Source of the DNA: Nitrospirota bacterium
Lineage (GTDB): Bacteria > Nitrospirota > Thermodesulfovibrionia > Thermodesulfovibrionales > JdFR-88
Assembly (NCBI GenBank): GCA_021825295.1
Contig: JAKAHV010000015.1
Coordinates: forward strand, 1-64,000
Direction of reading: 5' to 3'
DNA: 64,000 nucleotides
Shown here in pieces: positions 1-64,000 of this stretch. Positions within the stretch are counted from its first letter, which is position 1, and every line of letters begins with the position of its first letter. A model generated the notes under the pieces. That model was not told the origin of the DNA. It did not search any database and worked only from the letters and a program-made list of their open reading frames with translations. Position numbers and translations under genes: made by a program.

Positions 1-484
1 CCGCAAGAAGAAGCCATGCCGCCGCAAGGGTTAACAATATAGCCAGCCTGAACCCCGCGCGCGCGGACAGACGGCCCCCTGACCTGCAGATTCTGGTTTT
101 TGGAAACTTCACTGGATACACCTCCGGATAATTCGTGGATACGGATTTCCCAGTCTTTAAAACTGTGGACGCCTATTTGGAAAGTTGTTGTACTATAACC
201 GGGCATCCCCGCTGGAAGATGTAACCGAAATCACACCGCCCCGAGGATTACCAATGCGTTTCAAGCAAATTACTTCGGAGAGATTGCGCATTGGCGCACC
301 TGTGCACGCGATTGACAACGCAGCATTTTGAGTTACACTTAAAAAAGGATGGCCACTGTAAGTGGGAGAGCGAAGCTCTGCTGGCCGTCCTCACGACAAA
401 GCCTGCAATCTCCTTCAACGGCAATACTGATGCGGCATTCCGGGCTCTTAAAATCGTTCGGTCAATAAAGCTCGCGAAGGCTCA
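1..484. other. Leader region without a recognised gene
   Basis: No protein family is recognisable in any frame here. A 65-codon ORF (291-488) overlaps the next gene by 4 nt, but its translation looks like no family and a sigma-70-like promoter lies inside it, so I treat the stretch as the upstream leader of the polysaccharide island, possibly with the tail of an off-window gene at the very left. No JUMPstart/ops element was seen. Confidence 0.4.
312..339 (+). promoter_or_regulatory. Candidate sigma-70 promoter of the polysaccharide island
   Basis: A perfect -35 TTGACA is followed after 16 nt by TACACT (4 of 6 matches to the -10 consensus). The predicted start would give a leader of roughly 140 nt before the exporter permease gene. 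Seen by eye only. Confidence 0.4.
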
Positions 485-1363
485 ATGATATCCCTGTCAA
501 AGAAAGCCGGTATACGCACGGCGACAAAGGCAGCCAGTCCCGCGGCGCGGATCATACGCGTTGAGCCTTCCAGAGGCTGGGTTTATCTCAAACTTGGCGA
601 ATTATGGGAATACCGGGAACTCCTTTATTTCCTTACGTGGCGCGATATCAAAGTCAGATACAAGCAGACGCTGCTGGGAGTCGGATGGGCCGTTATTCAG
701 CCTTTTTTCACAATGGTGGTTTTCAGTCTTTTTTTCGGAAAGCTGGCCAGAATGCCCTCCGATGGGATCCCGTATCCGGTTTTCACATTCACCGCCCTGG
801 TGCCGTGGACATTCTTTTCAAACGGATTGAACCAGGCGTCAAACAGTCTGGTAGGAAGCGCCAATCTCATTACAAAAGTGTATTTCCCAAGGCTGACGAT
901 CCCCATCGCCTCGGTGCTTGTCGGCGCCGTCGATTTTGTTTTTTCTTTTTTGATACTGATATGCATGATGCTTTATTTCGGCATAGTCCCTACAATCAAC
1001 ATATTGTGGCTGCCCCTTTTGCTGACACTCGTCGTCATCATATCTCTCGGGGTCTCGCTCTGGCTTTCAGCCCTTAATGTGCAATTCCGCGACGTCCGCT
1101 ATGTTATCCCCTTTTTGACGCAACTCTGGCTTTTTGCAACCCCTATTGCCTACCCCAGCAGCCTGCTGCACGAACCGTGGAGGACGCTGTACGGCATCAA
1201 TCCGATGGCCGGCGTTGTGGAAGGTTTCCGCTGGGCCCTGCTGGGAGCAAAGACGGCCCCGGGGCCGATCATTATCGTTTCCTCTTCGGTCGCATTCCTG
1301 GTGCTCGTCAGCGGGGCGCTGTATTTCCGCCGCATGGAAAAGACCTTTGCCGACATAGTGTAG
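485..1363 (+). CDS. wzm: ABC-2 type polysaccharide export permease (Wzm/TagG-like)
   Basis: Membrane subunit of an ABC transporter that exports a finished lipid-linked polysaccharide across the inner membrane. The 292-residue protein has the family layout: an N-terminal cytosolic amphipathic stretch ending in WRDIKVRYKQTLLG, then about six hydrophobic segments (for example VIQPFFTMVVFSLFFG and VAFLVLVSGALYF). Length is a little above the usual 260-270 because of a Lys/Arg/Ala-rich N-terminal extension. It is followed after 59 nt by its ATPase partner, which fixes the role. Start at ATG 485 has a modest AAGG ribosome site; an internal start removing part of the extension is possible. Confidence 0.9.
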   Translation: MISLSKKAGIRTATKAASPAARIIRVEPSRGWVYLKLGELWEYRELLYFLTWRDIKVRYKQTLLGVGWAVIQPFFTMVVFSLFFGKLARMPSDGIPYPVFTFTALVPWTFFSNGLNQASNSLVGSANLITKVYFPRLTIPIASVLVGAVDFVFSFLILICMMLYFGIVPTINILWLPLLLTLVVIISLGVSLWLSALNVQFRDVRYVIPFLTQLWLFATPIAYPSSLLHEPWRTLYGINPMAGVVEGFRWALLGAKTAPGPIIIVSSSVAFLVLVSGALYFRRMEKTFADIV

Positions 1364-1422
1364 GAGATGGGAGTGTCCGGGGAGCATCAAAAAAGAGACC
1401 GCGGAATCACTGGCATCTGACT

Positions 1423-2739
1423 ATGGGAGACGTTGCGATAAGGGTAGAGGGCATATGCAAGAAATACCGCATTGGCCGCGCGGAACAAAATTACAGGACC
1501 CTGAGGGACACCATAAGAGACGCCTTTGCCTCGCCATTTCGCAAGGCGGGCAGGCTGCTGAGAAGGCGGGGCCCGTCAAAACCGGCGCGCAACGATGAAA
1601 TATGGGCGCTGAAAGATGTCTGCTTCGACGTCACGGCAGGCGAAGTAATGGGCGTGATAGGACGAAACGGCGCCGGCAAAAGCACGCTGCTTAAAATACT
1701 TTCCAGAATCACCAGCCCCACAAGCGGATACGCGGAAATCCGCGGAAGGGTCGGCTCCCTCCTGGAGGTCGGCACAGGGTTCCACGCGGAGCTCACCGGA
1801 AGAGAAAACATTTACTTAAACGGCGCAATCCTTGGAATGGCCAGGACTGAAATCAGGCAGAAATTTGATGAAATTGTGGCCTTCTCCGAAGTGGAGAAGT
1901 TCGTCGACACGCCGGTAAAGCATTACTCAAGCGGCATGTACCTGAGGCTGGCCTTTGCAGTTGCGGCGCATCTGGAACCGGAAATACTCATTGTCGACGA
2001 AGTGCTGGCGGTGGGCGACGCCCGTTTCCAGAAGAAATGCCTGAATAAGATGGAAGATGCCGGCCACAGGGGCAGAACGGTCCTCTTCGTATCGCATAAC
2101 ATGCCTGCGGTCACGCGTCTGTGCAGAAGGGCGATTCTGCTGGAGGGAGGCAACCTGAAAACGGAGGGGCTTTCTCATAAAGTGGTCGGTGAGTACCTGA
2201 ATTCCGGACATCAAAATGCCGCGGTGCGCGAATGGATTGACCAATCGAAGGCTCCCGGCAACGACATCGCGCGCCTTCGCGCCATCAGGGTGCGGACTGC
2301 GGATGGGAAAATTGCCGAAACCTTCAATATCAGCGACACATTCGCGATCGAGATGGAATATGATGTGCTGGAACCCGGCTGCCAGCTCATGGCGTGGCAC
2401 CACTTCTTCAATGACGAAGGCATAAGGCTCTTCGAGTCCCACGATACGGACAAGGCATGGCTTGGGCGTAAACGTCCAGCGGGCCGTTATGTGAGCACCG
2501 TCTGGATTTACGGGGACCTCATGGCCGAAGGGATAGTATATGTTTCAACAGGCCTGACAAGGCTTCACCCGACAGAGCGATTGCTGCACGAACGCGACGC
2601 GGTGGTCTTTCAGGTAGTGGACAGCGACGGCAACTCGCCCACCCGCGGTGACTGGCCGGGGGCCATGGAAGGGGCCGTGAGGCCTTTTTTACGGTGGACT
2701 ACCCGGCTAAATCAAGACACCGGCAAAACCCTTGTCTAA
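1423..2739 (+). CDS. wzt: Polysaccharide export ATPase with C-terminal cargo-binding domain (Wzt-like)
   Basis: ATP-binding subunit pairing with the upstream permease. From ATG 1423 the protein is 438 residues. Walker A is GRNGAGKST, the ABC signature is YSSGMYLRLAF, and Walker B is ILIVDEVLAVGD followed by the switch His in SHN. After the nucleotide-binding domain (about residues 1-250) comes a roughly 170-residue beta-rich extension, as in Wzt proteins that recognise the modified non-reducing end of the O-antigen. The ORF track extends upstream into the permease gene; ATG 1423 was chosen because family homology begins there (VEGICKKYRIG). Presence of the C-domain implies recognition of a terminal decoration on the glycan. 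Confidence 0.92.
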   Translation: MGDVAIRVEGICKKYRIGRAEQNYRTLRDTIRDAFASPFRKAGRLLRRRGPSKPARNDEIWALKDVCFDVTAGEVMGVIGRNGAGKSTLLKILSRITSPTSGYAEIRGRVGSLLEVGTGFHAELTGRENIYLNGAILGMARTEIRQKFDEIVAFSEVEKFVDTPVKHYSSGMYLRLAFAVAAHLEPEILIVDEVLAVGDARFQKKCLNKMEDAGHRGRTVLFVSHNMPAVTRLCRRAILLEGGNLKTEGLSHKVVGEYLNSGHQNAAVREWIDQSKAPGNDIARLRAIRVRTADGKIAETFNISDTFAIEMEYDVLEPGCQLMAWHHFFNDEGIRLFESHDTDKAWLGRKRPAGRYVSTVWIYGDLMAEGIVYVSTGLTRLHPTERLLHERDAVVFQVVDSDGNSPTRGDWPGAMEGAVRPFLRWTTRLNQDTGKTLV

Positions 2740-2813
2740 ACAAGGAGCAATCGACAGCGATGGGCGGCCTGGCATATACTTTTAAAAACGTCACCCCGCG
2801 GCAGGAGAGACCG

Positions 2814-3791
2814 GTGAATAATCCTCTCGTTACCATAGCAACGTGCACCCGTAACAGGGCTGACCTGCTCAGGGAAACCCTTTCAAGCATCCTCGTCCAG
2901 CAGTATGATCCCGTGGAGATAATTGTTGTTGATGACGGCTCGACAGATGGCACAAAAAAAACCATCGCGGACTATAAAGACAAGATCGTCTATCATTCCC
3001 AGGAAAACAGCGGCTTTGCCCGCGCGCTTAACACGGCGTGCCGTCTGGCGCGGGGCGAATACATCGCGATTAATGACGATGACGACCTGATGCCGCCGGA
3101 CAGGATTTCACGTCTTTACGAGGCGTTGTGCCGTTTTCCACGGGCGGTCCTTGCCGTCGGCGAGGCCGAGATGATCGACTCCGCGGGCAACCGGACGGGC
3201 AAATTGAGCACTTATGCCCTGAAAGGCAATAGTGACGCGCCTATATTGATAGAAAACGGATACGGTGCGATTTTGTGGCCCCTTATAACGCCGGCCACGT
3301 GCGCAACCCTTTTCCGGAGGGCCGACGGCGAGCGCATCGGCTGGATCGACGAAAGGTTCCGAAGGAGCGCTGATACGGACTTTTTCAGCAGACTTGCGCT
3401 GCTGGGCCCGATCGTCTACGTGCCACAGGTGGTCGCCTACTACCGGAGGGGCCACACGTCCATGTGGAGCGACAACATCGCCAATAATCTTCTGTGTGAA
3501 TACAATAACCTGGTATTGTTCGAAAAACACCTGAAGTCCGTTCATGCCGGGCAGAAGGAAATTACGGAAAGGCTGCAAGCCAGAATGCTGCATACATTGA
3601 AAAGACTTGCGTTTCTGATCCGGCACGCTGAAGACGTGCCATGGGAGATCGAGAGGGACTTCATCCGCCAAAAAAAGGGCCTCCCGCTGCTTGGCCTGAA
3701 AAAACGCCTCTCTTACGAATGGTACGCCAGGATGAGGCTTCCGCTTGCGAGCGTCATAAAAGGGCTGATGAAAACCGCGGCGCAAAGATGA
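2814..3791 (+). CDS. Family 2 glycosyltransferase
   Basis: GT-A fold glycosyltransferase, probably adding one sugar to the growing glycan at the cytosolic face. The N-terminus PLVTIATCTRNRADLL, the nucleotide-binding VVDDGSTDGT and the DDDD metal motif (INDDDDLM) are typical. About 325 residues from GTG 2814, which has an AGGAG site 6 nt upstream. ATG 2760 (AAGGAG, 12 nt away) and ATG 2694 are in-frame alternatives, but the added residues resemble nothing in the family and 2694 would overlap the ATPase gene. The C-terminal third is helical and basic. Acceptor and donor cannot be read from sequence. Confidence 0.85.
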   Translation: MNNPLVTIATCTRNRADLLRETLSSILVQQYDPVEIIVVDDGSTDGTKKTIADYKDKIVYHSQENSGFARALNTACRLARGEYIAINDDDDLMPPDRISRLYEALCRFPRAVLAVGEAEMIDSAGNRTGKLSTYALKGNSDAPILIENGYGAILWPLITPATCATLFRRADGERIGWIDERFRRSADTDFFSRLALLGPIVYVPQVVAYYRRGHTSMWSDNIANNLLCEYNNLVLFEKHLKSVHAGQKEITERLQARMLHTLKRLAFLIRHAEDVPWEIERDFIRQKKGLPLLGLKKRLSYEWYARMRLPLASVIKGLMKTAAQR

Positions 3792-3845
3792 TGACAGTGC
3801 GAAAAATGCGAGTGTTCTATCATCCTGAATCATAAGGCGGCCGGC

Positions 3846-5663
3846 ATGTTTTTCACCTATATCTGGCAATCTTCCGGCTTTACCCTTCAGGAGGCGAACG
3901 GCAGGTTCTCATCGGTCCTGCTGAAACAATGCGAATTATATGAAAAGGCGTTCGGACAGGCACCCGGCATGAAAACCATACAGATCGGCGGCATACTCGT
4001 CGGCCAGGTCTGTTACGATCCCGGCATCACCGGCTGGCGGCCATGGGTTGACGAGGGCGATGCAGGCATCGCCTGGGGAGGAGTCTGCGAAAATTATCTT
4101 GGCAAAAGACTTGCCAGGCAAGAAATAAACGAAATCAGGAAGACACTGGACAATGACCCCGGAAAACTCCTTTCCTGGGACGGCATGTTTTACGCGGCTA
4201 TCTGGGACGGGGAAGAAAAAAAGGTGGCCCTGGCTACTGCGGCGACGGAATGCCCCACGCTATGGAACACGGACGGACCATATGGCTGGGCCGCGGGACC
4301 GCGTGCCGCGCCACTGCTGGAACTGGTCGGCCGCAAGGCCGAGCCGGACATGGAGGCCCTGAACCTGTTCCTCCGCTTCGGATATCTTATCGGCGGACGT
4401 TCACCCTTCAGGCATGTGCGCCGCGTCCGCGACCGGCAGCAGGCCACCATAAGGCAAAACGGCGTACCCGTCTTCAAAACCTACGCCTCCCTGCGGCAAT
4501 ACCTCGGCCCGGGATGGAAAAACTCCGACTGGAAAGAGACCGTAAAGTTTGCGGCGGACAGGCTTGTGCAAAGAGTCACCGATCAGATGAGACACAGCCC
4601 CAAACCGGTAGTGCTTTTGACCGGGGGGCGAGACAGCAGGTCCATTGTGGCGGCTGCAAAAAAGACGGGGTATGACTTTACAACGGCCACCGGCGGGCCT
4701 GCCGGCTCCGAAGACGCTGTCATCGCGGCGCGCGTGTCAGGGATATTGAATATAAAACACAGTCTGACAGGCGACACCGCATCCCCGGATATTGTGCGCA
4801 AATCCATCGGACGTATCAGAACATGGACAAAAATTACCGAAGGCATCATCCCTATTGATTTCAGCCTGCATATGAAGGATTTTTTGATGTCCAGGCTGCC
4901 GTTTCCAGTGGAAAGGGCGCAGTATTTTCACGGCCTTGAACCCGGGATCGGACGCGGTTCATTCTATCCGCACTACCCCGACGTCGACGCGGGCAGGATG
5001 TCTGCAATGACGCTGAATGACGTCCACACATTTGTCACGAACGCGTACAGGAACCGCTACCTGAGGCCAGGCCCGGCAGCCGACAGCCTGTTGCAGGAAG
5101 TCCACCTCCGCCTGGACAGCGAGCTGCAAGAGGCCGGAGGCGAAATCCATCAATGGTTCGAACTGTTTTTGTGGAGGCAGCGGGGGCTGGTATGGGGAAT
5201 GGACCTTCAGTCCGTCAATACCCCGGTAAGATGGGCCTGGCTGCCCCTCTTCGACATGGAACTTATGGGGCTGAGCTGGAACCTTACAATAAATCAAAAG
5301 ATAGAGGCCAGGCTTTTGCTGGATGCCTCCGCCGCCATGGAAGCGGCCCTTGCTGAAATGCCATGCACGTTGTACATCGGGGGCAGAAAAACGGGACTTG
5401 CCGGGCGGATTAAAAACAGGATATTGACCGGGGCGCGGCGCTATTCGCAAAAGATCGGCATACCTGGCCCCGCCGCCGGGCAAAATCAGGCCGCGAAGGA
5501 TTTCTCAGCCCTTTGGGAAGCGGGCCTCCTGAGCAACGGCGAACACATATGGACCGAATTTATTGACAGAAAAAACCTGCTTAAAATTATCGGCATATCT
5601 CCTCAGAACGCGCTATTGTGGAGGCTGATGACCGTCGATTTCCTTGCCAGGGAATTGTTCTGA
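3846..5663 (+). CDS. Asparagine-synthase-like protein without glutaminase Cys
   Basis: Divergent member of the asparagine synthetase B family (605 residues). The N-terminal half resembles the Ntn glutaminase fold (SWDGMFYAAIWDGEEKK) but the start MFFTYIW carries no Cys at position 2, so it should not hydrolyse glutamine by itself. The C-terminal half keeps the PPi loop as LLTGGRDSRSI, in place of SGGxDS, so ATP-dependent activation of a carboxylate remains plausible. It lies between a glycosyltransferase and a deacetylase gene, which suggests amidation of a uronic acid or another acyl group on the polysaccharide. This substrate is inference. Confidence 0.75.
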   Translation: MFFTYIWQSSGFTLQEANGRFSSVLLKQCELYEKAFGQAPGMKTIQIGGILVGQVCYDPGITGWRPWVDEGDAGIAWGGVCENYLGKRLARQEINEIRKTLDNDPGKLLSWDGMFYAAIWDGEEKKVALATAATECPTLWNTDGPYGWAAGPRAAPLLELVGRKAEPDMEALNLFLRFGYLIGGRSPFRHVRRVRDRQQATIRQNGVPVFKTYASLRQYLGPGWKNSDWKETVKFAADRLVQRVTDQMRHSPKPVVLLTGGRDSRSIVAAAKKTGYDFTTATGGPAGSEDAVIAARVSGILNIKHSLTGDTASPDIVRKSIGRIRTWTKITEGIIPIDFSLHMKDFLMSRLPFPVERAQYFHGLEPGIGRGSFYPHYPDVDAGRMSAMTLNDVHTFVTNAYRNRYLRPGPAADSLLQEVHLRLDSELQEAGGEIHQWFELFLWRQRGLVWGMDLQSVNTPVRWAWLPLFDMELMGLSWNLTINQKIEARLLLDASAAMEAALAEMPCTLYIGGRKTGLAGRIKNRILTGARRYSQKIGIPGPAAGQNQAAKDFSALWEAGLLSNGEHIWTEFIDRKNLLKIIGISPQNALLWRLMTVDFLARELF

Positions 5664-5683
5664 TTCTTAAAAAGGGCGGAAAA

Positions 5684-6424
5684 ATGCCAGCTATCAAAAA
5701 CATTTTGGAAAGTGTGTTCGGCCGGCCCCGCGCCGGAATGTTTCCACGCTGCAGACCGGCGGGCATCTCAATTTCTTTTGACGACTCTTACGTGGACGAA
5801 TGGTATTGTCTGAAGGACCTTTTTGCTGAATATGGCGCCACTGTTACCTTTTTTGTCAGCAATTTCGATCTGCTGCCGGAGAAATCGATTGAAAAATTGA
5901 AAATATTACGGGACGACGGACACGAAATCGCCTTCCATGGGTTAAGGCACCTGAGCGCCGGCAAGTTCATCAGAGAAAATTCGCTGGCCGGATACCTGGA
6001 AGCCGAGATTCTTCCCGGAATAGACGCCATGGCCAGACGCGGTTTTCCACCGGCAACCTTTTCATATCCCTATGGAGTGCGCGCCCCCTATATCGATGAT
6101 GCCCTCCTGAAATATTTCAAGCATGTACGGGCAGTTGCCTGCACCAACAGCAAAAAACGGTTATCCGGCTTAAAACAGATATACTGCAAAAATGCCGGCG
6201 GATTGGTCTTCGCGGCCGGCATTGACAACATTTACGGCAATAGTCTCGAAGAGATACGGGATGCGCTTATAAAGACAATGGGAAAGAAAAAGACCATTCT
6301 TCTTTATGCGCACAGGCCCACCAGCGAACCCGGCGATTATTGCACGCCAGTTCCAAGACTTCAAGCCGTACTTGAATACGCCTCAGAGTGCGGCCTGAAA
6401 TTTCTCAGGGTCAGAGACCTGTAA
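5684..6424 (+). CDS. NodB-type polysaccharide deacetylase
   Basis: Carbohydrate esterase 4-like protein, 246 residues from ATG 5684 (AGGGCGGA upstream). Motif 1 is SISFDDSYVDEW (Asp-Asp metal/base pair), motif 2 is HEIAFHGLRHLSA with the two metal-binding His residues, motif 3 is SYPYGVRAPY, and a C-terminal LLYAHRP supplies the usual His. No signal peptide is visible, so it likely acts in the cytosol on lipid-linked or nucleotide-linked sugars. The ORF-track start at 5618 overlaps the previous gene by 46 nt and adds unrelated residues. Confidence 0.82.
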   Translation: MPAIKNILESVFGRPRAGMFPRCRPAGISISFDDSYVDEWYCLKDLFAEYGATVTFFVSNFDLLPEKSIEKLKILRDDGHEIAFHGLRHLSAGKFIRENSLAGYLEAEILPGIDAMARRGFPPATFSYPYGVRAPYIDDALLKYFKHVRAVACTNSKKRLSGLKQIYCKNAGGLVFAAGIDNIYGNSLEEIRDALIKTMGKKKTILLYAHRPTSEPGDYCTPVPRLQAVLEYASECGLKFLRVRDL

Positions 6425-6491
6425 AAGGTAAACAAGCGTAAAAATCTCAAAGGACGGGCAACAACCATAAAAAAAGGATGCCAGTTGCCGG

Positions 6492-7874
6492 ATGATAGTC
6501 AGAATAAGGCCCTTTCTGGACATTGAGAAAATACCGAAGGCCATGAGCGCTGCCACCGGGCCCGGGTCCGATGCCGGTCCGGTAAGAGAGTTCGAGGCCG
6601 CCTTTGCCTCATGGCTGGGCGTATCGAATGCCACTGCCGTCGACAGGGGCAGGGCCGCCCTTCTGCTCGCCCTGAAGATACTGGGCATAAGGGAAGGCGA
6701 TGAAGTCATCGTCCAGTCCTATATCTTTCACGTGGTCATTGACGCCATACTGGAACTCGGTGCAAAACCTGTTCTCGCGGACAGCACCCTGGAGGATTTC
6801 AATGTGGACCCCCGGGCGATAGAAAGGGAAATAACACCCAGGACAAAAGCCATAATCGTGGCGCACCTGGGCGTTGCCTGCGACATGGAGGAAATCACAG
6901 ACATCGCCCGCAGGCACAACTGCTATCTCATAGAAAACTGCGCCCATACACTCGGGGCGGAGTGCAACGGGGAGAAAACGGGCAGCTTCGGAGACGTGTC
7001 CTTCTTCAGCTTTGATGTCGACAAGCCGATTTCGACCGGTGACGGAGGGATGATTGTAATCAACAACAACAGCCTGCTCGAAAGGGCCTGCGGCATACTT
7101 GGCGGATACGGCATGGTTTCATTCGAAAAAGAAAGGCAGATCGTTTGCGGACTTCTCCTGCATCATTTTGTGACCGGAGAGGAGATTTATCCCGAAAAAG
7201 GCTTCCTGCCGGTTGACTTCGGCAAAGAAGCCGTAAAAAAAGACCGGCGCCTGTTCTCACTTGTTGAAAAAGCTGCGTCCTTCGGCTCAGCCGCCAAGTT
7301 CCGGGAACTCATATCTCCATATCTTCATGAAAAGCGTCTGCTGCGCGAAAACAAATGGCTGAAAAAAAGCATCGCACGGGCCGCCGGGCGTGCAAACGCG
7401 GCCCTCGGACGCGTGAACATACCGAAAATTGATTCCGGGCGCCTGTTAATGAATTCTCTGAGGAGCGCGGTCGGGACCGAATGCCTGAGGGATTACGAAA
7501 ACTGCAAGGCCATCCGGGACAGGAACACGCAATATTATATTGACCATCTGGACCCGGATGCCTTCAGGCCGCCCAGGATAGCCAGGGGGAAGAAGCCAGC
7601 TTTTATCCGGTACGCGGTCCTGAACAATACCGGATACGAAAATTCCCGGATCAACGAAGCTGCAAGGCAAAGGGGGTTCGAAATAGGCATCTTCAACTGG
7701 AGCGCGCCAGTCCACCGATGCTATCCCTATAACAGGCTGCTTGATTTCGACCGGTCGAAGCTTCTTAAAAGCGAGCATTTGGGAAGGGGCCTTCTCAGCC
7801 TCCCGGTGCACCCATACGTGGGCGGGGAAGCGCTCGGTGAAATAGTCCGCTTCCTGAACGGGTTTGCCATTTGA
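6492..7874 (+). CDS. DegT/DnrJ/EryC1-family aminotransferase
   Basis: PLP-dependent sugar aminotransferase fold, 460 residues, longer than the usual 370-400 because of an insertion after the first domain. The Schiff-base Lys is present in SFDVDKPISTGDGG. The motif that normally reads ED before the next helix reads LIENCAH, so the Asp that contacts the PLP ring nitrogen is replaced by Asn. The C-terminal region with SAPVHRCYPYN and LSLPVHPYV is typical. It overlaps the next gene by 1 nt (TGATG). Likely makes an amino sugar, but the Asn could alter or weaken catalysis. Confidence 0.8.
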   Translation: MIVRIRPFLDIEKIPKAMSAATGPGSDAGPVREFEAAFASWLGVSNATAVDRGRAALLLALKILGIREGDEVIVQSYIFHVVIDAILELGAKPVLADSTLEDFNVDPRAIEREITPRTKAIIVAHLGVACDMEEITDIARRHNCYLIENCAHTLGAECNGEKTGSFGDVSFFSFDVDKPISTGDGGMIVINNNSLLERACGILGGYGMVSFEKERQIVCGLLLHHFVTGEEIYPEKGFLPVDFGKEAVKKDRRLFSLVEKAASFGSAAKFRELISPYLHEKRLLRENKWLKKSIARAAGRANAALGRVNIPKIDSGRLLMNSLRSAVGTECLRDYENCKAIRDRNTQYYIDHLDPDAFRPPRIARGKKPAFIRYAVLNNTGYENSRINEAARQRGFEIGIFNWSAPVHRCYPYNRLLDFDRSKLLKSEHLGRGLLSLPVHPYVGGEALGEIVRFLNGFAI

Positions 7875-8896
7875 TGGAGAAAAAGGCGGAAAGCGATTTT
7901 CATGCGGGCAGCATCCCTCATGTCAACTCGCTGTTTCAGCAGCCGTGGTGGCTTGAGGCGGTCGCGCCCGGGCGGTGGCATGAGATCTCCATAAAAAAAG
8001 GGGACGATCTGCTGCTAAGATTTCCGTTCGTGTTGGAAAAGCAGAACGGCTTCATCTTTCTTACCATGCCAGCCATTACACAGACCCTCGGACCATGGCT
8101 GAAACCGCAGAACGGAAGGCATTCAAGCCAATTGTCCCTCCAGAAGGAATTGATGACCGAATTGATCGGCAGATTGCCTGCCCATGACAGTTTTTACCAG
8201 AGGTTTCACCTTTCAATAACCAACTGGCTCCCCTTCTATTGGAAAGGTTTCACCCAGACAACGCGCTACACCTACATCATCGATGACCTGTCGGATATCG
8301 ACAGGATCTGGGACGGAATGAGGCCCAACATGCGCAATAAGATCCGCAAGGCGGAAAAATCGGGCATAAAAGTAGTGGACACCGATGACATAGAAACATT
8401 TCTTGACCTAAACGAGCTGACATTCAAGCGCCAGTCCATGCCTCTGCCATATTCGAGGGACCTTGTTCGCAGGCTCGACAAGGCATGCGCCAGGAACAAT
8501 GCGCGCAAAATATACATCACCTACGGCCCGGACGGCCGTCCCCAGACCGGCCTTCTTTGCGTCTACGACGAACGCGCCATGTACAACCTGCTGCAGGGCG
8601 GGGATCCGTCACTGAGGAGCAGCGGGGCAAACGCCCTTGCCATGTGGGAATCGATAAAATTTGCCTCGCAAGTGACGGCGGCATACGATTTCGAAGGTTC
8701 CATGATTGAGCCGATAGAAGAATTTTTCCGTGGTTTTGGCGCCGTTCAGGCACAATATTTCGAAATATCGAGGATTACCAGCCGCCAACTGCAATTTCGC
8801 ATTTACAGGGGCAAGCTGCTCAGACTCATGTTCGCGGGGGACTCAACCGGAAAATTAAAGCGGTTTATCCCCGGCAGAATCCGCAGGGCGCTCTGA
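7874..8896 (+). CDS. GNAT/FemAB-like transferase (BioF2/Acetyltransf_6 type), paralogue 1
   Basis: 340-residue member of the FemAB-like superfamily of acyl or aminoacyl transferases. Visible features are an N-terminal FQQPWWLEAV segment, a central RYTYIIDD followed by MRNKIRKAEKSGI, and a C-terminal DFEGSMIEPIEEFFRGFGA, the hallmark also found in the paralogue at 20.9 kb. ATG 7874 overlaps the preceding stop codon; the track's TTG 7871 is less likely. It sits directly upstream of a NodB-type deacetylase, as does its paralogue. Function is probably acylation or aminoacylation of an amino sugar; the donor is unknown. Confidence 0.75.
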   Translation: MEKKAESDFHAGSIPHVNSLFQQPWWLEAVAPGRWHEISIKKGDDLLLRFPFVLEKQNGFIFLTMPAITQTLGPWLKPQNGRHSSQLSLQKELMTELIGRLPAHDSFYQRFHLSITNWLPFYWKGFTQTTRYTYIIDDLSDIDRIWDGMRPNMRNKIRKAEKSGIKVVDTDDIETFLDLNELTFKRQSMPLPYSRDLVRRLDKACARNNARKIYITYGPDGRPQTGLLCVYDERAMYNLLQGGDPSLRSSGANALAMWESIKFASQVTAAYDFEGSMIEPIEEFFRGFGAVQAQYFEISRITSRQLQFRIYRGKLLRLMFAGDSTGKLKRFIPGRIRRAL

Positions 8897-8914
8897 AAAA
8901 GGGCCGGAGACAAC

Positions 8915-10285
8915 ATGATCAGCATACGAATCCCGGACAATCTCGTCGCCGAAAGAACTTATGTAATCGATGTTATTTTTTCCGAATTTCTCGGGCTCGA
9001 CTATAAAATCGCAATCGGCAACGGGACAAAGGATTATGAAATAACCCTCGAAAACGGCAAAACTCTCCTGGTCCGGGACCATTTTTTCAGGAAGTTCGAA
9101 GAAGCTTCCGAATACCTTACCCAGACCGGGATACCCTCAAATGCGTTGATGTGCACAAACAAATTTTCGCCCGACGCCGATATCCCGGTAATTTTCGGAA
9201 CCGGTGAACTCGCCGCGGGACAGGATTCCATCATCTGCGGAGCCGATATATTTGCCTCTTCTTTTTTCATGCTTACCCGATGGGAGGAGTATGCAAACAG
9301 GGGGCGGGATTCCCATGACCGCTTCCCCGCCCATGAGTCGCTGGCCCAAAGGAGCGGTTTTCTCCATCGTGCCGTTGTCAACGAGTACGTTGAGATGCTC
9401 TGGAACATGCTCAATCACCTCAAATGCGGACAGCACAGAAAGGAAAGGAATTTCAGGACATTTGCAACTCACGATGTGGACAACCCGTTTCTTTACGCGG
9501 CAAGAAGCCCGTTTATCGCCTTAAAACAGATGTGCGGAGATATCATCAGGAGAAAAGACCCGGCAGCGGCATTCGGAAATTTCAGGGCCTGGGCAAAAAC
9601 GGCCAACGGCAGAGAGGACCTCGATCCCTTCAATACCTTTGACTGGATGATGGATGTAAGCGAGGGCCTCGGGCTGAAAAGCCATTTCCTTTTTATTACC
9701 GGCCACAGCGAGCCTGCCCGTGACGGCGGCTACGACTGCGGCCATAAACTGCTGCGCTCCCTGATGCAAAACATTCACAGAAGGGGGCACCACATCGGAC
9801 TTCATCTGAGCTACGGCTCCTTCGACAGCCCCGAACAGACGAAAAAGGAGTTCGATATTTTGAAGACTGCCTGTTCGGGGTTGGGTGTCCGGCAGGAAAG
9901 CTGGATGAGCCGCCAGCACTTCCTCAGATGGAAAACCCCCGAAACGTTTGAAAATCTCGAATCGGCTTGTCTTGATTACGACTCCACGCTGTCTTATGCC
10001 GACGCCGCCGGCTTCCGGTGCGGGGTCTGTTATGAATACCCCGCATTCGATGTCCTTGCGCGGAAGAGACTACGTTTGCGGGAAAGACCCCTGCTGGTCA
10101 TGGACTGCACGGTAATAGACAGGCCGTATATGAATCTTGGCGCGGGCGAGCAGGCCTATTCCACCATTAAAAATATCAAGGACACATGCAGGAGATACGG
10201 CGGAGATTTTGTGGTCCTCTGGCACAATACCAGGCTTATAGACCAGGCCGAGCGCGGACTCTACAACCAGATACTGCGGGCATAA
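8915..10285 (+). CDS. Polysaccharide deacetylase family protein with N-terminal extension (DUF7033-like)
   Basis: 456-residue protein. The C-terminal half is a NodB-like barrel: FATHDVDNPF (Asp-based metal motif), HHIGLHLSYGSF (His-x3-type motif), and a late VVLWHNTRL. The N-terminal roughly 190 residues form a separate domain found with this deacetylase subfamily, ending in FFMLTRWEEY. No signal peptide. Follows the FemAB-like gene by 18 nt. Probably de-N-acetylates a sugar before another group is added to the free amine; that coupling is inferred from gene order. Confidence 0.75.
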   Translation: MISIRIPDNLVAERTYVIDVIFSEFLGLDYKIAIGNGTKDYEITLENGKTLLVRDHFFRKFEEASEYLTQTGIPSNALMCTNKFSPDADIPVIFGTGELAAGQDSIICGADIFASSFFMLTRWEEYANRGRDSHDRFPAHESLAQRSGFLHRAVVNEYVEMLWNMLNHLKCGQHRKERNFRTFATHDVDNPFLYAARSPFIALKQMCGDIIRRKDPAAAFGNFRAWAKTANGREDLDPFNTFDWMMDVSEGLGLKSHFLFITGHSEPARDGGYDCGHKLLRSLMQNIHRRGHHIGLHLSYGSFDSPEQTKKEFDILKTACSGLGVRQESWMSRQHFLRWKTPETFENLESACLDYDSTLSYADAAGFRCGVCYEYPAFDVLARKRLRLRERPLLVMDCTVIDRPYMNLGAGEQAYSTIKNIKDTCRRYGGDFVVLWHNTRLIDQAERGLYNQILRA

Positions 10286-10433
10286 ATGGAGAACAGGCTA
10301 TTGCCTTCACACCCGGGGAAAACTTTTCCGGCTGCCCTGTATCGATCCGGGCACAAACCCACGGCCGCATGGGATATCAACCGGACCGGCATGCAAACGG
10401 CGACGAAGGATGCGCCGGCAGGAGGCAATTAAA

Positions 10434-11444
10434 ATGGAAATGGCCATCTCGACCGGCTTGAGGACTCTGGTATGTCCGGTACATCAATGCGAACTGCAAT
10501 TCGACCAATCCATAATTAATATCGGGGTGCCGTTTCCAGACGGCGGCATTAACTGCCCGCGGGGCTGTACGTTCAGAATTGAACGGGGCATTCCCCGTTT
10601 TGTCCCGTCCGACAATTATTGTTCCAGTTTCGGGCTTCAGTGGCGAAAATATCAAAAAACCCAGCTCGATTCCCATACCGGAGCCGATATTTCCAGGAAA
10701 CGCCTGGAAGACAGCCTGGACAAACCCCTGTCTTTCCTCAATGGCAAGCGGGTCCTGGAGGCCGGATGCGGGGCAGGACGGTTTACCGAGCACCTGGCAG
10801 AAAATTGCGGCTCCCTGGTCTCCGTGGATATTTCCAATGCCGTCGACTCGAACCTCACAAACTGCGCCGGCAAAAAACCGTACATGCTGATACAGGCAGA
10901 TATAAATTCCGCGCCGCTGCGGCCTCATTCATTCGATGTTGTCATCTGCCTGGGTGTTATCCAGCATACCCCTTCACCTGAGCTGACAATTTCAAACCTG
11001 GCTAAATATGTAAAACCGGGAGGCGATCTTGTCATCGATCATTACGCCAACGATTCCTTTTTCTCGCCATTGGGACGCGTTCTGTCTCTTGGGTACCCTT
11101 TGCGCTGCGTCCTCAAGCGCCTTCGTCCCGAAGTGAGCCTGAAGATAACCACCAGACTGACCGCCATCGCGGACCCCTTGCGTAAAAGGACCTATAAAAT
11201 TAAATGGATTGACCGCATTGCGGTAAGATTGCTGCCTTCAACATGCTATTACGGCAGTTATCCCGGGCTTGATCCGGAGATACTGTATGAGTGGAACGAG
11301 CTCGATACTTTTGATCAGCTTACCGATTATTACAAGCACTTCCGCTCGGCCAGGGACATAAGGCAATGCCTGAGCAGGCTTGGATTCAGGGAAATTTACT
11401 GCGAAAAAAGCAGCCAGGGCGTTACCGCCAGGGCAACCATGTGA
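10434..11444 (+). CDS. SAM-dependent methyltransferase with N-terminal zinc-ribbon-like segment
   Basis: 336 residues from ATG 10434, which has GGAGG 8 nt upstream; the track start at 10410 has no such site. Residues about 10-50 contain CPVHQCELQ and CPRGC, resembling the small Trm112-type/zinc-ribbon segment that precedes some methyltransferases. The class I Rossmann core follows with VLEAGCGAGRFTEHL (motif I) and FDVVICLGVIQHTPSP (post-I/IV). Probably methylates a sugar of the glycan. The 148 nt upstream hold no gene. Confidence 0.82.
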   Translation: MEMAISTGLRTLVCPVHQCELQFDQSIINIGVPFPDGGINCPRGCTFRIERGIPRFVPSDNYCSSFGLQWRKYQKTQLDSHTGADISRKRLEDSLDKPLSFLNGKRVLEAGCGAGRFTEHLAENCGSLVSVDISNAVDSNLTNCAGKKPYMLIQADINSAPLRPHSFDVVICLGVIQHTPSPELTISNLAKYVKPGGDLVIDHYANDSFFSPLGRVLSLGYPLRCVLKRLRPEVSLKITTRLTAIADPLRKRTYKIKWIDRIAVRLLPSTCYYGSYPGLDPEILYEWNELDTFDQLTDYYKHFRSARDIRQCLSRLGFREIYCEKSSQGVTARATM

Positions 11445-11456
11445 TCAACCGAGGAT

Positions 11457-12401
11457 ATGGCGACATCCCCCCCGCTGATTAACGTCATAATGCCGCTTTA
11501 CAACAAGCGGCCCTATGTCAGGCGAGCCATAGACAGCATAATGGGGCAGACTTATACCAACTGGGAGTTGATTATCGTGGATGACGGCTCCACTGACGCA
11601 TCGGCCGATATGGTTCCGCGCGGGAATCCCAGGCTAAAACTGCTCCGACAGGCAAACAGGGGCCCCAGCGCAGCCCGCAACGCCGCCGTACGTTCGGCAT
11701 CCGGCGAGTATCTCGCCTTTATTGACGCCGATGACTGCTACTATCCCTTCAAGCTGGAGAAGGGGATAGACCTCCTGTGGAGGGATCAAAAGGCGGAATG
11801 GATGATGTCCGCCTACGATTACCAGCTAAACGGCGTGACCACGCGGCGATATATCAAGGACGTCAATGATGCCGAGATAAAGGAGGATTCGGCGGTTTTC
11901 GACGACGCCCTTTCCCAGCTCACTGTAGTGGGCTGGCCAAGCGACGGGCTGTTCATGAAAAAGTCCCTGTTTGAGCGACTTGGAGGGTTTAATGAGGAAA
12001 TCAGATACGGTGAAATATCGGAATTCATACTCCGCTGCGCCCTGGAGGAGCCGAAAGTCGCGATATGCCACGTCCCGCTTTTTTTGCATATCGATGTGCC
12101 CGGCAGCACGGCGAAAAACCCGGCCTTCAAAACGAGATGCACCGGGCTCAGGGGCCGGATAATGTACGGACTCGCAAAAAACTATCCCCATTACTCAAAT
12201 TATTTGCTTCACGCAGCGCGTGATTACATGACATCCTATGCCTCAACGCTTATCCTGGAGGGAGAAGGCAGAAAAGCCAGGAGATTCCTTATGGAGGAAT
12301 ATCCCTTTGCCCGCGACCGGAAGTGGTTTAAATTATGGGCAGCCGGCTGGCTCCCCCAATGGTTCCTCGGGCGAATGTCTCCGCAAAGAAAAAGATGCTG
12401 A
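11457..12401 (+). CDS. Family 2 glycosyltransferase
   Basis: GT-A glycosyltransferase, 314 residues. NVIMPLYNKRPYVRRAIDSI at the start, IIVDDGSTDAS and the AFIDADDCYYP metal motif are diagnostic. It starts 12 nt after the methyltransferase stop. The C-terminus is basic and likely membrane-associated. Donor and acceptor unknown. Confidence 0.88.
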   Translation: MATSPPLINVIMPLYNKRPYVRRAIDSIMGQTYTNWELIIVDDGSTDASADMVPRGNPRLKLLRQANRGPSAARNAAVRSASGEYLAFIDADDCYYPFKLEKGIDLLWRDQKAEWMMSAYDYQLNGVTTRRYIKDVNDAEIKEDSAVFDDALSQLTVVGWPSDGLFMKKSLFERLGGFNEEIRYGEISEFILRCALEEPKVAICHVPLFLHIDVPGSTAKNPAFKTRCTGLRGRIMYGLAKNYPHYSNYLLHAARDYMTSYASTLILEGEGRKARRFLMEEYPFARDRKWFKLWAAGWLPQWFLGRMSPQRKRC

Positions 12402-12408
12402 AACGGCA

Positions 12409-13944
12409 ATGCGCATCCCTTCGCTTTGTATGAAATTCAGGCACGTCGTCCCATTGGCCATCTTTCTCTTTCTGGCCGCGGTTGCAGGCCCGCCGGCCGT
12501 GAAAATGGTTTTTGCGGCGTCCTATTATGTGGCGCCTGGAGGAAGTGACAGCGCGCGCGGGACAAAGGCAAGACCATGGGCCACCTTTGCCAGGGCCATG
12601 GCCGCCCTGAGGCCGGGCGACACCCTCTATCTCAAGGACGGCTTCTATCACCAGTCCCTGGATGTGAGGGTGTCAGGAAGGCCGGGCAGACCGATAGTTT
12701 TCAGGGCGGTAAATGAAGGCAAGGCGATTGTAGGCACTGTTTATCCATCAAGCCCGCTGCGGATTGCCGGCCAGTCCTACGTCCTGGTGGAAGGCATAAA
12801 TTTCAGAAACAGAGGTCCGTATGACGGCAATACTTATTGCTCCACGGACGGCGCCGGTTACATCAACGTGCACGGCCTGAATATCTTCGGGGCGGACCAC
12901 ATAGTACTGAAAAGAGTTACCGTAAACGGTTCTTCCGGCTGCAACTCAGCGGTAATCGGCCTCAGCAAGGTAAGGGACAGTTTAATCGAAGATTGCGCAG
13001 GCTCGGGTCCCGGCCGGGTCGTTCTCAATATACTTGACTGCGGGAATATAACCGTAAGAAGGTGCTGGCTCGACTGGTCGGGTCCAAGCACCGGCGGCGG
13101 GGACACATCCAGTATCGCACAAATATATGATTCTTCGCATGTGCTCATGGAAAACAATATCGGCCTCAACCTGACAACCACGCCGACCGACGATCTGGGG
13201 ATTTGGGCCCATTATAAGGACTCTGATCACAACACCTTTGTGGGGAACGTCGTCTACCATACCCAGGCATACTCGGCAGGCGGGCTCAGAGACACCGCGG
13301 AATATGAAATGCGTTCATCGCACAGCCTGTTTGAAGACAATGTCGCAATCTTGCCTGTCGCCGGAGCCTACCACAGCGTTCCTGCCGATGTAGTGGGGAC
13401 CGGCCATCATACATCTGAAAACAACACCTATGTTGGCGACGGCGGCGGAGAGGGTTTTTTGGTCCACGAACGTCCAAACAGGCCGCAACAGGCGACGGAT
13501 GCGGCCGTAATCGACTGCTCTTTCATCAATATGGACGCGGGCATTTATGCAAGCAGCAGCGGCAACAATACGGTGTCGGCGCACAGGTACAATAATTTTT
13601 ACAGGGTGCGGAAATGTCTTTGGAACGAGAGGCAGATGGTCCCCCGCGGGCTCGACCGGACCGAGAAATGCAATACGGTGGACCCCGGTTATGACACGGC
13701 AAAATACGGGATCGGGGGTTATCTTATCGTACCGGCGGCTCTTAAAGGCAAAGGGCAAGGCGGGGCGGACATTGGCGCATCGGTAATATACAGGTATAAA
13801 AACGGGATGCTGACCCGCGTTCCGCTCTGGCCATGGCCCATGGAGGCCAGAATACTTGCCGAGTTCCATGTGAGCCCTACCTGGCAGGCCAGGGGGGGCA
13901 TATGGAAGTCGCTTGACGGCATATATACCCAAAGGGCAAAGTGA
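12409..13944 (+). CDS. Secreted right-handed beta-helix protein (DUF1565-like)
   Basis: 511 residues from ATG 12409. A signal peptide is evident (basic start MKFRHVV, hydrophobic core PLAIFLFLAAVAG, likely cleavage after VFAA). The mature protein begins YYVAPGGSDSARGTKARPWATF, the entry strand of DUF1565/pectate-lyase-like beta-helices, followed by many N/G-rich repeats (LMENNIGLNL, FEDNVAILP). Such proteins bind or cleave polysaccharides outside the cell; here it may process or retain the exported glycan. No catalytic triad was identified. The track start at 12238 overlaps the upstream GT. Confidence 0.78.
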   Translation: MRIPSLCMKFRHVVPLAIFLFLAAVAGPPAVKMVFAASYYVAPGGSDSARGTKARPWATFARAMAALRPGDTLYLKDGFYHQSLDVRVSGRPGRPIVFRAVNEGKAIVGTVYPSSPLRIAGQSYVLVEGINFRNRGPYDGNTYCSTDGAGYINVHGLNIFGADHIVLKRVTVNGSSGCNSAVIGLSKVRDSLIEDCAGSGPGRVVLNILDCGNITVRRCWLDWSGPSTGGGDTSSIAQIYDSSHVLMENNIGLNLTTTPTDDLGIWAHYKDSDHNTFVGNVVYHTQAYSAGGLRDTAEYEMRSSHSLFEDNVAILPVAGAYHSVPADVVGTGHHTSENNTYVGDGGGEGFLVHERPNRPQQATDAAVIDCSFINMDAGIYASSSGNNTVSAHRYNNFYRVRKCLWNERQMVPRGLDRTEKCNTVDPGYDTAKYGIGGYLIVPAALKGKGQGGADIGASVIYRYKNGMLTRVPLWPWPMEARILAEFHVSPTWQARGGIWKSLDGIYTQRAK

Positions 13945-15233
13945 CAAGGAAGGTTTTAATCATAGCGCATAGCTTTCCGCCTATGCAGGTCATAGGCTCT
14001 CAGCGTCCCTACGGGCTGGCAAAGTATCTCCGGGGCTTCGGGTGGGAGCCGGTAATACTGACAGTCAGTCGCCGCGGAAGTCCTCCGGACGGCATCATGG
14101 TAATCTCAACGGATTGCACTGACAGAATCGCCGCGATAAAGAAATTCGCGGGATTCGATCCCGGCGAGGGCCTCCATCAGCAGATGGGCATACCCGTAAC
14201 CAAAAATTTCGGCTACCCCACATGCAGGAGCAAGGCGTTCGGGGCAATGAGGCAGGTCATCGCCTTTCCCGACGCCGAGATAGGATGGTACGGACATGCA
14301 GTCGAGGCCGCGTCAGAATTCATGAATGGCGGGCAAATTGACGCCATCATAAGCACATCCTATCCGGTCACATCCCACTTAATAGCGAAAAGACTGAAAC
14401 AAAGCCATGGGATCCCATGGATAGCCGATCTTCGCGACCTCTGGACGCAAAACCACCATTACAGAAAAATCTGGCCGGTACGTTTTCTTGAACGGAGCCT
14501 GGAGCTGAAGACTCTGTCCTGCGCGGATGCGCTGGTCACCATTTCACAGCCCCTCGCGGATACTCTTAAATGCCTTCACACGGGCAGGCAGGTGCGCTGC
14601 ATCACGAACGGCTATGATCCGGACGATTATAAGGAGGCGGCGCCGACGCTTACGGAAAAATTCAGCATAACCTATACGGGCAGGCTTTATAACGGGCTCA
14701 GGGACCCATCGATGCTGCTGGAAGCAACCGCAAAGCTGCTGAATGAAAAGAGGATGGACAGGGCAAAAATTGAAATAGCTTTTTACGGGCCGTCCGAGGG
14801 ATGGCTGACCGCCGACATAATAAAATACGGCCTTGAAGACATCGCCAGGGATTACGGGCCGGTGCCGAGGGAGATCGCGATAAGGAAGCAGAAAGAATCC
14901 CAGCTCCTGCTTCTTTTGCTGCTGAACGACGCGGGCGAGAGGGGCGTTTATACCGGCAAACTGTTTGAATACCTCGGAGCAAGGCGTCCAATCCTTGCAA
15001 CAGGGAGAGCCGACAGCATAGTAAGGGACCTTCTCGCCGGCACGGGCGCCGGCCGCTTCGCCGAGAACAGCCGGCAGATGGAATCAGTCCTGCTTGGATA
15101 TTATCGCGAATTTACAAGCAAGGGAGAAATCGCATATCACGCCAACGGCACTATTGAAGATTATTCATATAAATCGATAGCCGGGCAATATTCAGGATTG
15201 TTAAACGAAGTGGCGGAAAACCGGCGGCACTGA
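13941..15233 (+). CDS. Glycosyltransferase of the GT-B fold (family 4-like)
   Basis: 430 residues starting with GTG 13941, overlapping the previous stop (GTGA). The N-terminal Rossmann half begins KVLIIAHSFPPMQVIGSQRPYGL, a common opening of GT4 enzymes of surface-glycan clusters. IADLRDLWTQN and ITNGYDPDDY are typical inter-domain elements. The C-terminal half carries TGKLFEYLGARRPILATG in place of the canonical EX7E region. Probably transfers a sugar to the lipid-linked intermediate. Confidence 0.85.
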   Translation: MTRKVLIIAHSFPPMQVIGSQRPYGLAKYLRGFGWEPVILTVSRRGSPPDGIMVISTDCTDRIAAIKKFAGFDPGEGLHQQMGIPVTKNFGYPTCRSKAFGAMRQVIAFPDAEIGWYGHAVEAASEFMNGGQIDAIISTSYPVTSHLIAKRLKQSHGIPWIADLRDLWTQNHHYRKIWPVRFLERSLELKTLSCADALVTISQPLADTLKCLHTGRQVRCITNGYDPDDYKEAAPTLTEKFSITYTGRLYNGLRDPSMLLEATAKLLNEKRMDRAKIEIAFYGPSEGWLTADIIKYGLEDIARDYGPVPREIAIRKQKESQLLLLLLLNDAGERGVYTGKLFEYLGARRPILATGRADSIVRDLLAGTGAGRFAENSRQMESVLLGYYREFTSKGEIAYHANGTIEDYSYKSIAGQYSGLLNEVAENRRH

Positions 15234-15238
15234 TAACA

Positions 15239-16606
15239 ATGCGGGCATCAGTATCGCGAATCAATCCCAGAGCGCTTGCGGGCGGACTTGCGCTGCCCAT
15301 GGCCCTGCTTATTGCAATGACCATAACGGGGGCCGGATGGCAGTACGCCGCAATACTGGCATGTGTTCCTCTCGGCGTCTATTTATTTGTGAAAAAGCCG
15401 TTCATATTCCCCTTTGGGTTATACATATTTTCAATTCCATTCGAGAATCTGCTTGTCATGAACGGTTCAGAGCACGGCGCCACATTGACAAGACTGCTTG
15501 GCATGATGGCAATCCTCGCATTGGTTGTCAAGGGCCTGTTTGAAAAAAAGCTAAAGCGGCCCGATAAAATCGGCCTGTGGTGGGTATTATTTTCGGCTTA
15601 CTGTCTCCTGTCGATTACATGGGCCATTGCTTACGAGCAGCCGGTTGTGAGGGGCCAGACGCTCATCGGGCTTGTAGGCCTTTACATAGTAGTCTCCTCG
15701 TACCGGATGCAGAAAAATGAATACGAGACGGTAAAATGGCTGGTACTGGCGGGCGGTGCGTTATCCTCCATATTCACAATTTATGCCTATCATAAAGGGC
15801 TGATCGATTTCGGCCAGGCCGAGAGAGTATCCTTAATATCGCTGGATAACAGCAACGGCATCATCGGCGCAAACAAACAGGCATTCGACATGTTGCTGCC
15901 AGTTTCCGTATGCCTGGGAATGCTGATGAAAAAGGGGAGGCCGCTTTTCAAGGGCTTTTTCATCCTTGTCCTGTTTACGATGTTCTTCGGCATCGTGATA
16001 ACAGGTTCGCGCGGAGGCCTGGCAGCGGTCCTGGTTATGCTGCTTTTTTTCATTTTCAACTCGGGTAAAAAGAGATTCGGGATTGTTGCAGTTGCAGTCC
16101 TGATTACTGCGCTGTCGATAACACCGCAGTTTTATTTTGACCGCATCAGCCGCTCGGCGGAATCCCACGCCAGCGGAAGGACCGACATCTGGCAGGTCGG
16201 ACTGAAGGCATTTGAAAAATACTGGCTCTTCGGCGCCGGGCTCGATTGCTTCCCGAAGGCATATACCGAGTTCGCAAACTACAGCCCGGTATATATGGGA
16301 TTTGACAGGGCTCCCCACAATATATTCGTGGGAATGTTCGTTGAACTTGGAATAATCGGCGGCTGCCTGATGGCCGTGGCGATGCTTAAACATTACGCCG
16401 CTATTGGACGGAAAAAATGGAATTACCGGACCGATCAGGTCGTCCTGAAGGCCGCTTTTTGGGCATTGCTTACCGGAAGCCTGTCGCAGGACGTCGTCTG
16501 GTATAAATCGTTCTGGCTGCTGTGGATGATGATAGTTATGCTAAAAAAAGTCTCCGAAACCGAAGGCCGCGATTTGAACCCCGCCTGGAAAGCTCCTGAC
16601 CGCTGA
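15239..16606 (+). CDS. O-antigen ligase/polymerase family membrane protein (Wzy/WaaL-type)
   Basis: 455-residue polytopic membrane protein with about ten to twelve hydrophobic segments. The Wzy_C/O-antigen-ligase signature is visible: ITGSRGGLAAVLVMLLFF, then a large loop with SGRTDIWQVGLKAFEKYWLFGAGLDCF and APHNIFVGMFVELGIIGG, including the His of the family. It either polymerises repeat units or ligates the glycan to a lipid in the periplasm. Its coexistence with a Wzm/Wzt-type exporter is noteworthy, since a polymerase is not needed for ABC-dependent assembly; ligase is therefore the likelier role. Confidence 0.85.
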   Translation: MRASVSRINPRALAGGLALPMALLIAMTITGAGWQYAAILACVPLGVYLFVKKPFIFPFGLYIFSIPFENLLVMNGSEHGATLTRLLGMMAILALVVKGLFEKKLKRPDKIGLWWVLFSAYCLLSITWAIAYEQPVVRGQTLIGLVGLYIVVSSYRMQKNEYETVKWLVLAGGALSSIFTIYAYHKGLIDFGQAERVSLISLDNSNGIIGANKQAFDMLLPVSVCLGMLMKKGRPLFKGFFILVLFTMFFGIVITGSRGGLAAVLVMLLFFIFNSGKKRFGIVAVAVLITALSITPQFYFDRISRSAESHASGRTDIWQVGLKAFEKYWLFGAGLDCFPKAYTEFANYSPVYMGFDRAPHNIFVGMFVELGIIGGCLMAVAMLKHYAAIGRKKWNYRTDQVVLKAAFWALLTGSLSQDVVWYKSFWLLWMMIVMLKKVSETEGRDLNPAWKAPDR

Positions 16607-16608
16607 CC

Positions 16609-18543
16609 ATGTGCGGGATATGCGGCATATTCGACAGGCACCACCCGGATATCGACGCTGCTATAATTGAGAGAATGCGCGACGTAATGATCAACCGCGG
16701 TCCCGACGATGCTGGACTGCATGCGGACGCTCACATCGGCCTTGGTCATCGGCGCCTGAGCATTATAGATGTCTCTTCAGCCGGACATCAGCCCATGCAC
16801 AATGAGGACAAAACCATATGGATCACATTCAACGGAGAGGTATATAATTTCCGGCCGCTGCGTGACGCATTGTCCGGCAGGGGACATGTCTTCAGCTCCT
16901 CCTCTGACACCGAGGTGCTTGTCCATGGCTATGAAGAATGGGGCATAAAGAAGCTCCTGCAGAAAATAAACGGCATGTTCGCGTTTGCAATATGGGATTC
17001 CGCAAGACAGGAACTGGTGCTGGCGAGGGACCGGCTGGGCGTAAAACCGCTGTATTACATGGAAAAAGACGGCAGGGTGTATTTTTCCTCAGATATCAAG
17101 TCAATCCGCCTTGCATGCGAAAGGGATTTGACGCTGGATTTTTGCGCTATTGACGATTTTCTTTATTCGTATTGCATCCCCCAGGAGCGTTCCATCTTCA
17201 CGGAGATCAAAAAAGTCCCGCCCGCCAACTATGTCGTTTTCAGGAAAAATGACACTTCAGTAAACGAATACTGGGACCTGAGGTTCGCGCCAAAATTATC
17301 GATTGACGAAAATGAATGCCTGGAGGAACTCGAAAAAAGGCTTTTGTCGGCAGTGGGCGGCCGGATGATCAGCGACGTTCCGATAGGAGCATTTCTGAGC
17401 GGCGGCGTTGATTCAAGCCTCGTTGTCGCCCTGATGGCTACCCTTTCAGGCCAGCGCATAAAGACGTTTTCCATGGGAGTAAGGGAGGACTCATATAATG
17501 AACTGAAATACGCCAGGATGGTGGCCGATAAATACTCGACCGATCACCATGAATTCATAGTCGAACCGGACGCTCTAGGCATTCTGCCCGAGATCATTTG
17601 GGCCTATGGGGAACCATACGCCGATGCCTCCCAGATACCGGCCTATTATGTTTCCAAAATGACAAGGAGGTATGTAACCGTCGCCCTGACCGGGGACGGA
17701 GGAGACGAGTCTTTTTGCGGATACGGCAATTCAGCCGCTTATTATTATGCATACAGGTACCGGAAGTACTTGCCCAGGTTCCTGAGAGACAGCATCGCGC
17801 CTTCGATTGCCGGCGGCATCGTATCACTGGCCGGCAGGCGAGGCGCGGCAGGAAAGTTCAAGACCCTGACCGAGTACGGACGGGGTAGCTTCACAGACAG
17901 TCTCGGCATCGGCGGAATTTTCGGACAAGATTTCAGAAAAAAGCTGTACACCCCCGGATTCATGCGAAAATTGGCCGGACACAATCCCATAGGCACTTTC
18001 GAAAAATATTCCGCCCGGGCCTGCGGAGAAGATGAGGTGGACAAATCGCTTTACATCGGCATCAAGACCTCCCTGCCGAACGACTATCTTACCAAGATAG
18101 ATGTCGCCACCATGATGAATTCCCTTGAAGCCAGATCGCCTTACCTCGATTACGAACTGATGGAATTCGCGGCAAGGCTGCCGTCGAGCCTGAAAATGAG
18201 GCATGGCAGGCGCAAATTACTCCTTAAGAAACTGGCAGCACGCTACGTTCCCCATGCTGCAATTTACAGAAAAAAATGGGGGTTCGGCATACCGGTCGGT
18301 TACTGGTTCAGGCATGGCGAGATGAAAAATTTGCTCGGTAATGTCCTGCTTAGCGAGAGGGCTGAAAAGCGGGGATATTTTAATATGGGCTTCCTGAGGG
18401 CCCTCATAAATGAACACCTGAAGGGGGAGGCCGACCACACCTACAGGCTATGGGCGCTTTTATGCCTGGAACTATGGCACCTGATGTTTATCGACAACTC
18501 CATTTCGAGAAGTGACAAATTGCCTGCCTGCGCCGGAATCTGA
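16609..18543 (+). CDS. asnB: Glutamine-hydrolysing asparagine synthase-like amidotransferase
   Basis: 644 residues, canonical layout. The start MCGICGIFD places the nucleophile Cys at position 2; RGPDDAG and HRRLSIIDVS complete the glutaminase site. The synthetase half has FLSGGVDSSLVVA (PPi loop) and ALTGDGGDESFCGYG. In polysaccharide loci such paralogues (WbpS-type and others) amidate uronic acids rather than Asp, and I infer that here. ATG starts 3 nt after the Wzy-like gene. It is the only one of the three asparagine-synthase-like proteins in the island that retains all hallmark residues. Confidence 0.9.
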   Translation: MCGICGIFDRHHPDIDAAIIERMRDVMINRGPDDAGLHADAHIGLGHRRLSIIDVSSAGHQPMHNEDKTIWITFNGEVYNFRPLRDALSGRGHVFSSSSDTEVLVHGYEEWGIKKLLQKINGMFAFAIWDSARQELVLARDRLGVKPLYYMEKDGRVYFSSDIKSIRLACERDLTLDFCAIDDFLYSYCIPQERSIFTEIKKVPPANYVVFRKNDTSVNEYWDLRFAPKLSIDENECLEELEKRLLSAVGGRMISDVPIGAFLSGGVDSSLVVALMATLSGQRIKTFSMGVREDSYNELKYARMVADKYSTDHHEFIVEPDALGILPEIIWAYGEPYADASQIPAYYVSKMTRRYVTVALTGDGGDESFCGYGNSAAYYYAYRYRKYLPRFLRDSIAPSIAGGIVSLAGRRGAAGKFKTLTEYGRGSFTDSLGIGGIFGQDFRKKLYTPGFMRKLAGHNPIGTFEKYSARACGEDEVDKSLYIGIKTSLPNDYLTKIDVATMMNSLEARSPYLDYELMEFAARLPSSLKMRHGRRKLLLKKLAARYVPHAAIYRKKWGFGIPVGYWFRHGEMKNLLGNVLLSERAEKRGYFNMGFLRALINEHLKGEADHTYRLWALLCLELWHLMFIDNSISRSDKLPACAGI

Positions 18544-18555
18544 GAATTTTTGGGC

Positions 18556-19758
18556 ATGAAGGTGCTGGTCCTCACAAATATGTACCCCAGATACCTTGGC
18601 GGCACCTTTGTCCATGAGCAGACAAAGAAAATGATGAACATGGGCTTCGAATTCAGGGTTATCGTCCCGGCGCCTTTTTTCCCCGGTGCGCTTATGGAAG
18701 AAAGCAGATGGGGCGCATATGCGAGAATACCCTGCCGAGAGCTTATTGACGGCGTGCCGGTATACTACCCGAAGTATTTCCGGCTGCCCGGGAAATGGTT
18801 CCACCCCCTGTCCTGCTATACGCAATATTTAGGCTTCAGAAAGACCGCCGATGCCATAATCAGCGAGTTTAACCCGGACATGATCCACGCCCACGCCGCC
18901 ACGCCCGCGGGATTCGCAGGATTGTTCCTCAGGAAGAAGTATGGCCTGCCGCTTGTCTGCAGCCTCAGGGGCAGCGACGTGGACCTTTACCCCGCGTATG
19001 GGAAATGGTCCCGCCATATGACCAGAAAAGTGATCATCGAATCCGACAGGCTTGTCAGCGTAAGCGCTGCCCTGAAGGACACGGCAGGCTCAATCGCGAG
19101 ACCGAAAAAAAGTATCCGGGTCATCTACAACGGATGTGACCCCGATACATTTGCCGGCAGACCTGAAAATCGCGCATATGCAAGAAGGAAGCTGGGCATT
19201 CCGGAGACGACAAGCGTTCTTATATTTGTCGGTAAAATATCACGGGACAAGGGGATATGCGAATTAATGGAATCCTTCAGGTCAGTAAACCGGGGGAATT
19301 GCGGTGCGCATCTGCTGATGGTCGGAAGCGGCCCGGACGTCCCGGTTCTGCAGTCGATGGCGGCCTCGTATGGCCTGCTCTCCAATATACATCGGACAGG
19401 GGATATCCCGCACGGGGATATCCCGGATGCCCTGAACGCCGCCGATATTTTTGTCCTGCCTTCCTACCATGAAGGACTGCCGAACGCGGTGCTTGAAGCC
19501 ATGGCCTGCGGTTTACCCGTCGTTGCCACCAGAGCCGGTGGAATACCGGAAGCGGTGGAGGACGGTAAAAGCGGGATTCTTGTTCCGGTAGGAGATCACA
19601 GGCAACTGGCAAATGCAATCGAATACCTGCTCATGAATGATTCAGCCGCAAAGCGGATGGGCAGCCGCGGCCGGCAGATAGTTGAAACCCGTTTTACATG
19701 GCAGGTCAATTCCGAGAAGATGTCCAAGCTGTACAGAGAGGTCATGGATGAAAAGTAG
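18556..19758 (+). CDS. Family 4 glycosyltransferase
   Basis: 400 residues from ATG 18556 (the track's TTG at 18550 is less likely). N-terminus [21 protein letters not shown], then [22 protein letters not shown] and the EX7E retaining motif within [20 protein letters not shown], all classical for GT4 enzymes. Its last 11 nt overlap the next gene, another GT4. Retaining transferase acting on the cytosolic side; sugar unknown. Confidence 0.92.
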
Positions 19759-20896
19759 GAAGGTTTGCATGATTACCACCGCGCACAGGCCGTTTGACGA
19801 CCGTATCTTTCATAAGGAAGGACAGACCCTCGCCAGGGGGGGATACGAAGTCGTGATTATCGCCCCGCATGACAGGGATGAAATCGCCGGTGGCATACGT
19901 ATAATTCCCCTGCCATTGCGGAAGAAAAATGGCAGTCTCGCCGCCGCCATCAGGGCCTATCGGATGGCCTTAAAAACGGACGCCGATGTTTATCATATCC
20001 ATGACCCGGAGCTTCTGGCCGCGGGCGTCCTGCTGAAGATACTCAATGGTAAAAAGGTGATCTACGATGTTCATGAGGACTATGGGAGAAAGATACTTTC
20101 AAAAGAGACGATAAGAAAGGAACTCAGGCCCCCCCTGTCAAGGATTTTTACCGTCCTGGAACGTACAGCAGCCGGGATGCTGTATTATGTGCTCGCCGCC
20201 GATTCAAATATAAGGAAGAAATTCGGCGCAAACACGGAGGTAATAGGGAATTATCCGCCGATCGATTTTATGGTGATGAGGCCGCCGGCGCGAAGCGGCA
20301 GGACCATGAAGATGGTTTATATAGGGGGCATTGACCGTGACAGGGGCAGCAGGATAATGCCTGAAATTATGAAACACCTGGAAGGCTATGATATCGAGCT
20401 GCATATGGCCGGCCCGATAGCAGACAAGGACGATATCCTGGCCCTTACCTCAGCCGGGAAGATCGCATATCACGGTTTTTTACCCTGGCGCGAGGTGAGC
20501 AAATGTCTGGCGGATGCCGATATCGGCCTTCTCCTGCTGCAGCCGACCCCCTCGTATATTAATTGCACCGGCGAGGGCATAATAAAATTATTTGAATACA
20601 TGATGATGAAGCTGCCAATTATAGTTTCCGATTTTCCGTATTTAAGGCAACTTATCACGGCGACAGGCAGCGGAATCTGTGTCGATCCGACAAATCCGGC
20701 AAAGATAGCCGAGGCAGTCAAATTTCTTACCGGCAATCCCGAAGTCAGGCGGAAAATGGGCGAAAACGGAAGAATGGCGGTAATCAGGGAATATAACTGG
20801 GAAAAAGAAGGCAGGAAGCTGATTGCCGTATATCAAAAGGCATTCGGGCAAACGCAGCAGCAGGGTTCTGCTGTCATCAGCCATGATCAAATATGA
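19748..20896 (+). CDS. Family 4 glycosyltransferase
   Basis: 382 residues from ATG 19748, overlapping the previous gene by 11 nt; the track start at 19682 is an artefact. It begins KVCMITTAHRPFDDRIFHKE, with VYHIHDPELLAAG and VIYDVHEDYGR typical of one GT4 subgroup, IGNYPPIDF between domains, and GIIKLFEYMMMKLPIIVSDF in the donor domain. Overlaps the following gene by ATGA. Probably a retaining sugar transferase of the same pathway. Confidence 0.9.
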   Translation: MKSRKVCMITTAHRPFDDRIFHKEGQTLARGGYEVVIIAPHDRDEIAGGIRIIPLPLRKKNGSLAAAIRAYRMALKTDADVYHIHDPELLAAGVLLKILNGKKVIYDVHEDYGRKILSKETIRKELRPPLSRIFTVLERTAAGMLYYVLAADSNIRKKFGANTEVIGNYPPIDFMVMRPPARSGRTMKMVYIGGIDRDRGSRIMPEIMKHLEGYDIELHMAGPIADKDDILALTSAGKIAYHGFLPWREVSKCLADADIGLLLLQPTPSYINCTGEGIIKLFEYMMMKLPIIVSDFPYLRQLITATGSGICVDPTNPAKIAEAVKFLTGNPEVRRKMGENGRMAVIREYNWEKEGRKLIAVYQKAFGQTQQQGSAVISHDQI

Positions 20897-21849
20897 CTAT
20901 CAGGGAAATTAGTCCAGGTGGCAACAGCGATGCATCGCGGCAGTCCGGGTCGGTTTTCGACAGCCCGCAATGGACAACGCTGTTCGGGGCAAATACCTTG
21001 CATTACGGGCTCTATGACGCAGGCGAAAGGCTGATCGGGCGTTTTTACATTTACAGGGAAAGAAAGTTCGGGTTCACTGTATGCTGCAACCCTCCGCTGA
21101 CGCCGTCTATAGGACCTTTTTTCAAAAACGACGCCAAAAACCCGTCCAGGGCGATGGAAAAATGCAAACAAATAATGTCCTGCATCGCGGAGTTCATCGA
21201 CGGGAAGAACTATCCGGTCGTTTCTCTTTCATTTGATAAAGCCATAATTGACATGCAGCCCTTCATTTGGAGGGATTTTAAAGTCGTGCCTCAATACACG
21301 TATGTCATAGACCTGGCACTGCCGGACGGCGACATCTGGAAGAGGATGTCATATGAAATAAGAAATCACATCGCAAAAGGGGAAAAGGACGGATTGGTTG
21401 TAGGCAGGATAGATGATTACACCCTGGTTAAATCTCTTGTCTTGAAGACATTTTCAAGACAAAAAAAGACAATTGATGATTCAGGCATGAACAAGGTCCT
21501 CTTCGATTTTGCAACAGGTAGCAACAGTTTCGCGTTCGCTGCCTTTCGCGGGGACATTCCCATAGCCTGCACATTTTGCGTCCGCGACAATGAAACCGCC
21601 TATTACCTGCTTGGCGGTTATGACTCCGTAAACAAACATCACGGCGCCGGTCCCCTGTGCGTATGGGAGGCGATCCGCCACGCGAAATCACTCGGCCTGG
21701 CGTATTTCGATTTTGAGGGCTCGATGGTCCCCGCCATCGAACGTTATTTCAGGGGATTCGGAGGACAACTGACGCCGTATTACCGTGCCAACAAGGCGGC
21801 ATTGCCGCTTGAAATAGCATTGAAGTTTTTTAAACGGAGGCTGTTTTAG
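20893..21849 (+). CDS. GNAT/FemAB-like transferase (BioF2 type), paralogue 2
   Basis: 318-residue relative of the protein at 7.9 kb. It shares VVPQYTYVIDLA, MSYEIRNHIAKGEKDGL and the C-terminal DFEGSMVPAIERYFRGFGG. The start overlaps the previous stop by 4 nt, and its own end overlaps the next gene by 1 nt. As at the first locus it is directly followed by a NodB-type deacetylase, so this pair is a repeated two-gene module. Likely transfers an acyl or aminoacyl group to a freed amine; donor unknown. Confidence 0.75.
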   Translation: MTIREISPGGNSDASRQSGSVFDSPQWTTLFGANTLHYGLYDAGERLIGRFYIYRERKFGFTVCCNPPLTPSIGPFFKNDAKNPSRAMEKCKQIMSCIAEFIDGKNYPVVSLSFDKAIIDMQPFIWRDFKVVPQYTYVIDLALPDGDIWKRMSYEIRNHIAKGEKDGLVVGRIDDYTLVKSLVLKTFSRQKKTIDDSGMNKVLFDFATGSNSFAFAAFRGDIPIACTFCVRDNETAYYLLGGYDSVNKHHGAGPLCVWEAIRHAKSLGLAYFDFEGSMVPAIERYFRGFGGQLTPYYRANKAALPLEIALKFFKRRLF

Positions 21850-22688
21850 TGAAGGTGATCATTTCGCATGATGTCGACCATATTACGGCGTGGGAGCATG
21901 GAAGAGACCTGATACTGCCCAAACACATCGTGAGAAACTGCATCGAATTCGGCCTGAAATATATCTCCGGCAGGGAGATGGCGCGGCGGTTCGCGGACAT
22001 AGCGAGAAACAGGTGGCACAACATGGAAGAGATGATGGGTTTTGACCGGGAGATGGGCATCCCCTCCACCTTTTTCTTCGCGGTAAGCAACGGCATGGGA
22101 CTGTCGTATTCACTTGAGGACGCCAAATTCTGGATGAACAGGGCAATGGATGAGGGATTTGACATAGGCGTTCACGGAATCGAATTTGAAAGCCCGCATG
22201 GCATAACCGTGGAATTCAATACATTTGCCAGGCTGACAAACATCACCGGCTTTGGAATAAGAATGCATTACCTCAGAAGAAACGACGGAACGCTGCGAAA
22301 TCTGGCAAAGGCCGGCTACAGGTTTGACAGCTCGATTGCTGAACTGGCGCCTCCCTTCAGGGTCGACAGTCTGTGGGAATTCCCGCTTCATATCATGGAC
22401 GGCAACATCCTGTGCAGGAACAGCCGCTGGCAGGACCGGAGCCTGGAGCAGGCCAAGGACTCCACCAAGGCCATATTTGACGCGTCGTTTGACCGCGGAA
22501 TCGAATATTTCACGATCTTACTGCATGACAGGTACTTCACTGACAGCTTCAGGACATGGAAGAATTGGTATATATGGGTCACCGAATTCGTGAAGGCAAA
22601 CGGCATCGGATTCACAAGTTACAACGAAGCAATCAGGCAACTGGAACGCGATGTCCCCCCGGCAATAAACCGTAAAACCGTCTACTGA
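21849..22688 (+). CDS. NodB-like polysaccharide deacetylase
   Basis: 279 residues from GTG 21849. The start KVIISHDVDHITAWEHGR gives the HDVD metal motif typical of the same subfamily as the 8.9 kb protein but without its N-terminal domain. STFFFAVSNGM, DIGVHGIEFES (His motif) and TILLHDRYF follow. No signal peptide. Translationally coupled to the FemAB-like gene by TAGTG. Probably a cytosolic sugar N-deacetylase. Confidence 0.78.
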   Translation: MKVIISHDVDHITAWEHGRDLILPKHIVRNCIEFGLKYISGREMARRFADIARNRWHNMEEMMGFDREMGIPSTFFFAVSNGMGLSYSLEDAKFWMNRAMDEGFDIGVHGIEFESPHGITVEFNTFARLTNITGFGIRMHYLRRNDGTLRNLAKAGYRFDSSIAELAPPFRVDSLWEFPLHIMDGNILCRNSRWQDRSLEQAKDSTKAIFDASFDRGIEYFTILLHDRYFTDSFRTWKNWYIWVTEFVKANGIGFTSYNEAIRQLERDVPPAINRKTVY

Positions 22689-22708
22689 AAAAACCCGGAG
22701 GCGAGCCG

Positions 22709-23335
22709 ATGTTTAAAAGAGTGCTGGTTCTGGCCCCTCACACGGACGATGGAGAATTCGGATGCGGCGGCAGCATGGCTTATTTTATCGAGAAAGGCAG
22801 GGACATTTACTACGTAGCTTTTTCAATTGCCGAAAAATCCGTCCCGCAGGGACTGCCGAAGGACATCCTCAGGACCGAGGTCATAGAAGCGACTAAAAGA
22901 CTTGGCATCCCAAGGGAAAACCTGATAATTTTCAATCACGAGGTCAGAAAATTGAATTACGTGCGCCAGGACATCCTTGAAGCCCTCATCAAGATAAAGA
23001 AGGACATAATGCCCGATCTGGTTTTGCTTCCGTCCCAGAACGACCTGCACCAGGACCATTACGTAGTGTCCTCGGAGGGGATGAGGGCCTTCAAACAGGC
23101 GAGCATTCTGGGCTATGAGATACCATGGAACAACATTACCTTTCATACACAGGCCTTCATAAAACTTGAGAAACAGCATGTAGAGAAAAAAATCGACGCA
23201 CTGAAAGCATACAAATCACAGAGTGAAAGAAGCTATGCCACAGAGGACTTCATCTGGAGCCTTGTGAAAACGAGGGGCTTGCAAATAGGCTCCCAATACG
23301 CCGAAACCTTCGAGGTGATACGATGGGTGATATGA
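22709..23335 (+). CDS. PIG-L/LmbE-family N-deacetylase
   Basis: 208 residues. VLAPHTDDGEFGCGGSMAYF is the zinc-binding AHPDD-type motif in slightly altered form (APHTDDGE) and LHQDHYVV supplies the HxxH zinc site. These enzymes hydrolyse N-acetyl groups from GlcNAc derivatives. GGAGG lies 7 nt before ATG 22709. The gene overlaps the ATP-grasp gene by 13 nt, suggesting the freed amine is the substrate for the ligase that follows. Confidence 0.88.
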   Translation: MFKRVLVLAPHTDDGEFGCGGSMAYFIEKGRDIYYVAFSIAEKSVPQGLPKDILRTEVIEATKRLGIPRENLIIFNHEVRKLNYVRQDILEALIKIKKDIMPDLVLLPSQNDLHQDHYVVSSEGMRAFKQASILGYEIPWNNITFHTQAFIKLEKQHVEKKIDALKAYKSQSERSYATEDFIWSLVKTRGLQIGSQYAETFEVIRWVI

Positions 23336-24393
23336 TCACGGCAATGGTAACGGGGGGCGGCGCGCCCGGCACGGCAGGCACGATTTTCGCGCTGAGGAAT
23401 AATCCTGACAATGCGGGGCTCCGAATCGTGACGACCGATATAAGGGACCACGTGGTTGGGAAATATCTCTCCGACGCATTTTATACGGTCCCCCAGCCGG
23501 AGGATGACGACTACGTAGGCCGCCTGTCAGACATTGTCCGCAGGGAGAATATAAAGGTCATAATACCGCAGACAACAAGGGAAGTGGAGACCATTTCGGA
23601 ATATGAAGGACATTTCCGCGGATTGGGCGCGCGGGTGATTGCCTCGGAGTATAAATCCGTAAAAGAGGCCAATGACAAGTCCGCGCTCCTGGCCAGGGCG
23701 GAAAAGACCGGAATACCATTCCCATTGTATGTGCTGACCCGGTCCGAGGATGAATTTGTCACCGCGGTCAAAGGTCTCGGATACCCGGCAAAAAAGGTAG
23801 TCATCAAGCCGCCCGTATCAAACGGGATGCGGGGCCTGAGGATACTTTCCGGGGAGCCGTGGAATGTCCGAAGGTTTCTGGGGGAGAAACCGGATGGGAC
23901 CGAGATCGATCTCGATAATATCCTTAAAATACTCCGAAACGGAATATGGCCGCCGCTTCTTGTATCCAAATACATGGAAGGAGCCGAGTACACGGTGGAT
24001 GTTTTCAGAAACGGAAGCGGCGTTGTAGCGATCCCCAGGCTCAGAAAGAGCATCCGGAGCGGAATAACATTTGAGTCGCACGCCGATTACAGGGAAGACA
24101 TGATGGAATATTCCAGAAAACTGGCGGATGCCTGCGACCTCAAGTATTGCTTCGGGTTCCAGTTCAAACTCTCCAGGGAAGGTATCCCGAAATTGCTCGA
24201 GTGCAATCCGAGGGTACAGGGGACAATGGTCTTCAGCGCCTTCGCCGGATTCAACATGATATATTATTCCGTGCAGGAAGCCCTCGGCCGTGCGGTCGAC
24301 ACCGGCAATGTCACGCTCAGGCGGAATATACATTTTAAAAGATACTGGGGGGGGATTGCGTCAGGCGATGGCGTGTTCATCGGAAGAGTTTAA
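23323..24393 (+). CDS. ATP-grasp ligase (carbamoyl-phosphate synthase-like)
   Basis: 356 residues. The N-terminal pre-ATP-grasp domain starts MITAMVTGGGAPGTAGTIFAL. The ATP-grasp core includes KKVVIKPPVSNGMRGL (nucleotide-binding loop), LLVSKYMEGAEYTVDVF and LLECNPRVQGTMVF (metal-binding E-x-N). Family members join a carboxylate to an amine or thiol through an acyl phosphate. Placed between the PIG-L and PHP genes with overlaps on both sides. I infer amide formation on an amino sugar; the acid partner is unknown. Confidence 0.85.
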   Translation: MGDMITAMVTGGGAPGTAGTIFALRNNPDNAGLRIVTTDIRDHVVGKYLSDAFYTVPQPEDDDYVGRLSDIVRRENIKVIIPQTTREVETISEYEGHFRGLGARVIASEYKSVKEANDKSALLARAEKTGIPFPLYVLTRSEDEFVTAVKGLGYPAKKVVIKPPVSNGMRGLRILSGEPWNVRRFLGEKPDGTEIDLDNILKILRNGIWPPLLVSKYMEGAEYTVDVFRNGSGVVAIPRLRKSIRSGITFESHADYREDMMEYSRKLADACDLKYCFGFQFKLSREGIPKLLECNPRVQGTMVFSAFAGFNMIYYSVQEALGRAVDTGNVTLRRNIHFKRYWGGIASGDGVFIGRV

Positions 24394-25027
24394 GTCCCTG
24401 TTATCCCGGAGAAAATACATTTTCCATGTGCACACCACGTACACGGACGGTTCGGGCACAGTCGAAGATTATTTTGAATATGCGTCGCTTCACGGATATG
24501 AGTCGATTGTATTTACGGAGCATGTAAGAATGAATATGTCCTATGATTTTGACGCCTTTCTGGAGGATATTAAGGCCGCCAGGCAAAAATTCCCTTGGAT
24601 AATGGCCCTTGCGGGCGCCGAGGCAAAGATATTGCCCGGTGGCCTGCTGGATATTCCTGATAACGTCTCATCAAAAATCGAGGTAATCTGCATCGCTTGT
24701 CATTCCTTTCCAGGCAACATCCGTTTATATGAAAAATCGTTTCAGAAGCTGCTTGGCGACAGCAGGTGGGGAAATCACATACGCGTATGGGTTCATCCGG
24801 GCAGATTTTTAAGGCGCATGGGACTCCTTGATGGCAACCTGGAAAATATCGGCAGTTTAATCAGGCTTGGCGCGGACAGAGGTGTCTTCATCGAAAATAA
24901 TATAAAGAACAATCTGCCGCCCGCTTCGCTTTTAAACGGCATCCATCCTGATATGATCGTAGTCGGATGCGACGCGCATTCGCCATCAGAATTGGGGATG
25001 TTGCGGGCCTGCGCCGCTCCGGACTGA
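24368..25027 (+). CDS. PHP-domain metal-dependent hydrolase
   Basis: 219 residues from ATG 24368, overlapping the ATP-grasp gene by 26 nt. PHP motifs are all visible: YIFHVHTTYTDGSG (motif I HxH), VFTEHVRMN (motif II), CIACHSF (motif III) and GCDAHSPSEL (motif IV). These proteins are phosphoesterases or phosphatases with a trinuclear metal centre. With the ligase next to it, it could remove a phosphate from an intermediate. Track start 24290 adds an out-of-family extension. No other gene lies in the 229 nt downstream before the next start. Confidence 0.8.
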   Translation: MACSSEEFKSLLSRRKYIFHVHTTYTDGSGTVEDYFEYASLHGYESIVFTEHVRMNMSYDFDAFLEDIKAARQKFPWIMALAGAEAKILPGGLLDIPDNVSSKIEVICIACHSFPGNIRLYEKSFQKLLGDSRWGNHIRVWVHPGRFLRRMGLLDGNLENIGSLIRLGADRGVFIENNIKNNLPPASLLNGIHPDMIVVGCDAHSPSELGMLRACAAPD

Positions 25028-25256
25028 GTCCCCAGCGGCCACGTCCAAACAAGATCATTGAATCTCCGGCGGAAGGCCACCCTCTAATGAGGAGCCCTAC
25101 TAAGAAGCACACACAGGCAAGATATCATTGCGCCGTTAAAAGCTGTCATGCCCGAGTATTAATCGGCGTCCAATTTGACTGCTAAAATGGATTCCCGCCC
25201 GCGTGGGAAGGATGTACAATTACTTTTGAACTCCTTGGTATATGTGGAGGATGCCG

Positions 25257-26927
25257 ATGCAATCCGAAGCTGAACGTTTCTTAGGGGCTGCTCAAAATAC
25301 CCGTCGTTATGCCAGCCGCCCTCTTATACTGCGTGGTAAAAACGTCTCATCCTCCCTGGAAAACGCCGACTACAGGGCCTACTGGGAAGGCATGCTCTTC
25401 ATTGACGGCATCCTCTCCGGTGAGACTTCCGTTGCGGCCTTTTTTGACGAGCTTAAAAAGACTCCAATAGAGGACGCGTGCCGCCTCCTGAAGGGCATAT
25501 ATTTCATTGTCGTTGAATCGAAGAAAAAAGGCGAAATTCATGCGTTCGTCGATAATGCGGGATTATATCATGCATTTTATACGGACTGCGCAGTTTCGAA
25601 CTCCTTCCTGGAACTGGCCAGGCACGAAGGATATGGTCCCGATGACCTCTCAGCGGAAAGCGTAGCCGAATTTTTGCACTTTGGCTGCCTTTTTTTCCAA
25701 AAGACATACTTCGATGGAATTCGCAGGATTGCCCGCACAGATGTGCTTTGCCTTCCGGAGGACGGCGGGAAAATGAAGTTCCTGAGAAAAAAAGGAATCG
25801 ATCTCGATGCGGCTCCATGCCTCCCGCCCGAGTCAATCTGGGAATATTTCCGGAAACTGGCGCTCTCCCTGGGCAACTGCAACGTAAGCGTCGACCTCAC
25901 GGGCGGCACTGACACGAGGCTTGTGGCCGCGATGCTGGACCACTTCGGGCTGGAGTTTGAGACCGGTTCGTCCGGGGGGGACGATGATTACGTGGACATC
26001 TCAGTCGCCAGAAAAGTTGCCGGGGCGATGGGACACAGGTGTTTCGGGACTATACACTCATTATCCTCCTTGGAACGCGACATTCGCGATGTGTTTTACG
26101 CAACCGAGGGATTATATGATGCCCTCTACTATCACAGGCTGTTTCAACTTCAGAACGCCAGAAAAAACAGGGGCATCGACACGATGATCTCGGGTGTGGG
26201 CGGGGAATTGTTCAAGGACTTCTGGTGGCTCCAGGATTTTCCCTTCTATTCAAGAAAATCCGCCAACATCGGGAGGTTCGTGAACATGAGGCTGATGCCC
26301 TTTGAACCGATGTCCGGCATCCTTGCCGGACCGTTCGCCGTGGCGTCCCGCGGCTTAAAGGGCAATCTGAAAAGAGGGTTGTCATGTTACGTACTCGATT
26401 CGAATACGAGGACATACGATAATATTTTTTACAATGTCATATTGGCCGATATAGCCGGACGGATATTGACATCGCACAGCAACTATCTCAAATGTTTTGC
26501 CCCTTTCCTGGACCTGGATCTGGCCAGAATGGGATTCAACCTTAAACTGAGCCAGCGATGCTTCAACCTCTTTCACAGAAAAGTCCTTACCAGGGTCAAT
26601 CCGCTGCTTGCCAGGTTTGCAACATCGGAAAATGGCATGACAGTCTCTTGCGAGCCCGGTAACATGCTGCGCGATTTGCCACGTTTTTTTAACGATAGGC
26701 TTCGCAGACTCCTGATAAAGCTTGGAATGTTGAAACAGAGAAAGTTCCGAACCCTCAACAACCCGGATTTTATCGCCCGCGCGCGCCCCATGAAGGTCAC
26801 GAAGGCCTCGATTAGCGCCTTGAAGGACGCCGGAATCATCGCCGGTAACGTGCAATTGAGCCGGATAGAAGATAAATATCTCGGAATGTTCCTTTCGCTC
26901 GGGATGCTCATCAGAGACCTTTGGTGA
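25257..26927 (+). CDS. Divergent asparagine-synthase-like protein
   Basis: 556 residues from ATG 25257, chosen over 25242 and 25251 because GGAGG lies 6 nt upstream. The N-terminal half keeps the topology of the glutaminase-like domain (LLKGIYFIVVESKKKGE) but lacks a Cys at position 2. The PPi loop reads VDLTGGTDTRLVAA and the usual GDGGDE reads ISGVGGELFKDFW. This is the most divergent of the three family members here and may activate an unusual acid or have lost catalysis. It stands after a 229-nt gap, so may begin a new transcript; no convincing promoter was found there. Confidence 0.72.
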   Translation: MQSEAERFLGAAQNTRRYASRPLILRGKNVSSSLENADYRAYWEGMLFIDGILSGETSVAAFFDELKKTPIEDACRLLKGIYFIVVESKKKGEIHAFVDNAGLYHAFYTDCAVSNSFLELARHEGYGPDDLSAESVAEFLHFGCLFFQKTYFDGIRRIARTDVLCLPEDGGKMKFLRKKGIDLDAAPCLPPESIWEYFRKLALSLGNCNVSVDLTGGTDTRLVAAMLDHFGLEFETGSSGGDDDYVDISVARKVAGAMGHRCFGTIHSLSSLERDIRDVFYATEGLYDALYYHRLFQLQNARKNRGIDTMISGVGGELFKDFWWLQDFPFYSRKSANIGRFVNMRLMPFEPMSGILAGPFAVASRGLKGNLKRGLSCYVLDSNTRTYDNIFYNVILADIAGRILTSHSNYLKCFAPFLDLDLARMGFNLKLSQRCFNLFHRKVLTRVNPLLARFATSENGMTVSCEPGNMLRDLPRFFNDRLRRLLIKLGMLKQRKFRTLNNPDFIARARPMKVTKASISALKDAGIIAGNVQLSRIEDKYLGMFLSLGMLIRDLW

Positions 26928-26996
26928 AGCCGCACACGAAATACGGTGGTGCGCAGGCGGAATATGAAGGGCTTGCCATAGCCAGGGAATGAAAAA

Positions 26997-27770
26997 TTGA
27001 AGACGTCCGCGATCCACGGATACCCGGAGAATTATGAACTTTTCAACCTCACCGAATTTGACAACTGGGCCGGCAAAGGCGTCCTGACCGCCGAAGAGGA
27101 CTACTTATTCGGCAAATTTATTTATGCGCTGGACAAAAATGCCTCCATACTGGACCTCGGCACAGGAAGCGGCAGGTTCCTGCTGGAACTGGCGAAGCGG
27201 GACTTTACCCGCTTGCACGGAATTGATCTGGCTGAGCGTCTTTTGCTTGCGGCAAGACGGAGGACAGAGCCATTCCCCTTCATAAAATTCTACAGGATGA
27301 GCGCAGCCGAACTTAAGTTTGACAGCGGCACATTTGACGCGGTCCTCGGCCTGCAGCAGGTAATCTCCTTTATTGAGGATGACAGGGACAGGGCGGCCGC
27401 GTTTCATGAATGCAGCCGAGTGCTGAAGCCCCATGGCCTGTTTGCCGGCAGCTTTCTGATGTACGGGGGGCGTTGGATCAACCCGGCGGTTTCACTGCTC
27501 ACCTATCCTGCAAAACTGTGTAACAAAAAAATTCGCAACCGCCTGAGTTATCAATATCTCCCATGGCTGAAGCTCGGAGGTAAAACCAACTGGAGCTTTG
27601 CCGGCAGAAGACAGCCGTATCTTTACTGGTTCAGGAGGGCTGAAGTAAGGTCGGTCCTGGAGGAAGCCGGCATCGATATTATAGAGATGAAGACGGTAAA
27701 AAATATTGCCGGCAGCCGGAATTTGCTTGCAAGCGCCGGCATGCTTTACGTGGCCGGCAGGAAAAAATAG
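26997..27770 (+). CDS. Class I SAM-dependent methyltransferase
   Basis: 257 residues starting with TTG 26997 (AGGGA 8 nt upstream); no in-frame ATG or GTG precedes it closely. Motif I is ILDLGTGSGRFLLEL, the acidic strand-2 end is HGIDLAERLL, and FDAVLGLQQVISFI plus VLKPHGLFAGSF are the later motifs. Basic, aromatic C-terminus. Probably methylates a sugar hydroxyl or carboxylate of the glycan. Confidence 0.85.
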   Translation: MKTSAIHGYPENYELFNLTEFDNWAGKGVLTAEEDYLFGKFIYALDKNASILDLGTGSGRFLLELAKRDFTRLHGIDLAERLLLAARRRTEPFPFIKFYRMSAAELKFDSGTFDAVLGLQQVISFIEDDRDRAAAFHECSRVLKPHGLFAGSFLMYGGRWINPAVSLLTYPAKLCNKKIRNRLSYQYLPWLKLGGKTNWSFAGRRQPYLYWFRRAEVRSVLEEAGIDIIEMKTVKNIAGSRNLLASAGMLYVAGRKK

Positions 27771-27795
27771 CAACACAGCCCGTGTGGAAACATAG

Positions 27796-28917
27796 ATGAA
27801 AATCATGACAATTGTAGGCGCGCGGCCCCAATTTGTCAAGGCCGCCGTGGTGTCGCGGGAAATTGAATCGTTCAACGCCCGGGGAGACGGAGAAAAAATC
27901 CATGAGATAATCGTCCATACGGGCCAGCATTACGACGAGAACATGTCCGGGATATTCTTCAGGGAGATGCGAATACCAGTTCCCGGTTACAATCTTGGCA
28001 TCTCTGACTGCACCCATGGCGAAATGACGGGCCGGATGCTGCAGGAAATTGAAAAAGTCATAATGGCCTCCGTACCGGATGCTGTGCTGGTATATGGAGA
28101 TACAAATTCCACGCTCGCAGGGGCGCTTGCAGCCGCAAAGCTGCACGTGCCCGTCGCCCATGTGGAGGCTGGCCTTCGCTGCTTTAACATGGCAGTGCCG
28201 GAGGAGATCAACCGGATTCTCACCGACCACGTGGCCGGCCTTCTGTTTTGCCCGACCGAAACGGCCGTTTGCAATCTGCAGAGGGAAGGCATCGGCATCA
28301 ACTCAAAAGTACGGCCGGCCCCGCCGCTTGTCTTGAACGCCGGCGACATAATGTATGACGCCGCGCTTTATTACAGGCAAATCGCAGGGCCAAGCGGGCG
28401 CATACGGTCACTCATCGAGGCGATGAACGGAAATTATTATCTGGCCACAATACACAGGCCTGAAAATACCGACAGCCATGACCGGCTCCGAAATATCGCC
28501 GAGGCATTTGAGCTGATCTCGCGAAACACTCCCATAGTATTGCCACTGCATCCGAGGACGAAAAAGGCCCTTTCGGAACACGGCCTGCAATTTCGCGGGG
28601 TGACCCTTACCGCACCCGTGGGCTATTTCGATATGATAATGCTCCTTGATTCCTGCAAGGCGGTGATAACGGACAGCGGGGGATTGCAGAAGGAGGCGTA
28701 TTTCTTCCGGAAACAATGCATAACCCTGCGGCGGGAAACGGAATGGGTGGAGACCGTGGAGCATGGTTTCAATACGCTTGCCGGGGCTGACAAGGAGGCA
28801 GTCATCGAGGCTGAAAAGGGGCTGTCCCGCACCGCGCAAGACTCCTGGCCCGCTTTTTACGGCGAAGGAGACGCCGGGGCCAGGATAGTCCGGGCGCTGG
28901 CGGACATCCGGGGGTGA
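27796..28917 (+). CDS. wecB: UDP-N-acetylglucosamine 2-epimerase (non-hydrolysing)
   Basis: Interconverts UDP-GlcNAc and UDP-ManNAc, providing a ManNAc-type donor. 373 residues, normal length. MTIVGARPQFVKAAVVSREI, HTGQHYDENMS, VYGDTNSTLAGALAA, VAHVEAGLRCFN and TDSGGLQKEA are all classical WecB/MnaA motifs, including the catalytic Asp/Glu/His residues. Ends 3 nt before the apparent start of a GT4 gene. Confidence 0.94.
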   Translation: MKIMTIVGARPQFVKAAVVSREIESFNARGDGEKIHEIIVHTGQHYDENMSGIFFREMRIPVPGYNLGISDCTHGEMTGRMLQEIEKVIMASVPDAVLVYGDTNSTLAGALAAAKLHVPVAHVEAGLRCFNMAVPEEINRILTDHVAGLLFCPTETAVCNLQREGIGINSKVRPAPPLVLNAGDIMYDAALYYRQIAGPSGRIRSLIEAMNGNYYLATIHRPENTDSHDRLRNIAEAFELISRNTPIVLPLHPRTKKALSEHGLQFRGVTLTAPVGYFDMIMLLDSCKAVITDSGGLQKEAYFFRKQCITLRRETEWVETVEHGFNTLAGADKEAVIEAEKGLSRTAQDSWPAFYGEGDAGARIVRALADIRG

Positions 28918-28920
28918 CAC

Positions 28921-30156
28921 ATAAATATCCTGGTTATAAATCACTACGCTGGCTCGCCCAAACACGGCATGGAATACCGCCATTTTTACCTGTCGAGGGA
29001 ATGGACACGCCTTGGACACAGGATATGCATCGCCGCGGCTTCCCAGTCCCATCTGCACAGCCGGAAGCCCAAGACATCCGGGACGATAACGGAAGAAGAA
29101 ATTGAGGGCGTGCGCTATTTCTGGCTGAAAAGCCCGAAATACGATGGAAACGGAATCGGGCGCGTGCTGAATATGCTGGTATTCAGCCTCATGCTTATGC
29201 CGCTTAAATCCAGGATATTGGGCCATTTCAGGCCGGACCTCGTAATCGCATCGTGCCCGCACCCTTTCGTAATTTACGGCGCCCGCGGCATCGCCCGAGC
29301 AACAGGCGCGGGACTTTTTTTTGAAGCCAGGGACCTGTGGCCTTTGACCTTGACGGACCTGGGCGGCATCTCGCCCCGTCACCCATTCATCATCATGATG
29401 CAGATGGCGGAAGATTTCGCATACCGCGTTTCGGACCGGGTCATCTCCCTGATGCCCAAAGCCTGCGGCTACATGAAAAAGCACGGCATGGCCGGCAGCA
29501 AATTTGCCTATATACCAAATGGAATAAATGTCGAGGAATGGGATGAAAGCGGCCCCATCGGCGAACTGGAGCATATCCGGGCGCTATCCCGGATTAAAGA
29601 GCAGGGAAAACTTATCGTTGGCTTCGCAGGCTCTCACGGTTTCGGCAATGCCCTGGACACCCTTATCGACGCCGCGGCATCGCTGCAAAAATCCCTTCCT
29701 GTTGACTTTGTGCTGGTCGGGCAGGGGCCGGAAAAAGAAAGATTGCACATGAAGGCGCTGAATTCGGGCCTGCGAAATGTCACTTTCCTGCCGCCGGTGC
29801 CCAAATCTTCAGTCCCGAAACTGCTGGCGTCCATGGACATTCTTTATATCGGGCTAAAGAAAAATAAAGGTTTACATGCTTTCGGCATAAGCCCAAACAA
29901 GCTCATTGATTACATGATGGCGGGCAAACCCATAATTCACGCCGTAAACGCCGGAAACGACATGGTGTCTGAATGCGGCTGCGGCATCACTGTCGCGCCT
30001 GAAAATCCGAAGGAGTCCGCGGAAGCAATAATCAAGCTGATTAATATGCCAGCCGCAGAGAGAGCCGCCATGGGATCGAGAGGGAAAAAATATGTTTTGG
30101 AAAACCATGATTACAGGGTCCTCGCAAAGCGCTATCTCGAAGCGTTCGCGGGATGA
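28921..30156 (+). CDS. Family 4 glycosyltransferase with apparent ATA start
   Basis: GT4 enzyme closely following wecB. The first canonical start is ATG 28969, but that would remove the first Rossmann beta strand. The reading frame is open back to the wecB stop and encodes INILVINHYAGSPKHGMEY, exactly how this subfamily begins, with ATA at 28921 in place of ATG. CTG 28930 is another possibility. I therefore report 28921 (411 codons). EARDLWPLTL, IPNGINVEEW, GLKKNKGLHAFGISPNKLIDYM and the C-terminal donor domain are intact. Function: transfer of a nucleotide-activated sugar, perhaps the WecB product. Confidence 0.8.
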   Translation: MNILVINHYAGSPKHGMEYRHFYLSREWTRLGHRICIAAASQSHLHSRKPKTSGTITEEEIEGVRYFWLKSPKYDGNGIGRVLNMLVFSLMLMPLKSRILGHFRPDLVIASCPHPFVIYGARGIARATGAGLFFEARDLWPLTLTDLGGISPRHPFIIMMQMAEDFAYRVSDRVISLMPKACGYMKKHGMAGSKFAYIPNGINVEEWDESGPIGELEHIRALSRIKEQGKLIVGFAGSHGFGNALDTLIDAAASLQKSLPVDFVLVGQGPEKERLHMKALNSGLRNVTFLPPVPKSSVPKLLASMDILYIGLKKNKGLHAFGISPNKLIDYMMAGKPIIHAVNAGNDMVSECGCGITVAPENPKESAEAIIKLINMPAAERAAMGSRGKKYVLENHDYRVLAKRYLEAFAG

Positions 30157-30165
30157 CGGCCGCAA

Positions 30166-31065
30166 ATGCAAAACAAAACGGAAGAATGGCTGATGGAAAG
30201 CAAATACATGTCGTGGCTTGAAAAAAGCGGGGCCCCACTTTTAAGGGGAGCGGGAACCCTCTGGACGCTGTATCACGGGGCGCTCGTCCCCGCTTCGCCG
30301 TTTCCCGAATATCCGGAAGTGGACTCAGGCCAGGCAGATTCATTATTAAAGGCATCGGGGGCCTGGCTCATCCGTTATTCTACGGCCCCCTGCGATTACG
30401 AGACATCATGGTGGTACGTCGTCTGCAGTAATCATGATCCGACGGATATCAGGGCAAAGACACGGTCGGAGATTAAACGGGGAAGACGCGAATGTATTGT
30501 TCATGAGGTGGACCCAGGGTGGCTTGCAGACAATGGATACCCATGCTACTGCGCCGCAGTCGCAAGGTACCGCGACCTGAAGCCCGTTGCCGAAGGCGTC
30601 TTCAAAAAGATAATTCTCAATACCCGCGACGGTCCGTTTTGCTACTGGACGGTGTTCCATGAAGGCCATCTGGCAGGCTACTGCCAGTGCATTATAGAGG
30701 GGATGCATGTGTCTACAAACGTCGCCAAATATGATCCTCTGTATTTGAGGCACCGCAGCGCATACGCGCTCATCGATACGCTGATTCAGACGTATGTAGT
30801 CGGAAAGGGAATGACCCTCTGCAACGGAAACAGATCGATTGCGCACAATACAAACTATCAGGATTTTCTGATAAAACTCGGCTTTCGAAAACAGTTCTGC
30901 CGTCTGAACGTGGTTTATAACCCGCTGCTGAAACTTGCCGTGGACGCATTATATCCCATAAGATCGATGCTGGCCGGACTGCCAGGCCTGCGCATCATCA
31001 ATAGGGCCAGGGCCCTTTTGTTCCAGGAGGAGATACGGAGGACAGCATCCGCAAATGGCCGGTAA
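30166..31065 (+). CDS. GNAT-like protein (third, divergent transferase)
   Basis: 299 residues, weakly similar to GNAT/FemAB-like proteins: AKTRSEIKRGRRECIV resembles the basic segment that binds the donor, and YWTVFHEGHLAGYCQCII plus LIDTLIQTYVVGKG the GNAT core strands. It lacks the DFEGSM signature of the paralogues at 7.9 and 20.9 kb. It overlaps the aminotransferase gene by 11 nt, so N-acylation of the 4-amino sugar made by that enzyme is a reasonable inference. Confidence 0.6.
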   Translation: MQNKTEEWLMESKYMSWLEKSGAPLLRGAGTLWTLYHGALVPASPFPEYPEVDSGQADSLLKASGAWLIRYSTAPCDYETSWWYVVCSNHDPTDIRAKTRSEIKRGRRECIVHEVDPGWLADNGYPCYCAAVARYRDLKPVAEGVFKKIILNTRDGPFCYWTVFHEGHLAGYCQCIIEGMHVSTNVAKYDPLYLRHRSAYALIDTLIQTYVVGKGMTLCNGNRSIAHNTNYQDFLIKLGFRKQFCRLNVVYNPLLKLAVDALYPIRSMLAGLPGLRIINRARALLFQEEIRRTASANGR

Positions 31066-32149
31066 CTTCTTCTTTTACAAGGGGCGGGTCGCCCTTTATG
31101 CCATTCTCAAATCGCTGGGCGTCCGCGAAGGTGATGAGGTGATTCTTCCCGGCTTCACATGCGTCGTAGTCCCCAATGCCGTAAGCTATCTTGAAGCCAA
31201 ACCGCGTTACGTCGACATCGACCCCGGCACCTACAATATCGACCCCGGGAAGATCGCGGAGAATATAACCGGAAGGACGCGAGCCATAATTGCCCAGCAC
31301 ACCTTCGGCATTCCGGCCAAAATGGATGATATTATCGAAATCGCAAAAAAAAACGCCCTGCCCGTGATAGAAGACTCATGCCATGCCATAGGCTCGAAAT
31401 ACAAGGGCCGGCAGGCCGGGACATTCGGAGATGCGGCCTTTTTTTCATCACAATGGTCGAAGCCGGTCACTACCGGTCTCGGGGGGTGGGCAACTGCCAA
31501 CAAACCGGAAATCAGACAAAACCTGGAACGGATATGCCGGAGCTTACCTCGGCCCTCCTTCTGGGACAGCCTGCTGCTGAGGGCGCAATATTTTATTTAT
31601 GCCGCGCTTCTAAGGCCATCTCTTTTCTGGCTTGCGCAGGACGCGTACAGGAAACTGTCAAAATACGGGTTTGCGATAGGCTCCTCCACGGACGATGAAT
31701 TATCGTGCAGGATGCCTGCCGGATATGCAAAAGGGATGTCGGATTGGCAAAAAAAAATTATATCGGAAAAACTGGCCCTCATCGCGGATGTCATAGAACA
31801 CAGGAGATGGGCCGCCTCCAGATACAGGAAACTGCTCCCGCAGGCCGGGTTTGAGCCGCCCGAACTGCCGGATGATTGTGAGACCGTTTTTTTGAGGTAT
31901 CCGCTGCGAGTGAACAACAAAAAGAAGGTGCTTGAGTCGGCAAGGCGAAGCAGGATCGAAATCGGAGACTGGTTCCTCTCGCCCGTGCATCCGAACACGT
32001 CGGGCTGGGGTGACATAGCCTATGAAAAGGGCATGTGCCCTCATGGAGAGCGGGCGTGTGAAGAGACGGTCAATCTGCCGACTCACATGCGCATAGGAGA
32101 CAGGGAGATCGAAAAGACCATTGAGCTGCTGTCGAGCCTCAACAATTGA
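31055..32149 (+). CDS. DegT/DnrJ/EryC1-family aminotransferase
   Basis: 364 residues. FYKGRVALYAILKSLG, VILPGFTCVVVPNAV, VIEDSCHAIGSKYKG (with the PLP-contacting Asp intact) and SSQWSKPVTTGLGG (Schiff-base Lys). LPTHMRIGDREIEKTIELL ends the protein as expected. Produces an amino-deoxy sugar or amino-acid-like moiety; its coupling with the GNAT-like gene points to an N-acylated amino sugar branch. It is followed by a 338-nt gap. Confidence 0.85.
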   Translation: MAGNFFFYKGRVALYAILKSLGVREGDEVILPGFTCVVVPNAVSYLEAKPRYVDIDPGTYNIDPGKIAENITGRTRAIIAQHTFGIPAKMDDIIEIAKKNALPVIEDSCHAIGSKYKGRQAGTFGDAAFFSSQWSKPVTTGLGGWATANKPEIRQNLERICRSLPRPSFWDSLLLRAQYFIYAALLRPSLFWLAQDAYRKLSKYGFAIGSSTDDELSCRMPAGYAKGMSDWQKKIISEKLALIADVIEHRRWAASRYRKLLPQAGFEPPELPDDCETVFLRYPLRVNNKKKVLESARRSRIEIGDWFLSPVHPNTSGWGDIAYEKGMCPHGERACEETVNLPTHMRIGDREIEKTIELLSSLNN

Positions 32150-32487
32150 GATAGCGGATGCGTCACCACACACGTCATCGCTAAAGTGCTCCATGCGCTC
32201 TGAGTGCCCCATGCGCTCTGCCGAAAACGTAAAATCGTTTGTAAAAGTAAAATCCTTCTTGACAGCCGGGCTGAAAAGTACTAATTTTAACACTGTAACA
32301 ATTCTCTTCTCATCAATTACACAAAAGCGGCAATCACAGTTCAGGGCCAATTTACCGGCGTCCCTAAATCCGGAAGACAGCTTCAATCCCGGGATGGCGG
32401 CCGAGACAAAGGACTCAGGTTCTGAATTCGTCGTGATGTGTTCAGACATCAAACAGGGAGCGGGCGGACGCCGCCTGCGGGAAGCGT
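32150..32487. other. 338-nt intergenic region before the NRPS gene
   Basis: No credible coding sequence; the 125-codon ORF at 32121-32498 reads as low-quality translation and crosses both neighbouring genes. A short direct repeat CCATGCGCTCTG occurs twice near 32.2 kb, and a strong sigma-70-like promoter is present in the middle. Confidence 0.6.
32259..32287 (+). promoter_or_regulatory. Sigma-70-type promoter for the NRPS-PPTase unit
   Basis: Perfect -35 TTGACA, 17-nt spacer, and -10 TAATTT (4 of 6 matches). Transcription would begin near 32294, leaving a leader of about 190 nt before ATG 32488. The best sigma-70-like site I saw in the window. Confidence 0.55.
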
Positions 32488-35121
32488 ATGAAGATTAAGG
32501 CGGAACCTGACAAGCCGTTTGCCAGATTCGCGAAGGCAGAAACCAATCAATCCATTGTCGACCGTTTCGAACAGCAGGTCGCAGGCGGTCCCTCAAGGCT
32601 TGCCGTAAAGGCAGGCAGGACCTGGCTCACATACGGCGCATTAAACCGGACTGCAAACCGTTTGGCGCGGGCAATAATTGGGCGCTGCGGACAGGGAAGC
32701 GAACCAGTCGCGATATTTCTAGACCAGGGATCGCGGCTCATCCCGGCAATATTCGGCGTCCTGAAGGCCGGCAAGCCCTACCTGGCGCTTGACACCTCCT
32801 TCCCGCAAGCAAGGAACGCCTCCATGCTGAGGCATTCCCGGCCGGGGCTTATCCTTACCGACAGAGATCATTACCCCCCAGCCTGCATATTGGCCGGCGA
32901 TTTTACGCCCCTGATTATCGATGAGATTGATTCCAGATTCTCCCCGGAGAACCTTAACCTGCCCATCTCTCCGGAGGCGGCCGCCTATATAATTTACACG
33001 TCCGGTTCCACGGGCGAGCCGAAGGGGGTGTGCCAGGACCACAGGAATGTTCTTCATAACGTCATGAGATGCACCAACATGATGCATATCGCCGCGGATG
33101 ACCGTCTTTCCCTCCTCTGGTCCTGCAGCTTCGCGGCGTCGGTGCCAAATGTATTCGGCGCCTTGCTGAATGGCGCGGCCCTCTTCCCCTTTGACCTGAG
33201 GAAGGAAGGCATCGTCAGGATGGCTGACTGGCTTATCAGGGAAAAAATCACCGTTTATCATTCGGTCCCGACAGTTTACCGCCATTTTATCTCCATGCTT
33301 ACGGGAATGGAAAAATTCCCGGCGCTTCGCATAATAAAACTCTCCGGCGAGCCTGTCCAGAGGAGGGATATTGAACTCTACAGGAAACATTTCGGCAAAG
33401 GCTGTGTTTTTCACGTGTCGTATGCATCCACGGAAACGAACATTGTCCGCCAGTTTTTTTGCGACCATCACACCCCACTCAACGGGGACACTGTGCCTGC
33501 CGGCTATGAAGTGGAGGATATGGAGGTATTGTTGCTTGACGAGCGCGGAAGGGAGGTCGCAAGCAACTGCGAGGGTGAAATTGCCGTCAGGAGCCGGTAT
33601 CTTCCGTCCGGCTATTACCTGGGGAATGACGCGGCCGAATCGCCATTTTTCCCGGATGAAGCGGGACGGCGCATTTACAGGACCGGCGATCTCGGCCGCA
33701 TGCTTCCGGACGGATGCCTGATTCATCTTGGGCGAAAGGACCTCCAGGTAAAGATCAGGGGCTATAGGGTCGAAATCGGCGAAGTCGAGTCGGCCCTGAA
33801 CGGGATTGACGCGATAAAGGAGGCAGCCGTCGTCGGGCGCGGTGATCCGAACGGCGGAAATCTCCTTTTGGCATATGTCGTGCCCCGTAAAGGGACTGCC
33901 ATAACGGCCAGGCAACTGCGCAACCGCCTGAAAGACAGGCTCCCGGACTACATGGTGCCTTCACGCTTTGTCTTTCTCGACGCCCTGCCCCTCACACTGA
34001 GCGGCAAGGTCGACCGGAGGGCATTGCCGGATCCCGAAGCGCAGGCCAGTCAGGAGGGGGATTATGTTGCACCGCGAACGCCGGAGGAAGCAATGCTGGC
34101 CGGCATCTGGCAAAAAATCCTGGGGACAAGGCGGGTAAGCGTGCTTGACAATTTCTTCGATCTGGGTGGACATTCCCTGCTGGTGGCGCGGCTGGCGGCC
34201 GAGATAAAAAAAATAACGGGCAGGACGCTCCCTATCGCAGCAATACTCCAGTCTCCGACAATCAGGCAATTGGCCGGCCTCCTCCAGGAAGATGGACCGC
34301 CATCAAGACTCCCCTCGATGGTGGTCCGGTCCGGCGGCTCGAAAGCGCCCTTTTTCTGGGTGGGCATCAACACTTACCGGCCGCCGTACCTGGGGACCGA
34401 TCAGCCGGTGTACGGCATCATTCTCCAGGGTGATTACGGTAAACCCATCGCTTTCAGGACCGTGGAAGAGCTGGCCGCTTACCACCTGGATGAAATAAGG
34501 ACTGTACAGCCGAAAGGTCCTTATTCGTTGGGAGGCTATTGCTTCAGCGGCCTGGTGGCCCTTGAGATCGCCCAGCAGTTGCTCAGGCAGGGAGAGGAAG
34601 TGCCGCTATTGTGCCTCGTTGAACCTCTCACGTACTGCCTGCCCCGGGGCAACGGCTCCGCGGCGCTCGATGTTTCATTGGCGTCCAGGGCCAAGGCCGC
34701 CCTGAGCGAAAAAATTGAGCTTCTGAGCAGCGCTGAAAAATTGATGTCCGTATCGGGTTTTGTTGGGCGAACGATAAGCGGAAAACTGAATTTCGCGTTA
34801 TGCCGGGCCCTTATTTCTCTGGGATACCCGGTCCCGCGGCGCCTCCGGGACTTCTACCGCCTTTATACGGCGGGAAGATATCCCGCCGGCGCATATCCCG
34901 GCAGGGCGGCCGTTTTCCTGATTGAAAGCAGGCGCGGCGAGGACTGGAGCAGGCTTGGCGCCAAGGGAACATATGTCCATGAGGTAACCGGAGCGCTGCA
35001 TCATACCATGCTGGATGAACCCTACGTGGAGATATGGACCAAACATCTTAGCCGTTACCTGATCGAGATTCAGGCGAATGAAAAGGCGAAAAGCAGCAAC
35101 AAGGAACTGGCCTTTTCCTGA
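32488..35121 (+). CDS. Stand-alone NRPS module: adenylation-PCP-thioesterase
   Basis: 877 residues with three domains. Adenylation (about 1-510) has YIIYTSGSTGEPKG, YASTETN, YRTGDLGRM and SGKVDRRALP. A carrier domain follows with DNFFDLGGHSLLVARL (phosphopantetheine Ser near residue 564). A thioesterase (about 625-870) has the nucleophile elbow GGYCFSG, where Cys replaces Ser. The A4 core reads SFAASV, lacking the Asp that binds the alpha-amino group of amino acids, so the substrate may be a hydroxy or other non-alpha-amino acid. No condensation domain. It probably activates one acid and hands it to a sugar or lipid. The PPTase gene downstream would prime it. Confidence 0.9.
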   Translation: MKIKAEPDKPFARFAKAETNQSIVDRFEQQVAGGPSRLAVKAGRTWLTYGALNRTANRLARAIIGRCGQGSEPVAIFLDQGSRLIPAIFGVLKAGKPYLALDTSFPQARNASMLRHSRPGLILTDRDHYPPACILAGDFTPLIIDEIDSRFSPENLNLPISPEAAAYIIYTSGSTGEPKGVCQDHRNVLHNVMRCTNMMHIAADDRLSLLWSCSFAASVPNVFGALLNGAALFPFDLRKEGIVRMADWLIREKITVYHSVPTVYRHFISMLTGMEKFPALRIIKLSGEPVQRRDIELYRKHFGKGCVFHVSYASTETNIVRQFFCDHHTPLNGDTVPAGYEVEDMEVLLLDERGREVASNCEGEIAVRSRYLPSGYYLGNDAAESPFFPDEAGRRIYRTGDLGRMLPDGCLIHLGRKDLQVKIRGYRVEIGEVESALNGIDAIKEAAVVGRGDPNGGNLLLAYVVPRKGTAITARQLRNRLKDRLPDYMVPSRFVFLDALPLTLSGKVDRRALPDPEAQASQEGDYVAPRTPEEAMLAGIWQKILGTRRVSVLDNFFDLGGHSLLVARLAAEIKKITGRTLPIAAILQSPTIRQLAGLLQEDGPPSRLPSMVVRSGGSKAPFFWVGINTYRPPYLGTDQPVYGIILQGDYGKPIAFRTVEELAAYHLDEIRTVQPKGPYSLGGYCFSGLVALEIAQQLLRQGEEVPLLCLVEPLTYCLPRGNGSAALDVSLASRAKAALSEKIELLSSAEKLMSVSGFVGRTISGKLNFALCRALISLGYPVPRRLRDFYRLYTAGRYPAGAYPGRAAVFLIESRRGEDWSRLGAKGTYVHEVTGALHHTMLDEPYVEIWTKHLSRYLIEIQANEKAKSSNKELAFS

Positions 35122-35133
35122 AAAAGGTTTTTT
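35111..35133 (+). terminator. Weak intrinsic terminator or attenuator at the end of the NRPS gene
   Basis: CCTTTT, a 5-nt loop, AAAAGG, then six T. The stem is AT-rich and overlaps the stop codon, so termination is probably partial, leaving some readthrough into the PPTase gene 30 nt on. Confidence 0.35.
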
Positions 35134-35163
35134 CACTCCTAAATTTTCTCCTTTGGTGGTCCG

Positions 35164-35874
35164 GTGCTGAGAAAAAAAGAAGCCCATGTGTGGAGCGCCT
35201 CTCTGGGGGAAATGCCGCCCGTTCAAATGGAGAGGCTACGGCAAGGCCTCTCGGACGATGAGTTGAGAAGGGCCGAGCGTTTTCGTTTTCCGGGAGACAG
35301 GGACCACTATATCATTGCGAGGGGAATTCTCAGGGCAATCCTGGCAGGTTATCTGAATATGAAGCCGGAGGAAGTCCGTTTCAGCTACGGGCCTTTTGGA
35401 AGACCGGAGCTCGCCGGAGATGCCGGGAAAAAACTCTGTTTCAGCGTCTCACATTCCAATGGCCTGGCTCTTTACGCGGTTGTCAAGGGCCGGAGGGTAG
35501 GCGTGGATATTGAATATATCCGGTCCGATATCATGGTTGAAGACATTGCGCGGCAGTTCTTCACGCCCAGTGAGAATATCCTGCTTGAGACATGCCCCGG
35601 GCAGGCCCGGAATAAGGCATTTTTCACGCTCTGGGCCAGAAAAGAGGCCTGCCTTAAGGCGCAGGGCACCGGGCTTGCCGAAGCCGGCGCCCTCATGAAA
35701 GCAGACCGTGATGCCTCGTGGTCACTTGCGGACCTCGACGTCAAGCGGGGATACGCCGCGGCCATTGCCGTCGAGGGACGCGGCATCGGCCTCCGCTGCC
35801 GGCAATGGGTGAGCGGCGCGCCACGGATAAGACGCCTTGCCCAGGGTCCGCGCGGCGTCTTTCGCATAGTATGA
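35164..35874 (+). CDS. 4'-phosphopantetheinyl transferase (Sfp type)
   Basis: 236 residues from GTG 35164. Attaches the phosphopantetheine arm of CoA to carrier proteins. LCFSVSHSNGLALYAV, VGVDIEYI (Mg-binding Asp/Glu) and FFTLWARKEACLKAQGTGL (WxxKEA) are the family motifs. It directly follows the NRPS gene, whose carrier domain is the obvious target. The last 51 codons run antisense through the end of hemB; the residues after AAAIAVEG look like tail added by loss of an earlier stop. Confidence 0.92.
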   Translation: MLRKKEAHVWSASLGEMPPVQMERLRQGLSDDELRRAERFRFPGDRDHYIIARGILRAILAGYLNMKPEEVRFSYGPFGRPELAGDAGKKLCFSVSHSNGLALYAVVKGRRVGVDIEYIRSDIMVEDIARQFFTPSENILLETCPGQARNKAFFTLWARKEACLKAQGTGLAEAGALMKADRDASWSLADLDVKRGYAAAIAVEGRGIGLRCRQWVSGAPRIRRLAQGPRGVFRIV

Positions 35875-36810
35875 TATTACAATGTCCGCTCCCGCCCTCC
35901 TGCATGATACCAGCGCCTCCTGCATGACCGCCTCGAAGTCGAGCCGTCCCGCCTCGGACGCCGCCTGAATCATGGCATATTCACCGCTGACGTTGTATAC
36001 CGCCAGGGGCTGATCGAACCTTTCCCTGGCGCGGTAAACTACATCCAGATAAAACAAGGCAGGTTTTATCATGATGATGTCCGCCCCCTCTTCTATGTCC
36101 AGGGCTATTTCCCGCATGGCCTCAGTAGAATTGGCAAAATCCATCTGGTGCGACCTTTTGTCCCCGAAGGCCACCGGCGACTGGGTGCCATGCCTGAAGA
36201 ACGGCTCGTAGAGCCCGGAGGCATATTTTGCCGCGTATGCCATAATGACCGCCTCGTGGTGACCGTGCTCTTCAAGAGTGCCCCTTATCGCTCGTATCTG
36301 CCCGTCCATCATCCCCGCGGGGGCAACGATATCGGCGCCCGCCTCAACATGGGAAAGCGCGATCTTCGCGACAATTTCCGTTGTGGGATCATTGGCTATA
36401 TATCCGTTTCTGATAATGCCGCAGTGACCGTGGGTAGTGTGCTCGCAGAGGCATACATCCGTGATTACCACCATATCCGGGACGGCGTGTTTCACGGCCT
36501 TTACCGCGCGCTGGACTATGCCGTCCGGCGCATACGCCCCAGTCGCCTTATCGTCTTTCCCGTTCGGGATGCCGAAAAGCAGTATGGCGGGGATGCCCAG
36601 ATCGCCAAGTTCCTTGGCCTCCTCAACGAGCATGTCTATGGAGAGATGATAATTGCCGGCAATGGAGGCTATCTCCTTCCGTACCCCCTGCCCCTCGACA
36701 ACAAACAGCGGCTGTACGAAATCGTCTACCGACAGGCCGGTTTCCCGCACCATTCTCCTCATATTCCCGTTTTTCCGCAACCTTCTCAATCGATGTGCCG
36801 GAAAGCCCAT
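35722..36810 (-). CDS. hemB: Delta-aminolevulinic acid dehydratase (porphobilinogen synthase)
   Basis: Condenses two 5-aminolevulinate molecules to porphobilinogen in tetrapyrrole synthesis. DVCLCEHTTHGHCG contains the zinc-binding Cys cluster, AYAAKYASGLYEPF and MIKPALFYLDV hold the two Schiff-base lysines. A strong AAGGAGGTG ribosome site precedes ATG 36810. At 362 residues it is about 35 longer than usual: the family ends near KDAARTL, and the remaining tail is antisense to the PPTase gene. It is a housekeeping gene lodged between polysaccharide genes. Confidence 0.95.
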   Translation of the reverse strand: MGFPAHRLRRLRKNGNMRRMVRETGLSVDDFVQPLFVVEGQGVRKEIASIAGNYHLSIDMLVEEAKELGDLGIPAILLFGIPNGKDDKATGAYAPDGIVQRAVKAVKHAVPDMVVITDVCLCEHTTHGHCGIIRNGYIANDPTTEIVAKIALSHVEAGADIVAPAGMMDGQIRAIRGTLEEHGHHEAVIMAYAAKYASGLYEPFFRHGTQSPVAFGDKRSHQMDFANSTEAMREIALDIEEGADIIMIKPALFYLDVVYRARERFDQPLAVYNVSGEYAMIQAASEAGRLDFEAVMQEALVSCRRAGADIVISYYAKDAARTLGKASYPWRAAHPLPAAEADAASLDGNGRGVSPLDVEVRK

Positions 36811-36860
36811 AATCCACCTCCTTCAAATAGCACCTATTGGGGCTTTTTTAAAAAACCAGC

Positions 36861-37421
36861 TCAAAAGCCGGTCTTGCTCAATGAGACTGCAGAAGGCACA
36901 AAGTCAGGATACTGCCGGTCTTTGTCCGAGATCTCGGACACTTTCAGGGGCCATTTTATCTCGAAGAGGGGATCGTTCCATCTGATGCCCCTTGAATATT
37001 CCGGCATATAAAACCGTGTCATCTGATAAAAGACTTCAGTGTTGTCGCGGAGGGTCATGAAACCGTGGGCAAAGCCTTCGGGGACATAAAGGAGCCTGCG
37101 GTTTTTCTGGGTCAGTTCCACCGACATCCATTGCTGATAGGTGGGTGAATCAGGCCGGAGATCGGCAATTACGTCATAAACCGCGCCCAATGTGCACCTG
37201 ACCAGTTTTGCTTCGCTGTATGGGGCCGCCTGGTAATGGAGCCCCCGGAGGGTCCCTCTTTTTTTGTTGAAGGAGACGTTGGACTGTACGGGTTTCTTAT
37301 GTATTCCCAGCATCTCGAATTCGTGCTGGCACCACGAGCCGGCAAGAAACCCGCTGCCGTCCGCCTCCGCCTCCGGCTCCACTATGAAGGCGCCATCCAG
37401 CCTGGTCTTGACGAATTTCAT
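36861..37421 (-). CDS. rfbC: dTDP-4-dehydrorhamnose 3,5-epimerase-like protein
   Basis: 186-residue cupin of the RmlC family. NKKRGTLRGLHYQ contains the catalytic His, VYDVIADLR the Asp, and VPEGFAHGFMTL and the late Tyr region are present. It epimerises a 4-keto-6-deoxy sugar nucleotide, but no rmlA, rmlB or rmlD is seen in the window, so the substrate may come from elsewhere or be a UDP-sugar. Its ATG overlaps the stop of a short unannotated ORF. Confidence 0.9.
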   Translation of the reverse strand: MKFVKTRLDGAFIVEPEAEADGSGFLAGSWCQHEFEMLGIHKKPVQSNVSFNKKRGTLRGLHYQAAPYSEAKLVRCTLGAVYDVIADLRPDSPTYQQWMSVELTQKNRRLLYVPEGFAHGFMTLRDNTEVFYQMTRFYMPEYSRGIRWNDPLFEIKWPLKVSEISDKDRQYPDFVPSAVSLSKTGF

Positions 37422-37609
37422 CAGAAGGGCCTTACCCCGGGGATAAGCGCCGCAGTCCGCCCACCCCGCATGATGTGCGACATCCGCTCAATTGTCTCTT
37501 CTATTACGCGTCCGGATATGGCTCCGCCCCCAAAGGCCACATGGTCACGATGCAATACGCATTCAAGTGAGATTCACCCAGGTAAAAGCAATTAGCATGC
37601 CCGCTCACC

Positions 37610-37993
37610 TCAGATGATCCTGTAGCCTTCCCCCTCCGGTAGAGGCCGGAGAAAAAAATGTCTCACGAGGTCCTTGAATTTCCTGTAGTCGAGGGGTTTT
37701 AAAAGGCAGCAGGAATTTTTCAGGCCTTCGAGCGTCTTTAGCAGTTCCGCGTCTATATGGTCCGAAAGTATGATCACCGGCACTTCAAGCCATTTTATCT
37801 GCTCTAAAATCGGGTCGCCGAAGGGATAGCTAGTGATTATGAGGCCGGGCTGGCGCCGCGCCAGAAACGGCGGAAAACGGGCGGGATCTGCCTCCGCCAC
37901 GGCATCGTAACCCTCCGTGGCCAGAATGGCCTGGCAGATGCGGGAAAACCTGGCCTCGTCAAATATAAGGATTTTCTTGTCTGGCAGGATCAT
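37610..37993 (-). CDS. Pseudo-receiver domain protein
   Basis: 127 residues with the CheY fold: KKILIFDEARFSRICQAIL (strand 1 with acidic residues), VPVIILSD (switch Ser) and CCLLKPLDYRKF (conserved Lys). The strand-3 position that normally carries the phosphorylated Asp reads LIITSYPF, so Ser or Thr replaces it. It can probably not be phosphorylated and may act as a constitutive partner or decoy for the neighbouring regulators. Follows the NtrC-type gene by 109 nt. Confidence 0.72.
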   Translation of the reverse strand: MILPDKKILIFDEARFSRICQAILATEGYDAVAEADPARFPPFLARRQPGLIITSYPFGDPILEQIKWLEVPVIILSDHIDAELLKTLEGLKNSCCLLKPLDYRKFKDLVRHFFLRPLPEGEGYRII

Positions 37994-38102
37994 CGGCGTT
38001 TTTGCGCCACGGATTTCCGGCTTCTCTATGTGTATTTTGGATACAGGATTACCGGTTTTGTCCCTGCTCTCTGTTTACAATGGAAACAAACAAACCCTCC
38101 GG

Positions 38103-39452
38103 TCAAAGAGCGCCGCCAAGCTTCTTGTAGAAGGACTTCCTGGAAATGCCAAGCGCCCTCGCCGCCTGCGATTTGTTGCCCCTGCACTGGGAAAGGGCCC
38201 TTTTAACAGCTTGGATCTCGAGTTCCCTGAGCGTCTTTAAAGAGCCGGCAAGCCCCCGTCGCCTTTTAAAAGATAAAATTTCGGCGGGCATTTCACCGGC
38301 GGTTATGGCCTCTCCCGCGGCAAGCACGACCGCGCGCTCAATCACGTTTCTCAGTTGTCTTACGTTTCCCGGCCAGGAATATCCCAGCAGTATTCCCATC
38401 ATGTCCGGCGGGATGGAGAGCTTCTTGCCCTCCCGCGTGCAGTATTCGTTTAGAAACTCCGCCGCCAGCAGCGGAAGGTCCTCCATCCTTTCCCTGAGCG
38501 GGGGCATGTTGATGTGCACGATGTTTATCCGGTAAAAGAGGTCTTCCCTGAAATTGCCCTTTTTGACTTCCGCATGAAGCTCGCGGTTGGTGGAACAGAT
38601 CAGCCGGAAATTCATTTTGATCCTGCGGTTTCCGCCCAGCCTTTGCATCTCCCGCTCCTCGAGCACCCGCAGGAGTTTTGACTGAAGCGAATGCCCCAAT
38701 TCACCTATTTCATCGAGGAAGAGGGTCCCCGCCCCGGCCTCCTCGAACCTGCCGATCCTCCTTGAGCAGGCCCCGGTGAAGGCTCCTTTCTCATAGCCGA
38801 AGAGCTCGGACTCAATAAGCTCCGCCGGTATGGCCGCGCAGTTGGCGGCGACAAAGGGCAGGTCCCTTCTGACGCCTCCGTAGTGGATGGCCCTGGCGGC
38901 CAGCTCCTTGCCGGTGCCGGTCTCCCCGGTGATAAGTACGCTGCTTGCAGAATCACTTACCGACTCGATTATCCCCGAAACCCTCAGCATCCCGTCCGTC
39001 TTGCCGGTGAGATTCACCCGCCTGCGGCATCCCAGACTGATCTTCAGACGCTCGATCTCATGTTTCAGCCGCCTTTGCTCAATCGCCCGTTCCAGCATTT
39101 TCTTCAGTTTCAGGAAATCCGGGGGCTTGACGAAATAATAAAAGGCCCCCTTTATAAGGGCCTGCACGGCGGACTCCACGGTCCCGTAGGCGGTAAGGAA
39201 AATGACGGGAACGCCCGGATGCCTTCTCATCACAAAATCGAAAAGCCCCATCCCGTCCGTGCAAGGCATCCTGAGATCGGTGATCACCGCGTCGATGCTC
39301 TGCCTGTCCATTGTCTCCATCGCCTCCGAGCCGTCCGGCGAGGCAAACACATTGTACCCCTCGGCGGACAAGATGGCCGACAGGACTTTCAGCGTATTCG
39401 GCTCGTCATCGGCGATGAGTATGTTGGCCTTGTTGGCGGTTCCAGTATCCAT
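38103..39452 (-). CDS. Sigma-54-dependent response regulator (NtrC family)
   Basis: 449 residues. An intact receiver (ILIADDEPN, VITDLRMPCTDG with the phospho-Asp, FLTAYG, FVKPP), an AAA+ domain (GETGTGKE Walker A, EKGAFTGA sigma-54 contact loop, GTLFLDEIGEL Walker B, R-finger region) and a C-terminal Fis-type helix-turn-helix (NKSQAARALGISRKSFYKKL). Lies 15 nt downstream of the PGT-dehydratase gene, so is probably co-transcribed with the polysaccharide initiation genes. It likely drives sigma-54 promoters such as the one at the NusG-like gene. Confidence 0.93.
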   Translation of the reverse strand: MDTGTANKANILIADDEPNTLKVLSAILSAEGYNVFASPDGSEAMETMDRQSIDAVITDLRMPCTDGMGLFDFVMRRHPGVPVIFLTAYGTVESAVQALIKGAFYYFVKPPDFLKLKKMLERAIEQRRLKHEIERLKISLGCRRRVNLTGKTDGMLRVSGIIESVSDSASSVLITGETGTGKELAARAIHYGGVRRDLPFVAANCAAIPAELIESELFGYEKGAFTGACSRRIGRFEEAGAGTLFLDEIGELGHSLQSKLLRVLEEREMQRLGGNRRIKMNFRLICSTNRELHAEVKKGNFREDLFYRINIVHINMPPLRERMEDLPLLAAEFLNEYCTREGKKLSIPPDMMGILLGYSWPGNVRQLRNVIERAVVLAAGEAITAGEMPAEILSFKRRRGLAGSLKTLRELEIQAVKRALSQCRGNKSQAARALGISRKSFYKKLGGAL

Positions 39453-39467
39453 AAAAATCCCGGCTGA

Positions 39468-42155
39468 TCAAATCAGGTTGATCTCCTCCGTTTTTGCAAG
39501 GATGCCCTGGAAATTGGGCACGGCCCTTCTGATGCAGTCGATCACATCGTCCGCGGAAAGCGCGTGGACCGCATCTTCAAGCTCCTTCACCATCGCTTCA
39601 AGCTCCTCATTGGAAGGGACGCTGGAGACCGCCATCTTCAGCTTTTCATGGGAGGTGGGCAGTATGGTTTCGCTCGCGTCGAAGAGCTCCTCAAAGAGTT
39701 TTTCGCCCGGCCGCAGCCCGGAGAACTCTATTTTTATCTCCTTGTGGGGCACAAGGCCCGACAGTCTCACAAAATTCTCGGCCAGGTCCAGAATTTTCAC
39801 CGGCTCACCCATATCGAGCACGAATATCTCGCCGCCCCGCCCCGATGCCCCGGCTATCAGCACCAGTTGCATCGCCTCCGGTATCAGCATAAAAAACCTT
39901 TTCACCTCGGGATGGGTGACCGTCAGCGGTCCGCCCTTGGCAAGCTGCTCCCTGAAGATGGGCACAACGCTGCCGTTTGTCCCCAGGACGTTGCCGAACC
40001 TCACCACGCTGAACCGGCTCCCGGAAAGACGGTTCATGGCTATGGTCAGGAACTCGGCCAGGCGCTTTGTGGCTCCCATGACGCTGGTGGGGTTCACGGC
40101 CTTGTCCGTCGATATGGCGACAAAGCTCTCAACACCGTGGCGGTCCGCCGCGTGGAGGAGATTCCTTGTGCCAAGGACGTTGTTTTTCACCGCCTCCACC
40201 ACGTTCGATTCCATCAGCGGCACGTGCTTGTACGCCGCGGCGTGGAAGACTATCTGGGGATTATGCCTGGAAAACAGGTATTCAATGTAAAGGGGGTCCT
40301 GTATGTCGCCCACGGCGCTTGTCAGGGCCGCGCACGCGGCCCCCCCGCGTCTGAGCTCCATGTCTATGTGGAAAAGGTTGTTTTCGTATCTGTCCAGAAG
40401 CACAAGGCGGCCCGGATTGTACTTCATTATCTGCCTGGACAGCTCGGAGCCGATTGAGCCGCCAGCCCCCGTCACAAACACGGATTTGCCTTCAATGAAC
40501 TCCCTGACGGATTTTATATCGGCCCGGACGGGTTCTCTCTGCAGGAGGTCCTCGAGGGAGAGCGGTTTTATACGCGAAAAAACGTATTGCTTCTGGAGGG
40601 CGGATACGAGATTCTCCTCCTGGATAAGACCAAGTCCGATGAGTTTGGAGCCGAGTTTGCCGCCCTCAGCCCTCTGAAGCGACAGGCCCATCGCGAGTTG
40701 GGAATGGGTGATGTGGCCCGCGTCGATCAGCACCTGGCCTATCCTGGGGGCTATCGAGACGTCCCCGTTCAGGATGTCCTCCATAACGGGCAGCTTCTTT
40801 ACCGGGATATTGAAGGGCTTGGAAAGCTCGTATATCCTTTTCAGGGCATCGGGGCCGCAGGGAAACGAGACCAGAATCTCGTCCGGCAGGTGCTTCCTGA
40901 TGAGGTCGGGAAGGTGCTCCTTTGGCCCGAGAATCGGCACGCCGTGGATGGAGAGTCCCCTTTTGTACCTGTCATCGTCGATAAAGCCGACGGGTTCGTA
41001 GGAATTCCTGTGCCCGTTTGTCTTCATCTGCCTCACGGCGATCTCTCCGGCGTCGCCGGCGCCAACTATAAAGACCTTCTTCTGCGGGCTTTCGGCGCTC
41101 ATATACTCGTTGAATATCCTGATCATGAGCCTCATGCCACCGGACAACGACACGAACACCAGGAAATCTATGATGTAAATGGAGCGCGGATATCCCCTGT
41201 CCCCGAAAATGAAAACGACCGCGGCCATGAAGAGCGCGTTTCCGGCGGCCGAGGTCCAGAGGATATCCACCAGGTCCTTTATCCCGGCATACCGCCACAG
41301 ACTCTTATAAAGGCCCGCCCGCAAATAAAAGAAGAGCCTTATGGCAAGCAGGAGCGGGATATAGGTGAGAAATTGGGCCACGTTCACAGGCGACAGAAGA
41401 GACTCGAACCTCAGAATAAATGCAAGATAGTTTGCCGTGACCGTTTGAACGAGCAGGGTCATGGCGAACACCAGGCGCCTTCGCCTTATTATGAAATCCC
41501 TCACGGGACTGTAAATGGACGTGGTGAAAGGTCTTCCATCCTTGCCTGGCCCGTCCGTCCGCCCTGCCCGTACCCAGCTTCTGAACACTGTCCCCGTAAT
41601 GATCCCGAGGTCTTTCAAGGTCCCGGCGTTGCTGAGGTATTGTTTTGAAATCCTGATCTTCTCCGGGAGTATTTTCTTGATATAGATTTCCTCTCCGCCG
41701 GAGGAAAGCGGCAGCGCGTCCTCCTCCTGCATGAAACAGACGGATGCAGGGTCCGTCATGCCCGGCCGGACGGCCAGCAGGGTCTTGTAATCATCGCGAA
41801 AAAGCTCAATATACTTCCTCACTTCCGGCCTGGGCCCGACGAAGCTCATCTCCCCCTTGAGGATATTTATCAGCTGCGGCAGCTCATCGAGCTTGTACTT
41901 CCTCAAAAAACTCCCGAGCGGCGTGACCCTCACGTCGCCCTTTGACGTAACGAGCGGCCCCTCCGCCTGGGCGCCGTCCCTCATGGTGCGGAATTTGTAG
42001 ATTGAGAAGGGCGTGAAATTCATGCCCATCCTCTCCTGCCGGAAGAAAACCGGGCCCTCGGAGCTCCATTTCACAGCCAGGGCGATAACGGCAAGCAGGG
42101 GCGCAAAGGCAACAAGGCCAAACAGGGAAAAAAGGATGTCAATCGCACGCTTCAT
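39468..42155 (-). CDS. Fusion: phosphoglycosyl transferase + MshEN domain + UDP-sugar 4,6-dehydratase
   Basis: 895 residues from ATG 42155 (AGGTGAGG site); the track's extra 39 residues are unrelated. Domain order: monotopic initiating sugar transferase (residues 1 to about 190; MKRAIDILFSLFG, YKFRTM, KLDELPQLINILKGEMSFVGPRPEV); four membrane helices; a nucleotide-binding CoA-like domain (KKVFIVGAGDAGE); an MshEN-type segment (RIGQVLIDAGHITHSQLAMG then GGKLGSKLIGLGLIQEENL); and a WbpM/PglF-type dehydratase (VTGAGGSIGSELSRQ, HAAAYKHVPLME, STDKAVNPTSVMGATKR with Ser-Met-Lys). It would make UDP-4-keto-6-deoxy-HexNAc and load a sugar phosphate on undecaprenyl phosphate. MshEN domains bind c-di-GMP, implying control. 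Confidence 0.9.
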   Translation of the reverse strand: MKRAIDILFSLFGLVAFAPLLAVIALAVKWSSEGPVFFRQERMGMNFTPFSIYKFRTMRDGAQAEGPLVTSKGDVRVTPLGSFLRKYKLDELPQLINILKGEMSFVGPRPEVRKYIELFRDDYKTLLAVRPGMTDPASVCFMQEEDALPLSSGGEEIYIKKILPEKIRISKQYLSNAGTLKDLGIITGTVFRSWVRAGRTDGPGKDGRPFTTSIYSPVRDFIIRRRRLVFAMTLLVQTVTANYLAFILRFESLLSPVNVAQFLTYIPLLLAIRLFFYLRAGLYKSLWRYAGIKDLVDILWTSAAGNALFMAAVVFIFGDRGYPRSIYIIDFLVFVSLSGGMRLMIRIFNEYMSAESPQKKVFIVGAGDAGEIAVRQMKTNGHRNSYEPVGFIDDDRYKRGLSIHGVPILGPKEHLPDLIRKHLPDEILVSFPCGPDALKRIYELSKPFNIPVKKLPVMEDILNGDVSIAPRIGQVLIDAGHITHSQLAMGLSLQRAEGGKLGSKLIGLGLIQEENLVSALQKQYVFSRIKPLSLEDLLQREPVRADIKSVREFIEGKSVFVTGAGGSIGSELSRQIMKYNPGRLVLLDRYENNLFHIDMELRRGGAACAALTSAVGDIQDPLYIEYLFSRHNPQIVFHAAAYKHVPLMESNVVEAVKNNVLGTRNLLHAADRHGVESFVAISTDKAVNPTSVMGATKRLAEFLTIAMNRLSGSRFSVVRFGNVLGTNGSVVPIFREQLAKGGPLTVTHPEVKRFFMLIPEAMQLVLIAGASGRGGEIFVLDMGEPVKILDLAENFVRLSGLVPHKEIKIEFSGLRPGEKLFEELFDASETILPTSHEKLKMAVSSVPSNEELEAMVKELEDAVHALSADDVIDCIRRAVPNFQGILAKTEEINLI

Positions 42156-42160
42156 AAACC

Positions 42161-43312
42161 TCACCTTTTGAACTTTCTGGCCAGATGAGTCACCACCTCG
42201 ATTACTCCGGAGACCTCCTCCTCCATCATCCCGGGATATATGGGAAGCGAGACGATGCGCCCGAACACCCATTCGGATGCGGGGTATTCATGCAGCCTGC
42301 AGCCGTATTTGTTCTTGTAGTAGGGGTGCCTGTAGAGAGGGATGAAATGGACAGACGCGCCAATTCCCCTTTTCGACAGCTCCTCGATGAAACGGTCCCT
42401 GCCGATCTTCAGGCTCTCCAGGTTCAGTTTCAGGCAGTAGAGGTGCCAGGCGCTTTCCCTGTCTGGCTTGACAAACGGCGTTATAAGCTCCTCCATCGCG
42501 CTGAAGGCCTCGTTGTATCTGGCGGCGATCTCCCTCCTCGCCTGCCACATCCATTCCAGTTTTGCGAGCTGCGCAAGACCGAGGGCCGCCTGGACATCTG
42601 TCATGTTGTACTTCCATCCGGCGTCTATGACCTCGTATCGCCATGTGCCGCTTTTTGTATATCTCTTCCAGGCGTCCCTGGAGATCCCGTGCATCCTCAG
42701 CACCCGCATCGTCTCGGCCCACCGCTCGTCGTTCGTGACCGCCATCCCCCCTTCCCCTGTACAAAGGGTTTTTGTTGCGTAGAAGCTGAAGCATGTGATA
42801 TCGCCCAGGCCGCCGACCTTTTTGTACCTGTACCATGCCGGCAGGGCATGGGCCGCGTCCTCGATCACATGCACCCGGCGCGCCTTAGCGATCTCCAGTA
42901 TCTCGTCCATGTCACAGGGCTGGCCCGCATAGTGCACGGGGATTATGGCCTTTGTCCGTCCAGTGATGCGGCTTTCGAGCTTGTTCAAGTCGATATTGGA
43001 GGTCCCGGTCTCTATGTCGGCGAAGACGGGCCTGGCGTTGAAATAGCTGATCACCTCCGAGGTGGCCGTAAACGTCATGGCGGGCACGATTACCTCGTCG
43101 CCCTCCTGCAGACCGATGGCCCGGAGCGCCAGGTGGAGGCAGGCGGTGCAGGAGTTCATCGAGACGGCATGCCCGGACTCCACATACCCCGCAAACCTGT
43201 TTTCGAATTCGATCGTCTTGGGGCCCATAGTGAGCCAGCCGGACCTGATGGCCTTTACAACGGCTGCTATCTCTTCATCTGTTATGTAGGGCTTGTGGAA
43301 TGGGATTTCCAT
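42161..43312 (-). CDS. UDP-4-keto-6-deoxy-sugar 4-aminotransferase (PglE/DegT-like)
   Basis: 383 residues. PFHKPYITDEEIAAV, VIVPAMTFTATSEV, VIEDAAHALPAW (PLP-contacting Asp) and SFYATKTLCTGEGG (Schiff-base Lys) are standard. It ends 5 nt before the dehydratase fusion, so it almost certainly aminates that enzyme's 4-keto product to a UDP-4-amino-4,6-dideoxy-HexNAc, as PglE does after PglF. An AGGA site precedes ATG 43312. Confidence 0.92.
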   Translation of the reverse strand: MEIPFHKPYITDEEIAAVVKAIRSGWLTMGPKTIEFENRFAGYVESGHAVSMNSCTACLHLALRAIGLQEGDEVIVPAMTFTATSEVISYFNARPVFADIETGTSNIDLNKLESRITGRTKAIIPVHYAGQPCDMDEILEIAKARRVHVIEDAAHALPAWYRYKKVGGLGDITCFSFYATKTLCTGEGGMAVTNDERWAETMRVLRMHGISRDAWKRYTKSGTWRYEVIDAGWKYNMTDVQAALGLAQLAKLEWMWQARREIAARYNEAFSAMEELITPFVKPDRESAWHLYCLKLNLESLKIGRDRFIEELSKRGIGASVHFIPLYRHPYYKNKYGCRLHEYPASEWVFGRIVSLPIYPGMMEEEVSGVIEVVTHLARKFKR

Positions 43313-43475
43313 GCGGGCTTTTCCTCCAGATGATATAGCTGATCCCAGTGCTTCGCCTTTCCGGTTACAGGGAATGTTTTTCGGCTTTAGTCCTGCAAAA
43401 GAAATTTGGGCAGCGTGACTGAGCTTTGAGGACTGCGGCTTCCGGGGAAAAAATTCAAAAAAATTTTCCGGCTGT

Positions 43476-43985
43476 CTAAACCATCTCGATATCCTCGGCC
43501 GGGACCTTTACCCCTATGCTCCTGCCAAGGATATCTATGTTAACGATGAGCATATAGCAGTCTTCTTTCTTGACTATAACGCCAGAGGCCCCGCTTAGCG
43601 GCCCCCTCATGACCATCACCCGCACGCCTTCCTTCAGGGCGGGATAGATGTCCAGGCCGCTGCCCTTTTCCACCATGAGCTTCAGGGAATCGATCTCGTT
43701 GTCGGGCACGGCAAGAGGCACTCCCTGTTGCCCCGAGACCAGGCTTACCACCCCCCTGGCCTTCAGGACGTTGACAAACTCCGAGGGATTCGGATTAACA
43801 CGCACAAACAGATATCCGGGGAAGAGAGGAAATTCCACCACCTTTTTGCGGTCCTTCCACTGCCGGTTCCTTTTGATGAGGGGCAGATACGACTCCACCC
43901 CCTTTTTTTGAAGCTGGCCGTAGGCCACGCCCTCGTGTCTTGATCTCACGTATATGGCGTACCATTTGAACCCGGCGGCTCCCAT
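43476..43985 (-). CDS. NusG-like transcription antiterminator (UpxY/RfaH type)
   Basis: NGN domain (FKWYAIYVRSRHE, VEFPLFPGYLFVRV) followed by a KOW domain (LKEGVRVMVMRGPLSGASGVIVKKE). About 169 residues from ATG 43985; in-frame starts at 44003 and 44027 exist. I prefer 43985 because a sigma-54 promoter overlaps the 44027 start and would begin transcription near 44005, but no start has a strong ribosome site. Such specialised NusG paralogues let RNA polymerase read through long capsule or LPS operons; here the likely target is this locus, including the 30-kb island. Confidence 0.88.
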   Translation of the reverse strand: MGAAGFKWYAIYVRSRHEGVAYGQLQKKGVESYLPLIKRNRQWKDRKKVVEFPLFPGYLFVRVNPNPSEFVNVLKARGVVSLVSGQQGVPLAVPDNEIDSLKLMVEKGSGLDIYPALKEGVRVMVMRGPLSGASGVIVKKEDCYMLIVNIDILGRSIGVKVPAEDIEMV

Positions 43986-44015
43986 GACGGTTTTTTCATC
44001 CATGATATTTGAAAT

Positions 44016-44031
44016 TGCAATTGGCATGCCA
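44016..44031 (-). promoter_or_regulatory. Sigma-54 (-24/-12) promoter of the NusG-like gene
   Basis: On the minus strand the site reads TGGCAT-GCCAA-TTGCA, with GG and GC separated by exactly 10 nt as required for RpoN. It directly precedes the antiterminator gene. Two NtrC-type activators and an NtrB-like kinase are encoded within a few kb. Confidence 0.6.
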
Positions 44032-44077
44032 GCCGTATATAAAAAGCCATATACCCGGGAAAATGACGGCTAAGCGG

Positions 44078-44099
44078 TTGAAATCCTTTCAAGTTTCAA
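44078..44099. promoter_or_regulatory. Inverted repeat, possible activator site upstream of the sigma-54 promoter
   Basis: TTGAAA, a 10-nt spacer, then TTTCAA. It lies about 50-80 nt upstream of the -24 element. NtrC-type proteins bind such dyads, but the assignment is inference. Confidence 0.3.
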
Positions 44100-44204
44100 G
44101 CTTCCGAAAAAGGCGGAGCGGCAATGGCATCGCTTCATCTTTTCAGGCACGGGGCCGTCACATTTCAGCCTGTCCCCTGCAGAAACAGAATGTTTATTAC
44201 AGAT

Positions 44205-44232
44205 ACATTATTTTTTGAAGATTTGTGTGCAA
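44205..44232 (-). promoter_or_regulatory. Candidate sigma-70 promoter upstream of the NusG-like gene
   Basis: On the minus strand TTGCAC, a 16-nt spacer and TAATGT. It would provide basal transcription with a leader of roughly 200 nt running through the sigma-54 site. Confidence 0.3.
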
Positions 44233-44250
44233 AAAGGAAACAGAAAGGGG

Positions 44251-45339
44251 CTAATCGTCCTGGCGCCAGGCGTCTCCGGTTCCGGCCGGGGGCCTGCCGG
44301 GCAGGGCGGGAATCTGGACGGCCGCCCGGTCGGCCGGGATGCAGAGGAGGACCGTTGTGCCAATGCCTTTTTGACTTTTAATCTGCAGCAGCCCTCCATA
44401 GTATCGCAATATCTCCCTGGTGAGGAAGAGGCCGAACCCCTTCCCCTTGTCCGCGGCGGCCGGTCTTTCATTTTCGCCGCCAAGGATTCCCGATCCGGTG
44501 TCGGATATCCGTATTACTACAAGGTCCCGCTCCTGGGGCTGCCTTCCGGCTGACAGGAGCGTCCGGACGCGAAGCGTTCCGCCATGGCCCATGGCCTCGA
44601 TCGCGTTGTTGACCACATTCAGGACGGCCTGTTCCAACTGAAAAGGGTTTATGACCGCGCCGGGCAGTTTCGGCGCGTACCTGAATTCCGATTTAATGCC
44701 GTTTGCCATGGCCTGAAGCGATACGAAAACCTCTATTTTTTTCACCAGAGAGTTTATGTCAACCGCCTGGCCCATCTCTGCAATGCCTGCGGAGAGGAAC
44801 CTCGATATGAAATTGTCCAGGCGCGATATCTCCTCTTCCATGAGTTTGGTGAATTCCAGAAGGGGTTTCTCCTGCCTGTATCTTTCCCCGAGGTACACCA
44901 CTGCCCCTTTAATGGCATTGAGCGGGTTTCGCACGCCGTGTGCAAGGATGGACGCCATCTTGCCTATGTCGATAAGCGGCTGGTAATTGTGTAGTTGCCT
45001 TGCGAGGTGGCAGTAAGTCCCCGGATATATCGTGATCCTTGCGCCCCGTTTGCCTTTTTTGCTTAAGCCCTCACCCCCGGCGGGCAGCGGGCTTATGACC
45101 ACATCGGCAAAAAACTGGCAGTTTGAAAATCTCAGGCAAAACGATTTCAGCGTTATGGACATCCCACCCGAGATCGCCATACGCACGGCGTCCCTGTTTC
45201 CGGCTTTGATCTTCGGAAATATTTCATAATATTTCCGGCCCCTTAAATCACCGTCGAACCCCGCAAGCCCGCGGAAGCCCTCATCGGCCCAATCTATGCA
45301 AAGCTTTTCATCTGTGCAAAAGCAATAGGATTTTTTCAT
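44251..45339 (-). CDS. NtrB-like sensor histidine kinase
   Basis: 362 residues from ATG 45339, where PAS-like homology begins (YCFCTDEKLCIDWADEGFRGL); the track adds 38 unrelated residues. After a short PAS-like input domain comes HisKA with ASILAHGVRNPLNAIKG (phospho-His near residue 134), then HATPase with VLNVVNNAIEAMG (N box), ISDTGSGI (G1) and KGKGFGLFLTREIL (G2). No membrane helices, so it senses a cytosolic cue. It lies just upstream of the NusG-like gene on the same strand and is the likely partner of the two sigma-54 regulators. Confidence 0.88.
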   Translation of the reverse strand: MKKSYCFCTDEKLCIDWADEGFRGLAGFDGDLRGRKYYEIFPKIKAGNRDAVRMAISGGMSITLKSFCLRFSNCQFFADVVISPLPAGGEGLSKKGKRGARITIYPGTYCHLARQLHNYQPLIDIGKMASILAHGVRNPLNAIKGAVVYLGERYRQEKPLLEFTKLMEEEISRLDNFISRFLSAGIAEMGQAVDINSLVKKIEVFVSLQAMANGIKSEFRYAPKLPGAVINPFQLEQAVLNVVNNAIEAMGHGGTLRVRTLLSAGRQPQERDLVVIRISDTGSGILGGENERPAAADKGKGFGLFLTREILRYYGGLLQIKSQKGIGTTVLLCIPADRAAVQIPALPGRPPAGTGDAWRQDD

Positions 45340-45514
45340 GATTCGGAAAGGCCCTACATATTTTTTTAGTCCATCCGGCGGAAAAGTCAAGCGAAAAATT
45401 GCCCAATCCGTCCTGAGCCGCCTTGAGGAACATTTTTTGCTATAAAAATGCAAAGGGGAATTTGGATATTAATCATCTCAAAACAACGTTTATCGTCAAA
45501 CGGGGGAGAGGAAC

Positions 45515-47359
45515 ATGTGCGGAATAGTCGGTTACATAGGGGGAAGAAGCGCGCTGCAGGTCCTGGTGGACGGTCTCAGGCGGCTCGAATACAGGGGATA
45601 CGATTCCGCGGGCGTCGCATACGCCAACGGCGGCGCGATAGGCATACACAAGACCAGGGGCAGGATTGACGACCTCCAGAACATCCTGCCCAACCCCATG
45701 CCGGAGGCAAAGGCGGGTCTCGGCCATACACGATGGGCCACCCACGGCGCACCTTCCGACAGAAACGCGCACCCGCATTCCACGGGCGGCATCGCCGTGG
45801 TCCATAACGGCATCATCGAGAATTACCAGCAGTTGAAATCGCGCCTGATTGCCGAGGGCCATGAGTTCGCCTCCGACACGGACACGGAGGTGATACCGCA
45901 ACTCATATCGGGTTACATGCGGCAGGGGATGCCGTTTGAAGCCGCCATGAGAAGGGCCATCCTGGAGTTGAAGGGTTCATATGCCCTGGGGATAATGAGC
46001 GTCTGGTCGCCCGGAAAGGTGTTTGCCGTAAGAAACGGAAGCCCGCTAGTTGTCGGGTTCGGCCAGGGGGAATATTTTTTCGCCTCGGACATACCGGCCT
46101 TCCTGCCATACACCAAAAAATTTTCCTTCATGGAAGACGGCCAGATATTCATCCTTTCGGCGGGAGAAGCAATGCTTGAGTATCTGGATTCAGATGCGGG
46201 CCCCGGGAAAGGGCCTGCCCAGACCGTGCCGAAGATCGTGGAGATCGGCTGGACGGCCGAGATGGCCGAAAAGGAAGGGTATGACTACTTCATGCTCAAG
46301 GAGATATACGAGCAGCCGAAGACCGTCATGGAGACCATGAGGGAATGGCTCGACAACCCCCTGGATATGCTGCCGGCCATGGGCATAACAACAAGGATGA
46401 TACTGGGGTTAAGAAGGCTCCACATAGCGGCCTGCGGGACCTCCTACCACGCCGCCCTGGTCGGAAAATACGCCGTAGAGGGCCTGGCCCACATCCCGGT
46501 GGAGGTAGAGATCGCATCCGAATTCAGATACAAGAACCTGCTCATAGAAAAAAACAGCCTTTTCGTCTCGATCACACAGTCCGGAGAAACGGCCGACACG
46601 CTCGCGGCCCAGAGAGAGGCCGCCAAAAAAGGGGCCTATACCCTCACCATATGCAACGTCGTGGGAAGCACGGCCTCCAGGGAGGCGGACTCCGTCCTTT
46701 ATACCAGGGCCGGCCCCGAGATAGGAGTGGCATCGACAAAGGCCTTTACCGCCCAGATAGCCGCCCTCTGCCTGCTTGCCGTGGCGCTGGGGGTCAGGCG
46801 CGGCAGGCTCATCGCGGACGAGGCGGAAACGATAACCGCCCAGCTAAAAAAGATGCCCCTTCTCCTGGAAAAGGCCCTCGCATCGGGGCCGCGTGTGAAG
46901 GATATTGCAGCCACTCTCGACGACGCCAGAAGCATGCTCTACCTGGGCCGCGGGATCAACTATCCCATTGCCCTCGAGGGAGCGCTGAAGCTGAAGGAGA
47001 TATCCTATGTGCATGCCGAGGGATATCCGGCCGGCGAGATGAAACACGGCCCCATCGCGCTTATAGACAAGAGGATGCCGGTAGTGGTGGTGATCCCGAT
47101 GGGCAGCCTGTTTGAAAAGACGCTCTCAAACATAGAGGAGGTGAAGGCCAGGGGCGCAAGAGTGATCGCGGTTACGGACGAGCCGGCAAGCCTCCATGGC
47201 AAGGCGGACGAGACCATATCCGTGCCCTCCACCCATCCGGTGCTTTCGCCTTTCGTAAATGTGATACCGCTGCAGATGCTGGCCTTTCATGCCGGGGTGC
47301 TGCGTGGCAACGACGTGGACAAGCCGAGAAACCTCGCAAAGAGCGTGACCGTGGAATGA
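45515..47359 (+). CDS. glmS: Glucosamine-6-phosphate synthase (isomerising, glutamine-dependent)
   Basis: Forms glucosamine-6-phosphate from fructose-6-phosphate and glutamine, the entry to UDP-GlcNAc for peptidoglycan and for this glycan. 614 residues, normal length. MCGIVGYIGGRSALQ places the nucleophile Cys at position 2; RLEYRGYDSAGVA and HTRWATHG belong to the glutaminase half, ACGTSYHAALVGKY and SQSGETADTLAA to the two SIS isomerase domains, and the C-terminus PRNLAKSVTVE is canonical. Strong GGGGGAGAGG site. No glmS ribozyme was seen in the short 5' region. Confidence 0.97.
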   Translation: MCGIVGYIGGRSALQVLVDGLRRLEYRGYDSAGVAYANGGAIGIHKTRGRIDDLQNILPNPMPEAKAGLGHTRWATHGAPSDRNAHPHSTGGIAVVHNGIIENYQQLKSRLIAEGHEFASDTDTEVIPQLISGYMRQGMPFEAAMRRAILELKGSYALGIMSVWSPGKVFAVRNGSPLVVGFGQGEYFFASDIPAFLPYTKKFSFMEDGQIFILSAGEAMLEYLDSDAGPGKGPAQTVPKIVEIGWTAEMAEKEGYDYFMLKEIYEQPKTVMETMREWLDNPLDMLPAMGITTRMILGLRRLHIAACGTSYHAALVGKYAVEGLAHIPVEVEIASEFRYKNLLIEKNSLFVSITQSGETADTLAAQREAAKKGAYTLTICNVVGSTASREADSVLYTRAGPEIGVASTKAFTAQIAALCLLAVALGVRRGRLIADEAETITAQLKKMPLLLEKALASGPRVKDIAATLDDARSMLYLGRGINYPIALEGALKLKEISYVHAEGYPAGEMKHGPIALIDKRMPVVVVIPMGSLFEKTLSNIEEVKARGARVIAVTDEPASLHGKADETISVPSTHPVLSPFVNVIPLQMLAFHAGVLRGNDVDKPRNLAKSVTVE

Positions 47360-47370
47360 GATGAGAGGGC

Positions 47371-48438
<1,068 letters not shown>

Positions 48439-48452
48439 TCATTCGGAAGGCC

Positions 48453-48526
48453 TCCCTCACCCCCAACCCTCTCCCATTGGGAGAGGGAGGAGCGAAGGGC
48501 CTGGCCCCGAAGCGGAGGGTGAGGGA
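48453..48526. repeat. REP-like nested palindromic element
   Basis: Outer arms TCCCTCACCC and GGGTGAGGGA enclose a perfect inner hairpin CCCTCTCCC-ATT-GGGAGAGGG. Such nested C/G-rich palindromes are common intergenic elements in environmental genomes. Lies in the 308-nt gap between galE and the second NtrC-type gene. Confidence 0.6.
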
Positions 48527-48557
48527 ATGACTCAAGGAGACCCTGCAGCAAGCTACT

Positions 48558-48631
48558 GGAAATTGCAAGTTAAGTGGATAGCGGGCGTATTCCCTGTGGC
48601 TTGGGGACCAGTCCCCTTTGCCGCAGGGAAT
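48558..48631 (-). repeat. Dispersed hairpin-plus-tail repeat, copy A
   Basis: A nested hairpin (ATTCCCTG...CAGGGAAT with inner GGGGAC-CA-GTCCCC, 48589-48631) joins a 37-nt tail that matches a second copy at 55219-55255 at 32 of 37 positions, all five differences being transitions. It sits about 30 nt beyond the stop of the second NtrC-type gene and could also act as a terminator, though no T-run follows. Confidence 0.55.
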
Positions 48632-48659
48632 ATCAATTATGCAACTCTGCAAGATTGAT

Positions 48660-50120
48660 TCAGGCGCAGGTCTTTGCGGAGCTGATTTCCCTGAGTCTCT
48701 TATAGAAGGTCTTCCTTGAAATGCCCAGCAGCTTTGCCGCCTTCGATTTGTTGCCGCGGCACTCCTCCAGCGCGCCTATGATGGCCTGCTCTTCCAGTTC
48801 CCTCAGGGTCTGGGTGGCCTGCGGCGGCGGGCAGGCAGGCCCGCAAAGGCCCCCCGCATCGTTGATTCCCGGTCCTCCGGCCGCGGAGCGGACGGCCGGA
48901 GCCGCGGGGCCGTCCGCACTGCCGGCAAGAATCTCTTCGGGCAGGTCGTCTACCGAGACCAGTCCGTTCCTGCTAAGGACGGTGACCCTTTCAAGGACGT
49001 TTCTCAACTGCCTTATATTTCCGGGCCATGAATATTCGCAGAGGATTTTGAGGACCTCCGCCGAAAGGGAGACCTCCTTTTTTTCCCTCTCCGAGAACTC
49101 CATTACGAACTCCGCGGCCAGCCGGGGTATATCGTCCCTTCTGAGCCTCAGCGGCGGAACGGATATATGGACCACGTTTATCCGGTAATAAAGGTCCATC
49201 CGGAAATTGCCGGACTGCACGTCTTTTTCAAGATCGCGGTTCGTGGAGGAGACGAGCCGGAAATCGACTTTTATCTTCCGGCTGCCGCCGAGCCGCTCGA
49301 TCTCCCTTTCCTGAAGCACCCGCAGAAGCTTTGCCTGCAGCGGCAGCCCCAGTTCTGTTATCTCATCCAGAAAGATGGTGCCGGAAGAGGCCTCCTCGAA
49401 CCTTCCGATCCTGCGGGATACGGCATTGGTGAAGGCGCCCTTCTCGTAGCCGAAGAGCTCCGATTCAAGCAATTCGCGCGGGATGGCGGCGCAGTTGACG
49501 GCCACAAAGGGTTTCCCGGCCCTGACGCCGCCGTAGTGCAGGGCCCTTGCGATCAGCTCCTTGCCGGTGCCGGTCTCGCCGGTTATGAGCACGCTGCTGG
49601 TGGTGTCCTTCACGGCCTCGACCGTCTCCAGTATCTTCCTGAGCGCGGGATCCTTGCCTATGATCCGCATCGGGGGGGTGCCTGATCCCGGCATCTCCGC
49701 GCGCGTCGCGCCCGCGCCGCAAACGGCCGGCCGCTCGGTATGCGCGCGGCGCGTCCGCACCGCTTTTGAGAGCACTCCTCTTAGCTTGGTGTAATCCGGC
49801 GGCTTTATGAAATAGTAATATGCCCCCTTCGTTATGGAATGGACGGCGGACTCAACCGTCCCGTAGGCGGTCAGAAAGATCACCGGGATGCCGGGATGGT
49901 TCAGCTTCACGTATTCGAAGAGCTGCATGCCGTCTATCTCCGGCATCTTCAGGTCGGTGATTATCGCATCCATCGGTTCTTCCCTGATGATATCAAGGGC
50001 CTTCCGGGCGTCGAAGGATTTGAAAATGTTGTAGCCGTCGCTGGAAAGCATCGCCGAGAGCACTTTAACAGCATTGGGCTCGTCATCGACGATAAGCACA
50101 TTGCCGAAGCCTTCAGCCAT
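48660..50120 (-). CDS. Sigma-54-type response regulator with altered GAFTGA loop
   Basis: 486 residues, paralogue of the regulator at 38.1 kb. Receiver intact (VLIVDDEPN, IITDLKMPEIDG, FLTAYG, FIKPP). The AAA+ domain has GETGTGKE and GTIFLDEITEL, but the sigma-54 contact loop reads EKGAFTNA, with Asn replacing the last Gly. A 50-residue Pro/Ala/Gly-rich linker precedes the Fis-type helix-turn-helix (NKSKAAKLLGISRKTFYKRL). The substitution could weaken or change contact with sigma-54, so it may work as a repressor, an activator of a subset of promoters, or a partner of the first regulator. Confidence 0.92.
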   Translation of the reverse strand: MAEGFGNVLIVDDEPNAVKVLSAMLSSDGYNIFKSFDARKALDIIREEPMDAIITDLKMPEIDGMQLFEYVKLNHPGIPVIFLTAYGTVESAVHSITKGAYYYFIKPPDYTKLRGVLSKAVRTRRAHTERPAVCGAGATRAEMPGSGTPPMRIIGKDPALRKILETVEAVKDTTSSVLITGETGTGKELIARALHYGGVRAGKPFVAVNCAAIPRELLESELFGYEKGAFTNAVSRRIGRFEEASSGTIFLDEITELGLPLQAKLLRVLQEREIERLGGSRKIKVDFRLVSSTNRDLEKDVQSGNFRMDLYYRINVVHISVPPLRLRRDDIPRLAAEFVMEFSEREKKEVSLSAEVLKILCEYSWPGNIRQLRNVLERVTVLSRNGLVSVDDLPEEILAGSADGPAAPAVRSAAGGPGINDAGGLCGPACPPPQATQTLRELEEQAIIGALEECRGNKSKAAKLLGISRKTFYKRLREISSAKTCA

Positions 50121-50235
50121 TTTTCCAGAGACCTCTCCTGTCTTTGATATTGCGGAATTTAATGCTGCGGAACGCCTTTAAAAAAACCGCTTCACCACGT
50201 ATTAAAATCTAGTTGGAAACGGGGCAGATTACAAT

Positions 50236-50249
50236 CCCCCGTTTGGGGG
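50236..50249. terminator. G/C hairpin after the GGDEF gene
   Basis: CCCCC-GTTT-GGGGG about 20 nt past the GGDEF stop on the minus strand. No T-run, so only a possible pause or terminator. Confidence 0.25.
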
Positions 50250-50270
50250 AAAGGCGCGCAGATCCGGCCT

Positions 50271-52484
50271 TCAGATGGTGAAACCGCCGAAGGGCTCCTC
50301 CGGCAAGTTCTCGCGGGTCAGGCCGTTGCCAGGTTTTTCGTCCAGGCCTGTCCGCCGCACTTCCATATCCGGGCGCAACTCTCCACGGCGGGACTGAACG
50401 TCATTGCAGCCGCCCTGCGGCTGATTTAAATCGCCCTTGTCTTTTACGAACGGGGGCTTCACCGTGACGGACGGGTCCCACGCGACAGTCCTGTTTTTTC
50501 CGCTGGTCTTGGCCGAATAAAGGGACTTGTCCGCCTGTATTATAATGTTTTCCATCGAATCGCCGCACTCCGGGTACATGGCGATCCCGGTGCTTATGGT
50601 CAGGCATCCCCCGGACTCTTTCCTCTTTACGCCGGGAAGGATCATGCCGCACACGTTTCCTCTTATCCTTTCGAGGACGTTGAACGCCTCGTCCTTGCTG
50701 GTCTGCGGCATTATTATCGCGAATTCCTCGCCCCCTATCCTCACAAGGATGTCGTTTGCCCTGATGGAATTGGTCATTATATTGGCGATCTCCCTGAGGG
50801 CGTAATCGCCCGCAAGGTGGCCCTCGGTGTCGTTGAGGACCTTGAAGTCGTCAATGTCCAGAATGGCCAGCGAGAAATTCAGGCCGTACCTCTTCGCCCT
50901 CTGGTATTCCTCCTCGAGCCGCACATCGAAGTAGCGCCTGTTGAAAAGGCCCGTAAGGGGGTCGGTTATCGAAAGCTCCCTCATCTGCTCGGATGTCCTG
51001 TGGCAGTTCGACAGCTTCAAAAGGATTGAGGACTGCAGGGCGAAGGGCAGAAGCACCGCCAGGTCCTTTTCAGTGAATGGCTCTCCCGTGGCCTTGTCCG
51101 AAACGTTCAGTATCCCCATCGTCTCGCCGGAGATCTTCATGGGCATGCTTATGCAGGACTGCGTTTTGAAAAGCGGCTTGGGCGCGCCCGAGAATGCCTT
51201 CAGTTTTTCTTCGCTGTCTATGAGTATCGGCACCCCCTGTTCAAAGACCCTTCCGGCGATGCCCTCCCCCACCCTTATCTTCACTTCCTTCATCAGCCAC
51301 TTGTTCAGGCCCATTACGGAAATTACGCTGAGGGAATCGCCCTCGTCATCGGGCAGCATGACGGAGCATTTCTCCGCATCCACCAGGGCGGCCGCCTCCG
51401 CCACTATATGATCGCACAATGCCTGCCGGTCCTTGTAATGGGAGAAAAGCTGCGTGGTCTTCATGGTTATCAGGTTCAGGCCGTCCGAGTGTTTTTCGTA
51501 CTGATCGCGCAGATATCTGACGCCAAAGAGGTATGCCGAGAGTTTGCAGAGCTCGTTTACCGAGTCGAATGCCTCACGGTCCAGCAGGGAATTGAAAACG
51601 CCCAAAAACCCGAAAAAACCTATCTGGGAGTGGATCGGGAAAAGGTACATGGAGATTATCTCTTCCGGAAAGCCGGAGTGCTTCAATTTATAGCTGTCAA
51701 TGGCTGAAACCGGCATCCTCGACTGGATGGCGTTTGATACCAGGTAATTGTCCTTCGAGAGCTTGAGCCTCCTGATAACATCCCGGTTGCGGCCGCCCGC
51801 GGACTCGGGACAGAAGAAGTCCTTGTTACGCGCGAATATGGCCGCCGTATCTATATTAAACAGAAAGATGACCGTATCGACTATTGTCTGCCGGACATCC
51901 TCGATCGTGGCATCGGATTTTATGTTCGCCGCAAGGTTTATGATCGTCTTGGACCACTGCCATCTCTTGTTCAGCTCCCCTTTTTCATACCCGGAGGAGA
52001 TTATGTTTTCCAGCAGCAGCTTTATGGATTTTATATAATTTTCAATGGCATGCGAGTCCACGAATTTCAGCTCCGCTCTCCACTGTTCCATCGTGCGGTT
52101 TGCTAGCCCGAACTTGTCGGCCTTCGTGGCGTAGAATCTGGCGAAATCCTCGCCGGACATGTAAAAGCCCTCGCACAGGGCCACCAGCATGATCTCCTTG
52201 TATCTGATGGGAATAAAAACATGATACTGCATGGTAAAACCCTGGATAAGAAAGGATTTCGTGTTTTTGAGCGTCAGCTTGAGGTATTTTGAAAGAAACC
52301 CGTTGTATAACTCCTGCCCCTTCTTGTCCGTCTTGATCGAAGCAAGGAGGGGGTCTTCCCTGGAAGGCGCTATCAGAAGATTTTCCCTGTCGTCATAGAG
52401 CGAGAAATTAAGCCCGGTTATGCTGGAGAGGGCCTTCATGGCCTTTGTCAGAAACTGTATATCTATGAGATGTATCATCCTCAT
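50271..52484 (-). CDS. Diguanylate cyclase with PocR-like and GAF sensory domains
   Basis: 737 residues. Residues about 1-130 (IDIQFLTKAMKALSSITGLNFSLYDD) resemble a PocR-type sensor. Two GAF-like regions follow, the second with CSVMLPDDEGDSLSV and VGEGIAGRVFEQG. The catalytic domain has DPLTGLFNRRYFD and the active-site RIGGEEFAII. An RAND I-site lies five residues before GGEEF, so product feedback inhibition is expected. A polar 65-residue C-terminal tail is of unknown use. Makes c-di-GMP in the cytosol; neighbouring PilZ and MshEN proteins are likely readers. Confidence 0.92.
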   Translation of the reverse strand: MRMIHLIDIQFLTKAMKALSSITGLNFSLYDDRENLLIAPSREDPLLASIKTDKKGQELYNGFLSKYLKLTLKNTKSFLIQGFTMQYHVFIPIRYKEIMLVALCEGFYMSGEDFARFYATKADKFGLANRTMEQWRAELKFVDSHAIENYIKSIKLLLENIISSGYEKGELNKRWQWSKTIINLAANIKSDATIEDVRQTIVDTVIFLFNIDTAAIFARNKDFFCPESAGGRNRDVIRRLKLSKDNYLVSNAIQSRMPVSAIDSYKLKHSGFPEEIISMYLFPIHSQIGFFGFLGVFNSLLDREAFDSVNELCKLSAYLFGVRYLRDQYEKHSDGLNLITMKTTQLFSHYKDRQALCDHIVAEAAALVDAEKCSVMLPDDEGDSLSVISVMGLNKWLMKEVKIRVGEGIAGRVFEQGVPILIDSEEKLKAFSGAPKPLFKTQSCISMPMKISGETMGILNVSDKATGEPFTEKDLAVLLPFALQSSILLKLSNCHRTSEQMRELSITDPLTGLFNRRYFDVRLEEEYQRAKRYGLNFSLAILDIDDFKVLNDTEGHLAGDYALREIANIMTNSIRANDILVRIGGEEFAIIMPQTSKDEAFNVLERIRGNVCGMILPGVKRKESGGCLTISTGIAMYPECGDSMENIIIQADKSLYSAKTSGKNRTVAWDPSVTVKPPFVKDKGDLNQPQGGCNDVQSRRGELRPDMEVRRTGLDEKPGNGLTRENLPEEPFGGFTI

Positions 52485-52841
52485 CAGTCAAAAGCAAAAA
52501 ACATACCCGTCAATTCACCTTGACAATTTCATTCCCCCCGAAAGGTCTGCCCCGCTCAAATTGCAATATTCTAAATCAGGGAAATTTAAATGTCTAGTTA
52601 GAATGCAGGGGCGGCTGCGGCCATGGCAAAAGGCAAGGCCGCAAGGTTCCTCCCAATACATCCCGCAGGCGCTTCGGGGCCTCAACCCGGAGTTTATAAA
52701 ATTCAAACTTGAATAAATGCCTTTTTTTAGCGTTAAAAGACACAAATCATACTTTAGCCCATGGGACTTCGCGCAAAAAAAATGCGGTTGTAAAAGGGCC
52801 CCCAATTCATGGGTTTTTTCAGGTATAATGTTGAAATAAAA
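52485..52841. other. 357-nt divergent intergenic region
   Basis: Separates the GGDEF gene (-) from the membrane-protein gene (+). A TATAAT hexamer stands just before ATG 52842 but without a convincing -35. No riboswitch, including the c-di-GMP class, and no small gene were recognised. Confidence 0.45.
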
Positions 52842-53420
52842 ATGAAAAAAAATGAGGCGGACTTGCACAGACTTGAATCCAGCAGGCATTTTGTCTCAAA
52901 GGAACTCCGCTACTCCGTAGCTTTAATAGTCATCTCGTCGCTTGCGGCAGGGATAGTCTTCATCCTTCTGGCAAAGGCCCTTGGCACGGTCATAAACCCC
53001 GCCTATGTGCCGTTCATTATAATGATCGGCTATGTGGCAATCGTGATCCTGCTGACGATGATCTTCTCCCACCGCTTCGTGGGGCCGTTTCCGAGACTGA
53101 AGATGGAGATGCGCATCATCCTGGGCGGGGAGTATTCCAGACGGCTGCGGATCAGGACGAAAGACGACATATACATCAGGTCTTTCATAGACGAGCTGAA
53201 CCTTCTGCTGGAGGAATTCGAGAAGATGCACCGCCTGAAACTGGAATTCATCAAGTCGGCGGACGCCGACCTGCAGGCGCTCTCCTCGTGTGTTGTCTCC
53301 GAAGACATGACGAAGGAGGAGCTTGTAAAGAAAATACAGCAATGCCGCGCCAACGTAGGGGAGCTGATCAAAAAATACAGATACAGATATTCGCGCGGGC
53401 AGGACGATCAGGTTTCCTGA
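52842..53420 (+). CDS. Two-helix membrane protein with HAMP-like segment
   Basis: 192 residues from ATG 52842 (the track start 52809 would add 11 residues). Two membrane helices (YSVALIVISSLAAGIVFILL and FIIMIGYVAIVILLTMIF) with a very short periplasmic loop are followed by HRFVGPFPRLKMEMRIILGG, a HAMP-like entry found in signalling proteins, and then a long helical region. No output domain is attached. It may transmit or scaffold signals for another protein; no specific function is recognised. Confidence 0.6.
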   Translation: MKKNEADLHRLESSRHFVSKELRYSVALIVISSLAAGIVFILLAKALGTVINPAYVPFIIMIGYVAIVILLTMIFSHRFVGPFPRLKMEMRIILGGEYSRRLRIRTKDDIYIRSFIDELNLLLEEFEKMHRLKLEFIKSADADLQALSSCVVSEDMTKEELVKKIQQCRANVGELIKKYRYRYSRGQDDQVS

Positions 53421-53426
53421 GGGCCC

Positions 53427-54278
53427 TCAAACCATGAACGAAAGCGCCGTGAACACGAAGACGGTAACGCTTATCCAGCCGTTCATATTGAAAAAAGCGA
53501 TATTGAGCCTGCTTAAATCCTTCTCCTTCACCAGGGAGTGCTCGTAAACGAAGAATGCCGACACAAGAACGAGGCCGGCCCAGTAGGCCGCGTTCATACC
53601 CATCAGCGCGCCGGTAATCCCGAGCATGAGGACGCTTAAAACGTGGAAAAACCTTGCCGCCCAAAGGGATTTCGCTATGCCGAACCTTGCCGGCAGAGAA
53701 TAAAAACCGTATCTGCGGTCAAAATCGAGGTCCTGCAGGGCGTAGAGCACGTCGAAGCCGGCCAGCCAGAACAGCACGGCAAAAGCAAGGCAGACGGCCC
53801 CCCACCCCAGGCTGCCCCGCACCGCGGCCCAGGCCCCCATCGGGGCGAGCGACAAGGACAGCCCCAGGAAAAAGTGGGACGTCCAGGTAAAGCGTTTCGT
53901 GTAGGAATAAAAGACCACGACCGCGATGGCCACCGGCGAAAGCTCAAGGCACAGGGGATTCAGCATCCAGGAGGCAAAGACCATCAGCGCAAAGGAAACG
54001 GCCGCAAAGACAGAGACTTCAGCCAGCCCCAATTTCTCCGAGGGCAGCTCCCGGTTTCTTGTACGCGGGTTCATGGCGTCTATCTTCCTGTCCACAATCC
54101 GGTTTACAGCCATCGCCCCGGAACGGGCGCCCACCATCGCCAGGGTTATCCAGAGGATTTTTATTAAAGGCGGAAAGCCGCCCGCCGCCATGATCGCCGA
54201 GGTAAAGGCGAAAGGCAGGGCGAAAATGGAATGGGAAAATTTTATCATCCGCAGGAAAAGGACCAGGCGCTTGAACAT
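53427..54278 (-). CDS. ubiA: UbiA-family prenyltransferase
   Basis: 283 residues with about eight membrane helices. The two Asp-rich motifs are NRIVDRKIDAMNPRTRNRELP (NxxxDxxxD) and LQDLDFDRRYGFYSLPARFG. Attaches a polyprenyl chain to an aromatic ring in quinone synthesis. In anaerobes with the futalosine pathway the same family member is MqnP; no other quinone gene is present to decide. Six nt from the convergent membrane-protein gene. Confidence 0.88.
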   Translation of the reverse strand: MFKRLVLFLRMIKFSHSIFALPFAFTSAIMAAGGFPPLIKILWITLAMVGARSGAMAVNRIVDRKIDAMNPRTRNRELPSEKLGLAEVSVFAAVSFALMVFASWMLNPLCLELSPVAIAVVVFYSYTKRFTWTSHFFLGLSLSLAPMGAWAAVRGSLGWGAVCLAFAVLFWLAGFDVLYALQDLDFDRRYGFYSLPARFGIAKSLWAARFFHVLSVLMLGITGALMGMNAAYWAGLVLVSAFFVYEHSLVKEKDLSRLNIAFFNMNGWISVTVFVFTALSFMV

Positions 54279-54301
54279 GCCGCGATATGATACCCCCGCC
54301 G

Positions 54302-55093
54302 CTATTTCCCGCCCCTCCCGTACTTGCTCATCAGGGCGTCCAATATGTGGGGCAGCTCCTCCATGTACCGGCCTTTCGGCATCGAGAAGGAAAGATGGCG
54401 GGCGCCTGCCGTTATCGCAACGTAGCTTACCTCGTGATCGCTGCCTGCGACAACCAGGACAGGGGCCTTCCTGGCTGCGGGATGTCCGGAGGGGTTTTCG
54501 AACTCACTGTAAGAGTTAAACGGCAGGTTATCCGAATCTACAAGAATTAAATCGGCGGCAAACGTCCCCGCCTCTTCCACCCCCCCTACTGTCTTTACCT
54601 CGTATTTTTTCTGAAGAAATTGAGGAGTATCGGCGGAGGCGGAGACAAAAAGCACCTTTTTGCCCGCGGTATCCCCGGCCCCCCAGAGCGCGCCAAGGAG
54701 GTTTTCGGCCAGGGAATTATTCACTTCAAGGTCTTTGCCCCATTTCGTATAACCGCTTATCTCCCTTTCCCTTTGCATGACATAGTGGGAGATTTTTTTT
54801 TGCTCGGCGGAGTCATGGTCGAACTGGACCCCGCAGGTATTGTCCGCCACGTTGACGATCCTCCCGGAAAGCCAGCAGACCTCTTCAGCGGGCAGGAGAA
54901 TGGCGAATTCAAGGGTCGAGCCTGCCTGGATGATGTTTTCGGCATAGGGGACGCTCAGCAAAGCCCCTCCCATGCTTATATCTATTATCCTGATGCCCTT
55001 CGCGACCGCCCTGAGAGCCCTGTTTTTGATGGCGACCTTCAGGGGCCTGGATACCGGGACGGGCACCCTGATGTAATTTCGTCGATATGTCAT
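54302..55093 (-). CDS. PilZ-domain protein
   Basis: 263 residues from ATG 55093; a TTG at 55117 is the track's alternative. The PilZ c-di-GMP-binding motifs are RRNYIR (RxxxR) near the N-terminus and DISMGGALL (D/NxSxxG), followed by the beta-barrel strands (GRIVNVADNTCGVQF). The C-terminal half looks like a degenerate receiver-type Rossmann domain (KKVLFVSASADTPQFLQ, LILVDSDN). It probably links c-di-GMP level to a partner protein. The GGDEF gene 2 kb away is a plausible source. Confidence 0.85.
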   Translation of the reverse strand: MTYRRNYIRVPVPVSRPLKVAIKNRALRAVAKGIRIIDISMGGALLSVPYAENIIQAGSTLEFAILLPAEEVCWLSGRIVNVADNTCGVQFDHDSAEQKKISHYVMQREREISGYTKWGKDLEVNNSLAENLLGALWGAGDTAGKKVLFVSASADTPQFLQKKYEVKTVGGVEEAGTFAADLILVDSDNLPFNSYSEFENPSGHPAARKAPVLVVAGSDHEVSYVAITAGARHLSFSMPKGRYMEELPHILDALMSKYGRGGK

Positions 55094-55190
55094 GGCCTCG
55101 ATAATATTACCAGTCAAACTGATCTTCCCTGCGGCAAGCAGCAGGGAATTTAATGTAAGGAATTTTAATTTTTATCATATTCGCTCGCTA

Positions 55191-55255
55191 GCCCCCGTGG
55201 CAAGTCCCGTGCACGCGGGGGAATACGCCTGCTATCCATTTAACCTGCGATCTCC
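55191..55255 (+). repeat. Dispersed hairpin-plus-tail repeat, copy B
   Basis: Head CCCCCGTGGCAAG...CGGGGG followed by the 37-nt tail shared with copy A at 48.6 kb. It lies in the 241-nt gap between the PilZ and DUF1573 genes. A further short hairpin, TTCCCTG...CAGGGAA, occurs nearby at about 55.13 kb. Confidence 0.5.
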
Positions 55256-55334
55256 CGGAAATAAGGAAACTATGAATAATAATAAATTATTGATTTTATT
55301 TCAAGTAGTTACAAACATTCAGCCTTGTCCCGGG

Positions 55335-55748
55335 TCATTTGCCGGCTGCCGCCTGCACAAACCCCTCCACGGAGAGATTAACATAGGGTCTTTTTGCGTC
55401 GTTGCTTTTCACAAGGACGTTTTTTGCGATATAGCCGCTCTTGCCCTGGGTATCGATCCTTACCATGATGGTCCCTTTCCGCCCGGGCGGAAAACTTGCC
55501 GAACTGGCAAGCGCGGCCGTGCAGCCTCAGCCCGGTCTCAATCCCCTGATGAGGAGGGTCCGGTCGCCGGTATTCGTGAAAGTAAACCGGCCCTGAACGG
55601 ATGTCCCGGCCGCCACCTTCCCGAAATCAATGATCTCCGTGTCAAAGGAAATCCTCGGCTGGGCGTAGAGCAGGGAGGGGAAAAGGGACAAAAGGGATAT
55701 ACTGATTATGAAGGCCCGCGGTAAAAATAAAAAGCGCATACGTTTCAT
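55335..55748 (-). CDS. DUF1573 secreted protein with in-frame TGA: candidate selenoprotein
   Basis: Read through one TGA, the frame encodes 137 residues. A signal peptide (FIISISLLSLFPSLLYAQ) is followed by a DUF1573 Ig-like fold: SFDTEIIDFGKVAAGTSVQG, FTNTGDRTLLIRGLRPG, then TGA (55527-55529, codon 74), then GCTAALASSASFPPG, RIDTQGKSGYIAKNVLV and YVNLSVEGFV, ending at TGA 55335. The family consensus at the TGA is Cys in the CGC motif. A bacterial SECIS-like hairpin follows at the right distance. Alternatives are a pseudogene or a sequencing error, but the downstream frame is perfectly conserved. The ORF track shows only the 5' part. Confidence 0.7.
55495..55529 (-). promoter_or_regulatory. 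Candidate bacterial SECIS element with its UGA
   Basis: Starting at the TGA (55529-55527), 14 nt are followed by a 7-bp stem GCTTGCC/GGCAAGT with loop AGTTC; the loop begins 22 nt after the UGA and has G at its second position. This fits the published bacterial SECIS pattern (loop 16-37 nt from the UGA, G among the first two loop nucleotides). An 18-nt perfect palindrome TTTCCGCCCGGGCGGAAA follows immediately. Confidence 0.55.
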
Positions 55749-55777
55749 TATCCGATTATAAACAATCCATTTGATAA

Positions 55778-55807
55778 TTGAAACGGTGGCCCCATATTTT
55801 TTATAGT
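55778..55807 (+). promoter_or_regulatory. Sigma-70-like promoter of uvrA
   Basis: TTGAAA, an 18-nt spacer and TATAGT, about 30 nt before the uvrA start. A GGAG ribosome site precedes ATG 55837. No LexA box was noticed. Confidence 0.45.
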
Positions 55808-55836
55808 AAATGGTTGGAGTTTGACCTGGAGAGTCT

Positions 55837-58341
55837 ATGCAGGATTTCATAATAATAACCGGCGCAAGGGAACATAACCTTAAAAACATAAGGCTTTCGA
55901 TACCGAGGCAGAAGACGACCGTCATAACCGGCCCCTCCGGCTCCGGCAAGAGCACTCTTGCCATAGACACCATCTATGCCGAGGGCCAGCGCCGCTATGT
56001 GGAAAGCCTCTCGCCCTACGCAAGACAGTTTCTGGGCGAGCTTCAGAAGCCTGATATCGATTCCATAGAGGGCCTCTCCCCTTCTATCGCCATAAACCAG
56101 AAGACCGTCACAAGGAGCGCCCGTTCGACGGTTGGCACCGTCACGGAGATATACGATTACCTCAGGGTGCTCTATACCAGGATTGGAAAGGCGTTTTGCT
56201 ACCGCTGCGGAGGGGCCATTGCCGGGCAGGAGAAGGAAGACATAATAAACACCGTCTCCGGGCTGCCGGAGGGCACGAGGTTCCAAGTGCTCTCCCCGAT
56301 TGTCCGTGACAGGAAGGGCGAGTACAGGAAGGAACTGCAGGAGATGAGGGCCGAGGGCTTCCTCCGGGCGCGGATAGACGGCAAGCTCGCCGACATAACG
56401 CAGGACATGAAGCTTGCGCGCTACAAGCGCCATACCGTGGAGATAGTCATAGACAGGCTCATAATAAAGCCGGGCATCGACCGGCAGCTGAAAAACGCCA
56501 TCGAAACCGCTCTCAGGTACTCGGACACGGCGGTCGTCAATCTCATAGACCGCGGGGAGGACATCGTCTTCAGCAGCAAGGCGGTCTGCCCCCATTGCGG
56601 CATCAGTTATCCCGAGATAAACCCGATGTTCTTCTCCTTCAACAGCCGCTCGGGTGCCTGCCCCGTCTGCCGGGGGCTCGGGTACGAGTTTTTGGGCTCC
56701 GACGAGGGCGAGCTTATCAACACGGAGCGGCCCTGCCGGGCATGCAGGGGCATGAGGCTCCGGCCCGAGGCGCTGAGCATAAAGCTGGGGGGTTTAAGCA
56801 TAGGCGAACTGGCACGCCTGCCGGCAAAGGACGCCCTGGTCTTCATGAAAAAACTGAAACTCTCCAGGAGGGAGGAGACTATCGCCGAGAGGCTTTTGCG
56901 GGAGATAAAGGAGAGGCTGAGTTTCCTTGAAAACGTAGGCCTGGGCTATCTCACCCTGGAGCGCACCTCGATCACGCTGTCGGGCGGCGAGTCGCAGCGC
57001 ATAAGGCTGGCCACCCAGATAGGCTCCTCGCTCACGGGGGTCCTCTACATACTCGATGAGCCCACCATAGGGCTCCATCCCAGGGATTCCGGCAAGCTCC
57101 TGGCGAGCTTGGGCAGGCTCAGGGAGCAGGGAAACACGATCATAATCGTCGAGCACGATGAGGAGACGATGCGGCGCGCGGACCACATCGTGGACATGGG
57201 GCCGGGCGCGGGCCTGCTGGGCGGCTGGATAATCGCGGCCGGAACACCCGGCGAGGTGGCCGGAAACGAAAATTCGCTCACCGGCAAGTACCTGAAGGGC
57301 GAGCTGCAGGTCCCCCTGCCTGAAAAAAGGAGAAAACCGGACCGGAAATTCCTGGAGGTGATGGGCGCCCAGGCCTATAACCTTAAAAATATCGACGTAA
57401 AAATCCCGGTAGGGCTCTTCACCTGTGTGACGGGCGTCTCCGGCTCCGGCAAAAGCACCCTTGTAAACGAGATAATCTACAAGGCGCTGAGCGGCCGGAT
57501 CTATGGCGACGGGCAAACACCGGGAAAACACAGGGAGATCCGGGGGGCCCAGTGGTTTGAAAGGATCGTCGAGGTAGACCAGGCCCCGCTTGGCCGCACC
57601 CCCCGCTCCAACCCGGCCACCTATTCCGGCGTCTTCAATTACATCAGGGAGCTTTTCAGCATTGTCCCGGAAGCAAGGGTAAGAGGATTTGGCGCTTCGA
57701 GGTTCAGTTTCAACGTCCAGGGGGGCAGATGCGAGACCTGCAAGGGCGAAGGCTTGAGGAAGGTGGAGATGCATTTCCTGCCCGATGTGTACGTGCCCTG
57801 CGATCTTTGCCGCGGGAAGAGGTACAACAGGGAGACGCTCGAGATCTATTACAAGGAAAAAAACATCTCCGATGTCCTTGAGATGACCATCTCCGAGGCC
57901 CTCGAGTTCTTCAGGCCGGTTGGGCCCATAAAAAGGAGGCTCCAGGTGCTCGCGGACGTGGGGCTCGGCTATCTGAAACTCGGCCAGCCGGCAACGACGC
58001 TCTCCGGCGGCGAGGCCCAGAGGGTAAGGCTGTCAAGGGAGCTGGGCAAGAAAAGTTCCGGCAAGACCCTCTATATCCTGGACGAACCCACCACCGGACT
58101 CCATTTCGTCGACATAGAAAAACTGCTGCGGGTGCTGGATTCCCTCGTGGAGATGGGAAATACGGTTATTGTTGTGGAGCATAACCTTGACGTGATAAAA
58201 TCAGCCGACTATCTGGTTGATTTAGGGCCGGAAGGCGGCCAGGAGGGCGGGTATCTGGTCGCGTGCGGCACGCCGGAGGAAGTGGCCGGAAACAGAAATT
58301 CCTACACAGGCAGAGCCCTCCTGCCCAAGCTGAGGAGATAG
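55837..58341 (+). CDS. uvrA: Excinuclease ABC subunit A lacking the insertion domain
   Basis: DNA-damage recognition ATPase of nucleotide excision repair. 834 residues rather than about 940. Both ATPase sites are complete: GPSGSGKST, TLSGGESQRIRLA and LYILDEPTIGLHP; then GVSGSGKST, TLSGGEAQRVRLS and LYILDEPTTGLHF. The UvrB-binding region and the zinc modules (CPHCG, CPVCRGLG, CRACRG, CETCKGEG, CDLCRG) are present. Between CPVCRGLG and CRACRG only about 20 residues remain, where E. coli UvrA has well over 100, so the DNA-contacting insertion domain is essentially missing. It is followed by apbE with a 1-nt overlap. Confidence 0.95.
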   Translation: MQDFIIITGAREHNLKNIRLSIPRQKTTVITGPSGSGKSTLAIDTIYAEGQRRYVESLSPYARQFLGELQKPDIDSIEGLSPSIAINQKTVTRSARSTVGTVTEIYDYLRVLYTRIGKAFCYRCGGAIAGQEKEDIINTVSGLPEGTRFQVLSPIVRDRKGEYRKELQEMRAEGFLRARIDGKLADITQDMKLARYKRHTVEIVIDRLIIKPGIDRQLKNAIETALRYSDTAVVNLIDRGEDIVFSSKAVCPHCGISYPEINPMFFSFNSRSGACPVCRGLGYEFLGSDEGELINTERPCRACRGMRLRPEALSIKLGGLSIGELARLPAKDALVFMKKLKLSRREETIAERLLREIKERLSFLENVGLGYLTLERTSITLSGGESQRIRLATQIGSSLTGVLYILDEPTIGLHPRDSGKLLASLGRLREQGNTIIIVEHDEETMRRADHIVDMGPGAGLLGGWIIAAGTPGEVAGNENSLTGKYLKGELQVPLPEKRRKPDRKFLEVMGAQAYNLKNIDVKIPVGLFTCVTGVSGSGKSTLVNEIIYKALSGRIYGDGQTPGKHREIRGAQWFERIVEVDQAPLGRTPRSNPATYSGVFNYIRELFSIVPEARVRGFGASRFSFNVQGGRCETCKGEGLRKVEMHFLPDVYVPCDLCRGKRYNRETLEIYYKEKNISDVLEMTISEALEFFRPVGPIKRRLQVLADVGLGYLKLGQPATTLSGGEAQRVRLSRELGKKSSGKTLYILDEPTTGLHFVDIEKLLRVLDSLVEMGNTVIVVEHNLDVIKSADYLVDLGPEGGQEGGYLVACGTPEEVAGNRNSYTGRALLPKLRR

Positions 58342-59378
58342 TGAAAAAGAAAAAAACGTTAAGCCTCCACTTCAATAAAGCAACAATAACACTTTTTATC
58401 TTAAGTGTTTTTTTGTTTTCCTGCGCACGTCCGCCGAGGGAGGAACTTTACAGGAAGAGCACGGTACTCATGGATACGCTGGTGACGATCACCGTGGTAT
58501 CCGACTCCTCCAAAAAGGCCAATGACGCGATAGACGCGGCCTTCGCGGAGATCCACCGTCTCCAAAAGCTCATAAGTTTCTGGGATCCCAAAAGCGAGAT
58601 TTCCGCCCTTGGAAGGGAGTCAGGCATAAGACCTGTCAAAGTCTCCCCGGAGACATTGGACCTTGTTGAAAAGGCCCTTTACATATCGCGGGAGACCGGG
58701 GGGGCATTCGACTGCACAATGGGTCCGGTCATAAGACTATGGAACATCCCCTACAGCAAGAAAATACCCAGCCAGGCTGCAATAAAAAAGGCCTTGAAAC
58801 TCGTTGGCTACAAGTCAGTGATAGTAGACCCTAAAAATTCCACTGTCTTTCTTGCCAAAAAGGGGATGTCCTTTGATACCGGAGGCATCGCCAAGGGATG
58901 GGCGAATGACTATGCGGAAGCCGTCCTCAAATCACACGGGATAAAGGCCGGCCTCATCTCCATTGCGGGCGATGTAAAGGGATTCGGCAGGAAGCCGGAC
59001 GGCCACGGATGGGAGGTAGGCATAGAAAATCCCAGACCGAAGGGCAAGGCCGGCGGTCTCATCGCGCGGCTGGAGCTCCTTGATGAGGACATATCCACTT
59101 CCGGCGATTACGAAAGGTATTTTATGGTAAACGGGGTCCGGTACAGCCACATACTTGATCCCAGGACGGGCTATCCCGCGCGGGGTTTTGAAAGCGTCAC
59201 CATAGTGTCTCCCCAGGGAGTATGGTCGGACGGCTTTTCAAAAATCTTTGTAATGGGGCCTGAAAAAGGCATGGCGCTCGCCAAAAAACTCGGGCTAGGG
59301 ATCATCACGGTGACGGATGACGGTGCGATCCATATCTCCGGGAGGGGCCTCAAAAAGAGGGTAACGCTATACCGATGA
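58341..59378 (+). CDS. apbE: FAD:protein FMN transferase (ApbE), lipoprotein
   Basis: 345 residues from GTG 58341, which overlaps the uvrA stop. The N-terminus is a lipoprotein signal ([15 protein letters not shown] with lipobox Cys). [41 protein letters not shown] and [20 protein letters not shown] are ApbE motifs. It flavinylates periplasmic proteins such as RnfG or NqrC on Thr. The track start at 58263 lies inside uvrA. Confidence 0.93.
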
Positions 59379-59587
59379 AGGTGTCATGCCCCGTTTGCAG
59401 GAAGATGGTCCCCTGGAAGGGAAACCCCTGGAGGCCGTTTTGTTCGGAGAGGTGCAGGATGATCGACCTTGCCTCCTGGGCTTCCGAGGAATACAGGATT
59501 CCCGGCGAGAAGGTGGAAGAGAAAGAGGAAGAGGAAGAGGCCGGGGAAGGGGGAAAACCCGCCCAGCCGGAGGAAGAGGACGGTTGA
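59375..59587 (+). CDS. yacG: DNA gyrase inhibitor YacG family zinc protein
   Basis: 70 residues. [20 protein letters not shown] and [20 protein letters not shown] match YacG, with four zinc-binding Cys. In E. coli YacG binds GyrB and inhibits supercoiling. The last 25 residues are almost all Glu, Gly and Pro. It overlaps apbE by 4 nt and the next gene by 1 nt. Confidence 0.93.
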
Positions 59588-60021
59588 TGAGCGCGGTTTT
59601 AAACGAACTTAAAAGGCAGACCTTCTTCAGCTTTCTTGACGCCGCGGGACGTGTCTTTATTCACGTGAAGCCTTCGGGCGGCGCCGTCATCGGGGAGAGG
59701 GGTTTCATGCCCGATGAGATGGAAAAGGGGATAGTGCTCGTTTTTAACCGCAAAATGGCCTTCGACTGGGGGCAACAGGGCATAGCGGCGACCCTCGTCT
59801 TTGGCAGCTCCCCTCAGAAGTGCTTCATCCCGGCGGACGATATAATAGCGGTCTTCAGCCCGGAGCTGGAGGCCAGGCTGGTCCTTGATCCTCCGGGCGG
59901 AGAGCCCCGGAAAGGCGGCCCTTTGCCGCCAGCGGAGCGTAAAACCCCGGCTGCTGAGGGAAGCGGGGACGGGAAAGAGAAAAAGCTCATAAAGGTGGAT
60001 TTCAGGAAAAAAAAGACGTGA
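59587..60021 (+). CDS. SspB-like ClpXP adaptor candidate
   Basis: 144 residues from ATG 59587 (TGATG overlap with yacG). The fold-defining stretch IHVKPSGGAVIGERGF, GIVLVFNRKMAFDWGQQGIA, ATLVFGSSPQKCFIPADDII resembles the SspB substrate-binding domain. A flexible Pro/Gly/Lys-rich linker ends in KLIKVDFRKKK, similar to the short ClpX-binding tail (LDAFRKK type) of alphaproteobacterial SspB. I infer delivery of ssrA-tagged or other substrates to ClpXP. The track start at 59386 runs through yacG. Confidence 0.65.
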   Translation: MSAVLNELKRQTFFSFLDAAGRVFIHVKPSGGAVIGERGFMPDEMEKGIVLVFNRKMAFDWGQQGIAATLVFGSSPQKCFIPADDIIAVFSPELEARLVLDPPGGEPRKGGPLPPAERKTPAAEGSGDGKEKKLIKVDFRKKKT

Positions 60022-60054
60022 TATGGGGGGGCAAAGGGGGGACCAAATTATTTT

Positions 60055-60417
60055 ATGGAAACTGAAGCGGTAATCCACGATGCAATAGCGGAGGAGATCA
60101 GGAAAAAACTCAGGCACCAGTACCGGGAGATAAAATCAAATCCCTCCGGGCAAAGGTTGCACGAGTTCAACGGACAATACCCGGATCTCATATTCTCCGA
60201 GCATGGCATGGTACTGGCCCTGGTTGAAATAGAGACTGAAAATTCCATCACACCTGATAAGATTAATATATGGAAGGCCCTGGCCGGCTCCGGGCCCAGG
60301 CTTATACTGATGGTGCCCAAAACGATGAAAGCCAGGCTCGCCTCCATGCTCTGGGACGGCGGCCTCGCCGACAAGGTCTCGCTTGGCAGCTACGAAATCA
60401 GCATAAACATGCCTTAA
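60055..60417 (+). CDS. Small protein of possible PD-(D/E)xK nuclease fold
   Basis: 120 residues. YPDLIFSEHGMVLALVEIET fits the D...ExE pattern of restriction-endonuclease-like folds, preceded by a helix with several Arg/Lys and followed by RLILMVPKTMKARLASML. No specific family is recognised. It may be a nuclease-fold protein without known substrate. Located 33 nt after the SspB-like gene. Confidence 0.5.
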   Translation: METEAVIHDAIAEEIRKKLRHQYREIKSNPSGQRLHEFNGQYPDLIFSEHGMVLALVEIETENSITPDKINIWKALAGSGPRLILMVPKTMKARLASMLWDGGLADKVSLGSYEISINMP

Positions 60418-60432
60418 GACTTTTGTTGAAAT

Positions 60433-60450
60433 CCCTCCCGGATGGGAGGG
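60433..60450. repeat. CCCTCCC hairpin in a short intergenic gap
   Basis: CCCTCCC-GGAT-GGGAGGG between the nuclease-like and cyclophilin-like genes. No T-run; could be an mRNA-stabilising hairpin. Confidence 0.35.
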
Positions 60451-60503
60451 GATCAGGGAAGGACAAAGGGAGAGGGTTTCGCACAAAAGGCCAAGGGGGA
60501 AAC

Positions 60504-60893
60504 ATGAAAAATGTCGAACTCATGCGGATAAAGATCAAGGCAGGCGGCGTGGAGCTTGAAGCCCGGCTTCTGGACAACGAAACCGCAAGGGCGGTGTACG
60601 ATCTGCTGCCCATCGAAGGCTATAACAACGTTTGGGGGGACGAGTTCTATTTCGAGATACCGCTCTACCAGCCCCTTGACGACTCCGCCACCATGGATGT
60701 TGAGGTCGGAGACATAGGGTACTGGCCCCCTGGAAAGGCGGTGGCCATCTTCTTCGGCCCTACCCCGCTCAGCAAGCCAGGCGGCAAGCCTGTGCCCGCG
60801 GGCCCCGTAAACCTGATAGGCAGGATAATCGGAGACGCGACAGTTCTTAGGAATGCAAGGGATTTCAATCCCATAATACTTGAAAAGGCCTGA
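60504..60893 (+). CDS. Cyclophilin-like fold protein
   Basis: 129 residues from ATG 60504 (AAGGGGGA site). IKAGGVELEARLLDNETARAV, WGDEFYFEIPL and GDIGYWPPGKAVAIFFGPTP are characteristic of the small bacterial cyclophilin-like family (PF04126 type). These have the cyclophilin barrel but their activity is not established. The gene is 20 nt upstream of dapB and likely co-transcribed. Confidence 0.8.
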   Translation: MKNVELMRIKIKAGGVELEARLLDNETARAVYDLLPIEGYNNVWGDEFYFEIPLYQPLDDSATMDVEVGDIGYWPPGKAVAIFFGPTPLSKPGGKPVPAGPVNLIGRIIGDATVLRNARDFNPIILEKA

Positions 60894-60913
60894 AGGAGGA
60901 TATTTCGAAAAAA

Positions 60914-61720
60914 ATGGTGAAAATAGCGGTGGCGGGGGCATTGGGGAGGATGGGAGGCCGGATTGCCGCGCTTTCCATGGAGCACGGGGACATCCGGCTT
61001 GCGGGCGCATTCGAGCGGAGGGGCCATCCCGATGCGGGCGGGCAACTGGGGACGCTCCTTGGAATCGGAGCGCTGCCTCCGGTAAAACTCTCCGACAACG
61101 TTTTTGAGGCCCTTTCGGCGGCGGACGTCCTCATTGATTTTACCCAGCCCGCCGCGACGCTGTCGAACCTGAAGGCCTGTGTGGAAACAGGCAAGGCGAT
61201 GGTAATAGGCACAACGGGGTTTGACAGCGGGCAGATGAAGGAGATAAAGGACCTGGCCCCGCGGATACGCGCGGTCATGGCCGCCAATATGAGCATGGGC
61301 ATAAACCTCCTTCTGAAGGTGGTCAGGGACATGGCCCAGGCGCTTGGGGGCGACTACGACGTGGAGGTAATCGAGGCCCATCACAGATACAAGAAGGACG
61401 CCCCTTCCGGGACCGCACTTAAACTGGCCCAAGCCGCCGCGGAAGGCCTGAAGAGAAACCTTGACGATGTTGCGGTCTATGCCAGGCATGGAATGACAGG
61501 CGAGAGGTCTTCCACCGAGATAGGCATCCAGACGATCAGGGCCGGGGACATAGTCGGCGAACACACGGTGCTTTTTGGCGGGCTTGGAGAGCGGGTTGAG
61601 GTCACCCACAGGGTCGCAAACAGAGACACGTTCGCAAGGGGCGCGCTCAGGGCGGCGCTGTGGCTCAGGGACAGAAAACCCGGACTCTACGATATGCAGG
61701 ACGTTCTGGGCCTGAAGTGA
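60914..61720 (+). CDS. dapB: 4-hydroxy-tetrahydrodipicolinate reductase
   Basis: Lysine and diaminopimelate pathway enzyme. 268 residues. KIAVAGALGRMGGRIAAL binds NAD(P)H, IGTTGFDSGQ, AANMSMGINLLLKV, VEVIEAHHRYKKDAPSGTAL (catalytic His and Lys) and GERVEVTHRVANRDTFARGAL are conserved. Its 3' end overlaps the convergent CCA-type gene by 34 nt. Confidence 0.97.
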   Translation: MVKIAVAGALGRMGGRIAALSMEHGDIRLAGAFERRGHPDAGGQLGTLLGIGALPPVKLSDNVFEALSAADVLIDFTQPAATLSNLKACVETGKAMVIGTTGFDSGQMKEIKDLAPRIRAVMAANMSMGINLLLKVVRDMAQALGGDYDVEVIEAHHRYKKDAPSGTALKLAQAAAEGLKRNLDDVAVYARHGMTGERSSTEIGIQTIRAGDIVGEHTVLFGGLGERVEVTHRVANRDTFARGALRAALWLRDRKPGLYDMQDVLGLK

Positions 61721-64000
61721 GTCTTCACGAACCGCTCCTCGTCCTGCCGGCTGGCAATATTGCCTTTCAGTCTTTCATGCAGGATGGCCTTGAATATCTC
61801 GGAGAAAAGCGGGCCCGGCGCAAAACCCATCGCCGCAAGGTCCGCCCCCCTGAGGACCGGCTTTTCCTTCCTCAGCTCAAGCAGATATCTTGAGATGGCT
61901 TTTTTCTGGCCCTCGGCGCCAGCCAGCGCCATGGCAAGCAGCAGGCTCTCGACCGGCAGCCCGCTCAATGCATCGTAGAGCTCAACGGCGCCCTCCGGGA
62001 TTTTACCCAGGGCCAATCTTTCGGTGAGGACCTCCTTTGCCTTGACGATGCCCCCGGCAATAATGGAGCCGGTCTTCGAGGAGACCTGGAGCCTGCGGAG
62101 CGCGGCGCCGGTCTCTTCCGCGTCAAGCCCGCCCAACAGCGCCATCAGGTAGAGGGCGGCCCTGTCCACGGGCTCTCCGGTAAAGGAAAGCCCGAACCAC
62201 AAAAGCGCGTCGTGCGCGGCCTGGATGCTCCCGAGGACCTCATCCTCCTTCAGGGCGGGGTGCACCACCTTCAAAAGCCCGTACTCGGCCAGCTTGCCTA
62301 TCGCCGCAACCGGCTCCGTTTCCCTGAACATCAGCAGCAGTTCCTCATACAGCCTCGCGCCCGACAGCCTCTGGAAGAGGTCCATTTCGAGGGCGGATTT
62401 CAAAAGCTCCTCCGTATGGCGCGACAGCTTGAAGCCGAACCGGACGGCAAAGCGCACCGCCCGGAACGCCCTCGTAGGGTCCTCGATGAAGCTGAGGTCG
62501 TGCAGCACGCGGATGGTCTTCTCCCTCAGGTCGCGCCTGCCGCCGAAGAAATCCACAAGCTGGCCGAAATTCCGCCGGTTCAGCCTGACTGCCAGAGTGT
62601 TGACGGTGAAATCCCGGCGCTGCAGGTCCCGCTTTACCGAGGAGATTTCCACCTTCGGAAGGGCCGCCGGGGACTCGTAATACTCCGTTCTGGCCGTGGC
62701 GATATCGAGCTTCAGGTCCGGAAGGATGACTATGGCGGTGCCGAAACGCTCGTGCGTCCTCAGGCGGGCCCCTAGATGGCTGGCCAGCCCGCGCGCAAAT
62801 CCGATGGCGTCGCCCTCCACGACCAGGTCTATGTCGAGATTGCGGGTGCCGCGAAGCAGGTCCCTTACCGAGCCCCCGACCATATAGACCGAAAGGGCAA
62901 GCTCGTCAGCCGTCTGGCCGGCAAGCTCCAGTATCCGCACGACGTTCCCGGGGAATTGCTCCCTGATGTTTCTCGCCAGGTTCCTTTCAAGGTGCGGCCG
63001 GAGCAACCCTGCCTCTTCGGGCGGTATACGGCTGCGCCTGAGGTAGTCCTCGTAGAGGACGCGCAGTATATCGGTCCTCGTAATCGCGCCGATGATGCCG
63101 CCTTCGCCGTCCAGCACCGGCATGAAGCGCTGGTTTCGCTCGATCATGAGGGCCTCCACCTCGCCTACCGGCGTATCGGGCCTTACCGTGGATGCGTCCG
63201 TCATGGTGAAATCCATCACGCCGGTCCTTGCAAACCCGTGAAATAGGGCCTTTTCCACCACCTCGCGCGAGATCATCCCCATGTATAGGGAGTTTTTGAG
63301 CACCGGAAGGACATTCACCCCGTAGCGGGTCATCATCTTCTCGGCCTCGGCTATCGTGGCTGTAAAATCTACCGTGACGACCGGTCTGGTCATCACGTCT
63401 GCGGCGGCCGTCTCCGGCCTTACATGTCTTTTCAGCGATTCGACCAGTTTTTCCTCGAGTATCTCGAGCGGCATGTCGTAGAGCGTGGCGGAAGCCGCGC
63501 CCCTGTGCCCCCCGCCCCCGAAATCCTGCAGCACCCGGGCCACATCTATCTCCGGGGCCCGGCTCCTGCCGACGACGACAATCTTGCCCTCCATGGAGAC
63601 CAGCATAAGCAGCGCGTCTATATCCTCGGCGTCCATTATGTTGTGGGCAAGCTGGGCTGCATCCCCCACGTAGCTTTCGGCCGACGCCTTCGCGACCTTT
63701 ACCCTGAGCCCCCGGACAATCAGATCCCGCGAGTTCTCCAGCAGCTCGTTCAGGAGCGAAATCTCCTGCCTGCCGAACCCCGCCTTCATGTAACTGCCGA
63801 TTATCTTGGGGCTCGCGCCGCACCTGAAGAGATACGCGAATGCCCGGATGTCCCTTTCCGTGGTCGATGGAAAGATAAGGCCGCCGGTCTCCTCGTAGAC
63901 GCCAAGGCCCATCACCGTGGCCTCAAGCGGAGAGGGTTTTAACTTTCTTTTCTGAAGCATCTCAACGAGGATGGTCACAGTGGCCCCGACGGACTGGACG
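61687..64000 (-). CDS. DHH phosphoesterase-CBS-polyA polymerase fusion (CCA-type), 5' end off window
   Basis: At least 770 residues; the frame remains open through the right edge (VQSVGATVT precedes the track's GTG), so the true start lies beyond 64000. Order: C-terminal part of a DHH/DHHA1 module (DFGGGGHRGAASATL), two CBS domains (VMTRPVVTVDF, GGIIGAITRTDIL), and a class II nucleotidyltransferase with VYMVGGSVRDLLRGTRNLDIDLVVEGDA, RRDFTVNTLAV and EDPTRAFRAVRFAVRFGFKL. The family adds CCA or part of it to tRNAs, or acts as polyA polymerase; the DHH half may be an oligoribonuclease. CBS domains suggest adenine-nucleotide sensing. Confidence 0.92.
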   Translation of the reverse strand, partial: VQSVGATVTILVEMLQKRKLKPSPLEATVMGLGVYEETGGLIFPSTTERDIRAFAYLFRCGASPKIIGSYMKAGFGRQEISLLNELLENSRDLIVRGLRVKVAKASAESYVGDAAQLAHNIMDAEDIDALLMLVSMEGKIVVVGRSRAPEIDVARVLQDFGGGGHRGAASATLYDMPLEILEEKLVESLKRHVRPETAAADVMTRPVVTVDFTATIAEAEKMMTRYGVNVLPVLKNSLYMGMISREVVEKALFHGFARTGVMDFTMTDASTVRPDTPVGEVEALMIERNQRFMPVLDGEGGIIGAITRTDILRVLYEDYLRRSRIPPEEAGLLRPHLERNLARNIREQFPGNVVRILELAGQTADELALSVYMVGGSVRDLLRGTRNLDIDLVVEGDAIGFARGLASHLGARLRTHERFGTAIVILPDLKLDIATARTEYYESPAALPKVEISSVKRDLQRRDFTVNTLAVRLNRRNFGQLVDFFGGRRDLREKTIRVLHDLSFIEDPTRAFRAVRFAVRFGFKLSRHTEELLKSALEMDLFQRLSGARLYEELLLMFRETEPVAAIGKLAEYGLLKVVHPALKEDEVLGSIQAAHDALLWFGLSFTGEPVDRAALYLMALLGGLDAEETGAALRRLQVSSKTGSIIAGGIVKAKEVLTERLALGKIPEGAVELYDALSGLPVESLLLAMALAGAEGQKKAISRYLLELRKEKPVLRGADLAAMGFAPGPLFSEIFKAILHERLKGNIASRQDEERFVKTHFRPRTSCIS

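Follow-up and report, generated by a model that had tools for sequence, protein, structure and literature searches.

The window analyzed here is a stretch of 64,000 nt on contig JAKAHV010000015.1 of the Nitrospirota bacterium assembly GCA_021825295.1. On its minus strand, positions 39468 to 42155 encode an 895-residue protein in which, according to the open reading frame and to Pfam and NCBIfam profiles, a phosphoglycosyl transferase (PGT), four transmembrane (TM) helices, a CoA_binding_3 domain, an MshEN_N domain and a PglF-type 4,6-dehydratase follow one another. The gene starts with the ATG at 42155, directly preceded by AGGTGAGG, and this ATG lies 5 nt from the stop codon of a DegT gene. 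An earlier note on this DNA had proposed that PGT and 4,6-dehydratase share one polypeptide at these coordinates, and the open reading frame, the Pfam domains and uninterrupted homologues in five other species (66 to 87% identity) bear this out.

The monotopic PGT domain (41583 to 42152, minus strand; residues 2 to 191) matches PF02397 (Bac_transf) at 3.5e-55 and contains the catalytic Asp-Glu dyad in KLDELPQL; its closest match is PglC (8e37). The TM helices, at approximately residues 226 to 352, lie N-terminal to the CoA_binding_3/DUF domain (PF13727, residues 281 to 433; 40857 to 41315, minus strand) and overlap its N-terminal part. The UDP-GlcNAc 4,6-dehydratase catalytic domain (PF02719, Polysacc_synt_2, residues 559 to 841; 39633 to 40481, minus strand) harbors the motifs TGAGGSIG, STDK, and SVMGATK, which match PglF, as well as SMK-type catalytic residues, and its closest match is C. 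jejuni PglF (5bju, 4e-82). The catalytic motifs of both enzymes are thus intact. Judging from these sequence features, the dehydratase domain is of the PglF type and predicted to convert UDP-GlcNAc to a 4-keto-6-deoxy sugar, and the assembled protein is a putative membrane-bound PglF-type dehydratase fused at its N terminus to a monotopic PGT.

The neighboring genes, all on the minus strand, were assigned from profiles and neighborhood comparison. Directly upstream is a DegT-family nucleotide-sugar aminotransferase (42161 to 43312) and further upstream an UpxY/NusG-type antiterminator (43476 to 44027; NF033644 above cut-off), while an NtrC-type sigma-54 response regulator lies downstream (38103 to 39452). 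Families of the order repeatedly show this arrangement in somewhat varying form: UpxY antiterminator, DegT, PGT, dehydratase and NtrC-type regulator, with RmlC at a greater distance. We take the aminotransferase, PGT and dehydratase to be the set expected for an undecaprenyl pyrophosphate-linked 4-amino-4,6-dideoxy-HexNAc of the bacillosamine or FucNAc4N type. The dehydratase product is not a direct PGT substrate, since the adjacent aminotransferase must act in between. The genome contains ten GGDEF and two EAL matches. One intact GGDEF gene lies about 8 kb from the fusion gene and encodes a diguanylate cyclase (PocR-GAF-GGDEF; 50271 to 52484, minus strand), identified by profile and motif, in which GGEEF and the I-site RxxD are intact; it is a possible local source of c-di-GMP.

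Other genes of this region deserve mention. Near the operon, a 127-residue receiver-like protein (37610 to 37993, minus strand) has a serine at the position of the phospho-acceptor aspartate (ITSYPFG) in 5/5 aligned homologues and is a putative conserved pseudo-receiver. It loosely recalls the Myxococcus receiver EpsW, an activator of the PGT EpsZ; EpsW, however, is phosphorylated. A second NtrC-type sigma-54 response regulator (48660 to 50120, minus strand), related to the one at 38103 to 39452, lies about 10 kb from it within this conserved polysaccharide region. The glycan region also encodes a predicted NRPS-like adenylation-carrier-thioesterase protein (32488 to 35874, plus strand), followed by a 4'-phosphopantetheinyl transferase-like gene.

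Alignment with insert-free sister dehydratases delimits, in the fusion protein, a 58-residue insertion between the CoA_binding_3 and catalytic domains (residues 469 to 526; 40578 to 40751, minus strand). Its segment R471 to Q523 consists of two 24-residue motifs, RIGQVLIDAGHITHSQLAMGLSLQ (motif 1; 40674 to 40745, minus strand) and KLGSKLIGLGLIQEENLVSALQKQ (motif 2; 40587 to 40658, minus strand), separated by the 5-residue spacer RAEGG. The tandem repeats that the earlier note had placed at about residues 485 to 550 are thus real, but their position is 471 to 523. We compared them with the published MshEN consensus, RLGxx(LVI)(LVI)xxG(LVI)(LVI)xxxxLxxxLxxQ, occurring twice with a 5-residue spacer (PMC5013675). 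The insert matches it, with lysine instead of arginine at position 1 of motif 2, an exchange that the relaxed MshEN motif permits (PMC5013675), and with a histidine instead of a hydrophobic residue at core position 11 of motif 1. The strict two-motif pattern occurs once in the six frames of the window. The NCBIfam model NF053729 ("cyclic di-GMP-binding domain, MshE-related") matched at all 53/53 positions with 47.1 bits (cut-off, 38), delimiting a predicted MshEN_N c-di-GMP-binding domain at residues 471 to 523 (40587 to 40745, minus strand), and sequence matches in the PDB were T. thermophilus PilF (1e-9) and V. cholerae MshE (1e-5).

A check against PF05157, which had been suggested as decisive, gave no match for either the whole protein or the isolated segment. 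This does not refute the assignment, since PF05157 models MshEN_C. Indeed, in two other proteins of the same genome, one of them a PilB-type ATPase, the NF053729 match is followed on the C-terminal side by PF05157: on C29 directly (NF053729, 23949 to 24107; PF05157, 23694 to 23948) and on C60 likewise C-terminally (32452 to 32610 and 32191 to 32442), both on the minus strand. PF05157 was dropped as a membership test, as in this genome it covers a subdomain beyond the motif pair that is absent from the insert. From its sequence, the insert is predicted to be MshEN_N alone, without MshEN_C; the claim that the repeats are diagnostic of MshEN thus stands for these 53 residues only. The isolated MshEN_N of MshE suffices for c-di-GMP binding, with a KD of 0.35 uM (PMC5013675). 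The insert shares 26 to 33 of 53 residues with the PilB MshEN of the same genome and 16 to 25 with the three other MshEN domains compared, which suggests a pilB-like donor.

MshEN features also appeared elsewhere in this genome. A CheA-like kinase carries the motif pair in the middle of the protein (L041, G000:C55), and two further proteins (L038 and L042) carry it near the N terminus. Two neighboring proteins of unusual architecture (L004 and L006, G000:C12) combine an N-terminal PF05157 with repeated membrane segments bearing RTxLAxxRTGLAFIRTG-type repeats.

Because a Foldseek search with the whole model reports the dehydratase domain only, the insert was modeled alone with AlphaFold2 (an 89-residue stretch; mean pLDDT, 70.5; core, 83 to 88). 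The model has the four-helix MshEN_N fold, and its best PDB match is c-di-GMP-bound MshE (5htl; Z, 8.4; root mean square deviation, 1.8 A over 59 residues); c-di-GMP-bound GSPII domains of PilF come next (9gl5; Z, 8.0; 1.6 A over 55 residues). The Foldseek E-values are weak (0.09), the domain being small, and unrelated helical bundles (fumarase helices) reach a Z of about 6 against the model, so that the fold supports the assignment but would not settle it alone. Confidence in the full-length model is moderate (pLDDT, 75; pTM, 0.52) and low at both borders of the insert; the placement of the domain relative to the active sites was therefore given no weight.

In the alignment with sister dehydratases, exactly 58 residues interrupt a conserved linker between (D)(I/L)L(D/N)G(N/D)(V/I)S(V/I) and S(Q/R)(I/M)(K/R)PLSLEDLLQREPV; insert-free relatives are otherwise colinear. 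The insert is present at the same site in 30 of the 230 genomes of the class, and in an even sample of the phylum (295 genomes) all 14/14 full-length matches fell in that class, the others aligning from the linker onwards only. Relatives with names are Nitrospirae or Thermodesulfovibrionales metagenome-assembled genomes. Outside the class we sampled 747 genomes in three other groups. At the thresholds used, the full-length architecture was found neither in 297 genomes of one phylum, centered on an Acidobacteriota genome, nor in 392 genomes around G304; a search of 58 genomes centered on a Bdellovibrionota genome, run without a positive control, likewise gave none. A Sphingobium plasmid match with 95% coverage was discarded: it has no MshEN, and the alignment is merely stretched over the linker. 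Shigella plasmid matches represent a sugar transferase and a dehydratase encoded by adjacent genes.

The catalytic-domain tree does not reject a single origin of the insert (AU p, 0.52). On this tree a fused PGT would have arisen twice, once within the MshEN clade, in six species belonging to one family, and once in an MshEN-free pair; the two proteins of that pair (L025 and L026, from G030 and G006) are PGT-dehydratase fusions without MshEN and of separate origin. Elsewhere in the order, most loci with MshEN have a separate PGT gene immediately upstream, and this accounts for the way in which the fusion came about. The insert is thus older than the PGT fusion, a late event confined to six species. 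The insertion belongs to the dehydratase. Given the age of the insert and the mostly separate PGT gene, the shared feature would be control of this enzyme in the first place, and not of the PGT.

We next turn to the ligand site, with contact positions taken from PMC5013675. Across 29 homologues, mean entropy was 0.59 at the 12 ligand-contact positions, 0.90 at core positions and 1.45 at the rest (Mann-Whitney p, 0.002, a value that ignores kinship). Both motif glycines and the motif-1 glutamine are present in 29/29 homologues, and position 1 is lysine or arginine in 29/29 (motif 1) and 28/29 (motif 2). The residues that contact c-di-GMP are thus present in the repeats and conserved in relatives. 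A lysine at position 1 is compatible with binding, since PilF GSPII-B has one and binds c-di-GMP at 6 nM (PMC11731258). The motif-2 glutamine is replaced (by H, P, T or K) in 7/29 homologues, all unfused, and in some of these, binding may be weak or absent. The consensus motif alone is not sufficient, as PilF GSPII-A does not bind even with the consensus restored in the full domain (PMC12002112). We consider it highly probable that the insert of the window protein binds c-di-GMP.

How binding could act is suggested by the location of the domain. c-di-GMP made by the ten GGDEF proteins, including the one encoded 8 kb away, would bind MshEN_N in the hinge between CoA_binding_3 and the catalytic domain. 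As its concentration rises, one molecule would be clamped between the two motifs, and this could stiffen or reorient the hinge and change dehydratase activity. The resulting UDP-4-keto-6-deoxy-GlcNAc would receive its amino group from the neighboring DegT aminotransferase and then pass to the PGT, which would transfer the completed sugar phosphate to the lipid carrier. c-di-GMP would thereby set the flux into lipid-linked glycan synthesis through dehydratase output and precursor supply. An allosteric effect on the dehydratase is likely. c-di-GMP usually promotes exopolysaccharide, and activation is for this reason somewhat favored over inhibition. That the effect also reaches the PGT in the fused proteins is less certain and perhaps doubtful, and simultaneous gating of precursor dehydration and lipid-carrier loading in one polypeptide, the strongest form of the model, is more tentative still. 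The DUF of WbaP senses uridine nucleotides, and this DUF is common to PglF-like dehydratases (PMC10942596).

The insert could instead be a docking or spacer module without any sensing role, linking the enzyme to another apparatus of the envelope or to a member of the glycan complex. MshEN domains of T2SS/T4P ATPases that lack the ligand residues are inferred to act in this manner, XpsE-type domains, whose motifs are degenerate, fail to bind c-di-GMP (PMC5013675), and the missing motif-2 glutamine in 7/29 homologues would fit such a role. However, both glutamines and both RLG-type glycines are kept in the window protein and in each of the six PGT-fused proteins, with leucine or a conservative residue at the Leu positions, and within the insert conservation is highest at the contact positions, whereas a bare docking module would lead one to expect the reverse. 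We therefore regard this explanation as unlikely. About as improbable, in our view, is that c-di-GMP binds but governs location or assembly, by recruitment to a diguanylate cyclase or a glycan complex, instead of the catalytic rate. The local pairing of DgcJ with NfrB (PMC8669469) provides a precedent, and the intact cyclase gene in the window lies at a distance of about 8 kb; yet the insert sits in the hinge between two domains, where conformational control would be well placed, and no diguanylate cyclase gene is found among the neighbors in other families, where the stretches compared rarely reach that far.

This genome and most of its relatives are draft multi-contig assemblies, and one could suspect that errors of assembly or annotation produced the fusion or the insert, or that the resemblance is due to chance. 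The fusion is nevertheless uninterrupted in six species, the insert occupies the identical site in 30 genomes, and the two-motif pattern was recovered in 0/20,000 shuffles of the protein; we consider the chance of an artefact negligible. Our preferred explanation is a c-di-GMP receptor in the hinge that controls the dehydratase and hence glycan initiation, to which we assign a probability of about 0.7.

If this holds, the biofilm signal c-di-GMP would switch surface-glycan synthesis at its first step; acting on precursor supply and lipid-carrier loading, it would spare the scarce undecaprenyl phosphate pool. If both steps were gated, a second messenger would directly switch the start of a lipid-linked pathway, of either the Wzx/Wzy or the protein-glycosylation type. 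The insert moreover points to a possible function for the enigmatic hinge between DUF and dehydratase in PglF-like enzymes, and sister enzymes with and without it form a natural series for direct biochemical comparison. For synthase-dependent polysaccharides, direct control by c-di-GMP is well documented; how Wzx/Wzy pathways are controlled post-translationally is described as not fully understood (PMC12802240).

The earlier note knew of no described protein with this architecture, and we found none: searches of a limited literature combining MshEN or MshE with dehydratase yielded nothing on MshEN within a nucleotide-sugar dehydratase or a PGT. Fusions of MshEN to glycosyltransferase and other domains were noted by Wang et al. 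(PMC5013675). The closest precedent is E. coli NfrB, a glycosyltransferase for which activation by c-di-GMP via MshEN was inferred from mutants (PMC8669469). Both proteins join MshEN to a membrane enzyme of polysaccharide synthesis, but NfrB is a processive-type GT2 with a C-terminal MshEN, whereas the window protein carries MshEN_N, without MshEN_C, inside a dehydratase fused to an initiating PGT. With the MshE and PilB/PilF ATPases it shares the tandem 24-residue motifs, the 5-residue spacer and the four-helix fold; unlike them, it lacks MshEN_C and the ATPase, and its insert is internal to a metabolic enzyme. PglF/WbpM/CapD-type enzymes such as C. jejuni PglF (5BJU) have in common with it the four TM helices, DUF and dehydratase, the SMK-type triad and about 42% identity over the catalytic domain, to which the window protein adds the insert and the N-terminal PGT. 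A PGT core fused to another functional domain is typical of Bi-PGTs (PMC10942596), but the two identified here (L025 and L026) contain no second-messenger domain. The N terminus of the family model of EpsG-type chain-length tyrosine kinases (TIGR03029) also matches the insert; these are kinases and not dehydratases or PGTs, and the match is possibly another link of MshEN-like motifs to exopolysaccharide loci. Finally, post-translational control at the first Wzx/Wzy step is found in M. xanthus EpsW-EpsZ (PMC12802240) and, via the DUF, in WbaP (PMC10942596), where the signals are a phospho-receiver protein and UMP, respectively, rather than c-di-GMP. Overall, the sensor itself is known; what appears to be new is the class of enzyme that carries it and the point at which control would be exerted.
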